NCBI GenBank assembly: GCA_022822005.1
Contig: JAJECO010000068.1
Location: 1-62,768, forward strand
DNA: 62,768 bases
Source of the DNA: Candidatus Poribacteria bacterium
GTDB taxonomy: Bacteria; Poribacteria; WGA-4E; PCPOR2b
Reading direction: 5' to 3'
Position numbers and translations under genes: made by a program. Positions 1-62,768 of the stretch are shown here, piece by piece (positions within the stretch are counted from its first letter, which is position 1; every line of letters starts with the position of its first letter). The notes beneath the pieces were generated by a model. That model made no database searches and was not told the origin of the DNA. It was given only the letters and a program-made list of their open reading frames with translations.

Positions 1-27
1 GACACTGAATAGAGACCATCACCGCTC

Positions 28-89
28 GCAGTGGATTGACAAATCCACTGCATACGTATAAGGATGGCTTGGATATGTCTATCCAAGCC
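28..89. repeat. Twin perfect hairpins with complementary loops
   Basis: Two consecutive perfect hairpins, each with a 10-bp stem and a 4-nt loop. The first (28-51) is GCAGTGGATT, loop GACA, and its complement. The second (66-89) is GGCTTGGATA, loop TGTC, and its complement. The loops are reverse complements of each other and both stems share GGAT next to the loop. The layout resembles paired REP/BIME palindromes and could allow a kissing-loop interaction in RNA. No gene is visible in 1-246. Positions 102-119 carry CAACTAGCAACTTAGGTT, a near copy of one end of the repeat at 54987-55129. Confidence 0.75.
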
Positions 90-246
90 GAGCAAGTCTG
101 ACAACTAGCAACTTAGGTTTTAATAGGTAAATTGACTTAGAACCTGTTTGAAAAGTCATTTGATTCAGTATATCTCCAGAATAGACGGAGATATACCGCC
201 TATTCGCATTCAAACTTGGGGGGTATTCAGAAGGGTATCCAGAAGC

Positions 247-807
247 ATGAGCAGTAAACCCAAATGCATTATCGTCACAGGTCGTCCGGGTTCAGGGAAA
301 ACAAGCTTATCCAAAAAACTTGCTGAACGACTGTGGATGCCGGTCATCAGTCGCGACGAAATCAAGGAAGGCTACGTCAACACCCATGGCGTCAAGCACG
401 ATCAGCTTCCACCGGCCACCAATGGCGTGGTCACCAATTTCTTCTTCGAGATAGTGAATCAGTACCTCGTCGGTAAGATCTCTATCGTCATAGAGGCGGC
501 CTTTCAGCACAAGGTCTGGGAACCATGGCTGCCCAAAATCCTTGAATTGGGTGCCCCTTTCATTGTTGTATGTTCCGTTGACGGGATGGTGGCAGCAAAG
601 CGCCATCTCCAGCGCGGCCTGGCTGATCCAAACCGGGAGTTCTACCACGGCGATAAGCGCGTTGAAGTCTACAGGAAAACTGGTGTAATGTCGCCTCCTG
701 ACAACTATATGGCACCGGATTTCAACGTGCCCACAGTTCATGTTTCAACAAAAGAGCAATACTCACCCAGCATAGATGAGATTGTGAACCTTGTTTTGCA
801 AATATGA
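247..807 (+). CDS. Predicted P-loop kinase (AAA_33 / zeta-toxin-like fold), 186 aa
   Basis: A small P-loop NTPase with Walker A GRPGSGKT at residues 12-19, directly after a hydrophobic first strand. A DEIKEG stretch (about 36-41) and a second hydrophobic strand ending IVIEAAF follow, the layout of AAA_33 predicted kinases and the chloramphenicol-phosphotransferase/zeta-toxin branch. It is probably cytoplasmic and phosphorylates a small molecule or nucleotide. The substrate cannot be read from sequence. An in-frame TTG lies at 148, but the ATG at 247 puts the P-loop at the usual distance from the N-terminus and has a purine-rich AGAAGG upstream. It stands alone, with over 400 bp of repeat-containing DNA downstream. 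There is no antitoxin-like partner, so a toxin role is not supported. Confidence 0.75.
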   Translation: MSSKPKCIIVTGRPGSGKTSLSKKLAERLWMPVISRDEIKEGYVNTHGVKHDQLPPATNGVVTNFFFEIVNQYLVGKISIVIEAAFQHKVWEPWLPKILELGAPFIVVCSVDGMVAAKRHLQRGLADPNREFYHGDKRVEVYRKTGVMSPPDNYMAPDFNVPTVHVSTKEQYSPSIDEIVNLVLQI

Positions 808-1221
808 TTGTCTCTTTGAGTTTGGGTTCAGGTTGTGTTATGGATTTCACAAACAAACGCGACAAAACGAAAAAGATTCCTGCCTGGCTTGCGCCAAAGA
901 GTATTATTGTATTGAGAGATGAAGCTAGGGCGTGTTGACATTTTGGTTTTGCTATTGCAAGAAACACTAAACCAATGGAAAAGCTGCCAGAAACCGAGTT
1001 TTTTCTTGAAAACTCGGTTTCTTTTCTCCGTCAGTGAACCGATGTATGCGTCTCTGTTATCTGGCTACGATGAAATGTCAACAGAACCTAGATATGAGTG
1101 GTTGCACGGTATTGCTTCCAGAAAATCAGACCGGTGGGATGGTCAAACGTATGAGAGGCAGCGTAGGGTCTCGCTAACATTCAGAAAGGTGATTCTCGAA
1201 TAATCGTCAAGGAGGTAACTG
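808..1221. other. Intergenic stretch with a dispersed-repeat copy
   Basis: This 414-bp gap before the purine permease contains a repeat copy at 921-1020 and no convincing gene. A short open frame beginning inside the repeat has no recognisable domain and no good ribosome-binding site. The last 20 bases carry the strong AAGGAGGT Shine-Dalgarno of the permease. Confidence 0.6.
921..1020 (+). repeat. Dispersed repeat, copy A, ending in a 12-bp hairpin
   Basis: The sequence runs from GCTAGGGCGTGTTGAC to a perfect hairpin: AAACCGAGTTTT at 991-1002, a 6-nt loop, and its complement at 1009-1020. The same succession is present in reverse orientation at 55021-55120: CTAGGGCGT.TTGAC, then TTTTGCT, then GAGAAACRCT/AAGAAACACT, then CCA.TGGAAAA, then the same hairpin. 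Shared flanks over about 100 bp, not only the stem, show that the copies are homologous. The outer terminal repeat seen in the other copy is not clear here, so this copy looks truncated. Confidence 0.75.
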
Positions 1222-2547
1222 ATGCTTGAAAAATTGTTCCGTCTACAAGAATCAGGAACAACTGTTAAACGTGAAATTGTTGCAGGTTGCACAACGTTCA
1301 TGACACTCTCGTATATCATCTTCGTTCAACCGGCGGTGCTGTCGGCAGCAGGAATGGACTCTGGTGCAGTAATGGCAGCGACGTGCCTCACGAGCGCCTT
1401 GGCAATGGTGTTGATGGCACTCCTCGCTAACTATCCCATCGCCCTCGCGCCCGGCATGGGACACAACTTTTATTTTGCCTTCACAGTCTGTCTCACGCTC
1501 GGTGTTTCGTGGCAAAATGCGCTCGGCGCCGTTTTTGTTGCAGGGGTACTGTTTACCTTGCTCTTCTTTGTCGGTCTGCGTGAAAAGGTAATGACCATCT
1601 TGCCCGTTTCACTGCGGAACGCTATTCCCGCTGGGATTGGATTGCTCATCGCGCTTGTGGGTTTAGAATGGGCGGGTCTTATCGTTGACCATCCTGCAAC
1701 TTACGTCACCCTCGGCGATCTGAAATCGCCTCCAGCACTCCTCTCACTGTTCGGTGTGATCGTGATTGCGGTTCTATTCGGTCTAAGAGTGCGTGGCGCA
1801 ATTCTGATTGGTATTCTTGCCTCAACTATTGTTGGACTTATCACTGGCATGGTCAAATTTCAGGGGGTGGTCTCCGCTCCGCCTTCCATCGCTCCCACCT
1901 TCCTCAAACTCCAAATCCCAAATATTTTCGTGGACCCGACGATGATTTCGGTGATTATTATCTTCATCTTCTTGGATCTGTTTGACACCGTTGGAACGCT
2001 TGTCGGTGTGGGTGAACAGGGTGGCTTTATGGTGGACGGCAAGCTGCCAAGAGCAAGGCAGGCGCTGCTTTCTGATGCCGTCGCCACGAGTGCGGGTGCT
2101 TTACTTGGAACATCAACGGTTACTAGTTACATCGAGAGCGCGTCGGGGATCTCCGCAGGGGGCCGCACCGGCTTAACCAGTATTGTGACAGCAGTTCTGA
2201 TGCTACTCGCACTGTTCTTCAGCCCATTAATCAAGATGGTAGGGGCGGGATACGCTATCGGTGAAAATACGTTTCTCTATCCCATCGTTGCGCCGGCACT
2301 GATCATCGTTGGGAGCCTGATGCTCAAGAATGTCGTCTCCATCGATTGGGACGATGTGACCGAGTCGATCCCTGCATTCCTGACCCTATTGATGATGCCT
2401 CTCACCATCAGTATCACGGAGGGGATCGCGTTTGGGTTCATCTCTTACGCTCTATTAAAACTGGTCACCCGTCAAGGAAGGCAGGTGCATTGGTTAATTT
2501 ATCTCTTCGCTGTGCTTTTCGTGGCTCGCTATATCTGGCTCATTTAA
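1222..2547 (+). CDS. NCS2/AzgA-family purine (hypoxanthine/guanine/adenine) permease
   Basis: A 441-aa polytopic inner-membrane protein with about 12-14 hydrophobic segments, the usual size for AzgA-like nucleobase:cation symporters. Family signatures are visible: an N-terminal TTFMTLSYIIFVQP-like first helix, an APGMG segment near residue 78, and the long motif around residues 250-310 beginning FLDLFDTVGTLVGVG and continuing through TSTVTSYIESASGI. It probably imports purine bases using a proton or sodium gradient. The start is set by AAGGAGGT about 8 bases upstream of the ATG. The substrate-site segment reads APGMGHN where many relatives have APGMGLN, which might alter specificity. The next gene follows after 40 bp on the same strand, but no functional link is evident. 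Confidence 0.9.
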   Translation: MLEKLFRLQESGTTVKREIVAGCTTFMTLSYIIFVQPAVLSAAGMDSGAVMAATCLTSALAMVLMALLANYPIALAPGMGHNFYFAFTVCLTLGVSWQNALGAVFVAGVLFTLLFFVGLREKVMTILPVSLRNAIPAGIGLLIALVGLEWAGLIVDHPATYVTLGDLKSPPALLSLFGVIVIAVLFGLRVRGAILIGILASTIVGLITGMVKFQGVVSAPPSIAPTFLKLQIPNIFVDPTMISVIIIFIFLDLFDTVGTLVGVGEQGGFMVDGKLPRARQALLSDAVATSAGALLGTSTVTSYIESASGISAGGRTGLTSIVTAVLMLLALFFSPLIKMVGAGYAIGENTFLYPIVAPALIIVGSLMLKNVVSIDWDDVTESIPAFLTLLMMPLTISITEGIAFGFISYALLKLVTRQGRQVHWLIYLFAVLFVARYIWLI

Positions 2548-2587
2548 CCATTAAAGGAAAGGCTTCACCAAATCATCCTAAATCACT

Positions 2588-3805
2588 ATGGATTCAGTGC
2601 GCCGTATAGCCGGTATCGGTGATGTGTATGTGCCGACCCAATTCAGAGAGATAGCTGCCGGAGACGCCTCATGGCGATTATTTTCACAGAGTGAGCTGGG
2701 ACAATTCGATCGAATTTTTACCCACCTGCGGCGTGGTGGGGTGGCAATCCTATCTGGCGACTGGGAACACGTGACGGGTGTGATGGAATATATCGAGCGA
2801 AAAAAGGGTGAGTTGGTTCGACCATCCCGCGAGGAGGGGAGCGGGGCAAAGCGGTCAGGCAAGCGCAGGGATAGGCGGCAACCCCGGATGGGATCTGACA
2901 GAAGTAAATTCCATTCGGGCGGGAGAACTTTCAATCCCGCGCAAGGAAAGGTCGAATCGTTGTCCCGGTTAATGTGCTGGGCAGATTCATCGGGCACCTT
3001 ACAGATACATCCTCCGCCCGCCCTACCGTACCTCCTTGAGTGGGTCGGCGAGGATCAGAACGCCAATGAAGGGCGACCGTTTCTAATTCCTCTTATGAGG
3101 ATTCAGAAGATCCAAAACGCACTTGCGGAGACATACCCGATTCGTGCGCTTGGTATATCGCTTCATGCTTCGGACAATGTACTTCCACCCCATTCTCAAG
3201 AAACAGTTGAGTTATTCCAGCTCGGTCTGCGAAGCGTTAAACCCCACCTACCGCGCAGCGCAAAGGTGCTCGATATGGGGTGTGGCTGTGGGGGTCTTAC
3301 ACTGCTCGCTGCACAGGAGGTGGGCAATTTGGGTGGAGACATCTATGCATCGGATCTACTGCCTGAAGCACTTGCGACAACCCGGTTCAACCTTCGACAT
3401 TATAGCGATGTGCACAGCGATTCGTCGCACATTCATATCATGCCAGCGGGAGATCTCTTCGAGCCTGTCTCCGCACTCCATTTTGATCTGATTATATTCA
3501 ACGCGCCGTGGGTGGTCTCACGCGCACGGAACCGGGCAGAGATAGCCATTCACGACGAAAAACAGCAGACACTCAAACGTTTTTTTAACGATCTACCTAG
3601 TTATCTTAACCCAAAAGGCCGTCTGCTCATCGGGTATGCAGATGCGTCTGGTGCAAAAGCGATTACGCGCCTCGAAGAGCTAATTGGTGCGGCCGGTTTA
3701 ACCGTCTTCAACCGATTTAAGGAACGGGTAGCAACGCACAGAAGTAAGCAAAAGTGGGAAAATATTACGGTTTATGAACTAGTCAACGAGAAATCAGACA
3801 CCTAA
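2588..3805 (+). CDS. Class I SAM-dependent methyltransferase with a basic insert, 405 aa
   Basis: The C-terminal half (about 200-375) is a class I methyltransferase of the small-molecule/RNA MTS type. Motif I is VLDMGCGCGG at 227-236, an acidic turn YASD follows strand 2, and NAPW at 305-308 sits at the catalytic NPPY position. The N-terminal half (1-170) is not recognised; it could be substrate recognition, as in RlmG or PrmC relatives. Residues 72-118 form a very basic, Gly/Ser/Arg-rich segment that reads unlike the rest and may be an in-frame insertion of repeat DNA. The last 12 bp overlap convergently with the epimerase gene. The substrate, whether rRNA, protein or metabolite, is unknown. 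Confidence 0.7.
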   Translation: MDSVRRIAGIGDVYVPTQFREIAAGDASWRLFSQSELGQFDRIFTHLRRGGVAILSGDWEHVTGVMEYIERKKGELVRPSREEGSGAKRSGKRRDRRQPRMGSDRSKFHSGGRTFNPAQGKVESLSRLMCWADSSGTLQIHPPPALPYLLEWVGEDQNANEGRPFLIPLMRIQKIQNALAETYPIRALGISLHASDNVLPPHSQETVELFQLGLRSVKPHLPRSAKVLDMGCGCGGLTLLAAQEVGNLGGDIYASDLLPEALATTRFNLRHYSDVHSDSSHIHIMPAGDLFEPVSALHFDLIIFNAPWVVSRARNRAEIAIHDEKQQTLKRFFNDLPSYLNPKGRLLIGYADASGAKAITRLEELIGAAGLTVFNRFKERVATHRSKQKWENITVYELVNEKSDT

Positions 3806-4582
3806 GCCTTGCCTAATAAACTCTCGACTCGCTTTAGCGCATTCCAACGGGCTCTTATCGCCCGTCGGACCATTCTGCTCTACTGTAATCCAACCTGAAT
3901 AACCTTTCTCCTTCAGTATCCTAAACACACTATTATAGTCACAACGCCCAGCACCGACCTCCGTCCTCAGATCGGACTCCTCATGCCAATCCTTGAATTC
4001 CAGAAAATCGATTCGATCCCAGTTTTCTTCAAGGAACATTGCCGCCCGCTGTTCCACAGGGTGTCCAATGAAATCCTTTGTTGCGTGCCCGACATCCAAG
4101 AAACCGAAGAATTTGGCGGGATCCGTTTTGTGCAACAACTCCTCAGTCTCCTCCAGTGTTTCTCCGGTGTGGTGGGTGTGGTTATGGAAGCAAGCGTGGA
4201 CATTGTAGGTCAGTGCGATCTCGCCAATCTGGTTCAGCAGATCAGCGATTTCGTTCATGTCGGCACCTTTCTCCGCCAAACCGCCTATTGTCACCAGATG
4301 CTTTGCACTAAGCTGCTGCATAACTTCGCAGACACGATTGACTTTATCAAGATCACGGTCTATAACGAGATCAACGCTTACCAAAGGAAGTCCACGATCT
4401 GTTATTCGCTCAACAAAATCGGTTTGCTCAATGAATCGAGTTAACTCTCTTTCAAATGTAGCAACCCCTGCATACCCCGCCGCCGAGACATCATTGATCC
4501 AGGCGGCCATCTCTTCGTTGGAAAGATTTCCACCCCACATCAGGCTCATACATGCGAGTTTAATCTCAAGTCCTTCGCTCAT
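3794..4582 (-). CDS. Sugar phosphate isomerase/epimerase (xylose-isomerase-like TIM barrel)
   Basis: A 262-aa AP-endonuclease-2/xylose-isomerase-type TIM barrel. Metal- and substrate-site strands are visible: CFHNHTHH near 130, FLDVGHATKDF near 175-185, EVGAGRCDYN near 212-221, and a terminal ITVEQNG strand carrying the usual late Glu. Such proteins isomerise or epimerise keto-sugars, inositols or sugar phosphates in the cytoplasm; the exact substrate is not readable. The start has ATAGGAG a few bases upstream of the ATG. The sialidase-like gene lies 66 bp upstream on the same strand, so the two may act together on a glycan-derived sugar. Confidence 0.8.
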   Translation of the reverse strand: MSEGLEIKLACMSLMWGGNLSNEEMAAWINDVSAAGYAGVATFERELTRFIEQTDFVERITDRGLPLVSVDLVIDRDLDKVNRVCEVMQQLSAKHLVTIGGLAEKGADMNEIADLLNQIGEIALTYNVHACFHNHTHHTGETLEETEELLHKTDPAKFFGFLDVGHATKDFIGHPVEQRAAMFLEENWDRIDFLEFKDWHEESDLRTEVGAGRCDYNSVFRILKEKGYSGWITVEQNGPTGDKSPLECAKASREFIRQGLGV

Positions 4583-4648
4583 ATTGACTCCTATCAGTAT
4601 GGATTGTTCGGATTGAATTAATACGAGCCAACCGAGGACAACCCGATA

Positions 4649-5731
4649 TCACGAGACTTCCTCGACAATCGTTCCTTCAATTCCTCGATGCCCGTCCGAA
4701 TAGACATAATAGTACACCACCAGTACGCGACCATCTTCGAGTTCTACAGACCAAGGGTAACCGCAGTCCGAATCGTGCGAATCACTTCGGATAGCAAGCA
4801 CCGGGGCGGCGTCCAAGTCACTTCCCTCCGGTTCGAGGACGCGCGCTAAGCAACCCCGTTGTCCGGGCCATCGTGTACCGACGGTGGTGAAGATTCGGCT
4901 ATCCCGCAGTCCAAGCATGTGGCCGGGACAACCGCGAATTGTCGTCCGCTGCCAAGGCGACCACGTTTCTCCACCATCATTCGATTCAACCAACGCCAAA
5001 CAGACCTCTTCACTGGTGGCACCAGGTCGAGGATGGCACCGGAAAAGAACGATAATCCGACCGCTGGGAGTGAGATGGATAGTCGGTTCACTAAAGTGAG
5101 CGACGGAATCTTCTGCAATTCGTCCGCCGTATTCCCACGTCTCGCCCATATCCCTTGACACCCGTAACATTCCAAAAAATGGCATTGCTCCATCAGGGTG
5201 GTCGGTTGCCTTACTCGGTAGGAGTAGACGTCCATCGGGCATCTGAATCGTGCCGCTCCGGGCAATCCCCGAATGCGAAGCGGGATGTCCCCACACCGCA
5301 TCGGGTAGGGGCGGGAAACGGACCGGTTCGGTCCACGTATGTCCATCATCATGGGAACGAACCCAGAAAGGGATACCGGCGTGAGCAATCCATTCTCCAC
5401 CCTCGCGCTCTTTATTATGGGGAACTAGCTCGACGTTGGACGCGTGAAGGAAGATACTCCCATCTGAGAGGGTATGGGTTCCAAAATCAAGCACCCCTCC
5501 CAACGGATCAGTGGTGATAAGATGCTGCTCACTCCAGGTCTGCCCTTCGTCCTCGGAACGACAGGCACGTACATCAAATAACGGATGGCTGTGATGGGAA
5601 TATCCCACGTATGGTGAACGATGAAATAGAACTAACAGATCACCGCCGGGGGTACGTATCACGTTAGGGTGAGCACCGTACCATCCTTCTTCCCGGTAAA
5701 TCGTGATATGCTCTACAACGCGCCAATTCAT
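4649..5731 (-). CDS. Sialidase-like six-bladed BNR/Asp-box propeller (exo-alpha-sialidase family)
   Basis: A 360-aa protein with four clear Asp boxes of the S-x-D-x-G-x-T-W type: SEDEGQTW (59-66), SHDDGHTW (126-133), SRDMGETW (192-199) and SNDGGETW (250-257). Between blades it has RSGTIQMPDGRLLLP-type strands. This is the GH33/BNR fold. Candidate active-site arginines occur (for example the RTPGG strand at about 26 and FRCHP near 231), but the complete sialidase triad cannot be confirmed by eye, so a non-sialic-acid substrate is possible. No signal peptide is apparent, which suggests a cytoplasmic enzyme handling imported saccharides. It probably forms an operon with the epimerase downstream. 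Confidence 0.8.
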   Translation of the reverse strand: MNWRVVEHITIYREEGWYGAHPNVIRTPGGDLLVLFHRSPYVGYSHHSHPLFDVRACRSEDEGQTWSEQHLITTDPLGGVLDFGTHTLSDGSIFLHASNVELVPHNKEREGGEWIAHAGIPFWVRSHDDGHTWTEPVRFPPLPDAVWGHPASHSGIARSGTIQMPDGRLLLPSKATDHPDGAMPFFGMLRVSRDMGETWEYGGRIAEDSVAHFSEPTIHLTPSGRIIVLFRCHPRPGATSEEVCLALVESNDGGETWSPWQRTTIRGCPGHMLGLRDSRIFTTVGTRWPGQRGCLARVLEPEGSDLDAAPVLAIRSDSHDSDCGYPWSVELEDGRVLVVYYYVYSDGHRGIEGTIVEEVS

Positions 5732-5911
5732 TCATTCTCCTCCTCTGCGGCAGCTGAACCCACTCTACATGACTTGGCTGAACCTTCGGCTGGTAGCATT
5801 TCAAGGTTTCAAAAAGACAATAAGTCTGGAAAAACCAATAACCTAACATAGAACCACAGAGAGTAATCTGTTGTATCTTCCCAGTTGCACCGCATCACGC
5901 ATTCTTCCCCG

Positions 5912-8185
5912 CTAGTCAATTGAGATCCGTTCAATCGAATGGACGAAAAGCACATCATTCGCCGCCTCGTATTGCTGCAGTGCTTGGGCAACCGACTCCG
6001 GCTCGAGATTTTCCGTTACTAAACCTGCAATAACCAAATCGACTTGGGAGGACCGGTGAGCTACCTCTTCTTCCAAAGCCTTTTCATTGCTGCACGAAAC
6101 AGAAGTCACATTCTGCGCTGAAATTGGTAGGCGCCCTTCCCGCATCCATGTTGAGAGCCTATCTGTCTTACGTCCAGTATCAACGGACTCAAAGCACACA
6201 AAGAGCTGAATTTCAGCACGTCTCCATTCGGGATGCCCCACAATGATATATGCAAGCAGCAGCATCATCGGAGCGTTCGTCAAGTTTTCCTCCGTCACCC
6301 ACACATGAATCGAAGAGCGATAACCAAATCGATACTTTGTCGATCGCAGGATTAATACATTGAACAACGAATTGGCAGCGAGCCGAGCGCCTTGTCCAAC
6401 TTCGTTGATTTCATCAGGATTGTCTCGATCAAATTCAAGGAGGATAGAGTTGTTCGGCAGGCCGGAAATCCCTGGCATCTGCAGCGTGTGTGCAACAGCG
6501 AGTTGAAATGTCGGACAAATCAGGGTATCGACAAAGATGCCAGCTCTGCTCACCTCGGTTCGTTGAATCAACTCATCAACGTGCATACGTGCCTCAATTT
6601 CGTCAAGAAATGAGTAATCGCCATGGAAAAACTGGACAAAATGTCCAAATCCGTGCCGATGACAAATCCAGCGTAGCACATCGAAATGTCCGAGCCGACG
6701 TTCCCCAAATCGGGTCACCCCGACGATCGATGGACGCCAGCCCCCTTCAGGTGAGGCGCCACGATTCTTCTGTAGCGTAATCTGTAGCCACCTGGTTAGC
6801 TGGAACATAGTCCCTTGAAAGATTGCTGTTAAGTCACGCTGTCCCTTGTGGCTATGGCGAAGTCCAAGGTAGACTACCAGCATTAGAAAAATGGAGATAG
6901 CTGCGTAGACCACGTTTATCTGGATCATCATTAAGCCACACATCACGGTCCCAACCAGCGACAAGTACCAACGGGAATGGAATGTGGGTCGATAGGAGGG
7001 GTTACCTGCAAAGTGCTCGAGGAACGATACGGCACAAAGAACACCGTATGTCACGATGAAAAACATGGTCAGAATTCGGGCAATAAAATCCACATCGCCG
7101 GCAACCACAAAAACTACCGCAATCGCACCCGATACACAGGTCGCGATCACCGGCTCCTGTGTCTGCCCGACCCCTCTTTCCATCAGACGGTTCAGCTGAG
7201 AAAACGGTAGCACGTTGTCACGACCAAGCATCTGGAGCGTTCTGGGGGCAACTAGTATCGAACCAAGAGCAGACGACAGCGCAGCTGCGCCCAATCCGAT
7301 GTAGATTGCAGGACCCCATAAGGCAACCTTCGTCATAACAAACTGATCTGCGGCAAGTTCTGCAGGTGTAGCACTTTGCGCGAGTTTGACTGCAACGAGT
7401 GCGTATATGACCATACCTGCAACTGTTGCCCCGATCGTACCGAGCGGTATGCTCCTTTGGGGATTCTTCAGGTCGCCGGACAGCCCAAGCCCTGCAATCA
7501 TCCCCGTGAATGCGGGAAAACATACTGCGAAAACCGTGCCGAAACTGTCACCCCCTTCAATACGTGCGGTGATATTTAGCCCTTCGGGCTGCATCTCCTT
7601 AGGTGCCTCTCCCAATAGGAATACACCAATTGACACGGCTAAGATTGCACTGACTGCCCACAACCCCCACACCCCCAGATCTGCCCCTTTAGTTAACATT
7701 AACGTGATAAGCAGGATAGTAAAAGGAACACTCACCCAGCGGTGGTCAAGTTTCAAATCGTATGTGGCAGCCACCCAGCCATAGATGGGTTGCAAAGCCT
7801 CTGCAAACGCAACCATATAGAAGGCAATCGAGATCGCTTGCGCTAAATATAGGGTAATTCCAATCGTCCCACCAATGCTTGGTCCAAAGGAACGGCTAAC
7901 AATATAGTAGGCACCCCCGCCTGCCACACGGCGGTTTGTCGCAATTTCAGACACTGCTAGGACGGTGGGAATCGTCACCAGATGCCCAAGGGCAATGATT
8001 GCGAGACTGCCCCAAAGCCCCACGTGAGCAACAGCGTAACCGAATCGCAAGAACAGAATTGCGCCGATAATTGTGCAAACAGAGGTCAGGAAAACAGGCG
8101 CAGTACCGAAGCCGTGCCCATCTTGGGAAACCGAGGTCGAGCCGCTGGATCCCGATCCAGATTTTAATGCTGCGTCTGAAAACAT
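5912..8185 (-). CDS. APC-superfamily transporter resembling SLC12 cation-chloride cotransporters, 757 aa
   Basis: Residues 25-455 are an APC/LeuT-fold membrane domain of about 12 helices, opening with GTAPVFLTSVCTIIGAILFL, the TM1 signature of amino-acid permeases and SLC12 transporters. A further GGGAYYIVSRSFGP segment matches the TM3 region of Na-K-Cl cotransporters. Residues 480-757 are soluble and contain segments (MLLLAYIIVGHPEWRRAEI, then VDLVIAGL) that resemble the SLC12 C-terminal cytosolic domain. I infer a cation-chloride or amino-acid symporter of the inner membrane. GGAG lies about 11 bases upstream of the ATG. Bacterial members of this type are known but less common than short amino-acid permeases. 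The transported ion is uncertain. Confidence 0.75.
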   Translation of the reverse strand: MFSDAALKSGSGSSGSTSVSQDGHGFGTAPVFLTSVCTIIGAILFLRFGYAVAHVGLWGSLAIIALGHLVTIPTVLAVSEIATNRRVAGGGAYYIVSRSFGPSIGGTIGITLYLAQAISIAFYMVAFAEALQPIYGWVAATYDLKLDHRWVSVPFTILLITLMLTKGADLGVWGLWAVSAILAVSIGVFLLGEAPKEMQPEGLNITARIEGGDSFGTVFAVCFPAFTGMIAGLGLSGDLKNPQRSIPLGTIGATVAGMVIYALVAVKLAQSATPAELAADQFVMTKVALWGPAIYIGLGAAALSSALGSILVAPRTLQMLGRDNVLPFSQLNRLMERGVGQTQEPVIATCVSGAIAVVFVVAGDVDFIARILTMFFIVTYGVLCAVSFLEHFAGNPSYRPTFHSRWYLSLVGTVMCGLMMIQINVVYAAISIFLMLVVYLGLRHSHKGQRDLTAIFQGTMFQLTRWLQITLQKNRGASPEGGWRPSIVGVTRFGERRLGHFDVLRWICHRHGFGHFVQFFHGDYSFLDEIEARMHVDELIQRTEVSRAGIFVDTLICPTFQLAVAHTLQMPGISGLPNNSILLEFDRDNPDEINEVGQGARLAANSLFNVLILRSTKYRFGYRSSIHVWVTEENLTNAPMMLLLAYIIVGHPEWRRAEIQLFVCFESVDTGRKTDRLSTWMREGRLPISAQNVTSVSCSNEKALEEEVAHRSSQVDLVIAGLVTENLEPESVAQALQQYEAANDVLFVHSIERISID

Positions 8186-8312
8186 TACGGTGAAGTCTCC
8201 TTTAGTTTAGAAGGACTATGCGTGAAGTGAATCGGTGAGAGAAAGCCCCGTTCATTTGTAAAATTGTAGCGAACGTATCAGATACCCAGAAGCACAGTTT
8301 CTATTTTTTATC

Positions 8313-11300
8313 TCAGAGATCCTCCGGACCATAAGATTCTGTGAAGGTCGTCCAGATTCCGGTGTGCTTATCCAAACGACTCAGACCACGATAGGTGCCG
8401 AACCACACGTAAGTATCTCCTATCGCAATGGAGAGGATTCCATTGTGCGCCAATCCATCGTCTCGGGTGTACGTTATCCAAGTGTCCTCTGACGGGTCGA
8501 ATCGACTCACCCCAGCATTATACGTGCCGATCCACACCTCGGTGCCATCAACGCCAACTGAGGTGACCTTGTTGCTGGCGAGTCCTTCCTGCGTCGTATA
8601 AGCAGTCCAGGTCTCCATGTCTTCATTATAGACCGTCACACCGCGATCCGTTCCAAACCAGACACGCTCGCCATCTATAGCGATACAACTAATTTCATCG
8701 CTGGACAAACCGTTTTCTGTTGTAATGGTCTTCCAAGTATCCTTACCGATGTTATATTGACTCACGCCGCGTCGCGTACCAACCCATACATTACTCTTGC
8801 TGCTGGCGATGCACCAGATCTCATCGGTGACCAACGATTCTGCGAATTCTTTGGAAACAGATGCCGGTTGGATTTCCGTGCCGGAAGTGTAGGCGATCCA
8901 AGCGTTCAGATCGTCCGCGGTTCGGGGATACTTGCCAATCCCAGAGTTGGTGCCAACCCAGATATTATTGCCATCGTTGCTGACGGACGTTACATTATTG
9001 GCGGGCAGCCCATGCTCGGTTTTATATTGATCCCAGCGCAGGGCGAGTTTATCAAACCGGTTCGCTCCATCTCGCGTCCCGACCCAGACATACTGGTCAT
9101 CAACCACAATAGAACTCACCGAATTATCCGACAGTGTATCTTTCCGTTTGGGACGCCATCGGTGCCAATGGCCGCCGTGGGTGGCTATCTCCTCAGAACC
9201 ACCCTCTTGCTGATACTGCTTCCAGCTTCCCAATTCCTTATCATAACGAGACAAACCGTTATCTGTCCCTACCCAGACAAAACGCTCATCCGTGTCAACC
9301 GTCCGGATGGTACGTCCTGAAAGGGTTGGCACTGCTGTGAAGGGAGTCCAAGATTCCCTTTGCTTGTCATAACGCGCAAGCCCACGCAGCGTCCCCACCC
9401 ATACATATTTATCATCAACGGCAAGTCCATACTCATCTACATGGTTATGCAGCATCCCTTTTAGATCTTTGAAAACTGTCCAGGTGCCGGATGCGAAGTG
9501 AAATCGCCTAAGTCCATTGTTGGGAACGGCCAACCAAAGATAGTCATCGTCTGTAGCCAACTCAAGGGTGCCGCGCCCCGACTTAATTGTTGTCCATTCC
9601 CTGGTGCGCCTATCATATCGGGTGACCCCAGCCTTATTCCAAGGTCTGTAGAGTATCCAGACATCGTCCTTTGTTGCAATGATGCGTCTGATGGTATCTG
9701 CAGCCAGCACATCACTGGTTGAAAATGTGTCCCATTTCTGGGTTTTCTTATCGTATCGTGACAACGGACGGTTGCTGTCTCTGTCCCACTCTGAGCGCGC
9801 CACCCAGATGAATTCCTCATCTGCGGTAATCCACTCAGCCCCTCTACCGGCAAGTCCATCCCTCGGTGTGAAATCACGCCATTCACCTGTAAATTCATTA
9901 TAGCGATGCAGTCCACGACCTGACCCAAACCAGACTTCCGGCCCATCAACTGCGAGCGCGTTTAATCGCTCGATCTGCATCTCCTTTCCGGACGCAATGA
10001 TATTCCACTTGCCAGTTTTCTTACTATAATGGCTCAATTCGACACCGATCATTGGAATGACCCAGACGCTGTGTTCGCTCACAGCAATGCGGTCTATATC
10101 GTTCGTGGAGAGGCCGTCTTCTAAGGTAAAATGTTCCCAAGTATCCGCTATTTTATCGTACCGAAGAACCCCATAGTCCGTAGTGAACCAAACCGCATCG
10201 GTATCCACATAGGTCCAACGAATCGTAGTCATCGACTTTTTCTGAGTAGACCGCAGGATATCCAATCGGGTAAATCGTTGCCAGGTTGCTGTGGGGCGAT
10301 GAAACCGTAAAATTGCACCGTTCGGCGAAGAAGCCCAGTTATTGAACCAGATGTAGTCCCCATCGAATGTGACATGTGAAACCTTCGTTTCAAGGCACGG
10401 TTCACGGACCGGACGTGATTGATGAAGTACTTTCCTTCCATCTGGGAGGCTATATTCGACAAGCCCAACCGAGGTGGCTAACCAAAGCGTCCCACTTTCA
10501 TCAGAAAGGATGTGCCGCACGTTATAGGACAGATCCGGGATAAAACTCCAAACATCAGAAGCAATGGCATAGCTTCCCATCCCCTGGGGTGTACCTATCC
10601 AGAGCAGACCATCTCGGAACTCGAGTGCGGTAACATTCTGAACAGGCAGTTGTTGGTTAAACGGCAACGGTATCCAGTGCCCTTGGGTAGCGTCATAGCG
10701 TACGACTCCTCCGCGTGTTCCCGCCCACAAGGTGTCCTCGCTGGACAGTAACACATTCACGTAATTCGCAGGGAGTCCCTCGGAAACGTGATATATCTTC
10801 TTATCCGCGATCGAATATCGCCAAACCCCCTCCGCTCCACCGAACCAGACCATTTCATCAAAAACCAGCACGGAGGACACGATTCCGTTCGCGTGAGGTT
10901 TCGGCATGGCAAGCTGCGTCCACTCTTGAGTAGCCGTGTTATACATGGCAGGCCCCAAACTTGTACCGAGCCAGAGGATGTCCGCTGTAGCAGCGAGTGC
11001 TGTAACAAAAGCTTCGCCTTGCGACTGTGATTGCGGTGGAACATGAAATGCCCAATCACCGCCCGACGATGAGCGCGTACCAAGCCCTCTATCCGTACCT
11101 ATCCAAAGCCGCCCGTCAGTCACCTCAGCAGTAGAAATCTCGATCACTTCGCTTTGCTCCGCCCCAGACGTGTGATCGGCAACATCTACCGCCGTAACAT
11201 AGGGTGAGGGAAGTCCGTCCTCCTTTGCGATAGTCTCCCAGCTGCGAGTCGCCGGGCTGTAGATCGAAATTCCTGATGCAGTCGCCATCCAAAGGTTACC

Positions 11301-12461
11301 CTCTGCATCGCGCGCTATATCCCGGACATCGTTATCAGCAAGAAAATCAGCCTGTTTGTAGAGGGTCCACTCGCCAGTCACTTTATCGAAGCGGCTCACC
11401 CCATCCTCTTTGCTCGCGAACCAGACATCATCTCCTTGTGTCGCAATCCAACTGACATGATTGCTTGCTAGACCATCCGCTTTGGTGTAGTGCACCCACG
11501 TGTTGACCGGCTTGATGAAACGATGTACGCCAGCATTAGCAGTACCAAACCATACTTGGAATCCGTCCGCACGGATGCAAGAGATCATATTGCTTTTGAG
11601 CAGATCGGTCTTCGTAAACGTCTTTATGAACGCTTGGTCAACTTGATTGTATTGACTGACGCCTTCGTCCTGCGTGCCGAACCAAACGCTATTCTCGTCT
11701 ACCGCGATAGTAGCGATCTCATTATCTATCAAGCCGTCGGATTTTTTATAATTGTTCCAGGAATCGGTGTCTCTATGGTATCGGCTCACCCCACCTTTGC
11801 TAAACCGCGGGTCGTCCTCCCATCCGTGGGGATCTGGGTTTATCTCTCTATCCGTGCCGACCCACACGTACTCTGGCTCGACTGCAATGGTCGTAATCAC
11901 CTTGCTGACCAGCCCATCCTTACGGGTACGGACTGCCCAACTGTCAATAGTTTTGTCATAACGGTTTAATCCGTTAGATGTGCCGAACCAAACGTAGTTT
12001 CCGTCTACTGCAATGGAAGAGACCTGATCACTTGCTAACCCATCAATAGTGCGGTAGGTGGAAAAGGTATTTGTCTCCGCGTCGTAGCGGCTCACCCCCT
12101 CCTCTGTAGCGAACCACACCCATGCCCCATCAATCGCAACGGCGTTCACTGCATCGTTCGATAGTCCGTCTTCCATCGTGTAGTGGAACCATTTATCTTG
12201 GTCACGATCCCAGCGCGAAACGCCAGCCTGCGTTCCAAACCACACATTGTGCAGGTCGGCAGCAATACAGTTGACTTCATTACTTACGAGTCGTCGTTCC
12301 ACCCGCCACGCCTTTTCGGCCTGCGAGCCTGCATCGAAATCGCCCAACGGTAGATTGGGATCATCGGGGACGAATGTTGTGCACCCCGGCATTATACCAA
12401 GTAGTAGCAACACCAGATGACGCGCAAAAATTTTTAACTTGTGCGGAGCTGCTTGCTTCAT
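8313..12461 (-). CDS. Giant two-component-regulator-propeller (Reg_prop) lipoprotein, 1382 aa
   Basis: An N-terminal hydrophobic segment ends in a lipobox-like IMPGC with Cys27, implying export and lipidation; Pro at -2 is unusual. Nearly all the rest consists of about 30 repeats of roughly 40-45 residues with the pattern V-W-F-G-T, G-V-S-R-Y-D, W, DGL, N-x-V-x-x-I-A. This is the Reg_prop repeat that forms seven-bladed propellers in Bacteroidetes hybrid two-component sensors. Four or so complete propellers would fit. Unlike those sensors, there is no Y_Y_Y domain, kinase or DNA-binding domain, so it is a free-standing surface or periplasmic propeller array. It diverges from the TonB receptor gene across a 421-bp gap, suggesting a role in ligand binding at the cell surface. 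Confidence 0.85.
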   Translation of the reverse strand: MKQAAPHKLKIFARHLVLLLLGIMPGCTTFVPDDPNLPLGDFDAGSQAEKAWRVERRLVSNEVNCIAADLHNVWFGTQAGVSRWDRDQDKWFHYTMEDGLSNDAVNAVAIDGAWVWFATEEGVSRYDAETNTFSTYRTIDGLASDQVSSIAVDGNYVWFGTSNGLNRYDKTIDSWAVRTRKDGLVSKVITTIAVEPEYVWVGTDREINPDPHGWEDDPRFSKGGVSRYHRDTDSWNNYKKSDGLIDNEIATIAVDENSVWFGTQDEGVSQYNQVDQAFIKTFTKTDLLKSNMISCIRADGFQVWFGTANAGVHRFIKPVNTWVHYTKADGLASNHVSWIATQGDDVWFASKEDGVSRFDKVTGEWTLYKQADFLADNDVRDIARDAEGNLWMATASGISIYSPATRSWETIAKEDGLPSPYVTAVDVADHTSGAEQSEVIEISTAEVTDGRLWIGTDRGLGTRSSSGGDWAFHVPPQSQSQGEAFVTALAATADILWLGTSLGPAMYNTATQEWTQLAMPKPHANGIVSSVLVFDEMVWFGGAEGVWRYSIADKKIYHVSEGLPANYVNVLLSSEDTLWAGTRGGVVRYDATQGHWIPLPFNQQLPVQNVTALEFRDGLLWIGTPQGMGSYAIASDVWSFIPDLSYNVRHILSDESGTLWLATSVGLVEYSLPDGRKVLHQSRPVREPCLETKVSHVTFDGDYIWFNNWASSPNGAILRFHRPTATWQRFTRLDILRSTQKKSMTTIRWTYVDTDAVWFTTDYGVLRYDKIADTWEHFTLEDGLSTNDIDRIAVSEHSVWVIPMIGVELSHYSKKTGKWNIIASGKEMQIERLNALAVDGPEVWFGSGRGLHRYNEFTGEWRDFTPRDGLAGRGAEWITADEEFIWVARSEWDRDSNRPLSRYDKKTQKWDTFSTSDVLAADTIRRIIATKDDVWILYRPWNKAGVTRYDRRTREWTTIKSGRGTLELATDDDYLWLAVPNNGLRRFHFASGTWTVFKDLKGMLHNHVDEYGLAVDDKYVWVGTLRGLARYDKQRESWTPFTAVPTLSGRTIRTVDTDERFVWVGTDNGLSRYDKELGSWKQYQQEGGSEEIATHGGHWHRWRPKRKDTLSDNSVSSIVVDDQYVWVGTRDGANRFDKLALRWDQYKTEHGLPANNVTSVSNDGNNIWVGTNSGIGKYPRTADDLNAWIAYTSGTEIQPASVSKEFAESLVTDEIWCIASSKSNVWVGTRRGVSQYNIGKDTWKTITTENGLSSDEISCIAIDGERVWFGTDRGVTVYNEDMETWTAYTTQEGLASNKVTSVGVDGTEVWIGTYNAGVSRFDPSEDTWITYTRDDGLAHNGILSIAIGDTYVWFGTYRGLSRLDKHTGIWTTFTESYGPEDL

Positions 12462-12882
12462 TATGTGGACCGCCTTTTTTGCTTATAGTAATTCTGTAAT
12501 TATTGTGCCATTGGGTCTGAGAGTATGTCAACTTAATTTGCTACTATCACTCACACATGAATGAACCTATTAACTTTTGGACTAATGGATAGAGCGTATC
12601 TCGCCTCGCAGAAGCGGAATCACGGATAGTGGTTTAGGCTATTATAACCTATTTCACCTTTTCTTTCCATACGCCGCGACTGTCCAGAACAGAAACACAG
12701 CTGTCCAGAAATTGAACAACGCCAAGTCACATCTCGGACAAGACCGGTCAGGAATCCGCGTATAGACACAGATTTTGGTTCGAATTTTTTTGGCATAGAT
12801 TTTGCCTTTAGTCGAACATGGCATCAGCAATTCAATCATCCATCAATAATCATGTGAGAAACCTCATGAGAAAGGATACACT
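12462..12882. other. Divergent intergenic region between propeller lipoprotein and TonB receptor
   Basis: This 421-bp region must contain the promoters of both divergent genes. It is AT-rich near both ends. No open frame with a recognisable product is present. Short matches to cobalamin-riboswitch boxes occur at 12674-12683 and 12747-12759, but the conserved core between and before them is missing, so no riboswitch is called. AGAAAGGAT precedes the TonB receptor start. Confidence 0.5.
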
Positions 12883-15195
12883 ATGAAACCTATACAGCAG
12901 CAACTATTGATGGGTTTGATCGTTTTTTTTCTTAGCATCAACCTCGGTCACTCCCAAGGCGATGAACTGGAAGCTCCTCCGGTTGAACTTGAAGAAGTCA
13001 CTGTCATAACCCGCGTCGAAAAAGACACCTTCCGAACACCGAACGCAGTTTCAGTCATTGACCGGGCACAGATTGAGCGTATGAATGCCCCCACGACGCC
13101 CCGCATTCTGAGCGAAACTGTGGGTGTTTGGGCACAGCAAACGACGGTTGGTCAAGGTTCGCCCCTTCTGCGTGGACTTACCGGTTATCAAGCGTTCCTT
13201 GCAATTGACGGTGTTCGACTCAACAACTCTACTTTCCGCTCCGGCCCGAATCAATATCTGGTAACAACCAGTCCCGATAGTCTTGACCGGATTGAAGTCT
13301 TGCGTGGTGCCGGTTCGATGCTGTACGGCAGCGGCGCGATGGGTGGGGTTATCAGCATGTTCACCAAAGACACCATTCTCGAGGACGCGACAGAAGATTG
13401 GACCATTCAGTCTCGTGCCTTCACCCGATTCGCTTCCGGTAGTTCAGAGCGGCTTGGGCGGCTTGAGGTAGTCGGTAGCCAAAAGCAGCTCGGTTTTTCG
13501 GTCGGAGCCTCGGCACGATGGTTCGGAAATATCAATCCGGGCAGCGGCTACGACCTGCACCACAAGAACCGCAAGTTTGAAATCGTCACTGAGAAACCAG
13601 AGGGTGTGCAGGTGTTTGAAGGTCCGCCCAAAGATGTACCTGACCAATGGCTGATAGACTCTGAGACACCGCTCGGCTGGAATGCTTACGACGGTGATGC
13701 CAAACTTTCTTACAAACTTACAGACACGAGCACAGTGAACCTCGCCTACCAACTCTGGCGGCAACCTCAGACTCCGCGTTACGACAAGATCGCACCGCGT
13801 GAATTTGACGAATTTTTCTTTGAACCGCAAGATCGAGATTTGCTGTACGCCACATACGTCTCCAAGCCGGAAACCCTGCTGATCGACCAAATTCTACTCA
13901 CTACGTCGTATCATCGTCAGAAAGAAGGGCGGAACGAACTTAAGCGCGATGCAACAGAACGTCGAGAGCGATTCGATACTGTTAACACATTGGGAATCAG
14001 CGCGCAGGGTACCAACTCATCACTGCCGAGGCAGCGTGTCATCGCAGGTGGTGAATTCTACCTCGACACCCTCACAAGCCAAACGATTAAAACTGACGTC
14101 ATAACCGGCAAAGAAGACATAGACGACACAAAAGGAAGGTTTATTGATGGTTCGCAGTTCTGGGACGCCAATCTTTACGTCCAAGACGAAATTGAACTGC
14201 ATAACCGCCTTGAGTTGACGCTTGGCGGACGCTATACACTCTACAACACACACGCAGATCTCTCCGTACGCGACACCCAATTTGAGGAATTTAACCAATC
14301 TGGCAACGCATTGACGGGCAGTGCGGGTGTGGTCGCAGGTATTACCGACGCGTTGAACGCGGTCGCGAATTTCTCCACATCGTTCCGTGCACCGTCGTTG
14401 AATGACACAACGGCCGTCGAGGTTACCAATGAAGGAATCGATTCTCCTTCGCCCGACCTCAAATCGGAGAGAGGATGGACGGCGGAAGGAGGAATTAAAG
14501 CGCGTTACTCATGGCTTATCGGTTCATTGACCCTTTTTCATGGTCGTGTCAGCGATTTAGTGACCCGTGTTCCGGTAGAAGATGCTTACGCCGGACAGCC
14601 GCTTCCAAACCTGATAAAGGAGATCCAGCAGAACAATCCGGGCATTGATGTCTATGTATTTGACAACGTGGATGAGGTGCAGATCCAGGGCGTAGAGTTT
14701 GCCGGACTGGTACCAATTCAGAATGGTGTATCACTTTACGGCAATGCGACATTCACGCGTGGGAAAGTACTGGTCATTAACGGTGCAGCGCCCGATCCGG
14801 ATAAGCCGTGGGAAGAGCGGATTCGTCGTGAACCACCGCTTAACGGTATGGTCGGTATCCGCTGGCAACCGCCTGCTCAACGATTCTGGGCGGAATTCTT
14901 CGTCCGCAGTGCAACCGAACAGAGACGTTTGAATCGAAGCGACATTCGGGACCCACGGATTCCGGGAACCACCCGCGACACCGGTGAAGTGAAGTTTGAT
15001 GCGAACGGTGCAGCGATTGGACAAGGTTCACCGGGTTGGATGACGCTGAACCTACGCGGCGGGATACAGGTGACTCAATACAATCGGCTTACCCTCGCGC
15101 TTGAGAATTTGCTTGATAAACGGTATCGCGAACACGGGTCCGGCATCAACGCACCGGGATTCAATGTAGTTGTCAGCCTTGATAACCGATTTTAA
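12883..15195 (+). CDS. TonB-dependent outer-membrane receptor, 770 aa
   Basis: A Sec signal peptide (about residues 1-25) is followed by a TonB-box-like EEVTVITR at 37-44. The plug domain (about 48-165) contains VSVIDRAQIE, SPLLRGLTGYQ and DRIEVLRGAGSMLYGSGAMGGVI, textbook plug motifs. The remainder is a 22-strand-type barrel ending in VVVSLDNRF, with the C-terminal aromatic used for outer-membrane insertion. The architecture is that of CirA/BtuB/heme-type receptors for siderophores, cobalamin or saccharides. The ligand is not evident. AGAAAGGAT upstream supports the ATG. It is followed after 120 bp by a second receptor, forming a locus with the divergent propeller lipoprotein. Confidence 0.92.
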   Translation: MKPIQQQLLMGLIVFFLSINLGHSQGDELEAPPVELEEVTVITRVEKDTFRTPNAVSVIDRAQIERMNAPTTPRILSETVGVWAQQTTVGQGSPLLRGLTGYQAFLAIDGVRLNNSTFRSGPNQYLVTTSPDSLDRIEVLRGAGSMLYGSGAMGGVISMFTKDTILEDATEDWTIQSRAFTRFASGSSERLGRLEVVGSQKQLGFSVGASARWFGNINPGSGYDLHHKNRKFEIVTEKPEGVQVFEGPPKDVPDQWLIDSETPLGWNAYDGDAKLSYKLTDTSTVNLAYQLWRQPQTPRYDKIAPREFDEFFFEPQDRDLLYATYVSKPETLLIDQILLTTSYHRQKEGRNELKRDATERRERFDTVNTLGISAQGTNSSLPRQRVIAGGEFYLDTLTSQTIKTDVITGKEDIDDTKGRFIDGSQFWDANLYVQDEIELHNRLELTLGGRYTLYNTHADLSVRDTQFEEFNQSGNALTGSAGVVAGITDALNAVANFSTSFRAPSLNDTTAVEVTNEGIDSPSPDLKSERGWTAEGGIKARYSWLIGSLTLFHGRVSDLVTRVPVEDAYAGQPLPNLIKEIQQNNPGIDVYVFDNVDEVQIQGVEFAGLVPIQNGVSLYGNATFTRGKVLVINGAAPDPDKPWEERIRREPPLNGMVGIRWQPPAQRFWAEFFVRSATEQRRLNRSDIRDPRIPGTTRDTGEVKFDANGAAIGQGSPGWMTLNLRGGIQVTQYNRLTLALENLLDKRYREHGSGINAPGFNVVVSLDNRF

Positions 15196-15315
15196 TCGTT
15201 AGCAGATCCATTGAGATGCTGGTAAAGTATTCCTGCCGACGATGGCTATCCCTCGCGTGTTCACCTACGATGTGCTATAATCGAAGACACATTACATATT
15301 GTGAGGAGCAAACCG

Positions 15316-17331
15316 ATGCGCCAATTCGCCTACGCCATCTTCCTACATCTTCTATTCTTTGGACTCGCAAGTTGCCTTGACGTTTCAGCACAAGATGAAA
15401 CAGAACCCGTTCAGCTCGATGAGATTGTGGTAACGCCGGGTCGGTTCGCGATTGATGACGGGACCCCCTCACGGCTGTCACTCTCGAAGCAACGAATTGA
15501 GCAGTTTCCGTTGGTTGATAACGATGTGATGCGGGCTGCCCATATTTTCCCCGGTGTCGTTGCAAGTGACTACAGTGCACGATTCAGTGTGCGTGGGAGC
15601 GAAAAGGATGACATCTTGGTGAGATTAGACGGAATGGAACTCTTCAATCCGTACCATCTACAGGACTTTGGCGGTGCTGTTTCGCTGGTGGGGCTTGATT
15701 TGATTCAGCGCGTTGAACTGCTGATGGGGGGCTTTCCAGCAGCGTATGGGGATAAAATGGCCGGTGTGTTTGACATCACCACGAAAGAGGAAGATATTGA
15801 GAAAGTTGCTGCCAATTTCGGCCTTGACCTCATCAATACCACCGCGCTGGTAGAGGGACCGCTGTCAGAAAAAGGATCATGGCGCCTGTCTGCACGGCGA
15901 GGTTACGTTGACCTAATCCTTGCGCTGATGGATCTCGACGAGGACTACAAACCACAATACGCGGATGTCTATGGCAAACTGACTTACGAGCCGACACAGT
16001 CGGATACACTCACGCTGAATGGACTTTATGGGTGGGATAAGAACCGGATTCGGCAAGGGGACGCTGACAACAACTTAGATTCACAGTATGACAATTTGAC
16101 CGTGTGGACGCGGTGGCGGCATCGCTTCGGTAGGGAAAAGTGGTCCGATGTATTCGTATTCGGCGGAAACGGAACCCAAGATCGGCGGACAGGAGCGGCC
16201 GATTTCGACGTCCGCTCGTTCGAGTTCTTTGGCGCCAAAACAGAATTCACAGCTGGTTTTTTAGATCGACATCTGTTTCGCAGCGGAGTCGAATGGCGTT
16301 GGCTGACAGCCGAATACGACTACGATGTCGGAGAGCGCCAACCGGGAATAGAGCAGTACAAACGCATCCTTGCAGACTTTGAAGGTAACGGCAGCGAAAT
16401 CAAGGTTTTTCTTCAGGACGAGTGGCAGCTGCATCCGAAATTCGCGCTGAACGTGGGCGGACGGTACGTATTTCAGGACTATCGTGCCACAGGTGTTCAA
16501 AGCTATGAGATTGGACCTCGGGTTGCACTTGCCGTGCGACCAACCGAGAAACTGGTGCTGCGTGGTGCGTGGGGTATCTATCACCAACCTATCTCTATGA
16601 TGAATATTCCTGTGGAAGACGACGTTCAGACAGTCGAGCGGGCTGAGCAGGCGATTCATTACATTTTGGCCGGTGAGTACCAGCCGAATGCTACTTTCTT
16701 GTTCCGTGTGGAGGCGTATTACAAAACATTGGACAATCTTTCAGGGCGACTCAGGGAGTTCGGACGACAGACCCAAATTTTTCTACCCCCGGAATCCGGG
16801 ACCACGCAAGGGGTGGATGTTTTCGTGACACATGCGGTTTCAGATCGGCTGACATGGGGAGTCGGCTATGCCTACGCTGTAGCGGAAGAAAGCACCGGTG
16901 ATGAGACATTTTTTCGACAGTCGGATCGGCGGCATTCTCTCGCTGTCAGTAGCAGCCATCAACTTTCACGAGGGTGGCATCTCTACCTGACATGGCGTTT
17001 CCACAGCGGCGAACCGAGAACGCCGTTGGCACATGTACTGGTTTCGCAGCCCAGCGGTGCCACCGCTTGTGACCGACAATTTGGGGACACGCATTCTGAG
17101 CGTCTACCAGCTTACCATAGCCTAGATTTTCGGTTTACGAAACGCAGTCCATACAGCCGGTGGGAGCTCACATGGTATTTCCAAATCTTGAATCTATACA
17201 ATCGCTCTAATCTTGATCAATACGCATTCAGTGAGACACGAGACGAAGAAACGGGTATGCTGCTCTGTGAAATTGATGAAGAGCCGCTTCTGCCGATTCT
17301 GCCGACATTGGGTGTTTCGGTCGCATTCTAA
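15316..17331 (+). CDS. TonB-dependent receptor, second copy, 671 aa
   Basis: The ATG at 15316 is preferred to an in-frame GTG at 15301 because GAGGAG sits about 8 bases upstream of it. A signal peptide containing FLHLLFFGLASCLDVSAQ precedes a TonB-box-like LDEIVVTPGR. The plug includes FSVRGSEKDDILVRLDGMEL and the RVELLMGGFPAAYGDKMAGV strand. The barrel ends in LGVSVAF with terminal Phe. The sequence differs clearly from the adjacent receptor, so the pair is not a recent duplication. The short linker and lack of a carboxypeptidase-like domain argue against a SusC-type protein. Ligand unknown; shared location suggests coordinated use with the neighbouring receptor. Confidence 0.9.
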   Translation: MRQFAYAIFLHLLFFGLASCLDVSAQDETEPVQLDEIVVTPGRFAIDDGTPSRLSLSKQRIEQFPLVDNDVMRAAHIFPGVVASDYSARFSVRGSEKDDILVRLDGMELFNPYHLQDFGGAVSLVGLDLIQRVELLMGGFPAAYGDKMAGVFDITTKEEDIEKVAANFGLDLINTTALVEGPLSEKGSWRLSARRGYVDLILALMDLDEDYKPQYADVYGKLTYEPTQSDTLTLNGLYGWDKNRIRQGDADNNLDSQYDNLTVWTRWRHRFGREKWSDVFVFGGNGTQDRRTGAADFDVRSFEFFGAKTEFTAGFLDRHLFRSGVEWRWLTAEYDYDVGERQPGIEQYKRILADFEGNGSEIKVFLQDEWQLHPKFALNVGGRYVFQDYRATGVQSYEIGPRVALAVRPTEKLVLRGAWGIYHQPISMMNIPVEDDVQTVERAEQAIHYILAGEYQPNATFLFRVEAYYKTLDNLSGRLREFGRQTQIFLPPESGTTQGVDVFVTHAVSDRLTWGVGYAYAVAEESTGDETFFRQSDRRHSLAVSSSHQLSRGWHLYLTWRFHSGEPRTPLAHVLVSQPSGATACDRQFGDTHSERLPAYHSLDFRFTKRSPYSRWELTWYFQILNLYNRSNLDQYAFSETRDEETGMLLCEIDEEPLLPILPTLGVSVAF

Positions 17332-17440
17332 AAAAGTAGTGATCTGCGCGGATTGACCAATTCACACAATCGGTGAGAAATTTAACCCCAAATGAAGAAA
17401 TATTTTGAAGGTAAGAGGTTCTATTAGGAAAGAGCTGTCT

Positions 17441-18406
17441 ATGAGACGAAGATTGGTCTGGACATCCTTGCTGCTGGGAAGTGGTCTGATTGCAATAAAT
17501 GCTTGGAGTAGTAAGACAATTTCCTTCGCTGCTGATTTGACTGGAAATTTTGATATCTACATCATGGATATCAATCGGAAGAATCCGGTCAACTTAACTA
17601 ATCATCCGGCGGATGATTCCTCCCCAACATGGGCACCAGATGGCAGCGCTTTTGCGTATGTTTCACGCAGGGACGGGAACCCAGAGATTTACGTGATGGA
17701 GATGAAGAACAAGGAATCTCGGCGATTGACTAACAATCAGGCGACTGACATTGATCCGGCCTGGTCGCCTGATGGACGGTGGCTTGCATTTGCTTCCAAT
17801 CAACACAGGGAACATGCAGCGGATACTGACATCTACATAATGAACCCAAACGGTAAGAAAGCCCAGCAGCTTACGAACAAGGGTGGACACAACTCAACAC
17901 CCGCTTGGTCGCCGGACGGGGAGTGGATTGCGTTTCGTTCCACACTCGATGGTATCGGCGCTATCCATCTGATGAACGCAGATGGCAAAAAACAGCGCGC
18001 CGTCACACAGGTATCTGCAACTGACCCTACTTGGTCGGCTGATGGCAAAGAGATCTACTTTTCTACCGATATGCTCAATGACGTAAGGGTGCCTACCCTG
18101 TTTGCTATAGATGTCAACGGCGAAAATGTCAGGAGGTTGGCGAATGCCCCGCAAACCTGCGAAGAACCTGTTGAGTCGCCTGATGGGCAATGGATAGCCT
18201 ACGTATCAACTCAGGGGAACAACAAAGACATTCATCTGATCCGTGTGGCGGATGGGGAGACTCAGCAATTGACCCAAAATCCGGGGCAAGAGTTTTCTCC
18301 GACATGGGTGCCATTAGGGTTACCCGTTTCGTCAAGCAACCGCACACGAGCAACGCTCTGGGGAACTTTGAAGCAAACAACTGTAGCCGGTGTAATTTAC
18401 CGTTGA
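17441..18406 (+). CDS. TolB-like WD40/PD40 beta-propeller protein, 321 aa
   Basis: A short N-terminal hydrophobic segment (LVWTSLLLGSGLIAINAW) suggests export or membrane anchoring. Six PD40 blades follow, each with the pattern D-I-Y-x-M, R-x-L-T, P-x-W-S-P-D-G-x-x-[IL]-A-[FY]-x-S. They are visible from about residue 35 to 290, for example PAWSPDGRWLAFAS and PAWSPDGEWIAFRS. This matches the propeller of TolB without TolB's N-terminal domain. A Ser/Thr-rich tail ends in TLWGTLK. The ATG at 17441 is chosen over a TTG at 17405 because AGGAAAGAG lies upstream. It follows the second TonB receptor and may bind periplasmic proteins or ligands. Confidence 0.82.
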   Translation: MRRRLVWTSLLLGSGLIAINAWSSKTISFAADLTGNFDIYIMDINRKNPVNLTNHPADDSSPTWAPDGSAFAYVSRRDGNPEIYVMEMKNKESRRLTNNQATDIDPAWSPDGRWLAFASNQHREHAADTDIYIMNPNGKKAQQLTNKGGHNSTPAWSPDGEWIAFRSTLDGIGAIHLMNADGKKQRAVTQVSATDPTWSADGKEIYFSTDMLNDVRVPTLFAIDVNGENVRRLANAPQTCEEPVESPDGQWIAYVSTQGNNKDIHLIRVADGETQQLTQNPGQEFSPTWVPLGLPVSSSNRTRATLWGTLKQTTVAGVIYR

Positions 18407-18438
18407 GAATTCGTCGTTTGGGAATTGACCACGCGTTG

Positions 18439-19500
18439 TCAGTCAAATACGACAGCAATCTTATCTGTTTTGGCAACCGATTGACAGGATAGAATTTCGC
18501 CTTGTTCAATTTCGGTGTCTTCTAACGCCATTCTCGCGCGCATATGAACCTCCCCAGCCATTAGCTTCGTTCGGCAAGCTCCGCAGATACCCGATTGACA
18601 TGAGTAAGGAGGGTTGAGATCCACCGCGATCATCGCTTGTAGGAGTGTTTGCCCGCGCGCAACGTGGACTTCATGGCTCTGCCCATCGAGGATTACTGTT
18701 GTTTTCGCCGCAATGCCTTCAAACGAATTGTCCATCTCAACAACGCCACCAAAATTCTCGCTATGAATGCGCGTCACGGGTACATCAATGTCCTGTAGTG
18801 CTGATTTTACCGACGTATTCATGTTGCCGGGACCACACACATAATATTGCGCATCATGTGCGTAAGGGGGATGTTCTTCAATGAATGACCAAATCGCGTC
18901 TGTATCTATCCGACCGGTACGCCATGGGCGAAAACTAGTGAGCACAGATCGGTTGGACAGAACATGGCGTACTACACAACGCTCCGGATATTGTTCTACT
19001 AGGTCTGCGAGCGTTTGCTGAAAGATAATGCTGTTTTCACTCGTATTGCCATATAAGAGGTAGGCATAGCTGTATGGTTCGGCAAGTAGTACGCTCTGCA
19101 GCATTGAGAATAACGGCGTGATGCCGCTGCCAGCTCCAAAAAAGTAGTGCGTACGTCGTTTTTTGCCATCCGGGTCTAAACAGAACCCGCCAAAAGGCGA
19201 CATTATCTCGATTTCATCTCCCGCCCTGACATTATTATTGATGTAATTTGACACTAGCCCACCTAGCACACGCTTGACGGTGATGCACAACTTTTCGCCC
19301 GAAACAGGGGATGATGAAACGGTATAGGAGCGCCGAACTTCTTCACCATTTAATTCAAAACGCAGGGTAATATGTTGACCAGCCCGCCACCGAAAAGTAT
19401 CCTTCAGGATATTAGGTACGTCAAACACGACGGTCTTTGCCGTGGCAATTGGATTATAGGCATCAAGAACCCGAAGTGCATGAAATGTTTGTGTGGTCAT
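18439..19500 (-). CDS. Ferredoxin-NADP reductase-type oxygenase reductase with C-terminal 2Fe-2S domain
   Basis: A 353-aa electron-transfer protein in the order FAD, NAD(P), plant-type ferredoxin. The flavin motif RRSYTVSSS lies at 56-64 and the nucleotide-binding GAGSGITP at 122-129. A YYVCGPGNM strand follows, and the 2Fe-2S ligands are Cys301, Cys306, Cys309 and Cys339 (spacing C-x4-C-x2-C-x29-C). The arrangement matches reductases of two-component Rieske monooxygenases such as GbcB or CntB/YeaX. Its ATG overlaps the stop of the oxygenase gene (ATGA), so the two are translationally coupled. It takes electrons from NAD(P)H and passes them to the Rieske centre. Confidence 0.92.
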   Translation of the reverse strand: MTTQTFHALRVLDAYNPIATAKTVVFDVPNILKDTFRWRAGQHITLRFELNGEEVRRSYTVSSSPVSGEKLCITVKRVLGGLVSNYINNNVRAGDEIEIMSPFGGFCLDPDGKKRRTHYFFGAGSGITPLFSMLQSVLLAEPYSYAYLLYGNTSENSIIFQQTLADLVEQYPERCVVRHVLSNRSVLTSFRPWRTGRIDTDAIWSFIEEHPPYAHDAQYYVCGPGNMNTSVKSALQDIDVPVTRIHSENFGGVVEMDNSFEGIAAKTTVILDGQSHEVHVARGQTLLQAMIAVDLNPPYSCQSGICGACRTKLMAGEVHMRARMALEDTEIEQGEILSCQSVAKTDKIAVVFD

Positions 19501-20663
19501 TTTGCTTGTTGGTTCCCCTCAATAAAAGCAAGGACAATTTGTTGGTGCTCTTTCACCGGGCTTTCACCGGATACAGCTGTCGCGCCGATCTCGAAATAGG
19601 GACTCTGCAGCGATTTCTGCTGTTGTTCACAGACATAGACATCCTCAGCCATGAAATCACCAGTTGCTAGTGAATCGGTTTTGGCATCGCCCTCATATTT
19701 GGCAGAGGTATTCCGCGTCCAGAAAGAGCCTGAACGCCATGACTGCATCGCAAACTCCCAGCTTGAGACGTTCTTGACCTTTGTGCGGGTTTCTACACGT
19801 GTCGAGTCAGGAGCAAGTGGCATAACGTAGTAGATTGACCAACTTGACTCGTTTTCAGCAAGCCCAAGTCCAGGAAACAGCATCGGCACCCATGCACCAA
19901 TCTTGTTTCGCGGTATTTCGTCGAGCAGCGGCATCATCACGTTCTTTTCGATATCTTCTCTGTACCATTGGGAGAGTGGTTCCCAAAATACGTAGTGAGG
20001 TCCAACAAAACCGAACTTGGCTTTAGCATGGTCATACATATGCAACGTGCCGGAGTGTAGATGGGAAAGGTGGTAGACGTCAATATAGTTCTCAACCACA
20101 ATTTTCCAATTCGCTTTTATTTCGGTGGTGGTCCTCACCTGTGGATATTCAACAAGTTTATCCACCTGATGCGGACCAAGCTCGGGCTCAATTTCGCCAA
20201 ACCATTCCATAATCGAGCCAGCGTTAGGGTCGGGGTGTACCCAGAGCATCCCGCGCCAGCGGTCAACCGAAGCCGGTTTGAGACCGAGACAAGATTTATC
20301 CAAGTCAGGAAATTCTCTATCCTCCTCTGGTACAGAGATCAGGTTCCCTTCCAAGTCATAAGTCCAGTCGTGGTAAGGGCAGGTAATGGCTTTCTGAGAC
20401 TTGCCAACCGCGCGCAGTAGTTGTGTCCCACGGTGACGACAAATGTTGTGAAACGCCCGCAGACGTCGGTCGCGTCCCATAACGATAAAGATGTTATTCA
20501 ACCCTGCCTGAACGGAAATATACTGCCCCGGCTCGACGATATCTTCTGCAAACCCCGCATAGTGCCAAACCTTTGAAAAAATCAGTTCCTGCTCGCGCTC
20601 AAACCATTCTTGTGAAGTATACGCTTCCACGGGAAGCAGATGCATCATACGTATTGGGGACAT
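19497..20663 (-). CDS. Rieske non-heme iron monooxygenase, alpha subunit (GbcA/CntA/choline-monooxygenase-like)
   Basis: A 388-aa oxygenase. The Rieske cluster ligands are Cys75-x-His77 (CRHRG) and Cys95-x2-His98 (CPYHDW). The catalytic iron site is NWKIVVENYIDVYHLSHLH with bridging Asp195, His198 and His203, and Asp341 in the EDVYVCEQQQ segment is the likely carboxylate ligand. This organisation matches enzymes that demethylate or cleave quaternary ammonium compounds such as glycine betaine, carnitine or choline. The substrate itself is inferred only from family resemblance. It is coupled to its reductase by a 4-bp overlap. A 92-aa membrane protein gene lies 80 bp upstream on the same strand. 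Confidence 0.9.
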   Translation of the reverse strand: MSPIRMMHLLPVEAYTSQEWFEREQELIFSKVWHYAGFAEDIVEPGQYISVQAGLNNIFIVMGRDRRLRAFHNICRHRGTQLLRAVGKSQKAITCPYHDWTYDLEGNLISVPEEDREFPDLDKSCLGLKPASVDRWRGMLWVHPDPNAGSIMEWFGEIEPELGPHQVDKLVEYPQVRTTTEIKANWKIVVENYIDVYHLSHLHSGTLHMYDHAKAKFGFVGPHYVFWEPLSQWYREDIEKNVMMPLLDEIPRNKIGAWVPMLFPGLGLAENESSWSIYYVMPLAPDSTRVETRTKVKNVSSWEFAMQSWRSGSFWTRNTSAKYEGDAKTDSLATGDFMAEDVYVCEQQQKSLQSPYFEIGATAVSGESPVKEHQQIVLAFIEGNQQAK

Positions 20664-20743
20664 TATATGCTCCGTTGAGTCTGCAAAATCCGTTATCTGT
20701 TGCCTAACTCTGCGGACAATGCCCGCAAGATTTAGTAAGCCTG

Positions 20744-21022
20744 TTATCTCGTGTGTGGAAGTATGTTAAACAAAGGTTCTAAAAGCAAATACGCGGACAT
20801 CCATAACCAGGTGCCTGTGATTAGCCAGTACCAGACAGGATTTTCGTCTCGACTGATGGGTTCAACTAAGTGGGTATAACCCGTTAGGAGGCCTGGAATG
20901 AGCCAAATTAAAAAAAGCACTCCCCATAACCATTGCAAATCGAATCCAACAGCTATGTAGATTATGATGAGGGTTAAAAGTGTTCGCGGCTTGAAACGAG
21001 ATATTAGATTTTCTTTGGTCAT
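20744..21022 (-). CDS. Small three-helix membrane protein, 92 aa
   Basis: A predicted inner-membrane protein with three hydrophobic stretches, at about residues 13-27, 32-47 and 65-83. It is rich in Trp and Leu (for example LQWLWGVLFLIWLIPGLL). The ATG at 21022 is preferred over an upstream in-frame GTG (21034) because GAGGAA is at ideal spacing. The family is not recognised. It sits 80 bp before the Rieske oxygenase on the same strand and could be transcribed with it, perhaps as a membrane accessory, but nothing in the sequence proves that. Confidence 0.6.
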   Translation of the reverse strand: MTKENLISRFKPRTLLTLIIIYIAVGFDLQWLWGVLFLIWLIPGLLTGYTHLVEPISRDENPVWYWLITGTWLWMSAYLLLEPLFNILPHTR

Positions 21023-21694
21023 CACATTCCTCACAATGGATACCCCATATCTTTGAATTGGATAGAAAACGGTGTTCCTTTTTGCGTGAAAAATTTCCCA
21101 AGTTTAGTATAGTTCTCTGCAAATTTGAATCAAACTTTTAGGACTTATGCAGCCCGAAGAGCGTAAACTCTAACATATTTGAGGACTATAAGTCAAGAGT
21201 ACGTTTTTTGGCGGGTTCCCAAAAAAGAAAACCACCGGACGATATGATGAATACTCCAGGGATTTCGACATCGTTCTGAACGTGTCGAAGACAGGCAGAA
21301 ACAACACTCTGCCCTCATCTTCTCATCGTAGCGAGTAGCCCTGCCCCGCTATCTCCTATACAAAACGACTTCAGTATCACCATATTCCGCGTAGCGCTGA
21401 AATCCCCCGTCCCGGTATCGGAACGGATTGTCAACGTATAGAAATAAACGCCGCTCGCTACAGACTCACCAAAGTTATTCTTGCCATTCCAAATAGTTCG
21501 CAGCGTTGCACCTATCTTTTAAAAAACGCCGGCAGAATTCCTCAATTCGTTATCGGATAAAAATAGGAAATAGGTTGTTAGTAGGTTGAACCGAAGGCAT
21601 AAACTACGTAACGAATAATGCGTCATACGTAGAGAGAAGAATTTCACGTATTACTCGTTATATGACTTCTTTGCAGACAGACTAGGAGGGATTT
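21023..21694. other. Gene-poor region with a gene remnant and degenerate palindromes
   Basis: This 670-bp gap holds the sorting-domain remnant at 21315-21518 and, at about 21612-21662, paired degenerate motifs around AATGCGT and ATTACTCGTTAT. These recur at 40690-40722 and 52743-52760. The final bases carry the AGGAGGG ribosome-binding site of the methyltransferase. No other gene is supported. Confidence 0.6.
21315..21518 (-). pseudogene. Remnant of a FlgD-like / C-terminal sorting-type domain
   Basis: Reading the minus strand gives IGATLRTIWNGKNNFGE, then SVASGVYFYTLTI and FSATRNMVILK. This is the hallmark end of the FlgD-Ig-like or CHU_C-type C-terminal domain found on many secreted proteins of FCB and Poribacteria-like genomes. 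A TAA stop (21519-21521) lies immediately before the fragment, and no start codon or upstream domain belongs to it. The original stop after MVILK seems lost, since the frame runs on to 21315. The fragment is therefore a decayed 3' end of a secreted-protein gene. Confidence 0.75.
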
Positions 21695-22375
21695 ATGCAA
21701 CGTTTGGATGTGCTGCATCCATCGATTAATGAATACTTACTCGATATTATTCCAAATCGTGACGAAGTGCTGACGGAGATGGAGGCGTACGCACGGGAAC
21801 GCCGTTTTCCGATTGTGGGTCCGCTCGTGGGACGCGTGTTACACCAATTGGTATTGCTCACCAACCCGACGCGGATTTTTGAGATGGGATCCGGCTTTGG
21901 CTATTCGGCGTACTGGATGGCGAAGGCACTGCGGCAGCCGGAGGCACGGATCATCTGCACCGATGGCTCGCAGGAGAACGCCGATCAGGCGGCGGGTTAC
22001 CTCGCTCGGGGTGGGATTGTGGATCGGATTGACTATCGCGTAGGGAATGCGCTTGAACTCATCGACGCGACTGAAGGTGAGTTTGACATCATCTACAACG
22101 ATATCGACAAAGATGGCTATCCCGACGCATTTCGCAAAGCGATCCCACGGCTCAGGAGTGGCGGGTTGTTTATCACGGACAACATGCTATGGCTGGGACG
22201 TGTCGTCACATACGACACGAATGTTGATGTACAAGGGTTGGATGAAGAGGAGGAATGGGTGCACAAGACCACGGTTGGGGTGAAGGAGTTGACACGCTTG
22301 CTCTACAGTTCGCCCGATGTGTTCACGACAATTATCCCGCTCCGCGATGGGGTTTCCGTTGCGGTTAAACGGTAG
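21695..22375 (+). CDS. O-methyltransferase (class I SAM, COMT-like family 3), 226 aa
   Basis: A compact cytoplasmic methyltransferase with the family-3 O-methyltransferase layout. The N-terminal helices contain MEAYARERRFPIVGPLVG. Motif I is IFEMGSGFGYSAYWMA (about 62-77), the acidic residue after strand 2 is in CTDGS, and the metal-site region is YNDIDKDGYPDAF near 131-143, with DNMLWLGRV near 160-168. Members methylate catechols, caffeoyl-CoA or similar hydroxylated aromatics with a divalent cation. The physiological substrate here is unknown. AGGAGGG about 5 bases upstream supports the start. It is transcribed away from the decayed fragment and faces the lipoprotein gene. Confidence 0.88.
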   Translation: MQRLDVLHPSINEYLLDIIPNRDEVLTEMEAYARERRFPIVGPLVGRVLHQLVLLTNPTRIFEMGSGFGYSAYWMAKALRQPEARIICTDGSQENADQAAGYLARGGIVDRIDYRVGNALELIDATEGEFDIIYNDIDKDGYPDAFRKAIPRLRSGGLFITDNMLWLGRVVTYDTNVDVQGLDEEEEWVHKTTVGVKELTRLLYSSPDVFTTIIPLRDGVSVAVKR

Positions 22376-22580
22376 GGGACGTTGACATATTGCTGCTAAC
22401 ACTTGGGTTCGTGCGGCAGTTATCGGGCAGTTCGGCAAAAAACAGACAGGGGCCCAAATCACCTTTCAGACGAGCAGAATGGTTCAATCTGTTAGATTTC
22501 AACGGTGCCGATTTATCTCACACCCCCAAATGTCGATCCTGGAAGATCGACCTACAACACGGCAACTACAAGTGCTTGCA

Positions 22581-22596
22581 TCCCGATTTATCGGGA
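22581..22596. repeat. Palindrome of the CCCGAT..ATCGGG family
   Basis: TCCCGATTTATCGGGA is a near-perfect hairpin (7-bp stem, 2-nt loop) in the gap between the O-methyltransferase and the lipoprotein. Relatives occur at 24863-24878, 47425-47446 and 50812-50843, several followed by GGGATTCAAA. Nothing else is identifiable in 22376-22649. Confidence 0.6.
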
Positions 22597-22649
22597 AGTT
22601 GTGACTACACCGTTTCGTGGAAATGGAAGAACTAAATCAGGGTTCGGTA

Positions 22650-23243
22650 TTATTTTGATGCCAGATGATACACTTCAATTTCGCGGACCTGTGCCCATGC
22701 CGGTTGGATAACGCGGAAGTGGGGATAATACGCCCCAGCGAGTGTGGTTCTGCGATCTACCACTTTGTCCCCGGGCGATAGCATCACCTTTGTAACAACC
22801 TTATCATCCACGGTGCGAGAAACATTGATACGGATAGTGTTCGTCCGGCAATTTAGGCGATCGATGACAATTTCTGAGGGTGCACGCTCCGTACCAATAT
22901 CCCGTAATTGACGCACAGAGTGGACGGTCCTCCACTCGAATCTGTCAAGATCCCAGTAGTCCACATGAAACCAGAATAGATTTCCATTATGGATGATAAT
23001 CTTCCGGACAGGTTTGACCTCTGGGAACCGTAACGTAAAGATCCGTTCATTTGTCGCTGCTACCGCTGCAACGGTATCTAGCTTCCCGTCGTTGAGTGCC
23101 GGATGATTCGCTTTTGACCCGTAGCTTGCCAGCCCGAAGTTCTCACTCCATGAATTGGTTAACAGGGAAGACCAAACACAGCCGGATAAACCGATACAAG
23201 TAGCAAACAAGAGCGAAATTCCGATGTATTTTCGCACATCCAT
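22650..23243 (-). CDS. Discoidin (F5/8 type C)-like lipoprotein, 197 aa
   Basis: The start at 23243 places a short signal sequence (YIGISLLFATCIGLSGC) at the N-terminus with lipobox LSGC. GGGAGG and GGTAGAAGG lie just upstream. After the Cys, NFGLASYGSKANHPALNDGKLDT followed by alternating beta-strand segments (FTLRFPEVKPVRKIIIHNG, then IRINVS) resembles the galactose-binding-like jelly roll of F5/8 type C domains. I infer a carbohydrate- or surface-binding lipoprotein, but the domain assignment is by pattern only. It is last in a same-strand cluster after two EutN-type proteins and a rhomboid protease, 41 bp downstream of the latter. Confidence 0.6.
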   Translation of the reverse strand: MDVRKYIGISLLFATCIGLSGCVWSSLLTNSWSENFGLASYGSKANHPALNDGKLDTVAAVAATNERIFTLRFPEVKPVRKIIIHNGNLFWFHVDYWDLDRFEWRTVHSVRQLRDIGTERAPSEIVIDRLNCRTNTIRINVSRTVDDKVVTKVMLSPGDKVVDRRTTLAGAYYPHFRVIQPAWAQVREIEVYHLASK

Positions 23244-23284
23244 CCTTCTACCTCCCAAGTCTATTTTACAAATTGCAGCCATTG

Positions 23285-24043
23285 TTATCGAAGATAAGGA
23301 CGAATTCTATACACTTCTTGTTTAGGGCGAAACCACATCCGTTGGAATTTTCCTATCAGGATCATTCCCACACCGAATCCACCGACATGCGCCGCCCAGG
23401 CGACAGATGCACCTTGAAACGAAAAATAGACATTGATCAATTGGATTGCGATCCAAGGGACCAGCAGAACGACTGCGGGTACGGAGATAATATAGATAAG
23501 GAGAAAACATCGAACCCGCGCCTTGGGACACGCAATAAAGTGCGCACCCATCACGCCAGCGATTGCGCCGCTGGCACCGATCAAGGGCAAATTAGAGTTG
23601 TAGTAAATTGTCACGTAACAGAGGGTCGCCAACACACCACATAACAGATAAAACAGGAGAAATTTCAAGCTGCCGATCATGCTTTCGAGGGTGGGACCGA
23701 AAGCTGAGAGGTACAGCATGTTCCCAATAATGTGGATAAATCCTCCCTGTACAATGTGAACATCGTGTAAGAATAGGGAGGTAAGGAGTGTTCTGTCAAA
23801 AAGGTTTGGAAGCGGTGGCAGAAAGGAATAGCGCTGGAGGATCTGGTTGGGGATAACCCCCGACACCTCCACCAACGAGACCCCTTGATAGAGCGCGTAA
23901 AGCTGATATACAAAAACCACGAGATTTGTAACGATCAAGAATTGGACTGCACGCGGCTTGAAGGATCTCTGTGCCGGGGGCGCACTTGGGAGTGGAATGA
24001 ACAAAATGTCATATCCTTTCGACAAGTGAGCAGATAGACACAT
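23285..24043 (-). CDS. Rhomboid-family intramembrane serine protease, 252 aa
   Basis: A six-helix membrane protein with the rhomboid catalytic dyad: Ser158 in the GASGA motif (156-160) and His219 in AAHVGGFGVG. HIIGN (104-108) on TM2 supplies the oxyanion-region His and Asn. It belongs to the GlpG/YqgP-like group with GxxxGxxxG-type packing in the last helix. It is expected to cleave transmembrane helices of other inner-membrane proteins. A TTG at 24004 with AAAGGA upstream is a credible alternative start that would remove 13 residues. It sits between the EutN pair (53-bp gap) and the lipoprotein (41-bp gap) on the same strand, an unusual partnership. Confidence 0.9.
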   Translation of the reverse strand: MCLSAHLSKGYDILFIPLPSAPPAQRSFKPRAVQFLIVTNLVVFVYQLYALYQGVSLVEVSGVIPNQILQRYSFLPPLPNLFDRTLLTSLFLHDVHIVQGGFIHIIGNMLYLSAFGPTLESMIGSLKFLLFYLLCGVLATLCYVTIYYNSNLPLIGASGAIAGVMGAHFIACPKARVRCFLLIYIISVPAVVLLVPWIAIQLINVYFSFQGASVAWAAHVGGFGVGMILIGKFQRMWFRPKQEVYRIRPYLR

Positions 24044-24096
24044 CTGCGCTCACATCACACATTAACTACGACGCCCAACGGTTTCCGTTTCACGAA

Positions 24097-24375
24097 TCAT
24101 GTTTCACTCGACACATCGAACCTGTCGATGATTCCCATTACCAACTCCCGTATGGGAGCTGTTTCGAGTTCAAAGACCTCCTGGGCAACACCCGGACCTG
24201 CCCCAACAAGGACAATATCGTTTTCTCCTGCTCCAACATAATCAACAGCGATTGTCGGCGTTCGCACCAACTTTGATTTCAAACTCAACGGTTGGACGAG
24301 CAGGAGGGTGCGATTTTCATAGGCGGGATGCTTAATGACCGAAACTACTTTTCCAATAACCTTTGCGATGTACAT
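24097..24375 (-). CDS. EutN/CcmL-type microcompartment vertex protein, copy 2
   Basis: A 92-aa single-domain EutN/CcmL (BMC-P) protein. It starts MYIAKVIGKVVSVIKHP and continues with a LLLVQPL strand, an AVDYVGAGENDIVLVGAGPGV hairpin, and a terminal VMGIIDRFDV strand. All are conserved positions of the pentameric oligonucleotide-binding-like fold that caps microcompartment vertices. The ATG at 24375 shares one base with the upstream TGA (TGATG) and has GGAGG upstream, so translation is coupled. An in-frame GTG one codon earlier is possible. The glycine-rich loop is conserved. No BMC-H hexamer gene is present in the window. Confidence 0.9.
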   Translation of the reverse strand: MYIAKVIGKVVSVIKHPAYENRTLLLVQPLSLKSKLVRTPTIAVDYVGAGENDIVLVGAGPGVAQEVFELETAPIRELVMGIIDRFDVSSET

Positions 24376-24659
24376 CACTCCTCCGCTCTCTCGGTCACAG
24401 TGATGGAATCAACAATCCCAACTACAGCGACATCAACAGGCATTGCGCGTTCCGCCGATACAAACGCGGCGTCTCCGCCGGTGACCACGTAGACCAGTTC
24501 GCCATACCCAGCAGCCCCCTGAATATCAACAGCGGTGATTGGATCGCCGATAGATTCTCCGTCTGCGTCGAGCGGCTGTACTACGAGGAGACGATAACCG
24601 ACCAAGCTTGGATCTTTTCGAGTTGCGACGATGGTACCGAGGACCTTTGCAATATCCAT
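24375..24659 (-). CDS. EutN/CcmL-type microcompartment vertex protein, copy 1
   Basis: A 94-aa EutN/CcmL protein: MDIAKVLGTIVATRKDP, then YRLLVVQPLD, AVDIQGAAGYGELVYVVTGGDA and a terminal VAVVGIVDSI strand. It is clearly paralogous to the next gene but diverged, which suggests that the two copies form distinct or mixed pentamers. Only these two shell proteins are in view; any hexameric shell or encapsulated enzyme genes must lie elsewhere. A ribosome-binding site is not obvious. The gene heads a same-strand cluster with its paralogue, the rhomboid protease and the lipoprotein. Confidence 0.9.
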   Translation of the reverse strand: MDIAKVLGTIVATRKDPSLVGYRLLVVQPLDADGESIGDPITAVDIQGAAGYGELVYVVTGGDAAFVSAERAMPVDVAVVGIVDSITVTERAEE

Positions 24660-25148
24660 AGGGCATTAAGAGATACGTTACAACCTATTCAGGCTGGTCG
24701 AACTTTTTATCGTCATTCACTAGACGATCCAATGATTGAGAGTTGGAATTCCCTGCCGCAAAAAAAAACACACGGTAGCGGCGTATCCTCCGAATTGTAA
24801 CTCTGGTAGCTCATTCATGACGCCTGACGCATTCATACACGCGTCGCCCCGCCCCGATGGATCCCCGATACATCGGGACAGGCGAGGCCAGGCAGGCGGG
24901 ATTCAAAATTGGGGCTTTGGCTATTAGGAGATATTGCCTGTCTTTAAGCATGTCGCCCCGCTGGAGCTGCGTTGGGTCATGAGTTCATGTGACAACTAAG
25001 TTCAGCAGGAGGGTCGGGCAAGATGCTCAACCTACAGGTATGGTGTTGTGCTTCACTGTATCTACCTGTCAACGGACCTTAGTGCAACACACATATCGCG
25101 CTGCTAGGGCTTTCAGCCACAACTTACAACTGGAAGTTTGGCTAATTC
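24660..25148. other. Repeat-bearing intergenic region
   Basis: A 489-bp gap with no supported gene. It contains a CCCGATACATCGGG palindrome (about 24864-24877) with GGGATTCAAAA nearby (24899-24909), and a TCGGGCAAGATGCTCAACCTACAG segment near 25015-25038. The latter resembles the GGGCAAGATGCCC palindromes at 39031 and 62752 in degenerate form. The promoter of the EutN cluster should be here. Confidence 0.55.
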
Positions 25149-26603
25149 TTAACGCTTTTGAATCCCATACTCTTCCATTTTAGAGTGAAGGGTATTCCGG
25201 TTAATTCCAAGGATCTCTGCGGCTTTCCTGCGATTCCAGCCAGTGCGCTGAAGGATAAGCTCAAAGAGCGGTTTTTCGACGGCAACGCGGATCTCGGCGT
25301 GAAGTTCCCCAGCATCTGCCCCCGACTCGACAAATTCATCCACACGTTCCGACATTAACACAGCGAGACGACTCTCAAATCCGCCCGGAGGCTTCGTAGG
25401 AGACGTAGTTGGGTTTCCAGACAGTTCTGGGAAATGTTCGGGGAGGAGGACCTGACCGGCGCACATTACGAGTGCACGCTTTAAGCTGTTCTCCAGTTCA
25501 CGAACGTTTCCGGGCCAATCGTAAGCCATTAGCATCTTGAAAGCTTCCGGCGAGACTGCACCTTTGGGTTGGTCGTAATCCTGAGCAAAACGGGACACAA
25601 AGAAATTTACCAGATCGGGGATATCTTCCTTGCGTTCACGTAACGGCGGTAAAAAGATTGGCACTACATTGAGCCGATAAAACAGATCTTCCCGAAATGT
25701 TCCCTCCTGAATGGCTAAATCGAGGCGTCGATTTGTGGCGGCAACTACCCGCACATCGACCTTGCGAATCTCATTTGATCCGATCGGCTCAACTTCCCGT
25801 TCTTGAAGGACACGTAACAGTTTCATCTGCACTTCTATCGGCAATTCGCCCACTTCGTCGAGAAAAATCGTTCCTCGGTCTGCCTGTTCAAATTTCCCCT
25901 GTCGCGCTGTGTCGGCACCCGTATACGCTCCTTTAACATGCCCAAAGAGTGCACTTTCGATTAAGTCGGAGGGAATCGCGCTGCAATCCACCACTACGAA
26001 CTCCCCTTCCGCTCTGGTGCTGTTTTGGTGGATCGCCTTTGCAATTGACTCTTTACCGGTGCCGCTCTCACCCATAATCAGCACTGTTTCGTCGCTGATC
26101 GCGGCGCGCCCGATGGTAAGGTAAATGGCGTGCATCGCATCGCTTTCTCCAACAATCTGAGTACCTATCTCATCGCCGTTTTTTGATGGGACGGTATCTG
26201 GAAGCGGGGCATCTTCTGCGGTTGCGGCTTTTGATTGCTCGGCCGCATATACCGCACGCGCGACCAGAGGGGCGATCTCCTTGAGATCAAAAGGCTTGGT
26301 CATATAGTCATAGGCATGACGTTTTGCAGCTTCAATGGCTATTTGCGTTGTACCGTGAGCGGTGATGATTATGATCGATGCGGTTTTATTGATCTCCCGA
26401 AGCTCCTCGATCAGATCTAATCCGTTGACATCAGGCATAAAGATATCGAGGAAGATGGTGTCGATCGTTTCTGAGCGGAGCAGATTGACTGTCTCTTTCC
26501 CGTTCCGCGCAGAAAATGTGCGATACCCCTCCTTCTGAAGGGCTTTCTCCAGCACAAAACGGATGCTATCGTCGTCGTCAGCGATGAGAATTGCGTGCGC
26601 CAT
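25149..26603 (-). CDS. NtrC-family sigma-54-dependent response regulator, 484 aa
   Basis: Three domains in canonical order. The receiver (1-120) has phospho-acceptor Asp53 in FLDIFMPD and acidic pocket DDDD near 9-12. The sigma-54 AAA+ domain (about 150-380) has Walker A GESGTGKE (178-185), the sigma-54 contact loop GAYTGA (225-230), Walker B FLDE (247-250) and FREDLFYRL. A Fis-type helix-turn-helix lies at 450-484 (RRKAAEILGINRNTLHSKM). It activates promoters recognised by sigma-54 RNA polymerase when phosphorylated. The cognate kinase is almost certainly the upstream gene, 164 bp away. The target genes are not identified; no clear -24/-12 promoter was found nearby. Confidence 0.95.
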   Translation of the reverse strand: MAHAILIADDDDSIRFVLEKALQKEGYRTFSARNGKETVNLLRSETIDTIFLDIFMPDVNGLDLIEELREINKTASIIIITAHGTTQIAIEAAKRHAYDYMTKPFDLKEIAPLVARAVYAAEQSKAATAEDAPLPDTVPSKNGDEIGTQIVGESDAMHAIYLTIGRAAISDETVLIMGESGTGKESIAKAIHQNSTRAEGEFVVVDCSAIPSDLIESALFGHVKGAYTGADTARQGKFEQADRGTIFLDEVGELPIEVQMKLLRVLQEREVEPIGSNEIRKVDVRVVAATNRRLDLAIQEGTFREDLFYRLNVVPIFLPPLRERKEDIPDLVNFFVSRFAQDYDQPKGAVSPEAFKMLMAYDWPGNVRELENSLKRALVMCAGQVLLPEHFPELSGNPTTSPTKPPGGFESRLAVLMSERVDEFVESGADAGELHAEIRVAVEKPLFELILQRTGWNRRKAAEILGINRNTLHSKMEEYGIQKR

Positions 26604-26767
26604 TGGAAAATCTATGATATGCGTTGGGTAGTAGATAGGGTTACCTAAATCTACCGGTTAAGACCTGCGGAGTCAGATGGATCCAGATTTCTGGCTCGGC
26701 TGAGTTACTGCCGTATGCCCATAATCTGAGAGATCTTCCTTACAGGGTTGAAGGTATTAAGAATATC

Positions 26768-28294
26768 TCAAACCGACAGCGTAATGATGAAGGTTGCGCC
26801 TTGAGGTTCTGTTACGTCAACTTCGATGGTGCCGCCGTGCTCCTCAACGATTTGTTGGCTGATCGCCAGTCCGAGCCCCGTTCCTTTCTGCTTCGTTGTG
26901 TAGAAGGGATCGAACAGGCGCGAAGCAACGTCCGACGGTATACCACGCCCGGTGTCCTTGATATAGATCTGCACCGCCTGATTCGTAGCATTATAGACAG
27001 TTCGAACCGTTAGGATGCCACCATCCTCCATCGACTCGATTGCGTTACGAAACAGATTGAGCAACACCTGTGTCATTCCGTCGCCATTCATAGACACGGG
27101 TGGACAGTCGTCAGCAAAGTACTTCTCAACACAGATATTGTCCCGAACCAATTCAGACTGACAGATCGAAAGGCTATTGTCGATTAAGTCGCCGATGTCG
27201 CTCGGTCTGACACCCGCCGTGCGTGGGTTGCCTGACACGAGTAGCTGTTCAACCACCCGATTCAGCCGATCAACCTCTTTGATGATGACTTGGATGTATT
27301 CCTGAATCTCCGAATTCGATTCGTCTTCCAGTTGGAGCAGTTGTGCAGCACCGCGGATTCCGCCCAGTGGGTTTCTTACTTCATGAGCCACCGTTGTCGC
27401 GAGTTTGCCGAGGGTTGCCAGACGCTCGGATTGCACAAGCGAATCAATCATCTGCTGAATTTTCACACGTTGTGCTACGATCGCAGCGATAATTGTCAAG
27501 ATACGAATATCGTCCTCAATCGAAAATTCGTCCGACGCCTTATCGATTGTCAGTGTGCCAACAATTTTTTCATCAACAACCACGGGAACGCACCAGAAAG
27601 CTATCGGGTCTTTAGATTGCACCGACTTCGCATCTGGGAACTCAATCTGATCGAGAGGCGTCCGACTGTGGGGAACACCTATGGGCTGCCCAGATTGGAG
27701 GACCTGTTGCTGAATAAGATCGATTTGACTATCCGTTCCACGTCGGAGTTCCGCTTCGGTCAAGCCGAAAACTGCCTCGACTTTCTTGACTAACTCATTA
27801 GCTTCCCATATCCTCAACGTCCCTCGATACACACCCATCCGGTCCGCAAGGGTTTTGATAATCTTCTGGAACAGTTCATCTAACTCCAAGGCGGTGTCCG
27901 TTGTATCACCGATTTCAAAAAGCGTCGAAAGATCGCGCACCCGTTTTTCAAGATCAGTATTGGATTGATCTATCTGTTGAAGCTGCGCTTCGGTAGTTGC
28001 GCGTTGAGCCTGGAAAAGCTGGATAGTACGGACAATGAAATACGCAATGAGTGGGTATAGGATCGCAACCACACCCAGATGAATCTGCTCATAGTAAAGC
28101 GCGGCATGTATCCAGTTGGCTAATGTCGTGCAGGCAAGGAGCAGATATTGCCCACGACGATTGTCGTATATACCGGCGAGGATTATAACCCCGTAGTACA
28201 GATGCGATGCAACCCCGTAGTTCTGCGGGCTGTCCAGACCGTAGACAAATAGGTTAATGAGCAGAACGACAAGGATCAGGAAAAAAGTTAGCAT
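26768..28294 (-). CDS. Membrane-bound sensor histidine kinase with GAF domain (NtrB-like), 508 aa
   Basis: The N-terminal 1-95 has about three to four hydrophobic helices. A short coiled-coil linker (about 95-130) leads to a GAF domain (about 132-280). The HisKA helix follows with His304 in VAHEVRNPLGG, and then the ATPase domain with an N box (NLFRNAIESM), G1 (IKDTGRGIP), F (LFDPFYTTK) and G2 (GTGLGLAI). It probably senses a cytoplasmic or membrane signal and phosphorylates the NtrC-type regulator encoded next. It lies 62 bp after hisH on the same strand, so it may be transcribed with the biosynthetic genes. Confidence 0.94.
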   Translation of the reverse strand: MLTFFLILVVLLINLFVYGLDSPQNYGVASHLYYGVIILAGIYDNRRGQYLLLACTTLANWIHAALYYEQIHLGVVAILYPLIAYFIVRTIQLFQAQRATTEAQLQQIDQSNTDLEKRVRDLSTLFEIGDTTDTALELDELFQKIIKTLADRMGVYRGTLRIWEANELVKKVEAVFGLTEAELRRGTDSQIDLIQQQVLQSGQPIGVPHSRTPLDQIEFPDAKSVQSKDPIAFWCVPVVVDEKIVGTLTIDKASDEFSIEDDIRILTIIAAIVAQRVKIQQMIDSLVQSERLATLGKLATTVAHEVRNPLGGIRGAAQLLQLEDESNSEIQEYIQVIIKEVDRLNRVVEQLLVSGNPRTAGVRPSDIGDLIDNSLSICQSELVRDNICVEKYFADDCPPVSMNGDGMTQVLLNLFRNAIESMEDGGILTVRTVYNATNQAVQIYIKDTGRGIPSDVASRLFDPFYTTKQKGTGLGLAISQQIVEEHGGTIEVDVTEPQGATFIITLSV

Positions 28295-28356
28295 GAGCTA
28301 TGTCAACAGTTGCTGCTGAAGCATCAAGGACTCCGTGGTCTGAATCACAACAGATC

Positions 28357-28965
28357 TTACTGCGCCTCGCCTAAGAAATTATCCAGCATCTTGAGTCCTA
28401 TGCGTCCGCTCTTCTCCAGATGGAACTGTGTGGCGATTAGGTTCTGATGGGCGACAACACTGGAAAACTCAACACCATAGGTGGTTTTGCCGACGATGTA
28501 GGAATCATCGCGTGGGATAGGGTAGTATGAGTTGACAAAATAGAAATGGGCGGGATTCGGCACATCCTGAAAAATAGGGTGTGCCCCTGTCTGATAAACC
28601 TCATTCCACCCAATCTGCGGCACTTTACGGGTCGGAGTGGCGTCATATTTTTTTACGACGCCGGGTAAGATGCCGAGACACTCGGTATTTTCCTCCTCGC
28701 TGTGTTCAAACAGAATCTGGATACCGATACAGATTCCCAACATCGGTTTGTCCGACTCGTAGACCTTCCACAAAATCTCTGCAAGTCCCGCCGTATTCAG
28801 GTTATCCATTGTTGCCCGCGCCGCACCCACGCCGGGAAAGATGACTTTCTCTGCGCCCAAAATGGCCTGGGAGTCAGCGGTAATTTTTCCGTCGTAGCCT
28901 AAGTATTTGACAGCGCGTTCAACGCTTGTCAGGTTGCCCGCGCCGTAGTCGATGATTGCAATCAT
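28357..28965 (-). CDS. hisH: Imidazole glycerol phosphate synthase, glutamine amidotransferase subunit HisH
   Basis: A 202-aa class I glutamine amidotransferase. It starts IAIIDYGAGNLTSVERA, has the oxyanion strand PGVGA near 44-48, nucleophile Cys79 in MLGICIGIQ, and His182/Glu184 in QFHLEKSG. The usual motif is FHPEKS, so Leu replaces Pro. With HisF it makes IGP and AICAR in histidine biosynthesis; HisH supplies ammonia from glutamine. No hisF or other his gene is in the window, so the pathway is dispersed or lies beyond. It sits between the restriction-modification genes and the sensor kinase on the same strand. Confidence 0.95.
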   Translation of the reverse strand: MIAIIDYGAGNLTSVERAVKYLGYDGKITADSQAILGAEKVIFPGVGAARATMDNLNTAGLAEILWKVYESDKPMLGICIGIQILFEHSEEENTECLGILPGVVKKYDATPTRKVPQIGWNEVYQTGAHPIFQDVPNPAHFYFVNSYYPIPRDDSYIVGKTTYGVEFSSVVAHQNLIATQFHLEKSGRIGLKMLDNFLGEAQ

Positions 28966-29078
28966 TAGAGACTCATGTTGATAAAAGATTCGTTTGGAAA
29001 ATTAAAAAGGGGCCATTGCAATGATGCTGCAAGGTAAAAGTTTCAAGATGTGAAAATAGGTTTGAGATGTTCATTTGT

Positions 29079-29972
29079 TCAGATACTACTCTGATTTGAC
29101 TCGAAAAGCTCTATCTGTTTAGGAGGTGCTGCGGTTCTTAATTCAGGCCGTTCCCAAATGGCTTCCAAGTCCGGCGTACACGCATAGTCTGCGAATAGGC
29201 TTGAAATATCATCTGCTTTTCTTTGTTCAGCAAGCCTTTCTCGGATGATTTCGATATTGACCTTATCAAGTTCAACCCCAATCGATTCCCGCCCCAACTG
29301 CTCCGCAACGACTAACGTTGTCCCTGAACCCGCAAATGGATCTAATACAACATCACCGGGATTTGTTGAAGAGAGGATTATCCGAAGGAGAAGTTGAATC
29401 GGTGTCTGTTGCTTGTGCAAGCGATTTCCCTCTGAATCGCGGAGCGCCTCGTCGCCAGCAAAATAACCCGATGTCAACTCACGAATATCGTCCCATACAT
29501 CGGTGAGGAACATGCCATTTTCGCGTTCATATTTGTACCCTACAGGGAGTGGCGGATTGATTCGCAGACGGTGAAAGACCTGTGGACGCTCCCCCTTCGT
29601 TGCAAACGCAATGATCTGATAGTGCTTACCAAAGCGATGTATTCCGGGCACAGCGGACGTTTTCTTTTTCCAAATAATTAGGTTTTGGAACGTCCAGCCA
29701 GATTCGCGTAGACACCGTAGCACGGATTCAGTCTTTTTCTCGCGTTGCATAAAATAGATTGCACCGCCCGAAGCGGTTCGGTGATAAACCTTTGTGCATA
29801 CCTCGCCCATCCACTGCCAATATTGCGTTTCAGGCAAGTTATCATCCCACTCGTTATAGCCTTTATCTTGATTGAAAGGTGGATCGAGAAAGGTGAGGTC
29901 AACACCCCCCAAATCAGTGTTTTGTCGGTCTAATAGCGAAGCACAATCTCCATGCAGCACAGTTGCTTTCAT
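29079..29972 (-). CDS. DNA methyltransferase, beta class, DPPF motif (probable N6-adenine)
   Basis: A 297-aa restriction-modification methylase. Catalytic motif IV is DPPF (30-33) and SAM motif I is DPFAGSGTT (211-219), in the IV-then-I order of beta-class N6A/N4C enzymes. DPPF/DPPY points to adenine methylation. An HKQQTP segment (about 186-191) is the usual motif X neighbourhood before motif I. It is last in a three-gene set after the putative nuclease (11-bp gap), with GGATAGAG before its ATG. Its likely role is to protect one strand of an asymmetric site, or the same site as the other methylase. The recognition sequence cannot be read. Confidence 0.9.
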   Translation of the reverse strand: MKATVLHGDCASLLDRQNTDLGGVDLTFLDPPFNQDKGYNEWDDNLPETQYWQWMGEVCTKVYHRTASGGAIYFMQREKKTESVLRCLRESGWTFQNLIIWKKKTSAVPGIHRFGKHYQIIAFATKGERPQVFHRLRINPPLPVGYKYERENGMFLTDVWDDIRELTSGYFAGDEALRDSEGNRLHKQQTPIQLLLRIILSSTNPGDVVLDPFAGSGTTLVVAEQLGRESIGVELDKVNIEIIRERLAEQRKADDISSLFADYACTPDLEAIWERPELRTAAPPKQIELFESNQSSI

Positions 29973-29983
29973 ACTCTATCCTA

Positions 29984-31045
29984 TTACGTGAAAAACTCAT
30001 CATTGATCATAATCTGAAAGCCATTGGTTCCGGCTTCCCGCTTTAGATTCGTAAGACGGTTTTTCTGCGAACGACTAAGCGAGTTCAAACTGAACCCCTC
30101 ACCCGTCGTCAATTTCAGAACCGGCACGGGGTTGTAATCTCTCCCATCAATTTTCGGATTTTCCAAGTTCGTAAATAGTATCATCTTCACCAAACCATCC
30201 TTTATGTCGCCGAGGGAGGGCAGTTCAACTTTGTTCGTATGCTTCGCTTCAATGAGATAAATTTCATCCTCATGGATTTCAACTTCATCGCAGGTCAAAT
30301 AATAATTGCCCCCAAGATAGTTTTTGATGGTTAACCTCCCTTTGATTCCCGCTATATGCTCTTTGGGCTGTGTAGTAACGCTTTCTCTTGCCTGTGCCTG
30401 CTTTGCCAAGTCCCTTGATAGTGCCTTAAATTCTGCCTGACCTTCACGAAGTATATCGATTCGACGTTCTGCCGACGCCCAAGAGTGCATGTCCACGTTT
30501 AGTTTTTCGGAGATAATTGAATAAGCATTCAATGCCTGTGAACCAACTTCGCCGATACCTTCGACTTGTGTTATGTTCCAGTGTAGAGCATCAGATTGAT
30601 AAGACATCAATCGATCAATTTCGCTCATGATGTGCTCTGAATTAAACTTCTGCCCCGTGATTTTATGCGTGTATCTTGTGCTTTTTGAAGCATCAGCATA
30701 GTAGCTAATTATCACGTACACGCCCAACAAACTCATTAAAGAAATAGTATCCCATTGCAGAAAGTCTCGATCACCTTGTTTACCCTCATCCTTTAAGATT
30801 GGGATTATCGTTGCTTTCTTACCTGAAAAATTTAGCGTATCATAGACTCTTGCATACGGGTAAGACCGCGTCCTTTTTGGTGACACCCAAGAACTTAAAG
30901 CAATCTGCTTGGTTGGATCAATCTGCAGAATAAAGGTTGTTTTTTCTGAAAGTGTTGCGTCAAAATCTTTATAGCTGAAAGATTTAAGTTTGCTGCATAG
31001 AAATGGGGTATATTTTACTCCAGTGATTCTAGCGAAAATATCCAT
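29984..31045 (-). CDS. Putative type II restriction endonuclease (PD-(D/E)xK), 353 aa
   Basis: I do not recognise the full-length family. Residues 230-290 have the shape of a PD-(D/E)xK core: a strand with Asp253-Glu254, then Glu267-Ala268-Lys269 in IYLIEAKHT, followed by an amphipathic helix with DIKDGLVKMILF. The N-terminal 200 residues (KFNSEHIMSEIDRLMSY and others) may bind DNA. Its position between two DNA methylases, 22 and 11 bp from them on the same strand, strongly suggests the cleavage subunit. The gene is visibly more AT-rich than its neighbours, as often seen for acquired restriction genes. An alternative is an accessory or nicking nuclease. Confidence 0.75.
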   Translation of the reverse strand: MDIFARITGVKYTPFLCSKLKSFSYKDFDATLSEKTTFILQIDPTKQIALSSWVSPKRTRSYPYARVYDTLNFSGKKATIIPILKDEGKQGDRDFLQWDTISLMSLLGVYVIISYYADASKSTRYTHKITGQKFNSEHIMSEIDRLMSYQSDALHWNITQVEGIGEVGSQALNAYSIISEKLNVDMHSWASAERRIDILREGQAEFKALSRDLAKQAQARESVTTQPKEHIAGIKGRLTIKNYLGGNYYLTCDEVEIHEDEIYLIEAKHTNKVELPSLGDIKDGLVKMILFTNLENPKIDGRDYNPVPVLKLTTGEGFSLNSLSRSQKNRLTNLKREAGTNGFQIMINDEFFT

Positions 31046-31067
31046 CGGGTTCTCGTTGCACCTCTAA

Positions 31068-31931
31068 CTAAGGCTGAAATAATCGCCCCTGATCAACAAT
31101 TGGACGAAGTTGATCAACCGCATAGTCGATGTATTTTTGTTGCGTTTCAATGCCGACATGTGCTCTATCCAATTTTTCAGCAGCACAATTTGTCTGCCCG
31201 CTTCCGGCAAAGATGTCAATCACTGAATCCCCTTTATAAGAGTAAAACTGGATGACCCGTTCTGCGAGTTCTAACGGAAATGGACACGGATGCAGATTCT
31301 CTTGAGGAGCTAACGGACGGATTTTCCAGACGTTTTTGCTCTTCTCGCCTTGATAATCCTTCAAGTCGATTTCATTTTTTGTTTTCTCTTCATCACTTCT
31401 ATTCCAATAAATGTTGTTCTGACTTTTCTTATCGGCAGGTTTCTGGAAGACGAACACATATTCGGCAACCAGACTGGGATAGTAATATCCGGGATAGGGA
31501 TGCTGCAACAATACCCCTGATCTCCTATCCCTCGCAACTGGCTTTTCCCAGATAATATCCTCCTTGAATTGCCATCCAATTTCCTCAAGCCAACTGACAA
31601 AATGAAACGGGAGCGCCGTGCGCATACCATTCCATAAGACCGGGGCTATATTTACCACGTTGTGTCCCCCTGGCTTCGTAATTCGCAGCAACGCCTTGAA
31701 CCGATTCTCTAGAAAAAGCCGATATTCCTCGTAGGATATATCTTCTCGCTCCCATCGTGCTTTGGTGCCGTGCAGTTTTTCAATATGTTCCTCGTAATTG
31801 ATTGCGTTTAGGTAGGGAGGCGAGGTGAACCCAAGCATGAAATGGTTGTCGGGGAAATTATCCATGACTGAGAGACAATCTCCTTTGACAATTCGCCCAT
31901 TACCAATTTTGATTTCTTCTAAGGCTGCCAT
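31068..31931 (-). CDS. DNA methyltransferase, beta class, SPPY motif (probable N4-cytosine)
   Basis: A 287-aa methylase with catalytic TSPPY (36-40), typical of m4C enzymes, and SAM motif FAGSGQT (241-247), again in beta-class order. LHPCPFPLELAERVI (about 213-227) is the conserved helix before motif I. It starts 27 bp after ribH and is followed after 22 bp by the putative nuclease, so the order is m4C methylase, nuclease, m6A methylase. Two methylases of different chemistry commonly accompany nucleases with asymmetric targets, one for each strand. That is an inference here. Confidence 0.9.
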   Translation of the reverse strand: MAALEEIKIGNGRIVKGDCLSVMDNFPDNHFMLGFTSPPYLNAINYEEHIEKLHGTKARWEREDISYEEYRLFLENRFKALLRITKPGGHNVVNIAPVLWNGMRTALPFHFVSWLEEIGWQFKEDIIWEKPVARDRRSGVLLQHPYPGYYYPSLVAEYVFVFQKPADKKSQNNIYWNRSDEEKTKNEIDLKDYQGEKSKNVWKIRPLAPQENLHPCPFPLELAERVIQFYSYKGDSVIDIFAGSGQTNCAAEKLDRAHVGIETQQKYIDYAVDQLRPIVDQGRLFQP

Positions 31932-31958
31932 AAGCTTTTAAAGTGTCTGCCGGTTTGT

Positions 31959-32429
31959 CTATTCGTCAATCTGCTGATATAGGTTCGCCATTTCGATCGC
32001 TGTAACGGCCGCTTCGGCTCCTTTATTCCCCGCCTTGGTCCCAGCACGTTCGATTGCCTGCTCGATGGTATCGGTGGTGATAACGCCATAAATCACGGGG
32101 ATCCCTGTATTGAGAGAGACCTGCGCGATCCCTTTCGCACTTTCATTGGCGACATAATCGAAGTGGGGGGTCGCGCCACGAATGACCGCACCGATACAGA
32201 TAACTGCATCGTAGCGTCCCTTTTCGGCCAGGCGCTTCGCCGTAGTGGGAATCTCGAACGAGCCGGGCGTCCAACAGATGTCCACATCGTCCCCGTCCAC
32301 ACCGTGACGCTTGAGTGCATCAAGCGCTCCATCCAATAACTTGGTGGTAATAAAGCTATTAAACCGACTGATCACGATTCCAATTTTCAGATTCGTGCCG
32401 ATAAGATTGCCTTCGTAAATATTGGGCAT
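31959..32429 (-). CDS. ribH: 6,7-dimethyl-8-ribityllumazine synthase RibH
   Basis: A 156-aa lumazine synthase. It has SRFNSFIT near 21-28, GSFEIP near 56-61, and [14 protein letters not shown] (about 81-94) with the catalytic His. The terminal [17 protein letters not shown] helix is also present. It condenses the ribityl-aminouracil with dihydroxybutanone phosphate in the penultimate riboflavin step and normally assembles as pentamers or icosahedra. GGAGG lies 4-5 bases before the ATG. It is third in a ribE-ribBA-ribH operon with gaps of 19 and 20 bp. Confidence 0.97.
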
Positions 32430-32449
32430 TGTCCTCCGGTGCTGGTCGC

Positions 32450-33724
32450 TTAGCCTTGAACCATTAAGCCGTCATAACCGTGCACCGTCTCCTCCTTCTC
32501 GTCGTTGATAGTATCCAGCAAGAGATGTCCTAACTTCGTTTTTTTTGTCTCCAGATAGTGACGATTGAATTCGTGCGGTTTGATTTGGAGCGGAATCCGC
32601 TCGACAATCTCCAAGTCATGCCCCTCCAGACCGCTGACTTTACGCGGATTGTTTGTCAACAAACGCATCTTCTGAACACCAAGGTCCGTCAAAATCTGGG
32701 CACCTACCCCATAATCCCGCAAATCTGGAGGGAAGCCGAGTCGTTCATTCGCTTCTACGGTATCGAGCCCCTCGCTGTCTTGTAATCTATAGGCACGAAT
32801 TTTGTTTCCGAGTCCCATACCCCGTCCTTCTTGGCGCATGTAGACCAAGACACCCCGTTCCTCCTTCTGGATAAGTTGCATCGCCTTCTCTAACTGCTCA
32901 CCACAGTCGCAGCGCAGCGATCCGAACACATCTCCGGTGAAACACTGTGAGTGCATCCGCACCAATACCGGTTCACCGTCCGAAATGTCCCCTTTGATCA
33001 AGGCAATGTGGGTTTTCTCGTCATCCGCGCTTTGGTACGCATGGAGTCTGAAGTATCCGTGCTGCGTCTGGAGGGCAGCCTCCGCAACCCGCTTGATAAG
33101 CGTCTCCGTTTGCCGTCGATAGGCAATCAGGTCCGCAATGGTGATGAATTTTAATCCGTATTTCTGGGCGAATTCAGAGAGCTGGGGGAGGCGTGCCATC
33201 GTGCCATCTTCGTTCAAGATCTCACAGAGCACTCCCGCTGGATAGAGGCCCGCCAGACGCGCCAGATCAACTGTCGCCTCTGTATGACCGGCACGCCGTA
33301 AGACGCCGCCTTCCTCTGCCTGCAACGGGAAGATATGACCGGGACGGACGAAATCCTCGGCTGTCGTCTCGGGATGGACGAATTTTTGAATTGTATGTGC
33401 CCGCTCGTAGGCGGAGATCCCGGTGGTCACATCGCTGGCATCAATTGTTACCGTAAACGCCGTATGGAGTTGGGCGGTATTTTCTGAGACCATCAACGGG
33501 AGATTCAGTTGTGACAAACGTTCCGCAGTCGCGGGGAGACATATCATGCCACGACCGTATTTCGCCATGAAATTGATCGCCTCCGGTGTGGCTTTTTCGG
33601 CTGCCATGATTAAATCGCCTTCGTTTTCTCGATCTGGATCGTCGGAAACGATAATCATCTCCCCATTCCGAATCGCTTCAATAGCTTCTGGGATTGTGTT
33701 AAACCTCATAGGCAATGCCTTCAT
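32450..33724 (-). CDS. ribBA: Bifunctional DHBP synthase / GTP cyclohydrolase II RibBA
   Basis: A 424-aa fusion. The N-terminal half (about 1-205) is 3,4-dihydroxy-2-butanone-4-phosphate synthase with [16 protein letters not shown] near 28-43 and [15 protein letters not shown] near 145-159. The C-terminal half is GTP cyclohydrolase II, with zinc-site [20 protein letters not shown] (near 258-277), [13 protein letters not shown] and LLTNNPRKV. The two enzymes supply both building blocks of riboflavin. A second in-frame ATG (33709, MRFNT) is an alternative start. No ribD is in the window, and no FMN riboswitch was seen before the operon. Confidence 0.96.
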
Positions 33725-33743
33725 TCAGTCCAAATTTTTATCT

Positions 33744-34388
33744 CTAAATATACCCGTGTTTTGCTAAAAAGTCCATGTCAATTGATGTGCCCTCAGCCAA
33801 AGGGTAGGTCAATAGTCGTTCGATATAACGGCCTAACAGATCCACCTCTATGTTCACGCGGGCACCAACGCGTTTAGCTCCTAACGTTGTGATCTGCTTG
33901 GTATGAGGGATGAGCGCGACCTCAAATCCGTCATCAAACAAATTTGAGATTGTCAGACTGACACCATCAACACAGACTGAGCCCTTATGCACTACATACC
34001 GCATTGCCTCTTGAGAGATCGAAACGCGCATTAAAGAGGAGGGACCTTCATCCTGCCAACCGGTAATAGTCCCAACCTCGTCGACATGACCCAACACGAG
34101 ATGCCCACCCAACCGGTCTGCCAAGCGCAATGCGCTCTCAAGATTGACCGAATCGCCCGGTTTGAGGGCACCTAATGTTGTGCGTCGTAACGTCTCAGCC
34201 GAAACATCGGCTGTGAAACTGCCGTGCGTCAGTTCGGTGACTGTCAGACAGACGCCATCTATTGCAATGCTATCACCGACAACCCCGTCCGATAATATCT
34301 CTGCGGCTGCGATAGTGAGAGTTCCCGCCTGTGAGCCGTGTTGAATTTCCTTCACGCTTCCTAGCTCTGCAACAATTCCTGTGAACAT
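33744..34388 (-). CDS. ribE: Riboflavin synthase, alpha chain RibE
   Basis: A 214-aa protein made of two lumazine-binding barrels. The first starts MFTGIVAELGSVKEI and the second HLVLGHVDEVGTI, each with an S/G-VAIDGVCLT-type motif (SIAIDGVCLTV, SVCVDGVSLTI). It disproportionates two lumazines into riboflavin. The frame is open for 36 more codons upstream, but the family start MFTGIV is placed at 34388. It leads the ribE-ribBA-ribH operon. The 5' region shows no RFN-element core, so FMN control by riboswitch is not supported. Confidence 0.95.
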   Translation of the reverse strand: MFTGIVAELGSVKEIQHGSQAGTLTIAAAEILSDGVVGDSIAIDGVCLTVTELTHGSFTADVSAETLRRTTLGALKPGDSVNLESALRLADRLGGHLVLGHVDEVGTITGWQDEGPSSLMRVSISQEAMRYVVHKGSVCVDGVSLTISNLFDDGFEVALIPHTKQITTLGAKRVGARVNIEVDLLGRYIERLLTYPLAEGTSIDMDFLAKHGYI

Positions 34389-34731
34389 AAATGTCTGCTT
34401 TGGTTCGAATCTTGGTATTAAAATCGGTCCCCAGATATCCTTATCGGGGCTGTGGGTCCCGGTCAGATGAATTATTATAGCATGACAGACAGGCACTGTA
34501 AACCAAAAACCTAAAAGCCTCGGTAGCTCGTGATTAAGAACCCCGACCTTTCATTCGGAAAGTGCCTTTCTGGACACAGCCAACCACAGAAAAGCGTTGA
34601 CTGCTACCCGGATTTTGTAGTATGCTGATCGCCATAGAAGTCCTTAGCGGACCTGAAATGTCGCGCCCGCACAAAGCAAATAAGCATACAGCTTGCCTGC
34701 ACACATCTCCGATCACGAAGGGGAAAAATCG
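34389..34731. other. Divergent intergenic region, no gene
   Basis: This 343-bp region lies between divergent ribE and the LRR-protein gene. It contains GGTATTAAAATCGG and a GATATCCTTATCGGGG near 34434. No RNA gene, riboswitch or persuasive open frame is seen. The GAAGGGG at 34727-side end serves the LRR gene. Confidence 0.45.
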
Positions 34732-36369
34732 ATGAAAACACAACATTTTCGTGTCGCTTTTTTCCTGTTAATTTATGCGTCGATTCCACTGACAGCAGGG
34801 GCACAAGTGGTGGCAATCCCCGACCCCAACCTCCGCACTGCCATTGAAACCGCTCTCGGAAAGTCATCAGGTGGCCCGATTACTGTGGTAGAGATGGAAA
34901 CTTTGACCTACCTTGAAGGAGACGACGCTAATATAAGTGATTTGACTGGGCTTGAGTTTGCAATCAACCTGACATGGCTAAGCCTTGGGGACAACTCTAT
35001 ACGGGATATTTCGGCGGTGGCAGGATTGACTAACCTGACAGTGCTATATCTTTGGAACAACGCCCTATCAGACCTTTCGCCTCTGACAGAATTGATCAAT
35101 CTGATAGAGCTAGGTCTTTCGGACAATTCAATATCGGATATTGCGCCTTTAGCGGACTTGACTAACCTGAAATGGCTATATCTTAGCAATAACCCTATAT
35201 CGGATATTGCGCCGCTGACAGGGTTGTCCAACCTAACGGATCTGGATCTTGACGAGAACTCTATATCAGACATTCCGCCTTTGACAGGGTTGACCAGCCT
35301 GATGTCGCTAGATCTTTCGGACAATTCGATATCGGATATTGCGCCGCTGACGGACCTAATTAACATAGGATGGCTGTCTCTTAGGAATAACCCAATATCA
35401 GATATTGCACCGCTGATGGAATTAACCACACTGACAGGACTGTCTCTTAGGTACAACTCGGTATCGAATATTTCACCTTTGGGGAAGCTACGCAATTTAA
35501 CACAGTTATTTCTTACGAGCAACGCTATTTCGGACATTTCGCCGCTGACGGGATTGATTAACCTGATAGATCTAGATCTTGGGGGTAATTCAGTATCTGA
35601 TATTTCGCCGGTGGCAGGATTAATCAATCTGACAGAACTGGATCTCCACGCGAACTCTATATCAGACATATCGCCTCTATCAGGATTGACTAATCTGAAA
35701 TGGCTGTGGCTTGGGGACAACGCGATATCAGACATCTCAGCCTTAGTAACAAACGCGGGGTTGGGAGACGATGACATAGTTGGGCTGCGAAGAAATACCC
35801 TGAACTACCCATCAATCAATACGTACATCCCAGCATTACAGGCGAGAGGTGTTAGCGTACGCGTTGACCACCGCACGGTTACTACAATCCTGAAAATCTC
35901 AGGCGACCAACGCGGTTTTCCTTCTGCGGTGCTGCCGAATCCGTTTGTTGCTGAAGTGCGAGACGAGTATGGTGCTGCCTATGAGGGGGTTCCAGTTACA
36001 TTCGCCATAACTGCCGGGAGCGGCACACTCAGTGTAACGCACGCAACAACCGATGGAACCGGCAGGGCGCGGAGCACGCTCACGCTGGGACCAGATTTGG
36101 GGATACACACGGTCTCTGCGACTGCTGCTGGATGGGTAATTGACGATCCTGTGCTTTTTAGCGTTATCTCCGATACGGAGCCTCCACCAGTTACAACGGA
36201 TGTCAACGGAGACGGGACTGTGAATATCCTCGACTTGGTTTTGGTTGCGTCTGCTTTCGGATCAGAAGGACCGAATCTGGAAACGGATGTTAACGGCGAT
36301 GAAGTGGTCGATGCGGTGGATTTGGTGTGGGTTGCAGACGCGTTTAGGGCTGCAGCAAACGCCCCCTGA
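34732..36369 (+). CDS. Secreted LRR protein with Ig-like and dockerin-like domains, 545 aa
   Basis: A signal peptide (ending near LTAGAQ) is followed by twelve regular 22-residue leucine-rich repeats (about 60-335) of the internalin/SDS22 type: L-x-N-L-x-x-L-x-L-x-x-N-x-[IV]-S-D-[IL]-x-P-L. A Big_1-like Ig domain covers about 370-475. The C-terminus (about 482-535) has two Ca-binding loops, DVNGDGTVNILDLV and DVNGDEVVDAVDLV, which match dockerin type I. The ATG at 34732 is supported by GAAGGGG upstream. It is probably exported and anchored by dockerin-cohesin-like contact, binding proteins or glycans through the LRR. The nearly identical repeats suggest recent expansion. Confidence 0.9.
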   Translation: MKTQHFRVAFFLLIYASIPLTAGAQVVAIPDPNLRTAIETALGKSSGGPITVVEMETLTYLEGDDANISDLTGLEFAINLTWLSLGDNSIRDISAVAGLTNLTVLYLWNNALSDLSPLTELINLIELGLSDNSISDIAPLADLTNLKWLYLSNNPISDIAPLTGLSNLTDLDLDENSISDIPPLTGLTSLMSLDLSDNSISDIAPLTDLINIGWLSLRNNPISDIAPLMELTTLTGLSLRYNSVSNISPLGKLRNLTQLFLTSNAISDISPLTGLINLIDLDLGGNSVSDISPVAGLINLTELDLHANSISDISPLSGLTNLKWLWLGDNAISDISALVTNAGLGDDDIVGLRRNTLNYPSINTYIPALQARGVSVRVDHRTVTTILKISGDQRGFPSAVLPNPFVAEVRDEYGAAYEGVPVTFAITAGSGTLSVTHATTDGTGRARSTLTLGPDLGIHTVSATAAGWVIDDPVLFSVISDTEPPPVTTDVNGDGTVNILDLVLVASAFGSEGPNLETDVNGDEVVDAVDLVWVADAFRAAANAP

Positions 36370-36447
36370 GAGCACTTGCCAACGTTTGAGTTTATTCTAA
36401 TCTCGGTCAACAAATGTAAAGTTCATTCCAACTCAGGAGGAGAACAG

Positions 36448-36936
36448 ATGAATATGCTTCAACAGGTAACTCTCCGTTCGTGTCTGTGGTTCATTAGCCT
36501 TTCAGTTCTTACTATGGGAGTGATCGCTTGTGGTGGTGGTAATGATGACGACGATGATGATAATGATTGGGTCGGCACATGGAGCCTCGCAACCTTTGAT
36601 GGTCAGGCTTTGGAGCAAGTTTTGGAACAGGAATTGGCACCGGAAGGGGTAACTATTTCTATTGTTACCAATAACTGGACCTTTAATAACGATGGGACAT
36701 TGGAAGCGGAGATCGGTTTTAGGCTTGAAAATCAAGGGAACGACTCCGGAATTGCGCTAACAAGTACCATTAGGACAGCGGGCACTTACTCCCTATCTGG
36801 CTCTAACTATACTCTCACACTGGAAGAGATCCCTATAGCATCTCTTAAAGAAAGCACAGGTGCATGGTCGAGAGAAGGGAATATCCTCACACTCAACAGT
36901 GATGATGGTAATAGCATTGCCTTCGAGAAGCAATAA
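36448..36936 (+). CDS. Acidic lipocalin-like lipoprotein, 162 aa
   Basis: The ATG at 36448 follows AGGAGG by 7 bases. The signal sequence ends in the lipobox VIAC, and the mature N-terminus is Gly-rich then a run of six Asp residues, a flexible acidic tether. The body has WVGTWSLATFDG and WTFNNDGTLEAEI strands, then TAGTYSLSGSNYTLTLE and NILTLNSDDGNSIAFEKQ, the repeating pattern of lipocalin-like lipoprotein beta barrels. It is predicted to be an exported lipoprotein binding a hydrophobic ligand. No partner is evident. The next gene begins 58 bp later. Confidence 0.7.
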   Translation: MNMLQQVTLRSCLWFISLSVLTMGVIACGGGNDDDDDDNDWVGTWSLATFDGQALEQVLEQELAPEGVTISIVTNNWTFNNDGTLEAEIGFRLENQGNDSGIALTSTIRTAGTYSLSGSNYTLTLEEIPIASLKESTGAWSREGNILTLNSDDGNSIAFEKQ

Positions 36937-36994
36937 GTCTCCGTTAGTAGATGGTTTACTACTCACTCACCTAACTAGCTTCTTAAATGGAAAT

Positions 36995-38779
36995 ATGCAA
37001 ACGGAAAAATCACTCGACAGTGTTACGCTCACTATCATTAACAACTACCTTGTCAACACCTGCCGTGAAATGGGATTGGCAATGATGAAAACGTCATACT
37101 CCTCCATCTTTAACGAAGGGCTGGATTTCTCCTGCGTTATCTTTGACCGTGATGGCGAGATGGTGGCTTATGCGGAGTTCTGTCCCGCCCAGATCGGCGC
37201 GATTCTCTACACAATGCAGTGGACAATCGCCGAAATAGGGCTGGAGAACTTCAAGCCCGGCGATGTGGTGATGCACAATGACCCCTATCGTGGTGGCTGC
37301 CACATGCCAGAACATACCGTAATCCAAGCGGTTTACCACAACGGCGAGTTATACGGGTTCATCGGCAACATCGCCCACGTTACGGAGATTGGCGGGAAAG
37401 CGGTCGGCGGTTTTGCGGCGGACGCCAAGGAGGTCTATCAGGAGGGGCTCCGATTACCGCCGGTCAAGATTATCCGAGAAGGCAAGCCGGTTGAGGACAT
37501 CTGGAAAATTATCCTCGAAAACCACCGGACACCGCGCACCTCTTGGGGCGATTTCCACGCGATGCTCGGATCCCTTAACGTGGCGGAGCGGCGACTCCAT
37601 GAACTGCTTGACCGTTACGGATTCGATGAGGTGCTCACCGCTGGAAAGCAGCTGACGGACTACTCGGAGGCGCGGATGCGGGCAGAGGTCCGAGACATCC
37701 CTAACGGGGAGTATCAGTTCGACGACTGGATTGAAAACGACGGTGTCGTTCCCGACAAACGGTATCGAATTAACTGTACGGTCATTGTAGAAGACGACAA
37801 CATCCTTTTTGATTATACCGGTTCCAGTCCCCAAGCGCGCGGACCGTGTAACTGTACGTACGGTGTAACGGCATCTGCGACGTTTAACGCAATGCTCAAT
37901 ATCACCGACCAGACCATCCCCCGTAATTCAGGCTGCTACAGACCTATCCAACTAATTGTCCCGCCGGGTACTGTTGTGAACGTGAAACACCCGGGACCGA
38001 GCGTGGGAGGCAACTCCGAGATTCACGAACGGATTGTCGATGTGCTATTCGGTTGTCTATCCGGCGCTGTCCCTGAGCGCGTTGCTGCGGCGACCGGTGC
38101 TAGTTCGTGCAACTTCCTTTTCGGAGGAATCCACCCAGACACGGGGCAATATTACGCGAACTACCACATCGATGGCTGTGGCTGGGGTGGTAAGGCGACG
38201 GGAGACGGAAATCACACGCAGTGCCCAATTAACGGAAATTGCCGAAACACCCCGGTGGAAGTGTTTGAGACACGCTACCCGTGGCTGACGAAAACATATC
38301 GTATTGTCGAGGGGTCGGGCGGACACGGTGAACATCGTGGTGGTTGCGGTAGCGAACGTATCATTGAAGCACTCGCACCGGAAATCACGGTTTCGAGTTT
38401 TATGGACAGGCATGAAACGGGGGCGTGGGGCCTATTTGGCGGGAAAGAAGGGGCGAGCGGCGCGGTACGGATTCGGAAAAATGGCGACGACAACTGGCGG
38501 ACCTTCACCAAAGTTTATGGGACCGCCTCGCCCAATAAATTTGCCGACATTCAGATCCAAACTGGCGATGAAATTAGGATCATGAGTCCGGGAGGCGGTG
38601 GATATGGACCGGCTGAAAAGCGCGATCCAAGCGAGGTTCTGGACGATGTCCGAGAAGGCTTGGTATCCCCCGAAGAAGCGCGGGATATATACGCTGTGGC
38701 ACTTGTTGAGGATGCGGGAGACTGGCATATTGATGAAGACACGACAATCGGCCTTCGACGCGAACGGGAGGTATCCTAA
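36995..38779 (+). CDS. Hydantoinase B / oxoprolinase family subunit (HyuB-like), 594 aa
   Basis: Start chosen at 36995 because family homology begins at MQTEKSLDSVTLTIINNYL; the frame is open further upstream inside the lipoprotein gene. Family motifs: SSIFNEGLDFSCVIFDRDG, MHNDPYRGGCHMPEH, FIGNIAHVTEIGG, NCTYGVTASATFNAM and GGHGEHRGGCGSERI. These subunits, with HyuA-type ATPase subunits, hydrolyse N-methylhydantoin, 5-oxoproline or carboxylate acetone/acetophenone. No HyuA gene is adjacent. The last base of the stop is the first base of the next gene's start (TAATG), so a tiny zinc-finger protein is translationally coupled. The substrate remains open. Confidence 0.88.
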   Translation: MQTEKSLDSVTLTIINNYLVNTCREMGLAMMKTSYSSIFNEGLDFSCVIFDRDGEMVAYAEFCPAQIGAILYTMQWTIAEIGLENFKPGDVVMHNDPYRGGCHMPEHTVIQAVYHNGELYGFIGNIAHVTEIGGKAVGGFAADAKEVYQEGLRLPPVKIIREGKPVEDIWKIILENHRTPRTSWGDFHAMLGSLNVAERRLHELLDRYGFDEVLTAGKQLTDYSEARMRAEVRDIPNGEYQFDDWIENDGVVPDKRYRINCTVIVEDDNILFDYTGSSPQARGPCNCTYGVTASATFNAMLNITDQTIPRNSGCYRPIQLIVPPGTVVNVKHPGPSVGGNSEIHERIVDVLFGCLSGAVPERVAAATGASSCNFLFGGIHPDTGQYYANYHIDGCGWGGKATGDGNHTQCPINGNCRNTPVEVFETRYPWLTKTYRIVEGSGGHGEHRGGCGSERIIEALAPEITVSSFMDRHETGAWGLFGGKEGASGAVRIRKNGDDNWRTFTKVYGTASPNKFADIQIQTGDEIRIMSPGGGGYGPAEKRDPSEVLDDVREGLVSPEEARDIYAVALVEDAGDWHIDEDTTIGLRREREVS

Positions 38780-38991
38780 TGGCTCAGTGGGAACCGATTT
38801 CTGATGCACTATACGCCACACAAATCCACCACTGCGATCTCTGCGGAAAGATGTTGGTCAGGCGCCTATGGCATGTGGAGTATGAGGGGAAATTGCTGGA
38901 ATTTTGCGATGCGCGATGCGAACGTACGTGGTTTGACTACTGGTTACCCCGCTACGGCAAGACACACGGCTTTTCCAATGATGGAGATTGA
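38779..38991 (+). CDS. Small TRASH/YHS-like zinc-finger protein, 70 aa, coupled to HyuB
   Basis: Four cysteines in the spacing C-x2-C-x22-C-x3-C (HHCDLCGKML, FCDARCERTWFDYW) define a treble-clef TRASH/YHS-like metal-binding finger. A WH.EYEG..L strand lies between the pairs. Its ATG overlaps the upstream stop by one base. Acetone- and acetophenone-carboxylase complexes have a small zinc-binding gamma subunit next to HyuA/HyuB-type subunits; this 70-aa protein could be an analogous small subunit or a metallochaperone. That link is by context and size only, as no sequence match was tested. Confidence 0.65.
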   Translation: MAQWEPISDALYATQIHHCDLCGKMLVRRLWHVEYEGKLLEFCDARCERTWFDYWLPRYGKTHGFSNDGD

Positions 38992-39030
38992 GAATTACGC
39001 GCAAATATATCTAAGGGATGGTACATTTTC

Positions 39031-39056
39031 GTGGGAGGGCAAGATGCCCCGCCCAC
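39031..39056. repeat. GGGCAAGATGCCC-family palindrome
   Basis: An inverted repeat with outer arms GTGGG and CCCAC and an inner GGGCA-AGA-TGCCC hairpin. It is 40 bp downstream of the zinc-finger gene and could act as a transcription end or RNA-stability element. A related element ends the window (62752-62768), and a degenerate one is near 25015. Confidence 0.65.
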
Positions 39057-39108
39057 CGGCTTACGCATCCCAGTACAGTTGACTGCGCAACTCTCAGACT
39101 ATTAAGGA

Positions 39109-40593
39109 TCATCGACGCATTTCAGACAGGATGTATCTCGCTTTTGCTTTCGAGAGATTGTAGGATTGCCACGGGTTCTCGGAACTTAGTTCTGACCTTT
39201 TTTCACGCAGAAATACCGCCAGTTGCTTTGCAGCTGTATCTGCACCCAAGGTGTAGCTCAGACGGATTAATTCAGGTATCGCGTCGTAGGACAACTCTTG
39301 CAAATATTCAAGATCAATCTTGCCGGTTTGGATATATCTGTCAATGTTTTTCCGTGCGACAATTGTGTCGACATTGATATAGTTTAGGATGGTATAGGCA
39401 AGCAGCGCAGCAATCGCAAAGGCTTTGAGCAAAGGGAATTCCCTCCGCCAGAGCTTGTAAAGGGTAAGCATAAACAGCACAAAAAGCAAGCCGATAAATG
39501 TGTGGGCGAAAATCCGTGCGTAGGTGTAGCCGTACGCTTCCTCGTACAACTTCAGTCGCAAGTGTGCGGAATAGAGCATAATCGCGGTGCAAAGTACGAG
39601 CAGACAGCGTAGCACAAGAACTAAATGATCTAACTTTCCGTCATTTTTTGTGACGTGCAGACCTATCAGCAAGATACTTAAGTTAATGACAGTAACTACA
39701 ATTAACTCCGAAAAACCCCGTCTCGCGTATTCTGCGTAAGTGTAATCAGGGATAGAACGAATCACTTCCTCACCACCAAAAAGGTATGTGAACTGAATTG
39801 CACAGAACAGAATGTAGACGGCGTTTACCATCACCAGAACCGTAACAATGATCGTAGCGTCCGAGCCCCCTGTACCTCTGCCCACCGGTACGGACCCTCC
39901 CTCCACCTCTGCTTTTAATACAACGGCCAAATAACCAAACAGCAACAGTGTGATAATCCCAATAACTCCCACATGCTCGGCGAGAGGAATAGAACCAATA
40001 GATTCTAAGGTCTTGAGAATAGTAACCATAACATTTTGAAAAACCGTATCTGCCTCCGCAAGTAATGCAATCACAATAACCAAGAGAGGCGCAGAGATTA
40101 CCAAACCAAGGAAGATGCCTCTGAAAGTCTTACGCTTTTCCGGTGCAATTCTGTACGCGACCTTCGCCAGTGAAATAGCTTCGAAGAATACCTTGGGAGC
40201 ATTGTCAAAAATTTGACGGAGTAATCTTCCTATAAAACGGCTGACGCATCGCACGCTAGACCACTCATATCCATAAACAAGCAGTGTCGTCTGAACAAGC
40301 AGGAGCAGTGGAATCAGGACAAAATTGCGGACAAGCAACACCGGGTTTGAATGGATGGCAAACGCAGCCGAGAGCAATAAAATAGGGATAAACAGAAACC
40401 AACCAAAGTCAATTTGGAACGAAACCTGTCTGCGTGAAGCAACCCAGAATAAACAGTAGAAAACGACCACAAACAACGGATATGAAATCCCGATCGCCTT
40501 TCCATAAAACAAGTAGTCAAAAATGATCCCTGCTACGAGCGCGAGTATTGCAAATAATCGAATTTCTCGCGCTGTGATGTTTGTGCATCCCAT
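39109..40593 (-). CDS. DUF4173/DUF4153-like polytopic membrane protein, 494 aa
   Basis: About 10-12 hydrophobic helices. The signature segment YTYAEYARRGFSELIVVTVINL (about 286-307) is typical of DUF4173-type proteins, preceded by FQNVMVTILKTL and followed by LRLKLYEEAYGYTYARIFAH. The C-terminal 60 residues are soluble, with an ARKNIDRYIQTGKIDLEYLQELSYDAIPEL segment that is conserved in the family as a helical tail. Function unknown; members are often associated with sensor or adhesin genes. It is alone on the minus strand and convergent with the zinc-finger gene. Confidence 0.75.
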   Translation of the reverse strand: MGCTNITAREIRLFAILALVAGIIFDYLFYGKAIGISYPLFVVVFYCLFWVASRRQVSFQIDFGWFLFIPILLLSAAFAIHSNPVLLVRNFVLIPLLLLVQTTLLVYGYEWSSVRCVSRFIGRLLRQIFDNAPKVFFEAISLAKVAYRIAPEKRKTFRGIFLGLVISAPLLVIVIALLAEADTVFQNVMVTILKTLESIGSIPLAEHVGVIGIITLLLFGYLAVVLKAEVEGGSVPVGRGTGGSDATIIVTVLVMVNAVYILFCAIQFTYLFGGEEVIRSIPDYTYAEYARRGFSELIVVTVINLSILLIGLHVTKNDGKLDHLVLVLRCLLVLCTAIMLYSAHLRLKLYEEAYGYTYARIFAHTFIGLLFVLFMLTLYKLWRREFPLLKAFAIAALLAYTILNYINVDTIVARKNIDRYIQTGKIDLEYLQELSYDAIPELIRLSYTLGADTAAKQLAVFLREKRSELSSENPWQSYNLSKAKARYILSEMRR

Positions 40594-40689
40594 GCTTTGC
40601 CCTCACTATTCATCATTTTATAAAGAAATAAACCGCCAATTGGTTACATCAACCGCATAAGCTACGTCGTACATAACGGGTAAAGACCA

Positions 40690-40722
40690 AATCTTACTTA
40701 TTACTCGTTACGCATTATCTTC
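40690..40722. repeat. Degenerate AATGCGTAACGAGTAATA repeat
   Basis: The minus strand reads AAGATAATGCGTAACGAGTAATAAGTAAG. Similar stretches are near 21612-21662 (both orientations) and 52743-52760 (ATAATGCGTAATAGG). These look like remnants of a common interspersed repeat; their function is unknown. Confidence 0.4.
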
Positions 40723-40783
40723 TCGGTGTCGCTCGATGAGATCAGGGGGCAAAGCAATCTGCGCTAAAGAAGTCTATAACTAC

Positions 40784-41770
40784 CTACCAAGTCAACACAG
40801 CCCCCAACGATTTGTCCCGTTCATCGCGCAGCAGACGGTAAGCTTCTCCCGCTTCTGTATAAGGCACTCGGTGTGTGATCAAACGACTCACGTCGATTTC
40901 ATCTCGCTCAATCATTTTCAAAATCTGACGCCGGTTATATTGCTGTGTCCAAGGAAATGCAGGCGTCGCAACCGTTGGACACTTCGGCTGGTGACACCCA
41001 ACTAAGGTGAGTTCCTTCAGATGGAAGTCCATAAAATCCACCTCGATCTTTCGGTGCCAGATCGACCCCAATGCCATAATTCGCCCTCCGATCCGCGCCA
41101 TATCAAACGCAATCGGCAGAAGCTCTGGATAACCGGAAGCCTCAATGGTCACGTCCAATCCACGTCCTTCGGTGATGCTCTGAACTTCGGCTGAAAGATC
41201 ACAGCGGTTCGGATTTAGGGCATGCGTCGCGCCCGAAGCCTTTGCTACTTCCAGCCGAGGATCACTCAGATCTATTGCAACAAGGACCTCAGCCCCCGTT
41301 CGGGATGCGAGTTGCAGTGCTAGTTGACCGACGAGTCCCATCCCGGTGATGCAGGCGAATTCGCCAAGTTCAATCCGTGCCTTTCGGACGCCGTGCATAG
41401 AGACGCTTCCGAGGACGCCAAAGGTGCCGTCCTCAAACGACACAGTCTCCGGCAGCTTCGCTAACGACTGTGGTGCAGCAGACACAGTTACGTGGCTTGC
41501 GTGGCGTCCCAGTGACAGTACACGGTCATCCACTTCATACCCTTCCACCCCTTCACCGATTGCGATAATCCGCCCAGTGTTGGAGTAGCCGGGGGTGAAA
41601 TCCTCTGTCCGTCCCTGCTCTTGCGTCCCGAGTTCGGTTCCCGCACTAATTAGTGTACATACCGTCTCGACCAGTACTTCACCCTTTCCGGGAGCACGAA
41701 CCTCAGTCGTTTTTGTTCCAACACTATTATCTGGTCTGACAACAACCTGTGTACCCGTTTGTACCATCAT
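40784..41770 (-). CDS. Zinc-independent MDR-family dehydrogenase/reductase, 328 aa
   Basis: A medium-chain dehydrogenase fold: N-terminal GroES-like domain (1-130) and a Rossmann domain with GMGLVGQLALQLASR near 143-157. The catalytic-zinc pattern is not intact: CTLISAGTEL replaces the usual Cys-Gly-Thr-Asp region, there is no GHE motif, and the structural four-Cys lobe is missing. The closest pattern I know is the bi-domain oxidoreductase/BchC-like branch. It probably uses NAD(P)H to act on a sugar or alcohol. GGAGG precedes two consecutive ATGs; the first is given, the second (41767) has better spacing. Confidence 0.8.
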   Translation of the reverse strand: MMVQTGTQVVVRPDNSVGTKTTEVRAPGKGEVLVETVCTLISAGTELGTQEQGRTEDFTPGYSNTGRIIAIGEGVEGYEVDDRVLSLGRHASHVTVSAAPQSLAKLPETVSFEDGTFGVLGSVSMHGVRKARIELGEFACITGMGLVGQLALQLASRTGAEVLVAIDLSDPRLEVAKASGATHALNPNRCDLSAEVQSITEGRGLDVTIEASGYPELLPIAFDMARIGGRIMALGSIWHRKIEVDFMDFHLKELTLVGCHQPKCPTVATPAFPWTQQYNRRQILKMIERDEIDVSRLITHRVPYTEAGEAYRLLRDERDKSLGAVLTW

Positions 41771-42354
41771 AGTCCTCCGTGCAAATGTAATGCCACTCGT
41801 GTGTAGAAATGGTTTAAGTTATTCTTTGGAGCCTCAGCGAGGCACATGCGTATAGAAAAGCAACATATAGTGTGTGTTACGTAATACGTGAAGCGGAGAA
41901 ACAGTTTTAAGACTGATTTCTTGGGCGGACAACTCTGCGTTCCGCTCATTTCTATTGCTCCAGAGAAGAGCGGTGTCGATGAAATTCTGTATAATGCCAT
42001 TTCTGAATGATTTTGTTCCAACACATTATGACAGGGGTGGGGTGAGACGGGCAATGAATTGCCCTACTACGAACCCAAGCGTGTAACTGATAACCGGCTT
42101 AACAAAGCGTCATGCTTTATCAGAATTGGTATAAGATTCCCCAAATCATCGACAACAGAGCGGATGGACACCCTCCCAATAATCGAACCTACTTCATAGC
42201 AATGGTGAGGGTTCACAACACTTTTTGTATCAGGATATGCGATTTCGGCGTTCTTACAGTGGATTCGCGATATCACCCGTATTCACACCAATGTGAAGAA
42301 TTCCCATTTGCTTTAACAATATAAAATAGCCTTTAACAGAAATGAGGCAATATT
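41771..42354. other. Gene-poor stretch with a GGGCAAT palindrome
   Basis: This 584-bp gap contains a perfect GGGCAAT-GA-ATTGCCC palindrome at 42049-42064, followed by CTACTACGAA, and a TACGTAATACGTGAAG stretch near 41878. Short open frames on both strands lack domain patterns and ribosome-binding sites, so none is called. Confidence 0.5.
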
Positions 42355-42945
42355 ATGCTATATCTCAACTCAGTTGCAAATGTTGCATCCACCAAAACAT
42401 CGAAAAAATACGCAATCTGTTACGAAAAAATTCCCGCTATGCAGAATATACCAGAACTGGCACCATCAAAGGAGTTGCTCGCACGGTGGGAATCCAAAGA
42501 AATTGATTGGAAAGCGTTTCGCAAACAATTCACGGGAGAGTTGAAGGCAGAATCTCGCGAGCAGAAGAGCCGACTTAAGGAGCTAATGGGATACAGTTTG
42601 GCAAATGATGTCACCCTTCATTCGCCAGAATCGAATGGCGAGCAGACGTATCGCGCCGTTTTGGAAGAGGTCATTAACGAGATCTGGCAACGAGAAGGAC
42701 GCACAGATCGGGCGCTCAATCTCGCAGGAGAACCGGTCGAGGCACCCCATCTACCCGTGACAGATCGGGAGCAGATGAAGCAGATTGCCTCAGAATGCGA
42801 GTCTTTTTCCTCTATGCATTCAGATACTTCGCCCAAAACATGTCAGCGGTGTAAACATCTCGATCAACATGTATTTATGTGCCCAACAACGGATCAGGTC
42901 GTCGTAGATTATAAGTGGGCAACCCCCGTCCGGATCGGCGTTTAA
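42355..42945 (+). CDS. DUF488-like protein with C-terminal Cys motif, 196 aa
   Basis: The mid-section is DUF488-like: LAPSKELLARWESKEIDWKAF at about 36-56, then a charged helix and a VTLHSPE strand where the family has a T-L-L-C motif, followed by a RAVLEEVINEIW helix. The N-terminal strand matches a ribose-phosphate-like entry. The last third is different: CQRCKHLDQHVFMC contains a short Cys pattern that may bind metal. Function is unknown. GAGG lies 8 bases upstream of the ATG. The stop and the stop of the next, convergent gene share one palindromic TTAA. Confidence 0.6.
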   Translation: MLYLNSVANVASTKTSKKYAICYEKIPAMQNIPELAPSKELLARWESKEIDWKAFRKQFTGELKAESREQKSRLKELMGYSLANDVTLHSPESNGEQTYRAVLEEVINEIWQREGRTDRALNLAGEPVEAPHLPVTDREQMKQIASECESFSSMHSDTSPKTCQRCKHLDQHVFMCPTTDQVVVDYKWATPVRIGV

Positions 42946-43679
42946 GCTTGATACGCACGAACTGTATTGAGGAATTCCTGCACCTCGGGTGGCACGAGGT
43001 GATCTACCGAATTTCCTGCCTGAATCTGCGCACGGATGTCCGTTGACGATATTTCTGCAAAAAAGCCTGGAAGCTCAATCAGATCGATACGGTCCGCGTA
43101 ACACCGGTAGTCTGGCACTTCTATTACCTGTCTCACAGCTTTCGCGTCATAGTCTTGGCGGTTAGCGACAATGAACCGACATTGGTCAAAAAGGGCTTCC
43201 AATGCACCGTGTAAATCGGTATAATACTTCGGATCGAAAAGGCGAATGAAGGTATCGTAGCCGACAATAAATGAAAAGCGTGTACCGGGAGGGTATACCG
43301 GCTTTAACGCTCCGATCTTCTCGATGTATTTGCCATGGCTGCTAGCGGCAACAGAAAAGTCCTTGCGGTTGGCTGCATAGAGTTTGAGCATCAGTAGGCG
43401 ATCTGCAAGAGAAAGACCGAATACACCCTTATCAACGTTTGCCCTTGCCAAGATTAGTAAAATCTCATCAAGGTGGTACTTTTCTTGTGCCGCCTTGATC
43501 ATTTCGATGTGGGCAACAGTGAGCGGGTTAAAAGATCCGGAAAAGATACCGAGTTTCCTGCCACCCGTCCTGATATGTTGGCAAGCGCGGTAAACCCAGC
43601 CAACTTGGGGTTCGCCGTTAGGATCTAGCTGATCGACAAGCATTTCCAGACGACGAGTCTCCTCAAAATGTTCGGACAT
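42942..43679 (-). CDS. NadD-like nucleotidyltransferase (cytidylyltransferase fold), 245 aa
   Basis: The fold signature GSFNPLTVAH (48-57) and ISSTDIR (near 212) are the HxGH-type and ISSTxxR motifs of nicotinate/nicotinamide-mononucleotide adenylyltransferases. A central SFIVGYDTFIRLFDPKYY strand supports this. The enzyme would adenylylate NaMN or a similar nucleotide. It carries about 40 extra N-terminal residues before the usual start, and GSFNPLT replaces the more common GGTFDPxHxGH. It may therefore be a divergent NMN-type enzyme rather than the main NadD. Its 3' end overlaps the DUF488-like gene by 4 bp. Confidence 0.75.
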   Translation of the reverse strand: MSEHFEETRRLEMLVDQLDPNGEPQVGWVYRACQHIRTGGRKLGIFSGSFNPLTVAHIEMIKAAQEKYHLDEILLILARANVDKGVFGLSLADRLLMLKLYAANRKDFSVAASSHGKYIEKIGALKPVYPPGTRFSFIVGYDTFIRLFDPKYYTDLHGALEALFDQCRFIVANRQDYDAKAVRQVIEVPDYRCYADRIDLIELPGFFAEISSTDIRAQIQAGNSVDHLVPPEVQEFLNTVRAYQA

Positions 43680-43772
43680 CCGACTGCCTCCCTAAACCAG
43701 ACTCCTCCGTAAGCCAACCTCTATCCATCAAAAACCACTGTAGTTCGTTATAGTTTTAGGGTAGCACTACCA

Positions 43773-46700
43773 ATGCCAATTATCAAGCAAAATCTTAATC
43801 CATGGCGTTATCTCGCAGGGTTAGACTTAACAGATCAGGCTTCACATCGCTCGGTGCTTAAAATATACTTGAACAGTTTCCGGTATGTTGTGCTCGCGCT
43901 GCTCCTTGTGGGAATCCCTATAGCCCTGACGGAGGCTGCTTCTGGTGCAACGGATATGCCGACGGGCAGCCACCAAAGGATGCTTACCCTCCTCAAACAG
44001 ATCGCTGATCAAACCGCCGAAACGAACAGTTATATTGGCGAGGGGCTGGCGCGCCAGCTACGTAGGCACCTCACGAACCTACCGGTCGATGCTTCGGACC
44101 GAACGCGGTGGCGTCTCCATGTGGAGTTAGGCGAAGCAGAGCTTCGGCTCGGTAATGAAGCAGCGGCAATTGACCAACTCATACAGGCAGGACGATTGCT
44201 GCCCCGACTGAAGGGACAGCTCTCTCCATTGATGGCGAATCAGACTCTCTTTCGGCTGGGTGTGGCGTATATGCGACAGGGGGAAACACAAAACTGCTGC
44301 CCCGATCAGGTTGGGATTGAGAGTAATCCTGACAGTTGTATTCTGCCGTTGCGCGCTGGTGGGATTCACACCCAACAGGCGGGTTCGCAAAACGCAATAA
44401 CCTATCTCACAGAAGTCCTACGGAACACAACGGTTGAATTGCCACTCCATTTGGAGGCGAGATGGCTGCTCAACATCGCCTATATGACAATCGGGGATTA
44501 TCCGGATCAGGTTCCGAAGCTATATCTTCTTCCCCCGGAAGCATTCCAATCCACAGAAGAGATGCCGCGCTTCATCAACATCGCCCCCCATCTGGGACTT
44601 GATACATTTGATCTCTCCGGCGGTGCAATTATTGATGACCTCGACAACGACGATTACTTGGATATCGTCGTCTCAACGTGGGATCCCGCTGGACAGATCC
44701 GCTTTTTCCGTAACAACAGGGACGGAACCTTCTCAGACCAGACGAAACAGGCAGGGCTTTTGGGTTTATACGGCGGGTTGAACCTGATCCAAGCGGACTA
44801 CGACAATGATGGCGATATTGATATCCTTGCATTGCGAGGTGCTTGGTTGGAGGCAGCTGGGCAGCACCCGAACTCACTTCTACGGAATAACGGCGACGGC
44901 ACTTTTACCGACGTAACTTTCGACGCCGGTTTGGGCGATGTTCACTATCCCACTCAAACGGCATCTTGGGGAGACTACGATAACGACGGCGATATTGATC
45001 TGTATATTGGTAACGAGTCAACCGCGACGTTCAGCGCACCTTGTCAGTTGTTCCGCAACAATGGCGATGGCACCTTCTCTGACGTGGCGGCAGAAGCCGG
45101 TGTTCAAAACAACGGCTTTACGAAGTCAGTAATCTGGGGTGATTACGATGCGGATCGGTTCCCGGATCTTTATGTATCCAATTTTAAAGGGGTTAACCGC
45201 CTCTACCGCAATAACGGCAATGGGACTTTCACTGACGTGGCAGCGGAACTCAATATCGACCTACCGAAGCGCAGCTTTCCCGCATGGTTCTGGGATTTTG
45301 ACAACGATGGCGTGTTGGACCTGTATGTGTCCGCCTATTCTACTGGGATTTCGCATCTTGCAGCGAAGGCACTCGGCATTCCTATAGGTCATCAATCTTC
45401 TACAGCGGCTGCAGCATCGAAATCGACCTATCATAACCGCCCCGACCTGAGCGAGGATGGCTTAGCGCATCTGTATCGCGGCGATGGGAATGGTCGTTTT
45501 GAGGAGGTTGGGAGGCAACAGAATCTGGTACAGCCCAACGCGCCGATGGGGTCGAATTTCGGAGACCTCGATAACGATGGCTATCTCGACTTTTATCTCG
45601 GCACCGGATATCCGGACTACAAAAATCTGATGCCCAGCATTATGTATCGCAATCGACGTGGTACAGACTTTGTGGACGTGACCTACGCTGGCGGCTTTGG
45701 CCATCTGCAGAAGGGACACGCTGTGGTGTTTGCAGATCTCGATAACGATGGCGATCAGGATATCTTCGAGCAGATGGGCGGTGCCTTTCCGGGCGATGGA
45801 TTTAGTAACGTCCTGTATGAAAACCCAGGCTTAGGGAATCATTTCGTTGCCATCAAACTTGTCGGTGTGGATTCCAACCGATCAGCAATTGGAGCGCGGA
45901 TCCACCTTAAGGTCCGCGAACATGGCGAGCAACGCTCCATTTATAAGCATGTCAACAGTGGGGGCAGCTTCGGTGCCAACCCCCTCCGCCAAACGCTCGG
46001 TTTAGGAAAAGCAGACAAAATCGAGACACTTGAAATCTTCTGGCCTACCACTGGAATTACACAGAGGGTCCATGACGTACCCCTTAATCAACTCATTCAG
46101 ATTACCGAGGGCGAGACAGAGTACACGATAATCCATCTCAAGAGGCTCAAGCTCGGGTCAGACACTCAGACAGGGAACGATGGGTCTGAAACCACCGAAG
46201 ACAATAACAAGCACGATTCGACAGGAGTATCACAGACTAATTCGGAGAGCAGCGATCTTTCGGAAATGAGTTCCGCGGACTATGTAACATTTTATAATGG
46301 GGGATTAGATCTGAGCAGAATCGAAAATTATCTTGGGGCTGTAGAATCGCTCAAGAAAGCCATCCAGATTGAGCCCAACCGTGAGGAAGCACACCGTCTC
46401 CTTGGCCGCATCTACTTGCTGTATCTTTCCAAAACTGCGGAAGCAATTGAATCATTTCAGGCCTCGATTAGGTTAGCTCCTGACGATCCCGTCTCACATC
46501 AGATGCTTGGCGTCGCTTACTTCAAACAGAATAAGTACCCAGAGGCGATTCAGGCGTTACGTCGAGCGATCACATTACACCCTGAAATCACTCCGGATTA
46601 TCCTTATCATCCGTATTACGATCTTGGCATGGTATATCTGAAGCAGGAAGACTTTCACGATGCGATCAGCTGTTTTGAACAGGCGATCGAACTGGACCCA

Positions 46701-47264
46701 AATCAGATCCGGGCGTACTATAGCTTGGGAAACGCATATATCCGACAAGGAAACGTGCAGAAAGGTGCTGAACTGATCAGAAAGTATCAGCATCTCAAGC
46801 CTTACATGAACCTTGTATCACAACTTGAAATCGCGATTCAACAGAGTCCAGAGAACCCGGAACGATGGCATCAACTGGGGAGTGTTCACGCCCAATACGG
46901 TAGATTTGAAAAGGCTATTGCACCTTTAGAACAGTCTATCAAACTTAGTCCGGGTAACTGGGAGGTTTACAACGTGCTCGCGGTCTGCTATATGAGACTC
47001 AATCGACTGGACAGAATGCTGCGTGTATGTCAAACTGCTATTCGCCTTGCTCCCGATGAACCGAAGGCGCATAATACCCTTGGTATGAGCTATTTTCTCC
47101 AGAGAAGATATGTTGACGCCTCTCAATCGTTTGCCACTGCGACTCGGCTTGACCCACACAATCCAGAGTTTCATGAAAATCTGGGCGAAACGTATAAACG
47201 GTTGGGTGAGTCAAAAAAAGCCGCTCAGGAACTCAGAATTGCTCGGCAACTCCGAGGGAGATAG
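43773..47264 (+). CDS. CRTAC1-type FG-GAP/ASPIC-UnbV protein with N- and C-terminal TPR regions, 1163 aa
   Basis: A single N-terminal hydrophobic helix (about 36-52) suggests export or membrane anchoring. A helical region (60-250) follows. FG-GAP/VCBS blades run from about 265 to 690 and carry repeated Ca-binding loops of the D-Y-D-N-D-G-D-I-D type, separated by LYRNNGNGTFTDV strands. An ASPIC/UnbV domain covers about 692-780 with NRSAIGARI and LGLGKADKIETLEI. A Ser/Thr/Asp-rich linker leads to about eight TPRs (845-1160). This is a large extracytoplasmic scaffold. The adjacent gene 47537-49201 is a shorter relative, so the pair is probably a duplicate locus. Confidence 0.88.
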   Translation: MPIIKQNLNPWRYLAGLDLTDQASHRSVLKIYLNSFRYVVLALLLVGIPIALTEAASGATDMPTGSHQRMLTLLKQIADQTAETNSYIGEGLARQLRRHLTNLPVDASDRTRWRLHVELGEAELRLGNEAAAIDQLIQAGRLLPRLKGQLSPLMANQTLFRLGVAYMRQGETQNCCPDQVGIESNPDSCILPLRAGGIHTQQAGSQNAITYLTEVLRNTTVELPLHLEARWLLNIAYMTIGDYPDQVPKLYLLPPEAFQSTEEMPRFINIAPHLGLDTFDLSGGAIIDDLDNDDYLDIVVSTWDPAGQIRFFRNNRDGTFSDQTKQAGLLGLYGGLNLIQADYDNDGDIDILALRGAWLEAAGQHPNSLLRNNGDGTFTDVTFDAGLGDVHYPTQTASWGDYDNDGDIDLYIGNESTATFSAPCQLFRNNGDGTFSDVAAEAGVQNNGFTKSVIWGDYDADRFPDLYVSNFKGVNRLYRNNGNGTFTDVAAELNIDLPKRSFPAWFWDFDNDGVLDLYVSAYSTGISHLAAKALGIPIGHQSSTAAAASKSTYHNRPDLSEDGLAHLYRGDGNGRFEEVGRQQNLVQPNAPMGSNFGDLDNDGYLDFYLGTGYPDYKNLMPSIMYRNRRGTDFVDVTYAGGFGHLQKGHAVVFADLDNDGDQDIFEQMGGAFPGDGFSNVLYENPGLGNHFVAIKLVGVDSNRSAIGARIHLKVREHGEQRSIYKHVNSGGSFGANPLRQTLGLGKADKIETLEIFWPTTGITQRVHDVPLNQLIQITEGETEYTIIHLKRLKLGSDTQTGNDGSETTEDNNKHDSTGVSQTNSESSDLSEMSSADYVTFYNGGLDLSRIENYLGAVESLKKAIQIEPNREEAHRLLGRIYLLYLSKTAEAIESFQASIRLAPDDPVSHQMLGVAYFKQNKYPEAIQALRRAITLHPEITPDYPYHPYYDLGMVYLKQEDFHDAISCFEQAIELDPNQIRAYYSLGNAYIRQGNVQKGAELIRKYQHLKPYMNLVSQLEIAIQQSPENPERWHQLGSVHAQYGRFEKAIAPLEQSIKLSPGNWEVYNVLAVCYMRLNRLDRMLRVCQTAIRLAPDEPKAHNTLGMSYFLQRRYVDASQSFATATRLDPHNPEFHENLGETYKRLGESKKAAQELRIARQLRGR

Positions 47265-47366
47265 ATGGACAATATACCCCAAGTTGTCGGGTATCAAACC
47301 CACGTTACATACGCTGTTCCGCTACAGCTATAGAGTTTGCGTTAACCCTCCGCTGCTGCACACATT

Positions 47367-47446
47367 GCACTCCGCCGGAGTGCGGGCATCAAAGGTAACG
47401 GCATTCTATAGACATATCGCTCCTCCCCGATAAACCGGGATTCAAA
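47367..47446. repeat. Two palindromes between the CRTAC1-type genes
   Basis: GCACTCCG-C-CGGAGTGC (47367-47383) is a perfect 8-bp-stem hairpin followed by GGGCATC. At 47425-47446 CCCCGATAAACCGGGATTCAAA is a member of the CCCGAT/ATCGGG family also found at 22581, 24863 and 50812. Such elements accumulate in this intergenic gap and may be REP-like repeats. Confidence 0.6.
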
Positions 47447-47536
47447 ACTGGAGCGAACGGTAAAGCTTTTCGGTTCTAATGGAAAGCTGATGGATTACCG
47501 GCTCCCAGCAGCTCGGCTCAAATGACAGGAAAGAGA

Positions 47537-49201
47537 ATGGAAAGAAGACTGGAATACTATTTTTGCATTATATTCAGTCTCGTTGCTGCGGTCTCCTACG
47601 CCCAAATGTCGGTCCAGTTCGTTGATGTAACTACCGAGGCTGGCATTACATTCAAGCATGTCAATGGGGCTAGCGATCAGAAATTCTATCTGGAGACCAT
47701 GGGGGCCGGTGCAGCATTTTTGGACTATGATAACGATGGGGATTTAGATCTTTACATCGTGAACGGAGCACCGCTGCCCGGCTTTGAGATGGATACTCCA
47801 CCCACGAACGTCCTCTATCAGAATGACGGAAATGGCGGATTTGTGGAGACCACGAAGCAGGCAGGTGTAGGAGGCGTCGGCTACGGTATGGGCTGCGTTG
47901 CCGCAGACTACGACAACGATGGGGACACAGATCTATACGTAACCAACTTCGGCAAAAATGTTCTCTATCAGAACAATGGGGATGGCACATTTAGCGATAT
48001 GACGATTCACGCTGGCGTGGGAAACGGGGAAAAATGGAGTTCAAGCTGCGCCTTTCTGGACTACAATCATGATGGCAACTTAGACCTATACGTCGTCAAT
48101 TACCTCGATTATGATGTGACAACCGATCAGGATTGGTTCGATCCACGTGGTCGGCGGATCTACTCCAATCCGCAGGTCTACGCAGGCGTCTCAGACACGC
48201 TTTATAGGAGCAATGGCGATGGGACGTTCACCGATGTTACGAGGCAAACTGGTGTTTACAACAAAACGGGCAAAGGACTCGGCGTAACCTGTGGGGATTA
48301 CGACAACGATGGACGTATCGATATTTATGTTGCCAACGACACAACACCTAATTTTCTGTACCGCAATTCTGGTAATGGGCGTTTTGTGGATATCGGTCCT
48401 TTTGCGGGTGCAGCGTATAACGAGCATGGTGTCGCGGAAGGTGGGATGGGAGTAGACTTTGGGGACTACAACAACGACGGTTCACTGGACATTTTCGTTA
48501 CTAATTTTTCCAACGAAACAAACACACTGTACCATAACACCGCAGATGGCGCATTGGTGGATTTCACCAATATCGCGGGGCTGGGTGAGGTCAGTTTTCT
48601 GAAATTGGCTTTTGGGACAAAGTTCTTCGATGCGAACAATGACGGTGCATTAGATCTCTTTATCGCTAACGGCCACCTCTATCCTACCGAGTCAGATGCG
48701 CTCGAATACGCACAAACCGACCAATTTTTCCTCAACACAGGCGAGGGTGGTTTCGTTGATGCCTCTGAACAGTCCGGCGAGCACTTCTCGGTTAGAATGG
48801 TGGGGCGCGGTGCGGCTTTTGGCGATTATGATAACGATGGCGACACCGATATTTTTGTGGTCAATCTGAATCAGGAAGGCGTGCTACTCCGCAACGAGGG
48901 TGGAAACGAGCATAACTGGTTAGCCATCAAAACCGTTGGGGTCACGAGCAACCGCGATGGCATTGGGGCACGAGTCGAAGTGGTGGCAGGCTCTCGCTCC
49001 CAAATCAAAGAGGTGCAAGCCGGATCGAGCTATCTTTCGGGGCACGACCTGCGGCTCATATTTGGGTTGGGGACAGAGATAGAAGCGGAGACTGTGAAAA
49101 TTACTTGGCCCAGCGGTGCAGAACAAACACTCATGGACGTTGAAGCGAATCAGCTACTTATTATCACTGAGAAAGTCAGTGAACAGACACAGGGACAATG
49201 A
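47537..49201 (+). CDS. Secreted CRTAC1-type FG-GAP/ASPIC-UnbV protein, 554 aa
   Basis: The ATG at 47537 has AGGAAAG upstream; an ATG five codons earlier has none. A signal peptide (FCIIFSLVAAVSYAQ) precedes FVDVTTEAGITFKHVNG, the typical CRTAC1 entry strand. Seven or so VCBS/FG-GAP blades with DYDNDGD-type calcium loops cover about 25-450, and an ASPIC/UnbV domain (NRDGIGARVEV, FGLGTEIEAETVKITWP) lies at about 455-545. These proteins are exported and thought to bind carbohydrate or matrix. It lacks the TPRs of its upstream neighbour. Confidence 0.88.
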   Translation: MERRLEYYFCIIFSLVAAVSYAQMSVQFVDVTTEAGITFKHVNGASDQKFYLETMGAGAAFLDYDNDGDLDLYIVNGAPLPGFEMDTPPTNVLYQNDGNGGFVETTKQAGVGGVGYGMGCVAADYDNDGDTDLYVTNFGKNVLYQNNGDGTFSDMTIHAGVGNGEKWSSSCAFLDYNHDGNLDLYVVNYLDYDVTTDQDWFDPRGRRIYSNPQVYAGVSDTLYRSNGDGTFTDVTRQTGVYNKTGKGLGVTCGDYDNDGRIDIYVANDTTPNFLYRNSGNGRFVDIGPFAGAAYNEHGVAEGGMGVDFGDYNNDGSLDIFVTNFSNETNTLYHNTADGALVDFTNIAGLGEVSFLKLAFGTKFFDANNDGALDLFIANGHLYPTESDALEYAQTDQFFLNTGEGGFVDASEQSGEHFSVRMVGRGAAFGDYDNDGDTDIFVVNLNQEGVLLRNEGGNEHNWLAIKTVGVTSNRDGIGARVEVVAGSRSQIKEVQAGSSYLSGHDLRLIFGLGTEIEAETVKITWPSGAEQTLMDVEANQLLIITEKVSEQTQGQ

Positions 49202-49263
49202 CCAAAGCCCGTAGCAGTAGGGGTCGGCTGAACTTGCTTCTCTCGCTCTCTTACACTTCCTTC

Positions 49264-49512
49264 CTAACGATTGGGGAAGATTCTCTCAGTGACAATGCAG
49301 TAGAGCGATCTCCTGACTATTTCAAAAACGAGGAGGACGGCAATAGGTGCTATTAATATTAGCGAGGTCCAACCCAAAATCAACCCCGCTGGTATTGTGA
49401 ATCCTATGGTTATCCCAAGGATTAGGCTATACATGACTTTAAGGAATCTATACCATCTTTTGGTATTCAGATAGGTAATACCTTCTTGGTTTTGATTGTT
49501 CTGGGGATCCAT
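49264..49512 (-). CDS. Small two-helix membrane protein, 82 aa
   Basis: A hydrophilic N-terminus (about 25 residues, Asn/Gln-rich) is followed by two hydrophobic helices at about 26-47 and 49-66, then a basic tail with Arg-Arg. GGAGGG sits 7 bases before the ATG, which supports a real gene. The family is not recognised and no functional partner is adjacent. Confidence 0.55.
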   Translation of the reverse strand: MDPQNNQNQEGITYLNTKRWYRFLKVMYSLILGITIGFTIPAGLILGWTSLILIAPIAVLLVFEIVRRSLYCIVTERIFPNR

Positions 49513-49601
49513 ATCTCAACCCTCCATTTCTTCTCAAACAAGATGATAAAGTTCAGGCAGCCTGTTTGAAATAGACGGCTCATGTTAAGAAATTGTTTAA
49601 C

Positions 49602-49634
49602 AGAGACCGAGCTTTTGCCAAGAGTTCGGTCTCT
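49602..49634. repeat. 12-bp hairpin, possible transcription terminator
   Basis: AGAGACCGAGCT (49602-49613) pairs with AGTTCGGTCTCT (49623-49634) through one G-U, with a 9-nt loop. It sits downstream of the minus-strand Ldh2-type gene, whose 3' end is at 49722. The stem shares ACCGAG with the hairpins of the dispersed repeat but lacks its flanks. There is no strong T run, so terminator function is uncertain. Confidence 0.45.
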
Positions 49635-49721
49635 CTTTGCGTTTTGCCTCGTCTTTTTTTGATCCACGCAGATTACTCCTCCTAGCCTAACCCCACCAAT
49701 GAACTAATGAACAAATGGGTT

Positions 49722-50789
49722 TCACGTTTTCCAAGGCACAGGCACCCCTAGCTCATCTGCTAGTTCTTCGAGGGATTGCACTTGAGATTTGTGGAGCGGA
49801 ATGCCGTTTACACGACGTTCTTGGGTGAGTTCCCACTCGACTTCACCGGGAAGGGTCACGCGATCAAATCCCCTACGCGGCTCTGCTTTGCGGGTCGTGC
49901 GAATCTGTTCATCTATTTCCTCTTTAAATTGATCCACTGAGGTCAGACTCGCAATGTTGATAGCAAAAAAGAAGTGGGCGGTCCCCATTTTTTCGGGCGG
50001 GGCGTTCCGCGGATTGTACGCTTTATTAATTCCCATCAGTCCGCCGCCCAACGGTCCACATAGCACGTCCATGATAATGGCGAGCGCAGAACCCTTCGGG
50101 CCCGCAGCAGGTAGAATCGCTGCCACCTTCGATGGATCATCAGTCTCCTCCCCGTCCGCGTCGAGTCCCCAACCCAACGGAATTTTCTGATCATACATCC
50201 GCGCGGTTCCAATCCTGCCGGCAGCTGCAGCACCACACGCCATGTCCAACACAATGGGCGGCTCGTCGCCAGCCGGGATAGCAAAAGCGAGTGCGTTGTT
50301 GCCAATTGAGTTGGTTCTCGCGCCAAAAACTGCCACGTTCACGCCTCCTCCATTGGTGGTTGCAAACCCAATCATATCATGCTCAAGCGCACGGATCGCA
50401 TGACTTGAGGCGGCGCCGAAGTGCTTGCTGTTGCGAACAACCACAACGCCGATCGAAGTTGCTTTGGCTTTTTCGATAGCGAGGTTCATTCCGTGGATAG
50501 CGACAAGATGCCCTAATCCCCGGTCACCATCAAGCAGGGCGGACGCCGGACTATCCGCAAGCGCTTTCATGTTGGGATTTGGGTTGGTGTCGCCGCTGAT
50601 CATCCCGCGTACATAGCCCGGTACGCCGCGTGTCGCGTGTGACGGAACACCCCGCAGATCCATTAAGACTTGCATCTGGGCAATGGTATCTGCGTACTCT
50701 CGTGCAACACCGGCTTTCTGGTACAGTTGGCTACAGACCTGTTGCAGCTGATCTGCGTTAACAATTGATTCCTGTTCGCGTTGATTCAT
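49722..50789 (-). CDS. Ldh2-family (malate/L-lactate-type) NAD(P)-dependent dehydrogenase, 355 aa
   Basis: A 355-aa protein with the LDH2/YlbC-type fold, distinct from Rossmann dehydrogenases. Motifs include LLDGDRGLGHLVAIHGM near 89-105, VVVRNSKHFGAASSHA near 117-132 with the catalytic His, GNNALAFAIPAG near 164-175, and LVMD-like IVLDMACGAAAAGRI. Enzymes of this family reduce or oxidise 2-oxo acids, ureidoglycolate or sugar-acid intermediates. The precise substrate is not evident. A strong GAGGAGGAG precedes the ATG. Confidence 0.9.
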   Translation of the reverse strand: MNQREQESIVNADQLQQVCSQLYQKAGVAREYADTIAQMQVLMDLRGVPSHATRGVPGYVRGMISGDTNPNPNMKALADSPASALLDGDRGLGHLVAIHGMNLAIEKAKATSIGVVVVRNSKHFGAASSHAIRALEHDMIGFATTNGGGVNVAVFGARTNSIGNNALAFAIPAGDEPPIVLDMACGAAAAGRIGTARMYDQKIPLGWGLDADGEETDDPSKVAAILPAAGPKGSALAIIMDVLCGPLGGGLMGINKAYNPRNAPPEKMGTAHFFFAINIASLTSVDQFKEEIDEQIRTTRKAEPRRGFDRVTLPGEVEWELTQERRVNGIPLHKSQVQSLEELADELGVPVPWKT

Positions 50790-50811
50790 TTTAATCTCCT
50801 CCTCGACTATA

Positions 50812-50843
50812 TCCCGGATAAACCGGGAAAATCGGGATTCAAA
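50812..50843. repeat. CCCGGATAAACCGGGA palindrome with GGGATTCAAA tail
   Basis: A short stem-loop of the same family as 47425-47446, followed by ATCGGGATTCAAAG. It lies immediately upstream of the Ldh2 start and downstream of the Nudix gene, both on the minus strand. Confidence 0.6.
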
Positions 50844-50868
50844 GCAACATGGGTGAAATGTAAACTAC

Positions 50869-51342
50869 TCAAGGACACAGGTAAAGGTTGTATGGTCGAT
50901 TAAGCCCGTCTGGATCGCCCTGATCCAGCAGCACTTGTTGTGTCGCCCCCAAAACAGATCGGGCAACCCAACGATTGAGCGCAGGAATTTCTTCCGGCGA
51001 GAACGCTTCGATTTCCTGAAGGGTAAAATAGCTGGCGGCATCCACCTCGCGCCCATCGGGAATGGGATCGTGCAATGAAATGGAGCTCATTCTGAAGATG
51101 AGATACGTCGAGTTATCGCCTTCCTTCACACGATGGCGTACCCCAAGCAACCCATCGACCTCTGCATGGATACGGGTTTCTTCGTAGATTTCCCGCACGA
51201 CTCCCTCATGGGCACATTCATCCGGTTTGACATATCCGCCCGGAATCTGCCATTTCTTAGCACCGTAGGCGTGATGAACTAAGAGTAGCCCTTCATCACG
51301 GACAACCGCCCCACCAACGCCGAGCGTAAATTTCCATTCCAT
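50869..51342 (-). CDS. Nudix hydrolase, 157 aa
   Basis: The Nudix box starts at Gly36 and reads G-x5-E42-x7-R50-E51-I-x-E54-E55-x-R57-I. This matches the consensus GX5EX7REUXEEXGU except that Arg57 replaces the usual Gly. The flanking segment KKWQIPGGYVKPDE is typical of Nudix hydrolases that cleave nucleoside diphosphate-linked substrates. The substrate is unknown; it might be an ADP-sugar, a coenzyme or an oxidised nucleotide. AGGGAAG precedes the ATG. The neighbours are oxidoreductases. Confidence 0.88.
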   Translation of the reverse strand: MEWKFTLGVGGAVVRDEGLLLVHHAYGAKKWQIPGGYVKPDECAHEGVVREIYEETRIHAEVDGLLGVRHRVKEGDNSTYLIFRMSSISLHDPIPDGREVDAASYFTLQEIEAFSPEEIPALNRWVARSVLGATQQVLLDQGDPDGLNRPYNLYLCP

Positions 51343-51390
51343 ACGCTTCCCTGTTCCACTCAGGTTGGACTTAATCTTTGGGATGGATCC

Positions 51391-52596
51391 TTAAAGCCCC
51401 CATCGTTCGTTAATCTCGTCCTGATAACCTGTTACCCTGTCGTTGTAGACATCATCGAACTTCACTGCCTGACCGATCCACCCCGATTCGTAGATCGCGT
51501 TACAGACCGCTTGTGCCTTCAAGCCATCAACTCCATCAAGTTCGGGCCTGCGCCGCCTACGGACCGCGTCTAGAAAGTCGTAGACCTCAAGCATTACTCC
51601 CTCGGTGATACCGTGCGGGAACAATCGATCTTTCTCTTCTGGGCTGAGGTTTGCCATGTAGGTACTCTGCAGTGAGTCTGGATCCTCAACGCTCCCATCC
51701 CACAGTTGCAATTCAGGGGATTGTGGATATCCGCCAGCGCTATAGATGGAGCCGAGGCTCCCGTGATAGCTGTTATAGCCGATACTGCGTCCCGGAGCGG
51801 CCCCGGTGTTGACCCATTGACCGATAACACCACTCTTGAATGTGATGGTTGCAAGGGCGGTGTCCTCAACGGATTGAGGCACATAATTGCCGTCCGAATC
51901 TTTAAACTGGTATTGGCTTAGATTCTCCGATCGGGCATAAATCTCGTCCGGTTCGCCGTAGAAGTAGATAAGGAGATCTATGTAATGCACCCCACCATCA
52001 ATAATTCCGTTTCCGCCGCTTGTGAGTTTGTCTTTTCGCCATGTCGTCATTTCATTGCGCAGGAGATTTTCGGGTTCTTTGTTAGCCCCACCGACGCTCT
52101 GTCGGAAAAACATGCGAGGCTGCCCAATCCGGTTCTCTTTGTTAATCAGCCATTCTACGGTGCGTGGTCCTACCCATCGACGCACCTGCTCTGCGGTGGC
52201 AAGAATGCGATTGTGAGCTTCCGCGCTTTTAATCATCTGCCATCCCGCCCGGACTGTTACCCCAAGCGGCTTCTCAACAATCACGTCAACACCTGCTTCA
52301 AAGCAGGTAATAGCGAGCGAGTGATGCAAGAAATGGGGACCACAGATGTCAGCTGCTGTCAATTCTTCCGCTGTTAGCATCTTATCAATGTCGTCGTAGA
52401 CCTTGGGTTCTACGCCCTCTTGTACCTCAGCAGCTCTCGCGGCAAAGCCTTTCGCCCGATCTATGTCAACATCACACATCGCCACAAAATCGAAAATATC
52501 AATGCCTTGATTCTTGAGTCCAATGTAGGCATTCAGATGTGCGCCTGCCATCCCGCCGCAACCAATGATTGCCAATCTGACTTTTTCTGCTTGCAT
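51391..52596 (-). CDS. Gfo/Idh/MocA-family NAD(P)-dependent sugar oxidoreductase, 401 aa
   Basis: The N-terminal Rossmann fold contains LAIIGCGGMAGAHLNAY (8-24) and ends with the family's signature EKP in VDVIVEKPLG (near 108-117). The C-terminal alpha/beta domain has GNGIIDGGVHYIDLLIY (about 193-209) with the catalytic Asp/His. The last segment, DVYNDRVTGYQDEINERWGL, is unlike most members. It probably oxidises a sugar or inositol or an N-acetylated derivative. GGGAGAA precedes the ATG. Such genes often cluster with PhyH and epimerase genes, as in this window. Confidence 0.9.
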   Translation of the reverse strand: MQAEKVRLAIIGCGGMAGAHLNAYIGLKNQGIDIFDFVAMCDVDIDRAKGFAARAAEVQEGVEPKVYDDIDKMLTAEELTAADICGPHFLHHSLAITCFEAGVDVIVEKPLGVTVRAGWQMIKSAEAHNRILATAEQVRRWVGPRTVEWLINKENRIGQPRMFFRQSVGGANKEPENLLRNEMTTWRKDKLTSGGNGIIDGGVHYIDLLIYFYGEPDEIYARSENLSQYQFKDSDGNYVPQSVEDTALATITFKSGVIGQWVNTGAAPGRSIGYNSYHGSLGSIYSAGGYPQSPELQLWDGSVEDPDSLQSTYMANLSPEEKDRLFPHGITEGVMLEVYDFLDAVRRRRRPELDGVDGLKAQAVCNAIYESGWIGQAVKFDDVYNDRVTGYQDEINERWGL

Positions 52597-53104
52597 AAAG
52601 TTCTCCCTATCTGAAGTTTCACACCCCCATCGTTATCTTTTTATCATATCACGATGGTTACAAAAGGTCAACGACCAACGAATCAATGTATTAAAGGAGT
52701 TAGATGAGTTTCAGATGTCGCTCCACTGGGGCTAATGAAGCATAATGCGTAATAGGTAAGAAACAGGGGCAGCACTACCCTCGCTTTCCAGACTACGGGG
52801 CTACGTTAGTTCATAAGTTGATTAATCGTGAACGTTAGGGTTCAGCACATTCAGGAAATCCCAAGCTAAATAGAGTGCCGAAATCGAGGTGAGGCAACTT
52901 GCTATGTTCTATGGGTGCCCGTTCCACCGCACCTACGAAATCGTTAGATATCAACAGAACCTCGTAACTTACGATATTTGCAAAAAATTGAATAATAGAG
53001 GAAGATACAGGGAGGAAAAATCGAGAGCGTCTTCTGAAAATTCATTAGAAAGAGAAGGCAAGGATGGGAGAAATGACAAATGGGAAGTCATTGTAACTCA
53101 GGGT
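52597..53104. other. Gene-poor stretch
   Basis: This 508-bp region includes the degenerate repeat ATAATGCGTAATAGG (near 52743-52757). A short plus-strand open frame near 52889-53143 has a charged, low-quality composition and runs into the 3' end of the EamA gene, so it is not called. No RNA gene is apparent. Confidence 0.45.
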
Positions 53105-54001
53105 TCATCTTTTGTTGACGAGATAGATGCCATAAGCGACTAAGCACGCACCTACAACCAGCGCAAAACCGATCTCGTCGCCTAAGAGCAGATAGCTTAA
53201 CAACACGCCAAACAGCGGTGTCACAAAGAACAGAACAACCAACCTGCTCGGACTGTACTGCTCAAGAATCGATGTCCAAGAGACAAAGCAAAATCCGGCA
53301 ATCACGATGCCCTGATAGAAAATTGCGCTCACGCCGGAAACTGAAAAGTGAAAGTTAGCCTCCCGCTCCAAGAACAAGCTCGAAATGAGAAAACATGGGA
53401 TACTAAAAACCATTAACCAGAACAGGAGGCGATACGGGTGGATGGATTGGATGATGAGTTTGGTGACCACGGTTCGAAGCCCTAACAGACAACCGCTCAG
53501 CAAAACAATGAAGTCCCCGCGTAGATAATCATGCTCCCTAAATTGCAGATCGCCACCAAAGGTTAGGAGCACACCACCGAATGCGAGGGTAATTCCAACT
53601 GTTTTTCTGACCGAGAGCGAATCGCCCGGCACCCAGAAATGGGCAAATAACGCCGTAAAGAACGGGTATGTGCTGATGAAAACCGTGGATCGAGATGCCT
53701 CTGTGATCTGCGTTCCGAGGTTCAGGGTGGTAATTTGTAGTGTAAAAATCACCGATACAAAAATGAGTGGGAGCAACTCGCCCGGATTCAGTCGCAGGCG
53801 AACGCGCTGATGCAACGACCACAGCGTAATGGCAGCAAACCCGAGGAGAAACCGCATCGTCGCGAGTGCAAAGGGTGGCACTCCCTGTAAACCGATTTTA
53901 ATCGAAACTGAATTCCCACCCCAGAGCAAGCCAAGCAACAGTACCAATGCGATGACCTTAGCGTTTGGTTGGTCGGCGGCGATTTTAGGTTTTTCACTCA
54001 T
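53105..54001 (-). CDS. EamA/DMT-superfamily metabolite exporter, 298 aa
   Basis: Ten hydrophobic helices in two five-helix EamA repeats. LLGLLWGGNSVSIKIGLQGVPP in TM1 and FALATMRFLLGFAAI in TM2 are typical; the second repeat ends with VVLFFVTPLFGVLLSYLLLGDEIG and a last VVGACLVAYGIYLV helix. Transporters of this family export amino acids, nucleosides or drugs by proton antiport. The substrate is not evident. It is in the same orientation as the neighbouring PhyH gene, but 148 bp separate them. Confidence 0.9.
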   Translation of the reverse strand: MSEKPKIAADQPNAKVIALVLLLGLLWGGNSVSIKIGLQGVPPFALATMRFLLGFAAITLWSLHQRVRLRLNPGELLPLIFVSVIFTLQITTLNLGTQITEASRSTVFISTYPFFTALFAHFWVPGDSLSVRKTVGITLAFGGVLLTFGGDLQFREHDYLRGDFIVLLSGCLLGLRTVVTKLIIQSIHPYRLLFWLMVFSIPCFLISSLFLEREANFHFSVSGVSAIFYQGIVIAGFCFVSWTSILEQYSPSRLVVLFFVTPLFGVLLSYLLLGDEIGFALVVGACLVAYGIYLVNKR

Positions 54002-54149
54002 GTTGTCCCGCGCTTCTTTCTCCTACGTTTCACGTTCTGAATTATACATCAGGTTGGACGTATTACGGTAAAACGTAAGGAGATTGGAATCACAGGAATG
54101 CCCCCATCTTTCCCTTCCAACCCCCATTCACAGAGTGTCTGAGTAATTC

Positions 54150-54950
54150 TCAATCGTAATTGCTTGGGCGGTGATCACCGAGCAACCGTCGTTGGCGCGG
54201 TGTCGCTTGCGAGAGAATGGTATCATCGAATTGGAACTTGTTCAGGTAGGGTGGGAATTTCTGTGTAATCATCCGCTTGGCGTAATGTACCTGTAGTAGA
54301 TAGCGGTCCTGATCGCTGGTATTCGCCGAACCACGGTGCCAGACCTCGCTTCGGAAAACCACGACATCACCAGCATTACATAGGATGCTGTGGTCGCCAA
54401 CCCCTTTCCATTCGACATCGCCATTGGGACCTCGTCCCGCCTGATGACTCCCCGGAATGAACTTGGTTGGTCCTAATTCCTCATACAGATCATCAAGATA
54501 GAAATGAGCGGTGGTGATAAAGATTGGAACCTTTACTCGTGGATCCTCCAATACCTCTGCAGGGAGACTAATCGGCAGCCAATCGGTATGCAAGCCCTGG
54601 TCTGGACGTCCGGGTCCTGTTGTCCACGCGGTCATGCCAATCACGTGGCAATCGTCGCCATGGATGGCTTCTCCTAACTCAATAATCTCCGGCTTGTCAA
54701 GATATTGCAGAAAAATGGCATCCCGATTGAAGGCGTTGTTGATATGCTTATTGAGGAAGCCACCGTTTTCAGGGGTGCTATGTTTATCGAAACTCTCCGG
54801 TATCCGCGTCAACCGATCCATGGCATCCCGCAATTCGGCAACTTCTTTAGCGTTGAGAACCCCAGGGAAGTAGACAAATCCATCTTCCTCTATAGCGTTG
54901 ACTCGACTCTCCAGATCTGGATATGCAACAAGTGGTAACACGTCAGCCAT
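54150..54950 (-). CDS. Phytanoyl-CoA dioxygenase (PhyH)-family Fe(II)/2-oxoglutarate oxygenase, 266 aa
   Basis: A jelly-roll oxygenase of the PhyH family with the 2-His-1-Asp iron site: His121-x-Asp123 (LHTDWL) and distal His205 (VWHRGSA). The 2-oxoglutarate Arg is probably Arg216. The entry DGFVYFPGVLNAKEVAEL is typical of the family. Substrates in bacteria are diverse, including hydroxylated lipids, ectoine and other secondary metabolites, and this protein's substrate is unknown. AGGAGGAACAAGCAG precedes the ATG. A second, distinct PhyH gene is at 59018. Confidence 0.92.
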   Translation of the reverse strand: MADVLPLVAYPDLESRVNAIEEDGFVYFPGVLNAKEVAELRDAMDRLTRIPESFDKHSTPENGGFLNKHINNAFNRDAIFLQYLDKPEIIELGEAIHGDDCHVIGMTAWTTGPGRPDQGLHTDWLPISLPAEVLEDPRVKVPIFITTAHFYLDDLYEELGPTKFIPGSHQAGRGPNGDVEWKGVGDHSILCNAGDVVVFRSEVWHRGSANTSDQDRYLLQVHYAKRMITQKFPPYLNKFQFDDTILSQATPRQRRLLGDHRPSNYD

Positions 54951-55315
54951 CTGCTTGTTCCTCCTATGCTGATACTTTTTCTAATCTAACCTAAGTTGCG
55001 AGTTGGTAAACCACGCGTCAAAAACCGAGTTTTGAAGAAAAAACTCGGTTTTGGGGTATTTTCCAGTGGTTTGAGCGTTTCTCGTGGGAGCAAAAGCAAG
55101 ACGTCAATACGCCCTAGCAACTTGCGTTAATACAAGTCGTTAGCGGCAAAACTGCTTCAGCGTACCGTCGTACAAACAAGGGTTACGGCATACGGGGTAT
55201 GCCTACTACTTTGGAAGCGCTGTCAAAAAGTGTCGGTGATTTTACGGATTCAGGCACGTTGTGTCAACGCCTTTTTTCGGCAAATGCAAACGAAAATAAT
55301 ATCTTGAAAAGTCGG
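54951..55315. other. Intergenic stretch hosting the MITE-like repeat
   Basis: This 365-bp gap is largely occupied by the repeat at 54987-55129. The remaining sequence (55130-55315) shows no gene; a plus-strand open frame there is only the antisense of the epimerase gene. Confidence 0.5.
54987..55129 (-). mobile_element. MITE-like element, copy B, with terminal inverted repeats
   Basis: A 143-bp unit bounded by imperfect inverted ends: TAACCTAAGTTGCGAG (54987-55002) and CTAGCAACTTGCGTTA (55114-55129), whose complement is TAACGCAAGTTGCTAG, 13 of 16 positions matching. Between them lies a perfect 13-bp hairpin (AAAACCGAGTTTT, loop GAAGAA, complement at 55040-55052). The hairpin and adjacent 70 bp recur in the opposite orientation at 921-1020, and one end recurs at 102-119. 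There is no transposase gene. A non-autonomous mobilised repeat is the simplest reading. Confidence 0.6.
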
Positions 55316-56080
55316 TTAGTCCATTATCCCAATGCTCTTGAGATAATCCACAGATTTTTCCATCCGTGCTCGTACTCCCGCCTCATCTATATCCTCACCT
55401 TCAATCCCTTCCAACTCCATCGCGCAGGGACCGTAGAACCCAGCTCCGTTCAAGGTCTGGAAAACTTCTTCAAAATCGACTACGCCCTCGCCGAGTGCCG
55501 GGAAGTGCCATGTTCGATATCCGCCGTTGGTATCTTTGAGATGAACTGCACCTACATGGTTGATGATCTTCTTAAGCTCGCCAACAGCGGTGACGTTATG
55601 ATTATAGAAATAGACATTCCCGGTGTCGAAGTTAATACAGATGTTCGGATGATTGACGCCCTGCATCGTTTCGAGCGCTACGTCGGCATTGTGCGCTAGA
55701 TCAAGGTGCGTTTCCAAACAGACTTTGATTCCAAGTGGTGCTGCGTTCTCGCCGATCCGCCTTAATCGTTCATAGATAGTCCTTCGATCGTGATCTCCGG
55801 CGTGGGCACTGGTGAAAATAACCTTTACGCCGATCCGTTCTGCGGCATCCAAGCAGACTTGAAAATCTGAAACCACGTTTTCATTCTGAACATCGCAGGG
55901 TGCGGCTATACTGGTTACTGTGAGTCCATGGGATTGCAGCTCTGCCATAACGGTATCAACATCTTCCGGTGCGGGGGCAGCAACCTCTACATTTGTCAAC
56001 CCAATTTTCGTCAGATGTGGATATGCGCCCTGCGAGAATTTTCCATAGCTGTTCAAGTTACATGCGATGATATTTTTCAT
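55316..56080 (-). CDS. Sugar phosphate isomerase/epimerase (TIM barrel), 254 aa
   Basis: A second xylose-isomerase-like TIM barrel, distinct from that at 3794. Metal-site strands include GVKVCLETHLDLAHN near 137-151, ICINFDTGNVYFYN near 166-179 and VHLKDTNGGYRTWHFPALGEG near 194-214. A closing AMELEG strand supplies the late Glu. It probably isomerises a ketose, inosose or related sugar. GGGAGG precedes the ATG. The gene ends 37 bp before murQ's 3' side on the same strand, which suggests amino-sugar or cell-wall sugar use as a possible context. Confidence 0.85.
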   Translation of the reverse strand: MKNIIACNLNSYGKFSQGAYPHLTKIGLTNVEVAAPAPEDVDTVMAELQSHGLTVTSIAAPCDVQNENVVSDFQVCLDAAERIGVKVIFTSAHAGDHDRRTIYERLRRIGENAAPLGIKVCLETHLDLAHNADVALETMQGVNHPNICINFDTGNVYFYNHNVTAVGELKKIINHVGAVHLKDTNGGYRTWHFPALGEGVVDFEEVFQTLNGAGFYGPCAMELEGIEGEDIDEAGVRARMEKSVDYLKSIGIMD

Positions 56081-56117
56081 CTTTGTGCCTCCCGAAATAA
56101 GATTATACCTCGTTACA

Positions 56118-57023
56118 CTAAGTATCCTCCAACACCCTCCGCAGAAAACCTTGATTCTGGTTCAATACAGCCGCTGCTTCTTCTCGACCGAGCCCCTTTA
56201 GGAGCATGACAGTCGCGGTTTTCGCGCTGCCAGCGGCACGTTCCAACGCGCTCTGCGCGGTAGCATGGTCCACACCTGTAACTTCCATGATAATACGCGC
56301 GCCCCGATCAATCAGTTTTGCGTTGGAGGCATGAATGTCAACCATTAAATTGCTGTACACTTTCCCGATCCGGATCATCGAGACGGTGGTAAGCATGTTT
56401 AGCACCAACTTCGTCGCTGTACCAGCTTTTAGCCGGGTTGAGCCAGTGATAATCTCCGGGCCGACAACCGGCGCGATGAAGAGGTCCACAAACGGTTCCA
56501 ACTTATCAGCCGGCGGGGTGCAGCAGAGGAAAATCGTCTTGGCACCGATTCGATGGGCTTCTTCCAAGGCACCGTGGACATAGGGGGTACGACCACTGCT
56601 GGCGATCCCAACGACCACATCAAGATCGGTGACACCGTGATCGCGGAGTGCTTGTGCCCCAGCGTTAGGCTTATCCTCCGCAGCCTCTGCAGAGCGACGC
56701 AACGCCCGGTCTCCACCGGCGATGATTCCCTGTACCAAACTGGGCGAGGTGCTGAACGTCGGTGGACATTCGGAAGCATCAAGGACACCAAGTCTGCCGC
56801 TGGTCCCCGCGCCGACATAAAACAGTTTCCCGCCTTGACGAAAGGTCTCTGTGATTAGCGTTATCCCTTGTGCGATTGACGCGTCTTCGGCTTCCACTGC
56901 GTCAAGTGCTTTCCGATCTTCCTCGTGGAAGATCCGTAAGATCTCTTCAGTCGATTTGAGGTCAATGTCAATTGAGTTGAAATTTCGTTGCTCGGTGATG
57001 AGTTTGGAAAGATTGTCTGACAT
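56118..57023 (-). CDS. murQ: N-acetylmuramic acid 6-phosphate etherase MurQ
   Basis: A 301-aa SIS-domain enzyme. Diagnostic motifs are FYVGAGTSGRLGVLDASECPPTF (about 68-90, with catalytic Glu in SECP), GIIAGGDRALRRSAE, and VVGIASSGRTPYVHGAL. It cleaves the lactyl ether of MurNAc-6-P to give GlcNAc-6-P in peptidoglycan recycling or use of external muropeptides. No anmK or murP is next to it. The upstream gene is a TPR lipoprotein 54 bp away on the same strand; the epimerase follows. Confidence 0.96.
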   Translation of the reverse strand: MSDNLSKLITEQRNFNSIDIDLKSTEEILRIFHEEDRKALDAVEAEDASIAQGITLITETFRQGGKLFYVGAGTSGRLGVLDASECPPTFSTSPSLVQGIIAGGDRALRRSAEAAEDKPNAGAQALRDHGVTDLDVVVGIASSGRTPYVHGALEEAHRIGAKTIFLCCTPPADKLEPFVDLFIAPVVGPEIITGSTRLKAGTATKLVLNMLTTVSMIRIGKVYSNLMVDIHASNAKLIDRGARIIMEVTGVDHATAQSALERAAGSAKTATVMLLKGLGREEAAAVLNQNQGFLRRVLEDT

Positions 57024-57077
57024 GGCATCTGCCTATAGATATGAGTGACAACCAAGATGGTTGGGCTGATCAATTTG

Positions 57078-57881
57078 CTATTGATTCAACATCTGTTTGG
57101 CAGCCACAACCTCATCTTGAAACTGGGGTAAATCTGTTGCGCGTTCTATGAAAAGATCCAGATAGCGCCTCATTGTGAGCCGATCGCCTTGTCTTTCGTA
57201 CAGCCGCGCGAGGTGATAATAGACCTCCGGATCATCGGGGTTAAGCGAGCGAGATTTTTCGTATGCACCGATCGCGAGATCAAACTGTTCCGTCTCTTGA
57301 TAGGCGTGAGCGAGATTATAATGCGCGTCCTGATCACTGTTATCCAACTCAACGGCTTGTTGATAGTAGCGGATCGCCTCCTCAAACTGATCGCGCGCGT
57401 GATAAGCCGCAGCCAGATTGAAATACGCATCTTGAAAGGTCGGATCTGCGTCAATTGCCTTGCGATAGGTTTCGATCGCCTCGCCAAATTGATCCGCACT
57501 GTCATACGCATAAGCAAGGTTGTTGTAGAAGGCTGGATTATCGGTGGCTAGCTCAGCTGCCTTTTGAAACGCCTTGATCGCGGGATCCGTTAGTTGCATG
57601 TCTGTGTAGACTAAGCCGAGTGCGTTGTGCACTTGTTCGTTCTCCTCATCGATCGCCAGTGCCGCCTGAAACTGCTCAATAGCTTGCTCGTATTCCCCCA
57701 TTTCGTGGTACACTTCGCCAAGTTCCAGATAGCCGGTCGGATCTTCGGGCGTGAGCATCATTCCCAACCTGAGTCGGTTCGCCTCCCGATTCAGTTCCTC
57801 TTTTTTTTCGGGTTTCTTCTCTGCAGGTTGACAACTCAAAAAAAGGATCAAGATCGAGAAAAAAACAGGAAGTGTTCTCAT
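57078..57881 (-). CDS. TPR-repeat lipoprotein, 267 aa
   Basis: The signal sequence ends in the lipobox FLSC with Cys17, followed by a charged EKKPEKKEE tether. Residues 38-250 consist of about six 34-residue TPR units with the W/G/Y/A/P pattern, for example YLELGEVYHEMGEYEQAIEQFQ and DAYFNLAAAYHARDQFEEAIRYYQ. It is presumably anchored in a membrane and mediates protein contacts. It may be co-transcribed with murQ, so a cell-wall role is possible but unproven. Confidence 0.85.
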   Translation of the reverse strand: MRTLPVFFSILILFLSCQPAEKKPEKKEELNREANRLRLGMMLTPEDPTGYLELGEVYHEMGEYEQAIEQFQAALAIDEENEQVHNALGLVYTDMQLTDPAIKAFQKAAELATDNPAFYNNLAYAYDSADQFGEAIETYRKAIDADPTFQDAYFNLAAAYHARDQFEEAIRYYQQAVELDNSDQDAHYNLAHAYQETEQFDLAIGAYEKSRSLNPDDPEVYYHLARLYERQGDRLTMRRYLDLFIERATDLPQFQDEVVAAKQMLNQ

Positions 57882-58153
57882 CGGTAGGCCTCGGATACGA
57901 CGAACATTAGAAATCCCCTATAAACTTAATTATAGCAGAGCTACCCATGGTGTCAACGACTTTCTGCAGGGAGGAATTTCTTTGAGATTTCGCCTACATT
58001 ATGCTACTATTTATTGTATGCTAACCGTGTGGTTACAAGTTCAGGCGGAGCCAAACTACCGCTTCCGATTGCATCTGTAGCCAGATTGCCAATTACACCC
58101 TTCCTTCACATAACACGATGATCGAAAGGAATGGGTACGGGAGAAAGAAACGA

Positions 58154-58963
58154 ATGAAAAAGCAATTGTATCTCATTGGGGTCGGCGCGGGGGCACTCTT
58201 GCTCCTTCTCGTTACCATTATGAGCTACTACATATTTAAATTTAAGAATAACTTTGAATCAGAACAGGCGAATCGGATTACGTACGAAAAAAAGTCTGAA
58301 CAACTACAGGACGAATTGACTACAACCCAGGCGGAACTTGGCGCAAAGAAGAACAAAATCCAGATTCTGGAGGAGACGATCGACGAGGTTCAGGACCGTG
58401 CAACCAACTTGAGCGAAGCCAAAGCAAAAGCAGAAGCGACTGCCTCGGAATTGCTCTCAGAGAAACAGCGCAGGCAAGAGGAGTTAAAACGGAAAGAAGC
58501 AGAATTTCGAGATCTTCGAGAGCAACTCCAGAACGAGCTGGAAGCGCAAGAGATCACGATCACAACCCTCAAGGGTCAGTTGACAGTCAACTTGATGGAC
58601 AAAATTTTGTTTGCCTCTGGAAGAGCTGAGATTAAGACTGATGGGCAACGTGTTTTGGATAAGATCGCGCAGGCTTTCTTAAATCGTTATCCGGATAGAG
58701 AGATCCGGGTTGAAGGACATACGGACAACGTCCCGTTCAGGGGGTCGGTTTTGAACAACTGGGACCTATCCACGGAAAGGGCGATTTCTGCGGTTCGTTA
58801 TCTACAGACGCGCGCTGGTGTGGATCCCGCCCGTTTGGCAGCGGTTGGTTATGCCTATTACCGTCCAATTGATACGAACAAAACGGCCAAGGGGCGGGCG
58901 AGAAATCGCCGGATAGAGATTATTGTGATGCCGCCGAAGCAGGCGGAGGCAGAAGAGTTTTGA
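58154..58963 (+). CDS. OmpA/MotB-family peptidoglycan-binding membrane protein, 269 aa
   Basis: The ATG at 58154 is chosen because GGGAGAAAG lies upstream; an in-frame ATG at 58118 has no such site. A single N-terminal helix (LIGVGAGALLLLLVTIMSYYI) anchors a long coiled coil (about 35-135). The OmpA/MotB domain follows (about 145-260) with ILFASGRAEI, VEGHTDNVPF and the peptidoglycan-contact NWDLSTERAISAVRYL. It is likely to tether the inner membrane to peptidoglycan across the periplasm. It does not look like a flagellar stator, since a MotA partner is absent. Confidence 0.88.
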   Translation: MKKQLYLIGVGAGALLLLLVTIMSYYIFKFKNNFESEQANRITYEKKSEQLQDELTTTQAELGAKKNKIQILEETIDEVQDRATNLSEAKAKAEATASELLSEKQRRQEELKRKEAEFRDLREQLQNELEAQEITITTLKGQLTVNLMDKILFASGRAEIKTDGQRVLDKIAQAFLNRYPDREIRVEGHTDNVPFRGSVLNNWDLSTERAISAVRYLQTRAGVDPARLAAVGYAYYRPIDTNKTAKGRARNRRIEIIVMPPKQAEAEEF

Positions 58964-59017
58964 TTCCGTTATTTCACAGCTTCAGAAACCGCACACAATC
59001 AGAAGGAGATTGTACCC

Positions 59018-59812
59018 ATGTCAACGAAGGCTTCTTTTAAATTTGGGCATCAAGAACATACCCAGTTTATAGAGGAGGGTTACGTCCGCCTCGGACACCT
59101 CCTGTCAAACAAAGAGGTAGCTGCGCTGCAGCAACGGATTGATGACATTATGCTGGGCAATATACCGTATGAGAATATGCGATTCCAACTCGATAGTACC
59201 TCCGGTGTCTACCGTGAAGCACCACCGGAGAGCATGGGACACAAGGGCGCGACACTCCAGTATCGGAAGATAATGGACCTTGAGCAAGATCCGCTGTTCC
59301 TTTCCTACATGCAGCATCCGCTCTTGCGCGACATCACACGACATTATATCGGTGAAGATATTTCAATTTATCGAGCGATGTTCATGAATAAACCCGCGAA
59401 TCAGGGTACCGTGCTGCCATGGCATCAAGATGTTGGGGTGGGTTGGGGACTGGATAGCAACCCGATTATCACCGTCTGGATGGCATTGGACGACGCAACA
59501 GTGGAAAATGGTTGTATGCAGATTGTGCCCGGTATTCACAAACATGGGGTGATAAATGAGGGGCATTTTGCCACCCAAGCGGATGAGGAAAAGTATCAGT
59601 TGGAGGAGAACGCCATTGATCTGGAAGTGGAGGAAGGGGAAGTCGTTCTGCTGAACAACCTGCTACTGCACCGTTCTGGCGTGAATCCTACGGGCAAACA
59701 GCGACGCGCATTCAGCGCTGCGTACATGGATGCATCGACGAAACATGTAGCAACGGGCAATACGTTTCCGGTGATTTTCGGCAAGAACGCCCTGAAGCCT
59801 TCCGAATGTTGA
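59018..59812 (+). CDS. Phytanoyl-CoA dioxygenase (PhyH)-family oxygenase, second copy, 264 aa
   Basis: A PhyH-type Fe(II)/2-oxoglutarate oxygenase with His136-x-Asp138 (PWHQDV) and His218 (LLLHRSG) as iron ligands. WMALDDATVENGCMQIVPGIHKHG (about 154-177) is the classic central signature. The protein differs from the PhyH at 54150, so the two probably have different substrates. AAGGAG precedes the ATG. mtaB follows 31 bp downstream on the same strand with its own AAGGAG, so the two may share a transcript, although their roles seem unrelated. Confidence 0.92.
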   Translation: MSTKASFKFGHQEHTQFIEEGYVRLGHLLSNKEVAALQQRIDDIMLGNIPYENMRFQLDSTSGVYREAPPESMGHKGATLQYRKIMDLEQDPLFLSYMQHPLLRDITRHYIGEDISIYRAMFMNKPANQGTVLPWHQDVGVGWGLDSNPIITVWMALDDATVENGCMQIVPGIHKHGVINEGHFATQADEEKYQLEENAIDLEVEEGEVVLLNNLLLHRSGVNPTGKQRRAFSAAYMDASTKHVATGNTFPVIFGKNALKPSEC

Positions 59813-59843
59813 CCGAACCGATCGAAGGAGAAGGAAAACGAAA

Positions 59844-61193
59844 ATGCCAACGGCGGCCCTCATCACCTTGGGATGCAAGGTGAACCAATACGACACGCAA
59901 GCGATGCAGGAGGTGATGCTTCGTAACGGATATAGCATTGTCGGCGAGAACGATCCCGCGGACGTTTGCATAATCAACACCTGTACCGTAACCAATGCCG
60001 CAGACCAAAAAGCCCGTCAAGTCATCCGGCGAACGGTTCGGAAAAACCCCGAGGCCGAAGTACTCGTCACGGGCTGTTACGCCGAAAGTGATCGGGAAGC
60101 AATTGAGGCGATACCGGGTGTCTCACTCGTATTCGGGAATCGTGAGAAGGCGGATCTTCAGAAGTATCTGGAAGTAGTTCACGAATCATGGCAAGAAAAG
60201 GATCGGTCACCACTCCTACAGATTGAACCTATCCATCACGATGCAGTTCGCGAACATGCGAATTTCAGCATGTCGGTGAGTGAGGCAGGCAAACACACGC
60301 GCGCATTAATTAAGGTTCAGGACGGGTGCAGTGCCTTCTGTTCCTACTGCATTATCCCCCATGTTCGAGGCAGGATGACAAGCCGTCCACTACCCGACAT
60401 TGTGCGGGAGGCGGAGCAGATTGCGGCAAACGGGTACAAGGAAATCGTTATTACTGGCGTACATTTGGGCGCGTATGGGTTGGATATTGGTCGTCAGACA
60501 ACCATTGCGGATATTCTGGAGCATATTCACCCGACGGAGGGTATCGAGCGCATCCGTTTCAGCTCTATCGAAGCGATGAATTTTCCGCCGGATCTGGTCG
60601 ACCGAATGGCGGCCCTGCCGAAATGTATGCCTCACTTTCATTTGCCGCTACAGTCAGGCAGTGATAAGGTTCTGCGCCAGATGCGCCGCCGTTATACACG
60701 AGCAGAATTTTCACGCCTCGTCGAAAAACTTCGCAGCTCGTTCCCAGACGTTGGGATTACCACCGATGTGATGGTCGGTTTTCCCGGAGAGATAGACACC
60801 GATTTTGAGGACTCGTTTCAATTTGTTGAGGAGATCGGCTTCAATCAGCTGCACGTTTTCCGCTATTCACCTCGACGCGGCACCCCCGCGGCGGATTACC
60901 CGGACCATGTTCCGCCGCACGTTTCCACCGAACGCAGCCAAGCAATGATCGCGCTGGGAAAACAACTTGGCGAAAAATTTCGGCAGAGACTGATAGGCAA
61001 GACGATGAACGTATTGGTAGAAGATAGTCGTGAAGGTAGAGATGGGCATCTGGCGGGTTTTACAGAGAATTATCTGCGGGTGCTGATGGATGCTCCTGAC
61101 TCAGTAGTGAATCGGATTTTGCCGGTGAAATTGACGGGGTTGGAAGGTGAGTTTATCCGGGCGGAACCTCTAAGTGTGGCGCAGGTTGCCTAA
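59844..61193 (+). CDS. mtaB: tRNA (t6A37) methylthiotransferase MtaB
   Basis: A 449-aa radical-SAM methylthiotransferase. The N-terminal UPF0004 domain ligates an Fe-S cluster through Cys11, Cys47 and Cys78 (LGCKVNQYD, INTCTVTN, GCYAE). The radical-SAM domain has Cys162-x3-Cys166-x2-Cys169 (CSAFCSYC), followed by IIPHVRGR. The C-terminal 60 residues form a TRAM domain for tRNA binding. It adds a 2-methylthio group to N6-threonylcarbamoyl-adenosine 37. LGCKVNQYDT and the CSAFCSYC spacing favour MtaB over MiaB or RimO. Confidence 0.95.
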   Translation: MPTAALITLGCKVNQYDTQAMQEVMLRNGYSIVGENDPADVCIINTCTVTNAADQKARQVIRRTVRKNPEAEVLVTGCYAESDREAIEAIPGVSLVFGNREKADLQKYLEVVHESWQEKDRSPLLQIEPIHHDAVREHANFSMSVSEAGKHTRALIKVQDGCSAFCSYCIIPHVRGRMTSRPLPDIVREAEQIAANGYKEIVITGVHLGAYGLDIGRQTTIADILEHIHPTEGIERIRFSSIEAMNFPPDLVDRMAALPKCMPHFHLPLQSGSDKVLRQMRRRYTRAEFSRLVEKLRSSFPDVGITTDVMVGFPGEIDTDFEDSFQFVEEIGFNQLHVFRYSPRRGTPAADYPDHVPPHVSTERSQAMIALGKQLGEKFRQRLIGKTMNVLVEDSREGRDGHLAGFTENYLRVLMDAPDSVVNRILPVKLTGLEGEFIRAEPLSVAQVA

Positions 61194-61247
61194 CCTACAA
61201 TTCTGTGTTGGAAATTGAGGACAAAATTCACTGCTATACCGTCTAAT

Positions 61248-62147
61248 TCAAACCTGTGAGGCGAACTCATCGAGCATCTCGCGGATGTTGCGTGCATCTC
61301 CAACGATGAACAAGGGGGCTAAGGCCCCCCGGCCATGCAGGGCTTGAAGCAGGCGATCGATCTGCACCATGCGGGTTTTTGGTGTGCGGCACTTGGGCCA
61401 CCGCTCAACAAATTCACGCGCTGGCTTCGGATTCCCGGTTCTCAATGACCTAGCACTCCGACGCCATGCCTGCCACCTGAAGACGTGCCCACAGCTGGCA
61501 CACTCAAGTCTTTCATCTCGCTTTTTTAGGCTTTTGCGAAAATCCCGCCACCGCCGTTTGTAGCCACACGCGGTGCACTCGATGTTGCCGCGTACATGTA
61601 GGGCGACCCCTTGACATTTAGGACATTCTATTTCAGGGCGAGACCGTCGGTGTCTGACGACTTGGGCAGTTACTTCAGATGGTTTACGGATTATCAAACC
61701 ACAGTGAGGGCAAGGCAAGCGGACGCGGTTTCTCACCGATCGACAGTAGGCTTTTCGATCCCACCTTTTACCGCAACTGCACTGCAACTCCTCTGTTCCA
61801 CTCAACGGTGAATGACAGTCAAAGCAGCGCGGACTCGCACGCAGGGATTCACGACAGTCGCCCCAGATCAAGCGCTGGACACAATGCGGACAGTGAAACC
61901 AGTTTTCGTGCGTACCGCCATCACTTGAGCGAAATAGGGGATCAATTCGGCGCTTTATCTTAGTGTCGCATCGGGGGCAAGGCACCAGCCCATCTCGGTA
62001 TACATCGGCGACCGCTGCAATGTCAGCACAGCGGCCATAGAGTTCCCAACCGACCATCTGTAACAGATCGTCATCGTGGAGACCCAACCGAGCGGCCCGG
62101 TAGAGGCGCCGGATTTTGATAGGCTTTACACGGGGCGACCAGTTCAT
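61248..62147 (-). CDS. Multi-zinc-ribbon protein of unknown function, 299 aa
   Basis: The family is not recognised. After an N-terminal helical segment of about 50 residues (KIRRLYRAARLGLHDDDLLQM), there are about six CxxC or CxC knuckles in series: CPRC, CPHC, CFDC, CSCG, CPHCG, CPKC, CTACG and CASCG. Between them are W-R-x-x-R-K-S helices, for example KRRWRDFRKSLKKRDE. The C-terminal 70 residues lack Cys pairs and contain REFVERWPKCRTPKTRM and FIVGDARNIREMLDEFA. Repeated zinc ribbons separated by basic helices suggest nucleic-acid binding. It faces the 3' side of mtaB, downstream of rpsT on the same strand. Confidence 0.7.
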   Translation of the reverse strand: MNWSPRVKPIKIRRLYRAARLGLHDDDLLQMVGWELYGRCADIAAVADVYRDGLVPCPRCDTKIKRRIDPLFRSSDGGTHENWFHCPHCVQRLIWGDCRESLRASPRCFDCHSPLSGTEELQCSCGKRWDRKAYCRSVRNRVRLPCPHCGLIIRKPSEVTAQVVRHRRSRPEIECPKCQGVALHVRGNIECTACGYKRRWRDFRKSLKKRDERLECASCGHVFRWQAWRRSARSLRTGNPKPAREFVERWPKCRTPKTRMVQIDRLLQALHGRGALAPLFIVGDARNIREMLDEFASQV

Positions 62148-62243
62148 GATTCTTCCGTCTATGGTTCCAAATTAGCACCATTGATTATTGGCCGAACCAA
62201 GAGAATAACAGCACGGATCCCCTAACATAAAGGGGAAAAACAA

Positions 62244-62295
62244 AAAGCGTAAAACGCGAGGAGAACACTCCTAGATCTGTGACGTTTTACGCTTT
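62244..62295 (-). terminator. Rho-independent terminator of rpsT with nested hairpin
   Basis: On the minus strand a perfect 13-bp stem (62283-62295 with 62244-62256) encloses a 26-nt loop containing a second 5-bp hairpin (AGGAG/CTCCT). The descending arm ends CGCTTT and runs into TTGTTTTTCCCC. The structure begins 25 bp after the rpsT stop, so it is a good intrinsic terminator for that gene. Confidence 0.85.
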
Positions 62296-62319
62296 ATGTA
62301 TACCAGCGCACTCTTGGAT

Positions 62320-62589
62320 TTAGGCGCTCACTATTTTATTAATGTCATGTGACAGGCGGGATTTCTTTCGATTTGCCATGCCCTTTTTGATAATCCCTTT
62401 CCCTGCAGCTCTATCTAGGTGGCTTGCTGCTTGACGGTATAACTCCTGTGCTTGTTCCGTGTCTCCATCTGCAATTGCGGTTTCGGTTTGCTTGAGCATG
62501 GTTCTTAGTGCGGACTTGCGCTGCGTGTTCCGATCACGCTTCTTTTTGTCCGCGCGGACATGCTTCATACCAGAGCTTCTAGTGGGCAA
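62320..62589 (-). CDS. rpsT: 30S ribosomal protein S20
   Basis: An 89-aa S20 protein: basic N-terminus with ADKKKRDRNTQRKSALRTML, middle helix AIADGDTEQAQELYRQAASHLDRAAGKG, and IIKKGMANRKKSRLSHDINK at the end. It binds 16S rRNA early in 30S assembly. The start is a TTG at 62589 preceded by GGAGGTGAG at good spacing; an internal ATG (62568) would truncate the usual N-terminus. Transcription ends at the hairpin at 62244-62295. Confidence 0.95.
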   Translation of the reverse strand: MPTRSSGMKHVRADKKKRDRNTQRKSALRTMLKQTETAIADGDTEQAQELYRQAASHLDRAAGKGIIKKGMANRKKSRLSHDINKIVSA

Positions 62590-62751
62590 TTCAACTCACC
62601 TCCATTCCTTAGTAAATCCCATTTCATGACCAGAAATCCGTTATTTGCCATAATAATAGCATAATCCGCTCCCATTTGTCCAATCCCATTTGATAATACA
62701 TAGGACCACCTCTATTCTCTCGTAGCTCGATCTTTACCCCGAATTCGTAGG

Positions 62752-62768
62752 CGGGGCAAGATGCCCCG
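62752..62768. repeat. GGGCAAGATGCCC-family palindrome at the window end
   Basis: CGGGGCA-AGA-TGCCCCG is a perfect 7-bp stem with a 3-nt loop, cut by the end of the window. It is preceded by GTAGG. It belongs with the palindromes at 39031 and, degenerately, 25015. 62590-62751 otherwise contain only the rpsT upstream region. Confidence 0.6.

Follow-up and report, generated by a model that had tools for sequence, protein, structure and literature searches.

A vertex-protein doublet and its surroundings

The window, 62,768 nucleotides of DNA corresponding to contig C59 of a 6.0-Mb Candidatus Poribacteria MAG (97.8% complete), carries two adjacent genes for EutN/CcmL-type vertex proteins (BMC-P) on its minus strand. 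The first, P1 (24375..24659), encodes 94 residues and matches PF03319 with an E value of 1.8e-24; the second, P2 (24097..24378 or 24097..24375, for 93 or 92 residues), matches with 2e-21. Both matches span the full profile (1-83), scoring 86.5 and 76.7 bits where the curated cut-off is 25 bits. At the junction, CGGAGGAGTGATGTACA, the TGA stop of P1 overlaps the start of P2 (TGATG), and a GGAGGA ribosome-binding site lies just 5′ of that start. Translation of P2 likely begins at the ATG at 24375 (92 aa) rather than at the GTG at 24378 (93 aa). The closest solved structures to both proteins are CcmL-type vertex proteins, the best PDB match of P1 being CcmL 4n8x (E 4.7e-15), and P1 is 88-95% identical to its counterparts in the four closest named relatives, all Candidatus Poribacteria MAGs. 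Judged by their families, P1 and P2 would form pentamers at shell vertices.

Two further genes follow on the same strand. A rhomboid intramembrane serine protease (23285..24043, minus strand; PF01694, E 2.2e-27) has its GxSG serine motif as GASG (residues 156-159) together with a late histidine, His219, and looks intact. Beyond it lies a 210-aa lipoprotein (22650..23282, minus strand) with the lipobox LSGC, whose cysteine is invariant in an alignment of 14 orthologues. A first, sequence-only reading of this DNA had described a translationally coupled doublet followed by a rhomboid protease and a lipoprotein, and the domain matches, lipobox and TGATG junction bear this out. Its label 'discoidin-like' for the lipoprotein is fair but weak. 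The protein gave no Pfam match and its AlphaFold model is of moderate quality (mean pLDDT 65.5); the PDB neighbours of that model are mostly galactose-binding-like, CBM32 or discoidin folds, the best with an E value of 3.8e-4, and suggest a probable domain of this type.

Upstream of P1 lies an NtrC-type sigma-54 response regulator (25149..26603, minus strand; PF00072, PF00158, PF02954), separated from it by 489 bp here and by 8-414 bp in relatives. It is paired with a GAF/HisKA histidine kinase (26768..28294, minus strand; Pfam matches), followed by a HisH-like glutamine amidotransferase (28357..28965, minus strand; PF00117) and the riboflavin genes ribH, ribBA and ribE (31959..34496, minus strand; Pfam matches). 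Synteny across the order of the window gives the conserved string ribE-ribBA-ribH-hisH-kinase-regulator-P1-P2-(rhomboid)-lipoprotein. Between hisH and ribH, two N6/N4 DNA methylases flank a 353-aa protein lacking a Pfam match (29079-31931), perhaps a restriction enzyme. This arrangement was seen in the genus of the window, and its middle gene is absent from some close relatives. On the other side of the locus, a Rieske ring-hydroxylase alpha subunit and a ferredoxin reductase make up a two-component oxygenase (18439-20663).

Shell and core genes elsewhere in the genome

As the sequence-only reading had noted, no hexamer gene accompanies the doublet: contig C59 has no PF00936 (BMC-H) gene, and the only two in the genome are on contig C4. 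P1 and P2 stand side by side as the contig's sole shell genes, the arrangement by which Axen 2014 defines a satellite locus (only PF03319 or only PF00936 genes, contiguous). That study (PMC4207490) termed all Poribacterial loci satellite-like. The term suits the present genome because none of its loci holds BMC-H and BMC-P together.

In total, the genome has three PF03319 and two PF00936 genes in four shell loci. The third BMC-P gene, P3, lies on contig C95 with a histidine kinase and an NtrC-type regulator of its own downstream, such that two-component genes of this kind occur at both the P1 and P3 loci. Co-regulation of the scattered loci is unproven, since a search of the sequence upstream of P1 gave no sigma-54 consensus; weak sites in other places are probably due to chance. 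The two BMC-H genes on C4 are 25 kb apart. One adjoins PduL and a 253-aa Eut-like protein, which showed no significant homology to a protein encoded between two BMC-P genes in Pirellula. The other adjoins an aldehyde dehydrogenase (AldDH) of the BMC subfamily, scoring 562 bits against a cut-off of 403 bits. This enzyme begins MAEINESQIEEIVAQVIRNLQ, and its N-terminus, ESQIEEIVAQVIRNLQ, is a typical encapsulation peptide (p=0.016 in a hydrophobic-moment permutation test). In the same test the N-terminal peptide of PduL was weakly amphipathic (p=0.16). Both enzymes by which a metabolosome is recognized, an AldDH and a PduL with encapsulation peptides, are therefore encoded beside a BMC-H gene, the peptide being clear on the former and weak on the latter. 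A genome-wide search for hexamers and an aldehyde enzyme with an encapsulation peptide, as the sequence-only reading had proposed, recovered two BMC-H genes and one such enzyme, all on C4.

This inventory extends throughout the phylum. BMC-P genes are present in 84 of 85 genomes, nearly always as three copies, and most genomes of the order have exactly two BMC-H genes and one PduL. The exception, G002, lacks BMC-P, BMC-H and PduL together. Complete chromosomes carry the same set of three BMC-P and two BMC-H genes, with P1-P2, P3, BMC-H-PduL and BMC-H-AldDH mostly 0.3-3 Mb apart; in the genus of the window, some 25 kb separates one BMC-H locus from the other. As the dispersal is seen in complete chromosomes, it is not an assembly effect. 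The suggestion that the shell genes are simply dispersed thus proved correct. A full microcompartment operon elsewhere, combined with an unconserved gene order here, was the outcome named as counting against the sequence-only reading; no such operon turned up, and relatives keep P1 and P2 in the same order.

P2 orthologues were identified in 71 of the 73 genomes of the order, and P1 and P2 overlap or are at most 7 bp apart in 15 of 19 loci. This conservation is far beyond chance. Two genomes of family f4 (G039 and G048) keep P3, BMC-H and PduL but have none of P1, P2 and the linked lipoprotein, either because the assembly is broken at this locus or because the genes have truly been lost.

Links between the doublet and the rest of the shell

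Two lines of evidence connect P1 and P2 with the remaining shell genes. The first comes from G001, a deep relative that belongs to the phylum but not to the class of the window: one contig (C421) ends with P3-P1 and another (C173) begins with P1-P2. Their exact 119-base overlap joins P3-P1-P2 into one operon, which makes the doublet two thirds of a 'BMC-P triplet' that has been split and agrees with the triplet described in Sutter 2021 (PMC8217296). The second concerns family f5, where genes for a DUF5683 and a SnoaL-like protein directly follow P1 (at 6 and 14 bp in G004); within the order, the same two genes end the BMC-H-PduL cluster.

A tree built from 95 columns, with poorly resolved deeper branches, separated three BMC-P groups that run through the phylum. 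P1 forms a conserved group of its own, the P2 proteins cluster with a planctomycete BMC-P (support 98/89), and P3 is placed with 5v74, the Haliangium vertex protein, which it also resembles in a structure-database match (E 8e-29). A second planctomycete BMC-P has too long a branch for placement against P1. The data indicate that the scattered layout arose by break-up of a vertex triplet.

The doublet could instead serve a second compartment, whose hexamers would be of a non-PF00936 type or missing from the assembly. Two of the three BMC-P genes do lie apart from all hexamers, in a genome with only two BMC-H genes. Against this, complete chromosomes show the same 3+2 inventory, P3-P1-P2 form one operon in G001, and BMC-P triplets within a single BMC type are a documented pattern (Sutter 2021, PMC8217296). 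We regard a second compartment as highly improbable.

Dissociation of the rhomboid and lipoprotein from the doublet

The rhomboid gene directly follows P2 in all 14 genomes of families f1-f3, so that the EutN-EutN-rhomboid arrangement does recur, as the sequence-only reading had asked. It does not recur throughout the order: the 59 genomes of f4 yielded no detectable rhomboid homologue, yet P2 and the lipoprotein persist in 57 of them. In f5, f6, f8 and f9 the rhomboid gene is unlinked to the doublet, and in G016 P1, P2 and rhomboid occur together in other surroundings. The lipoprotein is the firmer neighbour, lying within 1.5 kb downstream of P2 in 70 of 71 genomes of the order. In seven of eight f4 loci fetched, its start shares 4 bp with the P2 stop; in f5-f9 it is unlinked. 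G002 retains both rhomboid and lipoprotein in the absence of any BMC-P, BMC-H or PduL gene. None of these counts represents independent events, as much of the conservation within the order is explained by vertical descent.

The lipoprotein looks like an envelope protein because the next gene in the one f4 locus checked encodes a C25-type peptidase. That ORF matched Peptidase_C25 (gingipain-like), and its C-terminal domains are FlgD_ig/CHU_C-like, a hint that Poribacteria have type IX-like secretion. ORFs of roughly 1,700 aa follow the lipoprotein in L078 (11567-16672) and, similarly, in other f4 loci.

These patterns bear on a proposal of the sequence-only reading that P1 and P2 act outside any compartment, tied to the membrane via the rhomboid and lipoprotein. 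The proximity of the lipoprotein across the order, its overlap with P2 in most f4 loci fetched, the constancy of the rhomboid in f1-f3 and the preserved P1-P2-rhomboid group in G016 all favour such a role. So does the ring-shaped, membrane-associated antibody signal reported for the BMC-H of the BMC-H-PduL locus (Jahn 2016, PMC5087111). However, the rhomboid is missing throughout f4, the lipoprotein is unlinked in f5-f9, and G002 has both neighbours but no shell gene. Moreover, a protein with a lipobox would be exported, whereas the pentamers are cytosolic, and relatives place P1 next to P3 or beside genes from the BMC-H-PduL neighbourhood. We consider this proposal very unlikely, and a dedicated membrane role for the pentamers was rejected on the dissociation of these neighbours across families. 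The rhomboid is dispensable to the doublet, and it and the lipoprotein are mostly bystanders, operon passengers with functions of their own.

A narrower version would read the coupling of P1-P2 to the lipoprotein, kept across f4 without the rhomboid, as a real vertex-envelope link, with compartments built or anchored at the membrane. This would accord with the antibody signal that Jahn 2016 reported for BMC-H at the membrane, but we judge it very unlikely.

A class II aldolase-family protein as candidate cargo

Six genomes of families f5-f8 have a class II aldolase gene ahead of BMC-H and AldDH; in four of them nothing intervenes, and in the other two a single ORF does. These aldolases end in a C-terminal helix resembling an encapsulation peptide. 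In loci L143, L144, L145, L146, L113 and L114 of class outgroups, aldolase, BMC-H and AldDH make up a compact metabolosome core without BMC-P.

Within the order, a divergent PF00596 protein of 346-376 aa is present in 71 of 73 genomes, mostly unlinked to the shell genes; in f3 its gene begins 9-12 bp downstream of P3. Examples lie on contig C93 of G000 (35139-36206, equivalent to L137 5140-6207), in L100 (8551-9597) and in L141 and L142. Compared with aldolases, the aligned Glu and two of three His positions are kept, and the third His is replaced by Gln; we take these positions to be active-site residues, as in FucA. The C-terminal sequence, SEEIVNCILREFQANQ, resembles the AldDH peptide, with amphipathicity that was not significant (p=0.10). 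The protein is a candidate for cargo because its relatives carry the C-terminal helix beside BMC-H and because the order's own version follows P3 in f3. It may perhaps be the signature enzyme of the compartment, a call that we regard as evenly balanced.

Propanediol use, as in a PDU metabolosome, has been proposed for Poribacteria (Jahn 2016, PMC5087111). A search of the 85 genomes for the B12 diol dehydratase large subunit (PF02286), run without a positive control, gave no match.

A probable dispersed metabolosome

We conclude, with a probability of roughly 0.88, that a single dispersed, FRAG-like metabolosome draws two of its vertex proteins from this satellite-like locus. The compartment would be of a known kind, laid out in an unusual way, and the pentamers would not have been put to a new purpose. 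P1 and P2 would be two of three paralogous pentamers, the BMC-P triplet, that close the shell vertices. The other components would be supplied from elsewhere in the chromosome: P3 with a two-component system, one BMC-H with PduL, and the other with AldDH. Encapsulation peptides would draw in the cargo, AldDH would convert an aldehyde made inside the shell to acyl-CoA, and PduL would recycle the CoA. The aldehyde might come from the class II aldolase-family protein, the most weakly inferred step. Assembly, encapsulation and catalysis are assigned here by analogy with the respective protein families.

Some observations fit this metabolosome less well. To our knowledge, no shell has so far been isolated from Poribacteria. 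The ring-shaped BMC-H signal of Jahn 2016 is unlike free polyhedra, and the tight P2-lipoprotein coupling in f4 is left as hitch-hiking. The genes might also be scattered since the compartment no longer functions, as raised by Kamke 2014 (PMC3909097), and scattered loci with only two BMC-H genes would be in keeping with a relic. Yet every part is intact and has been kept throughout the order, and Jahn 2016 (PMC5087111) found high in situ transcription of the BMC-H-PduL locus, so that we hold a relic to be extremely improbable.

Elements of this layout have been described before. Kamke 2014 (PMC3909097) reported for Poribacteria that the shell genes are scattered, that PF03319 genes outnumber PF00936 genes, and that a two-component system occurs in three of four groups. 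The group B defined there, with riboflavin genes as marker, resembles the present locus in having a PF03319 region with riboflavin biosynthesis genes apart from the PF00936 regions. As described, group B was drawn from partial single-cell genomes, whereas the string reported here is resolved over 85 genomes, complete chromosomes included. FRAG BMCs likewise have a BMC-P triplet and shell genes spread over several genomic sites; enzymes nearby are few, with some aldehyde dehydrogenases close by, and the compartment has no assigned substrate (Sutter 2021, PMC8217296). The main text of that study does not name Poribacteria. Its FRAG triplet consists of distinct clades (gray, orange and a third); Poribacteria have three separate BMC-P groups and, in G001, the P3-P1-P2 operon.

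Other BMC types share single features. The satellite locus of HO BMC type I also keeps two BMC-P genes away from its main locus (Sutter 2021), and P3 resembles 5v74, but the HO pair travels with an aldolase and the Poribacterial pair with a kinase, regulator and lipoprotein. PVM and ACI BMCs parallel the class outgroups, where a class II aldolase with an encapsulation-peptide-like C-terminal helix lies near BMC-H and AldDH; similar parts occur in the planctomycete genome G085. In contrast to the order, where the aldolase-like protein is divergent and mostly unlinked, PVM and ACI operons are more compact.

Group B (2014) and FRAG BMCs (2021) being already known, what is new is the relic of a vertex triplet and a candidate cargo of the class II aldolase family. 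Together, these results define a parts list for the Poribacterial compartment: three BMC-P, two BMC-H, AldDH and PduL. The class II aldolase-family candidate bears on the question of its substrate, which has been without a firm assignment since 2014.
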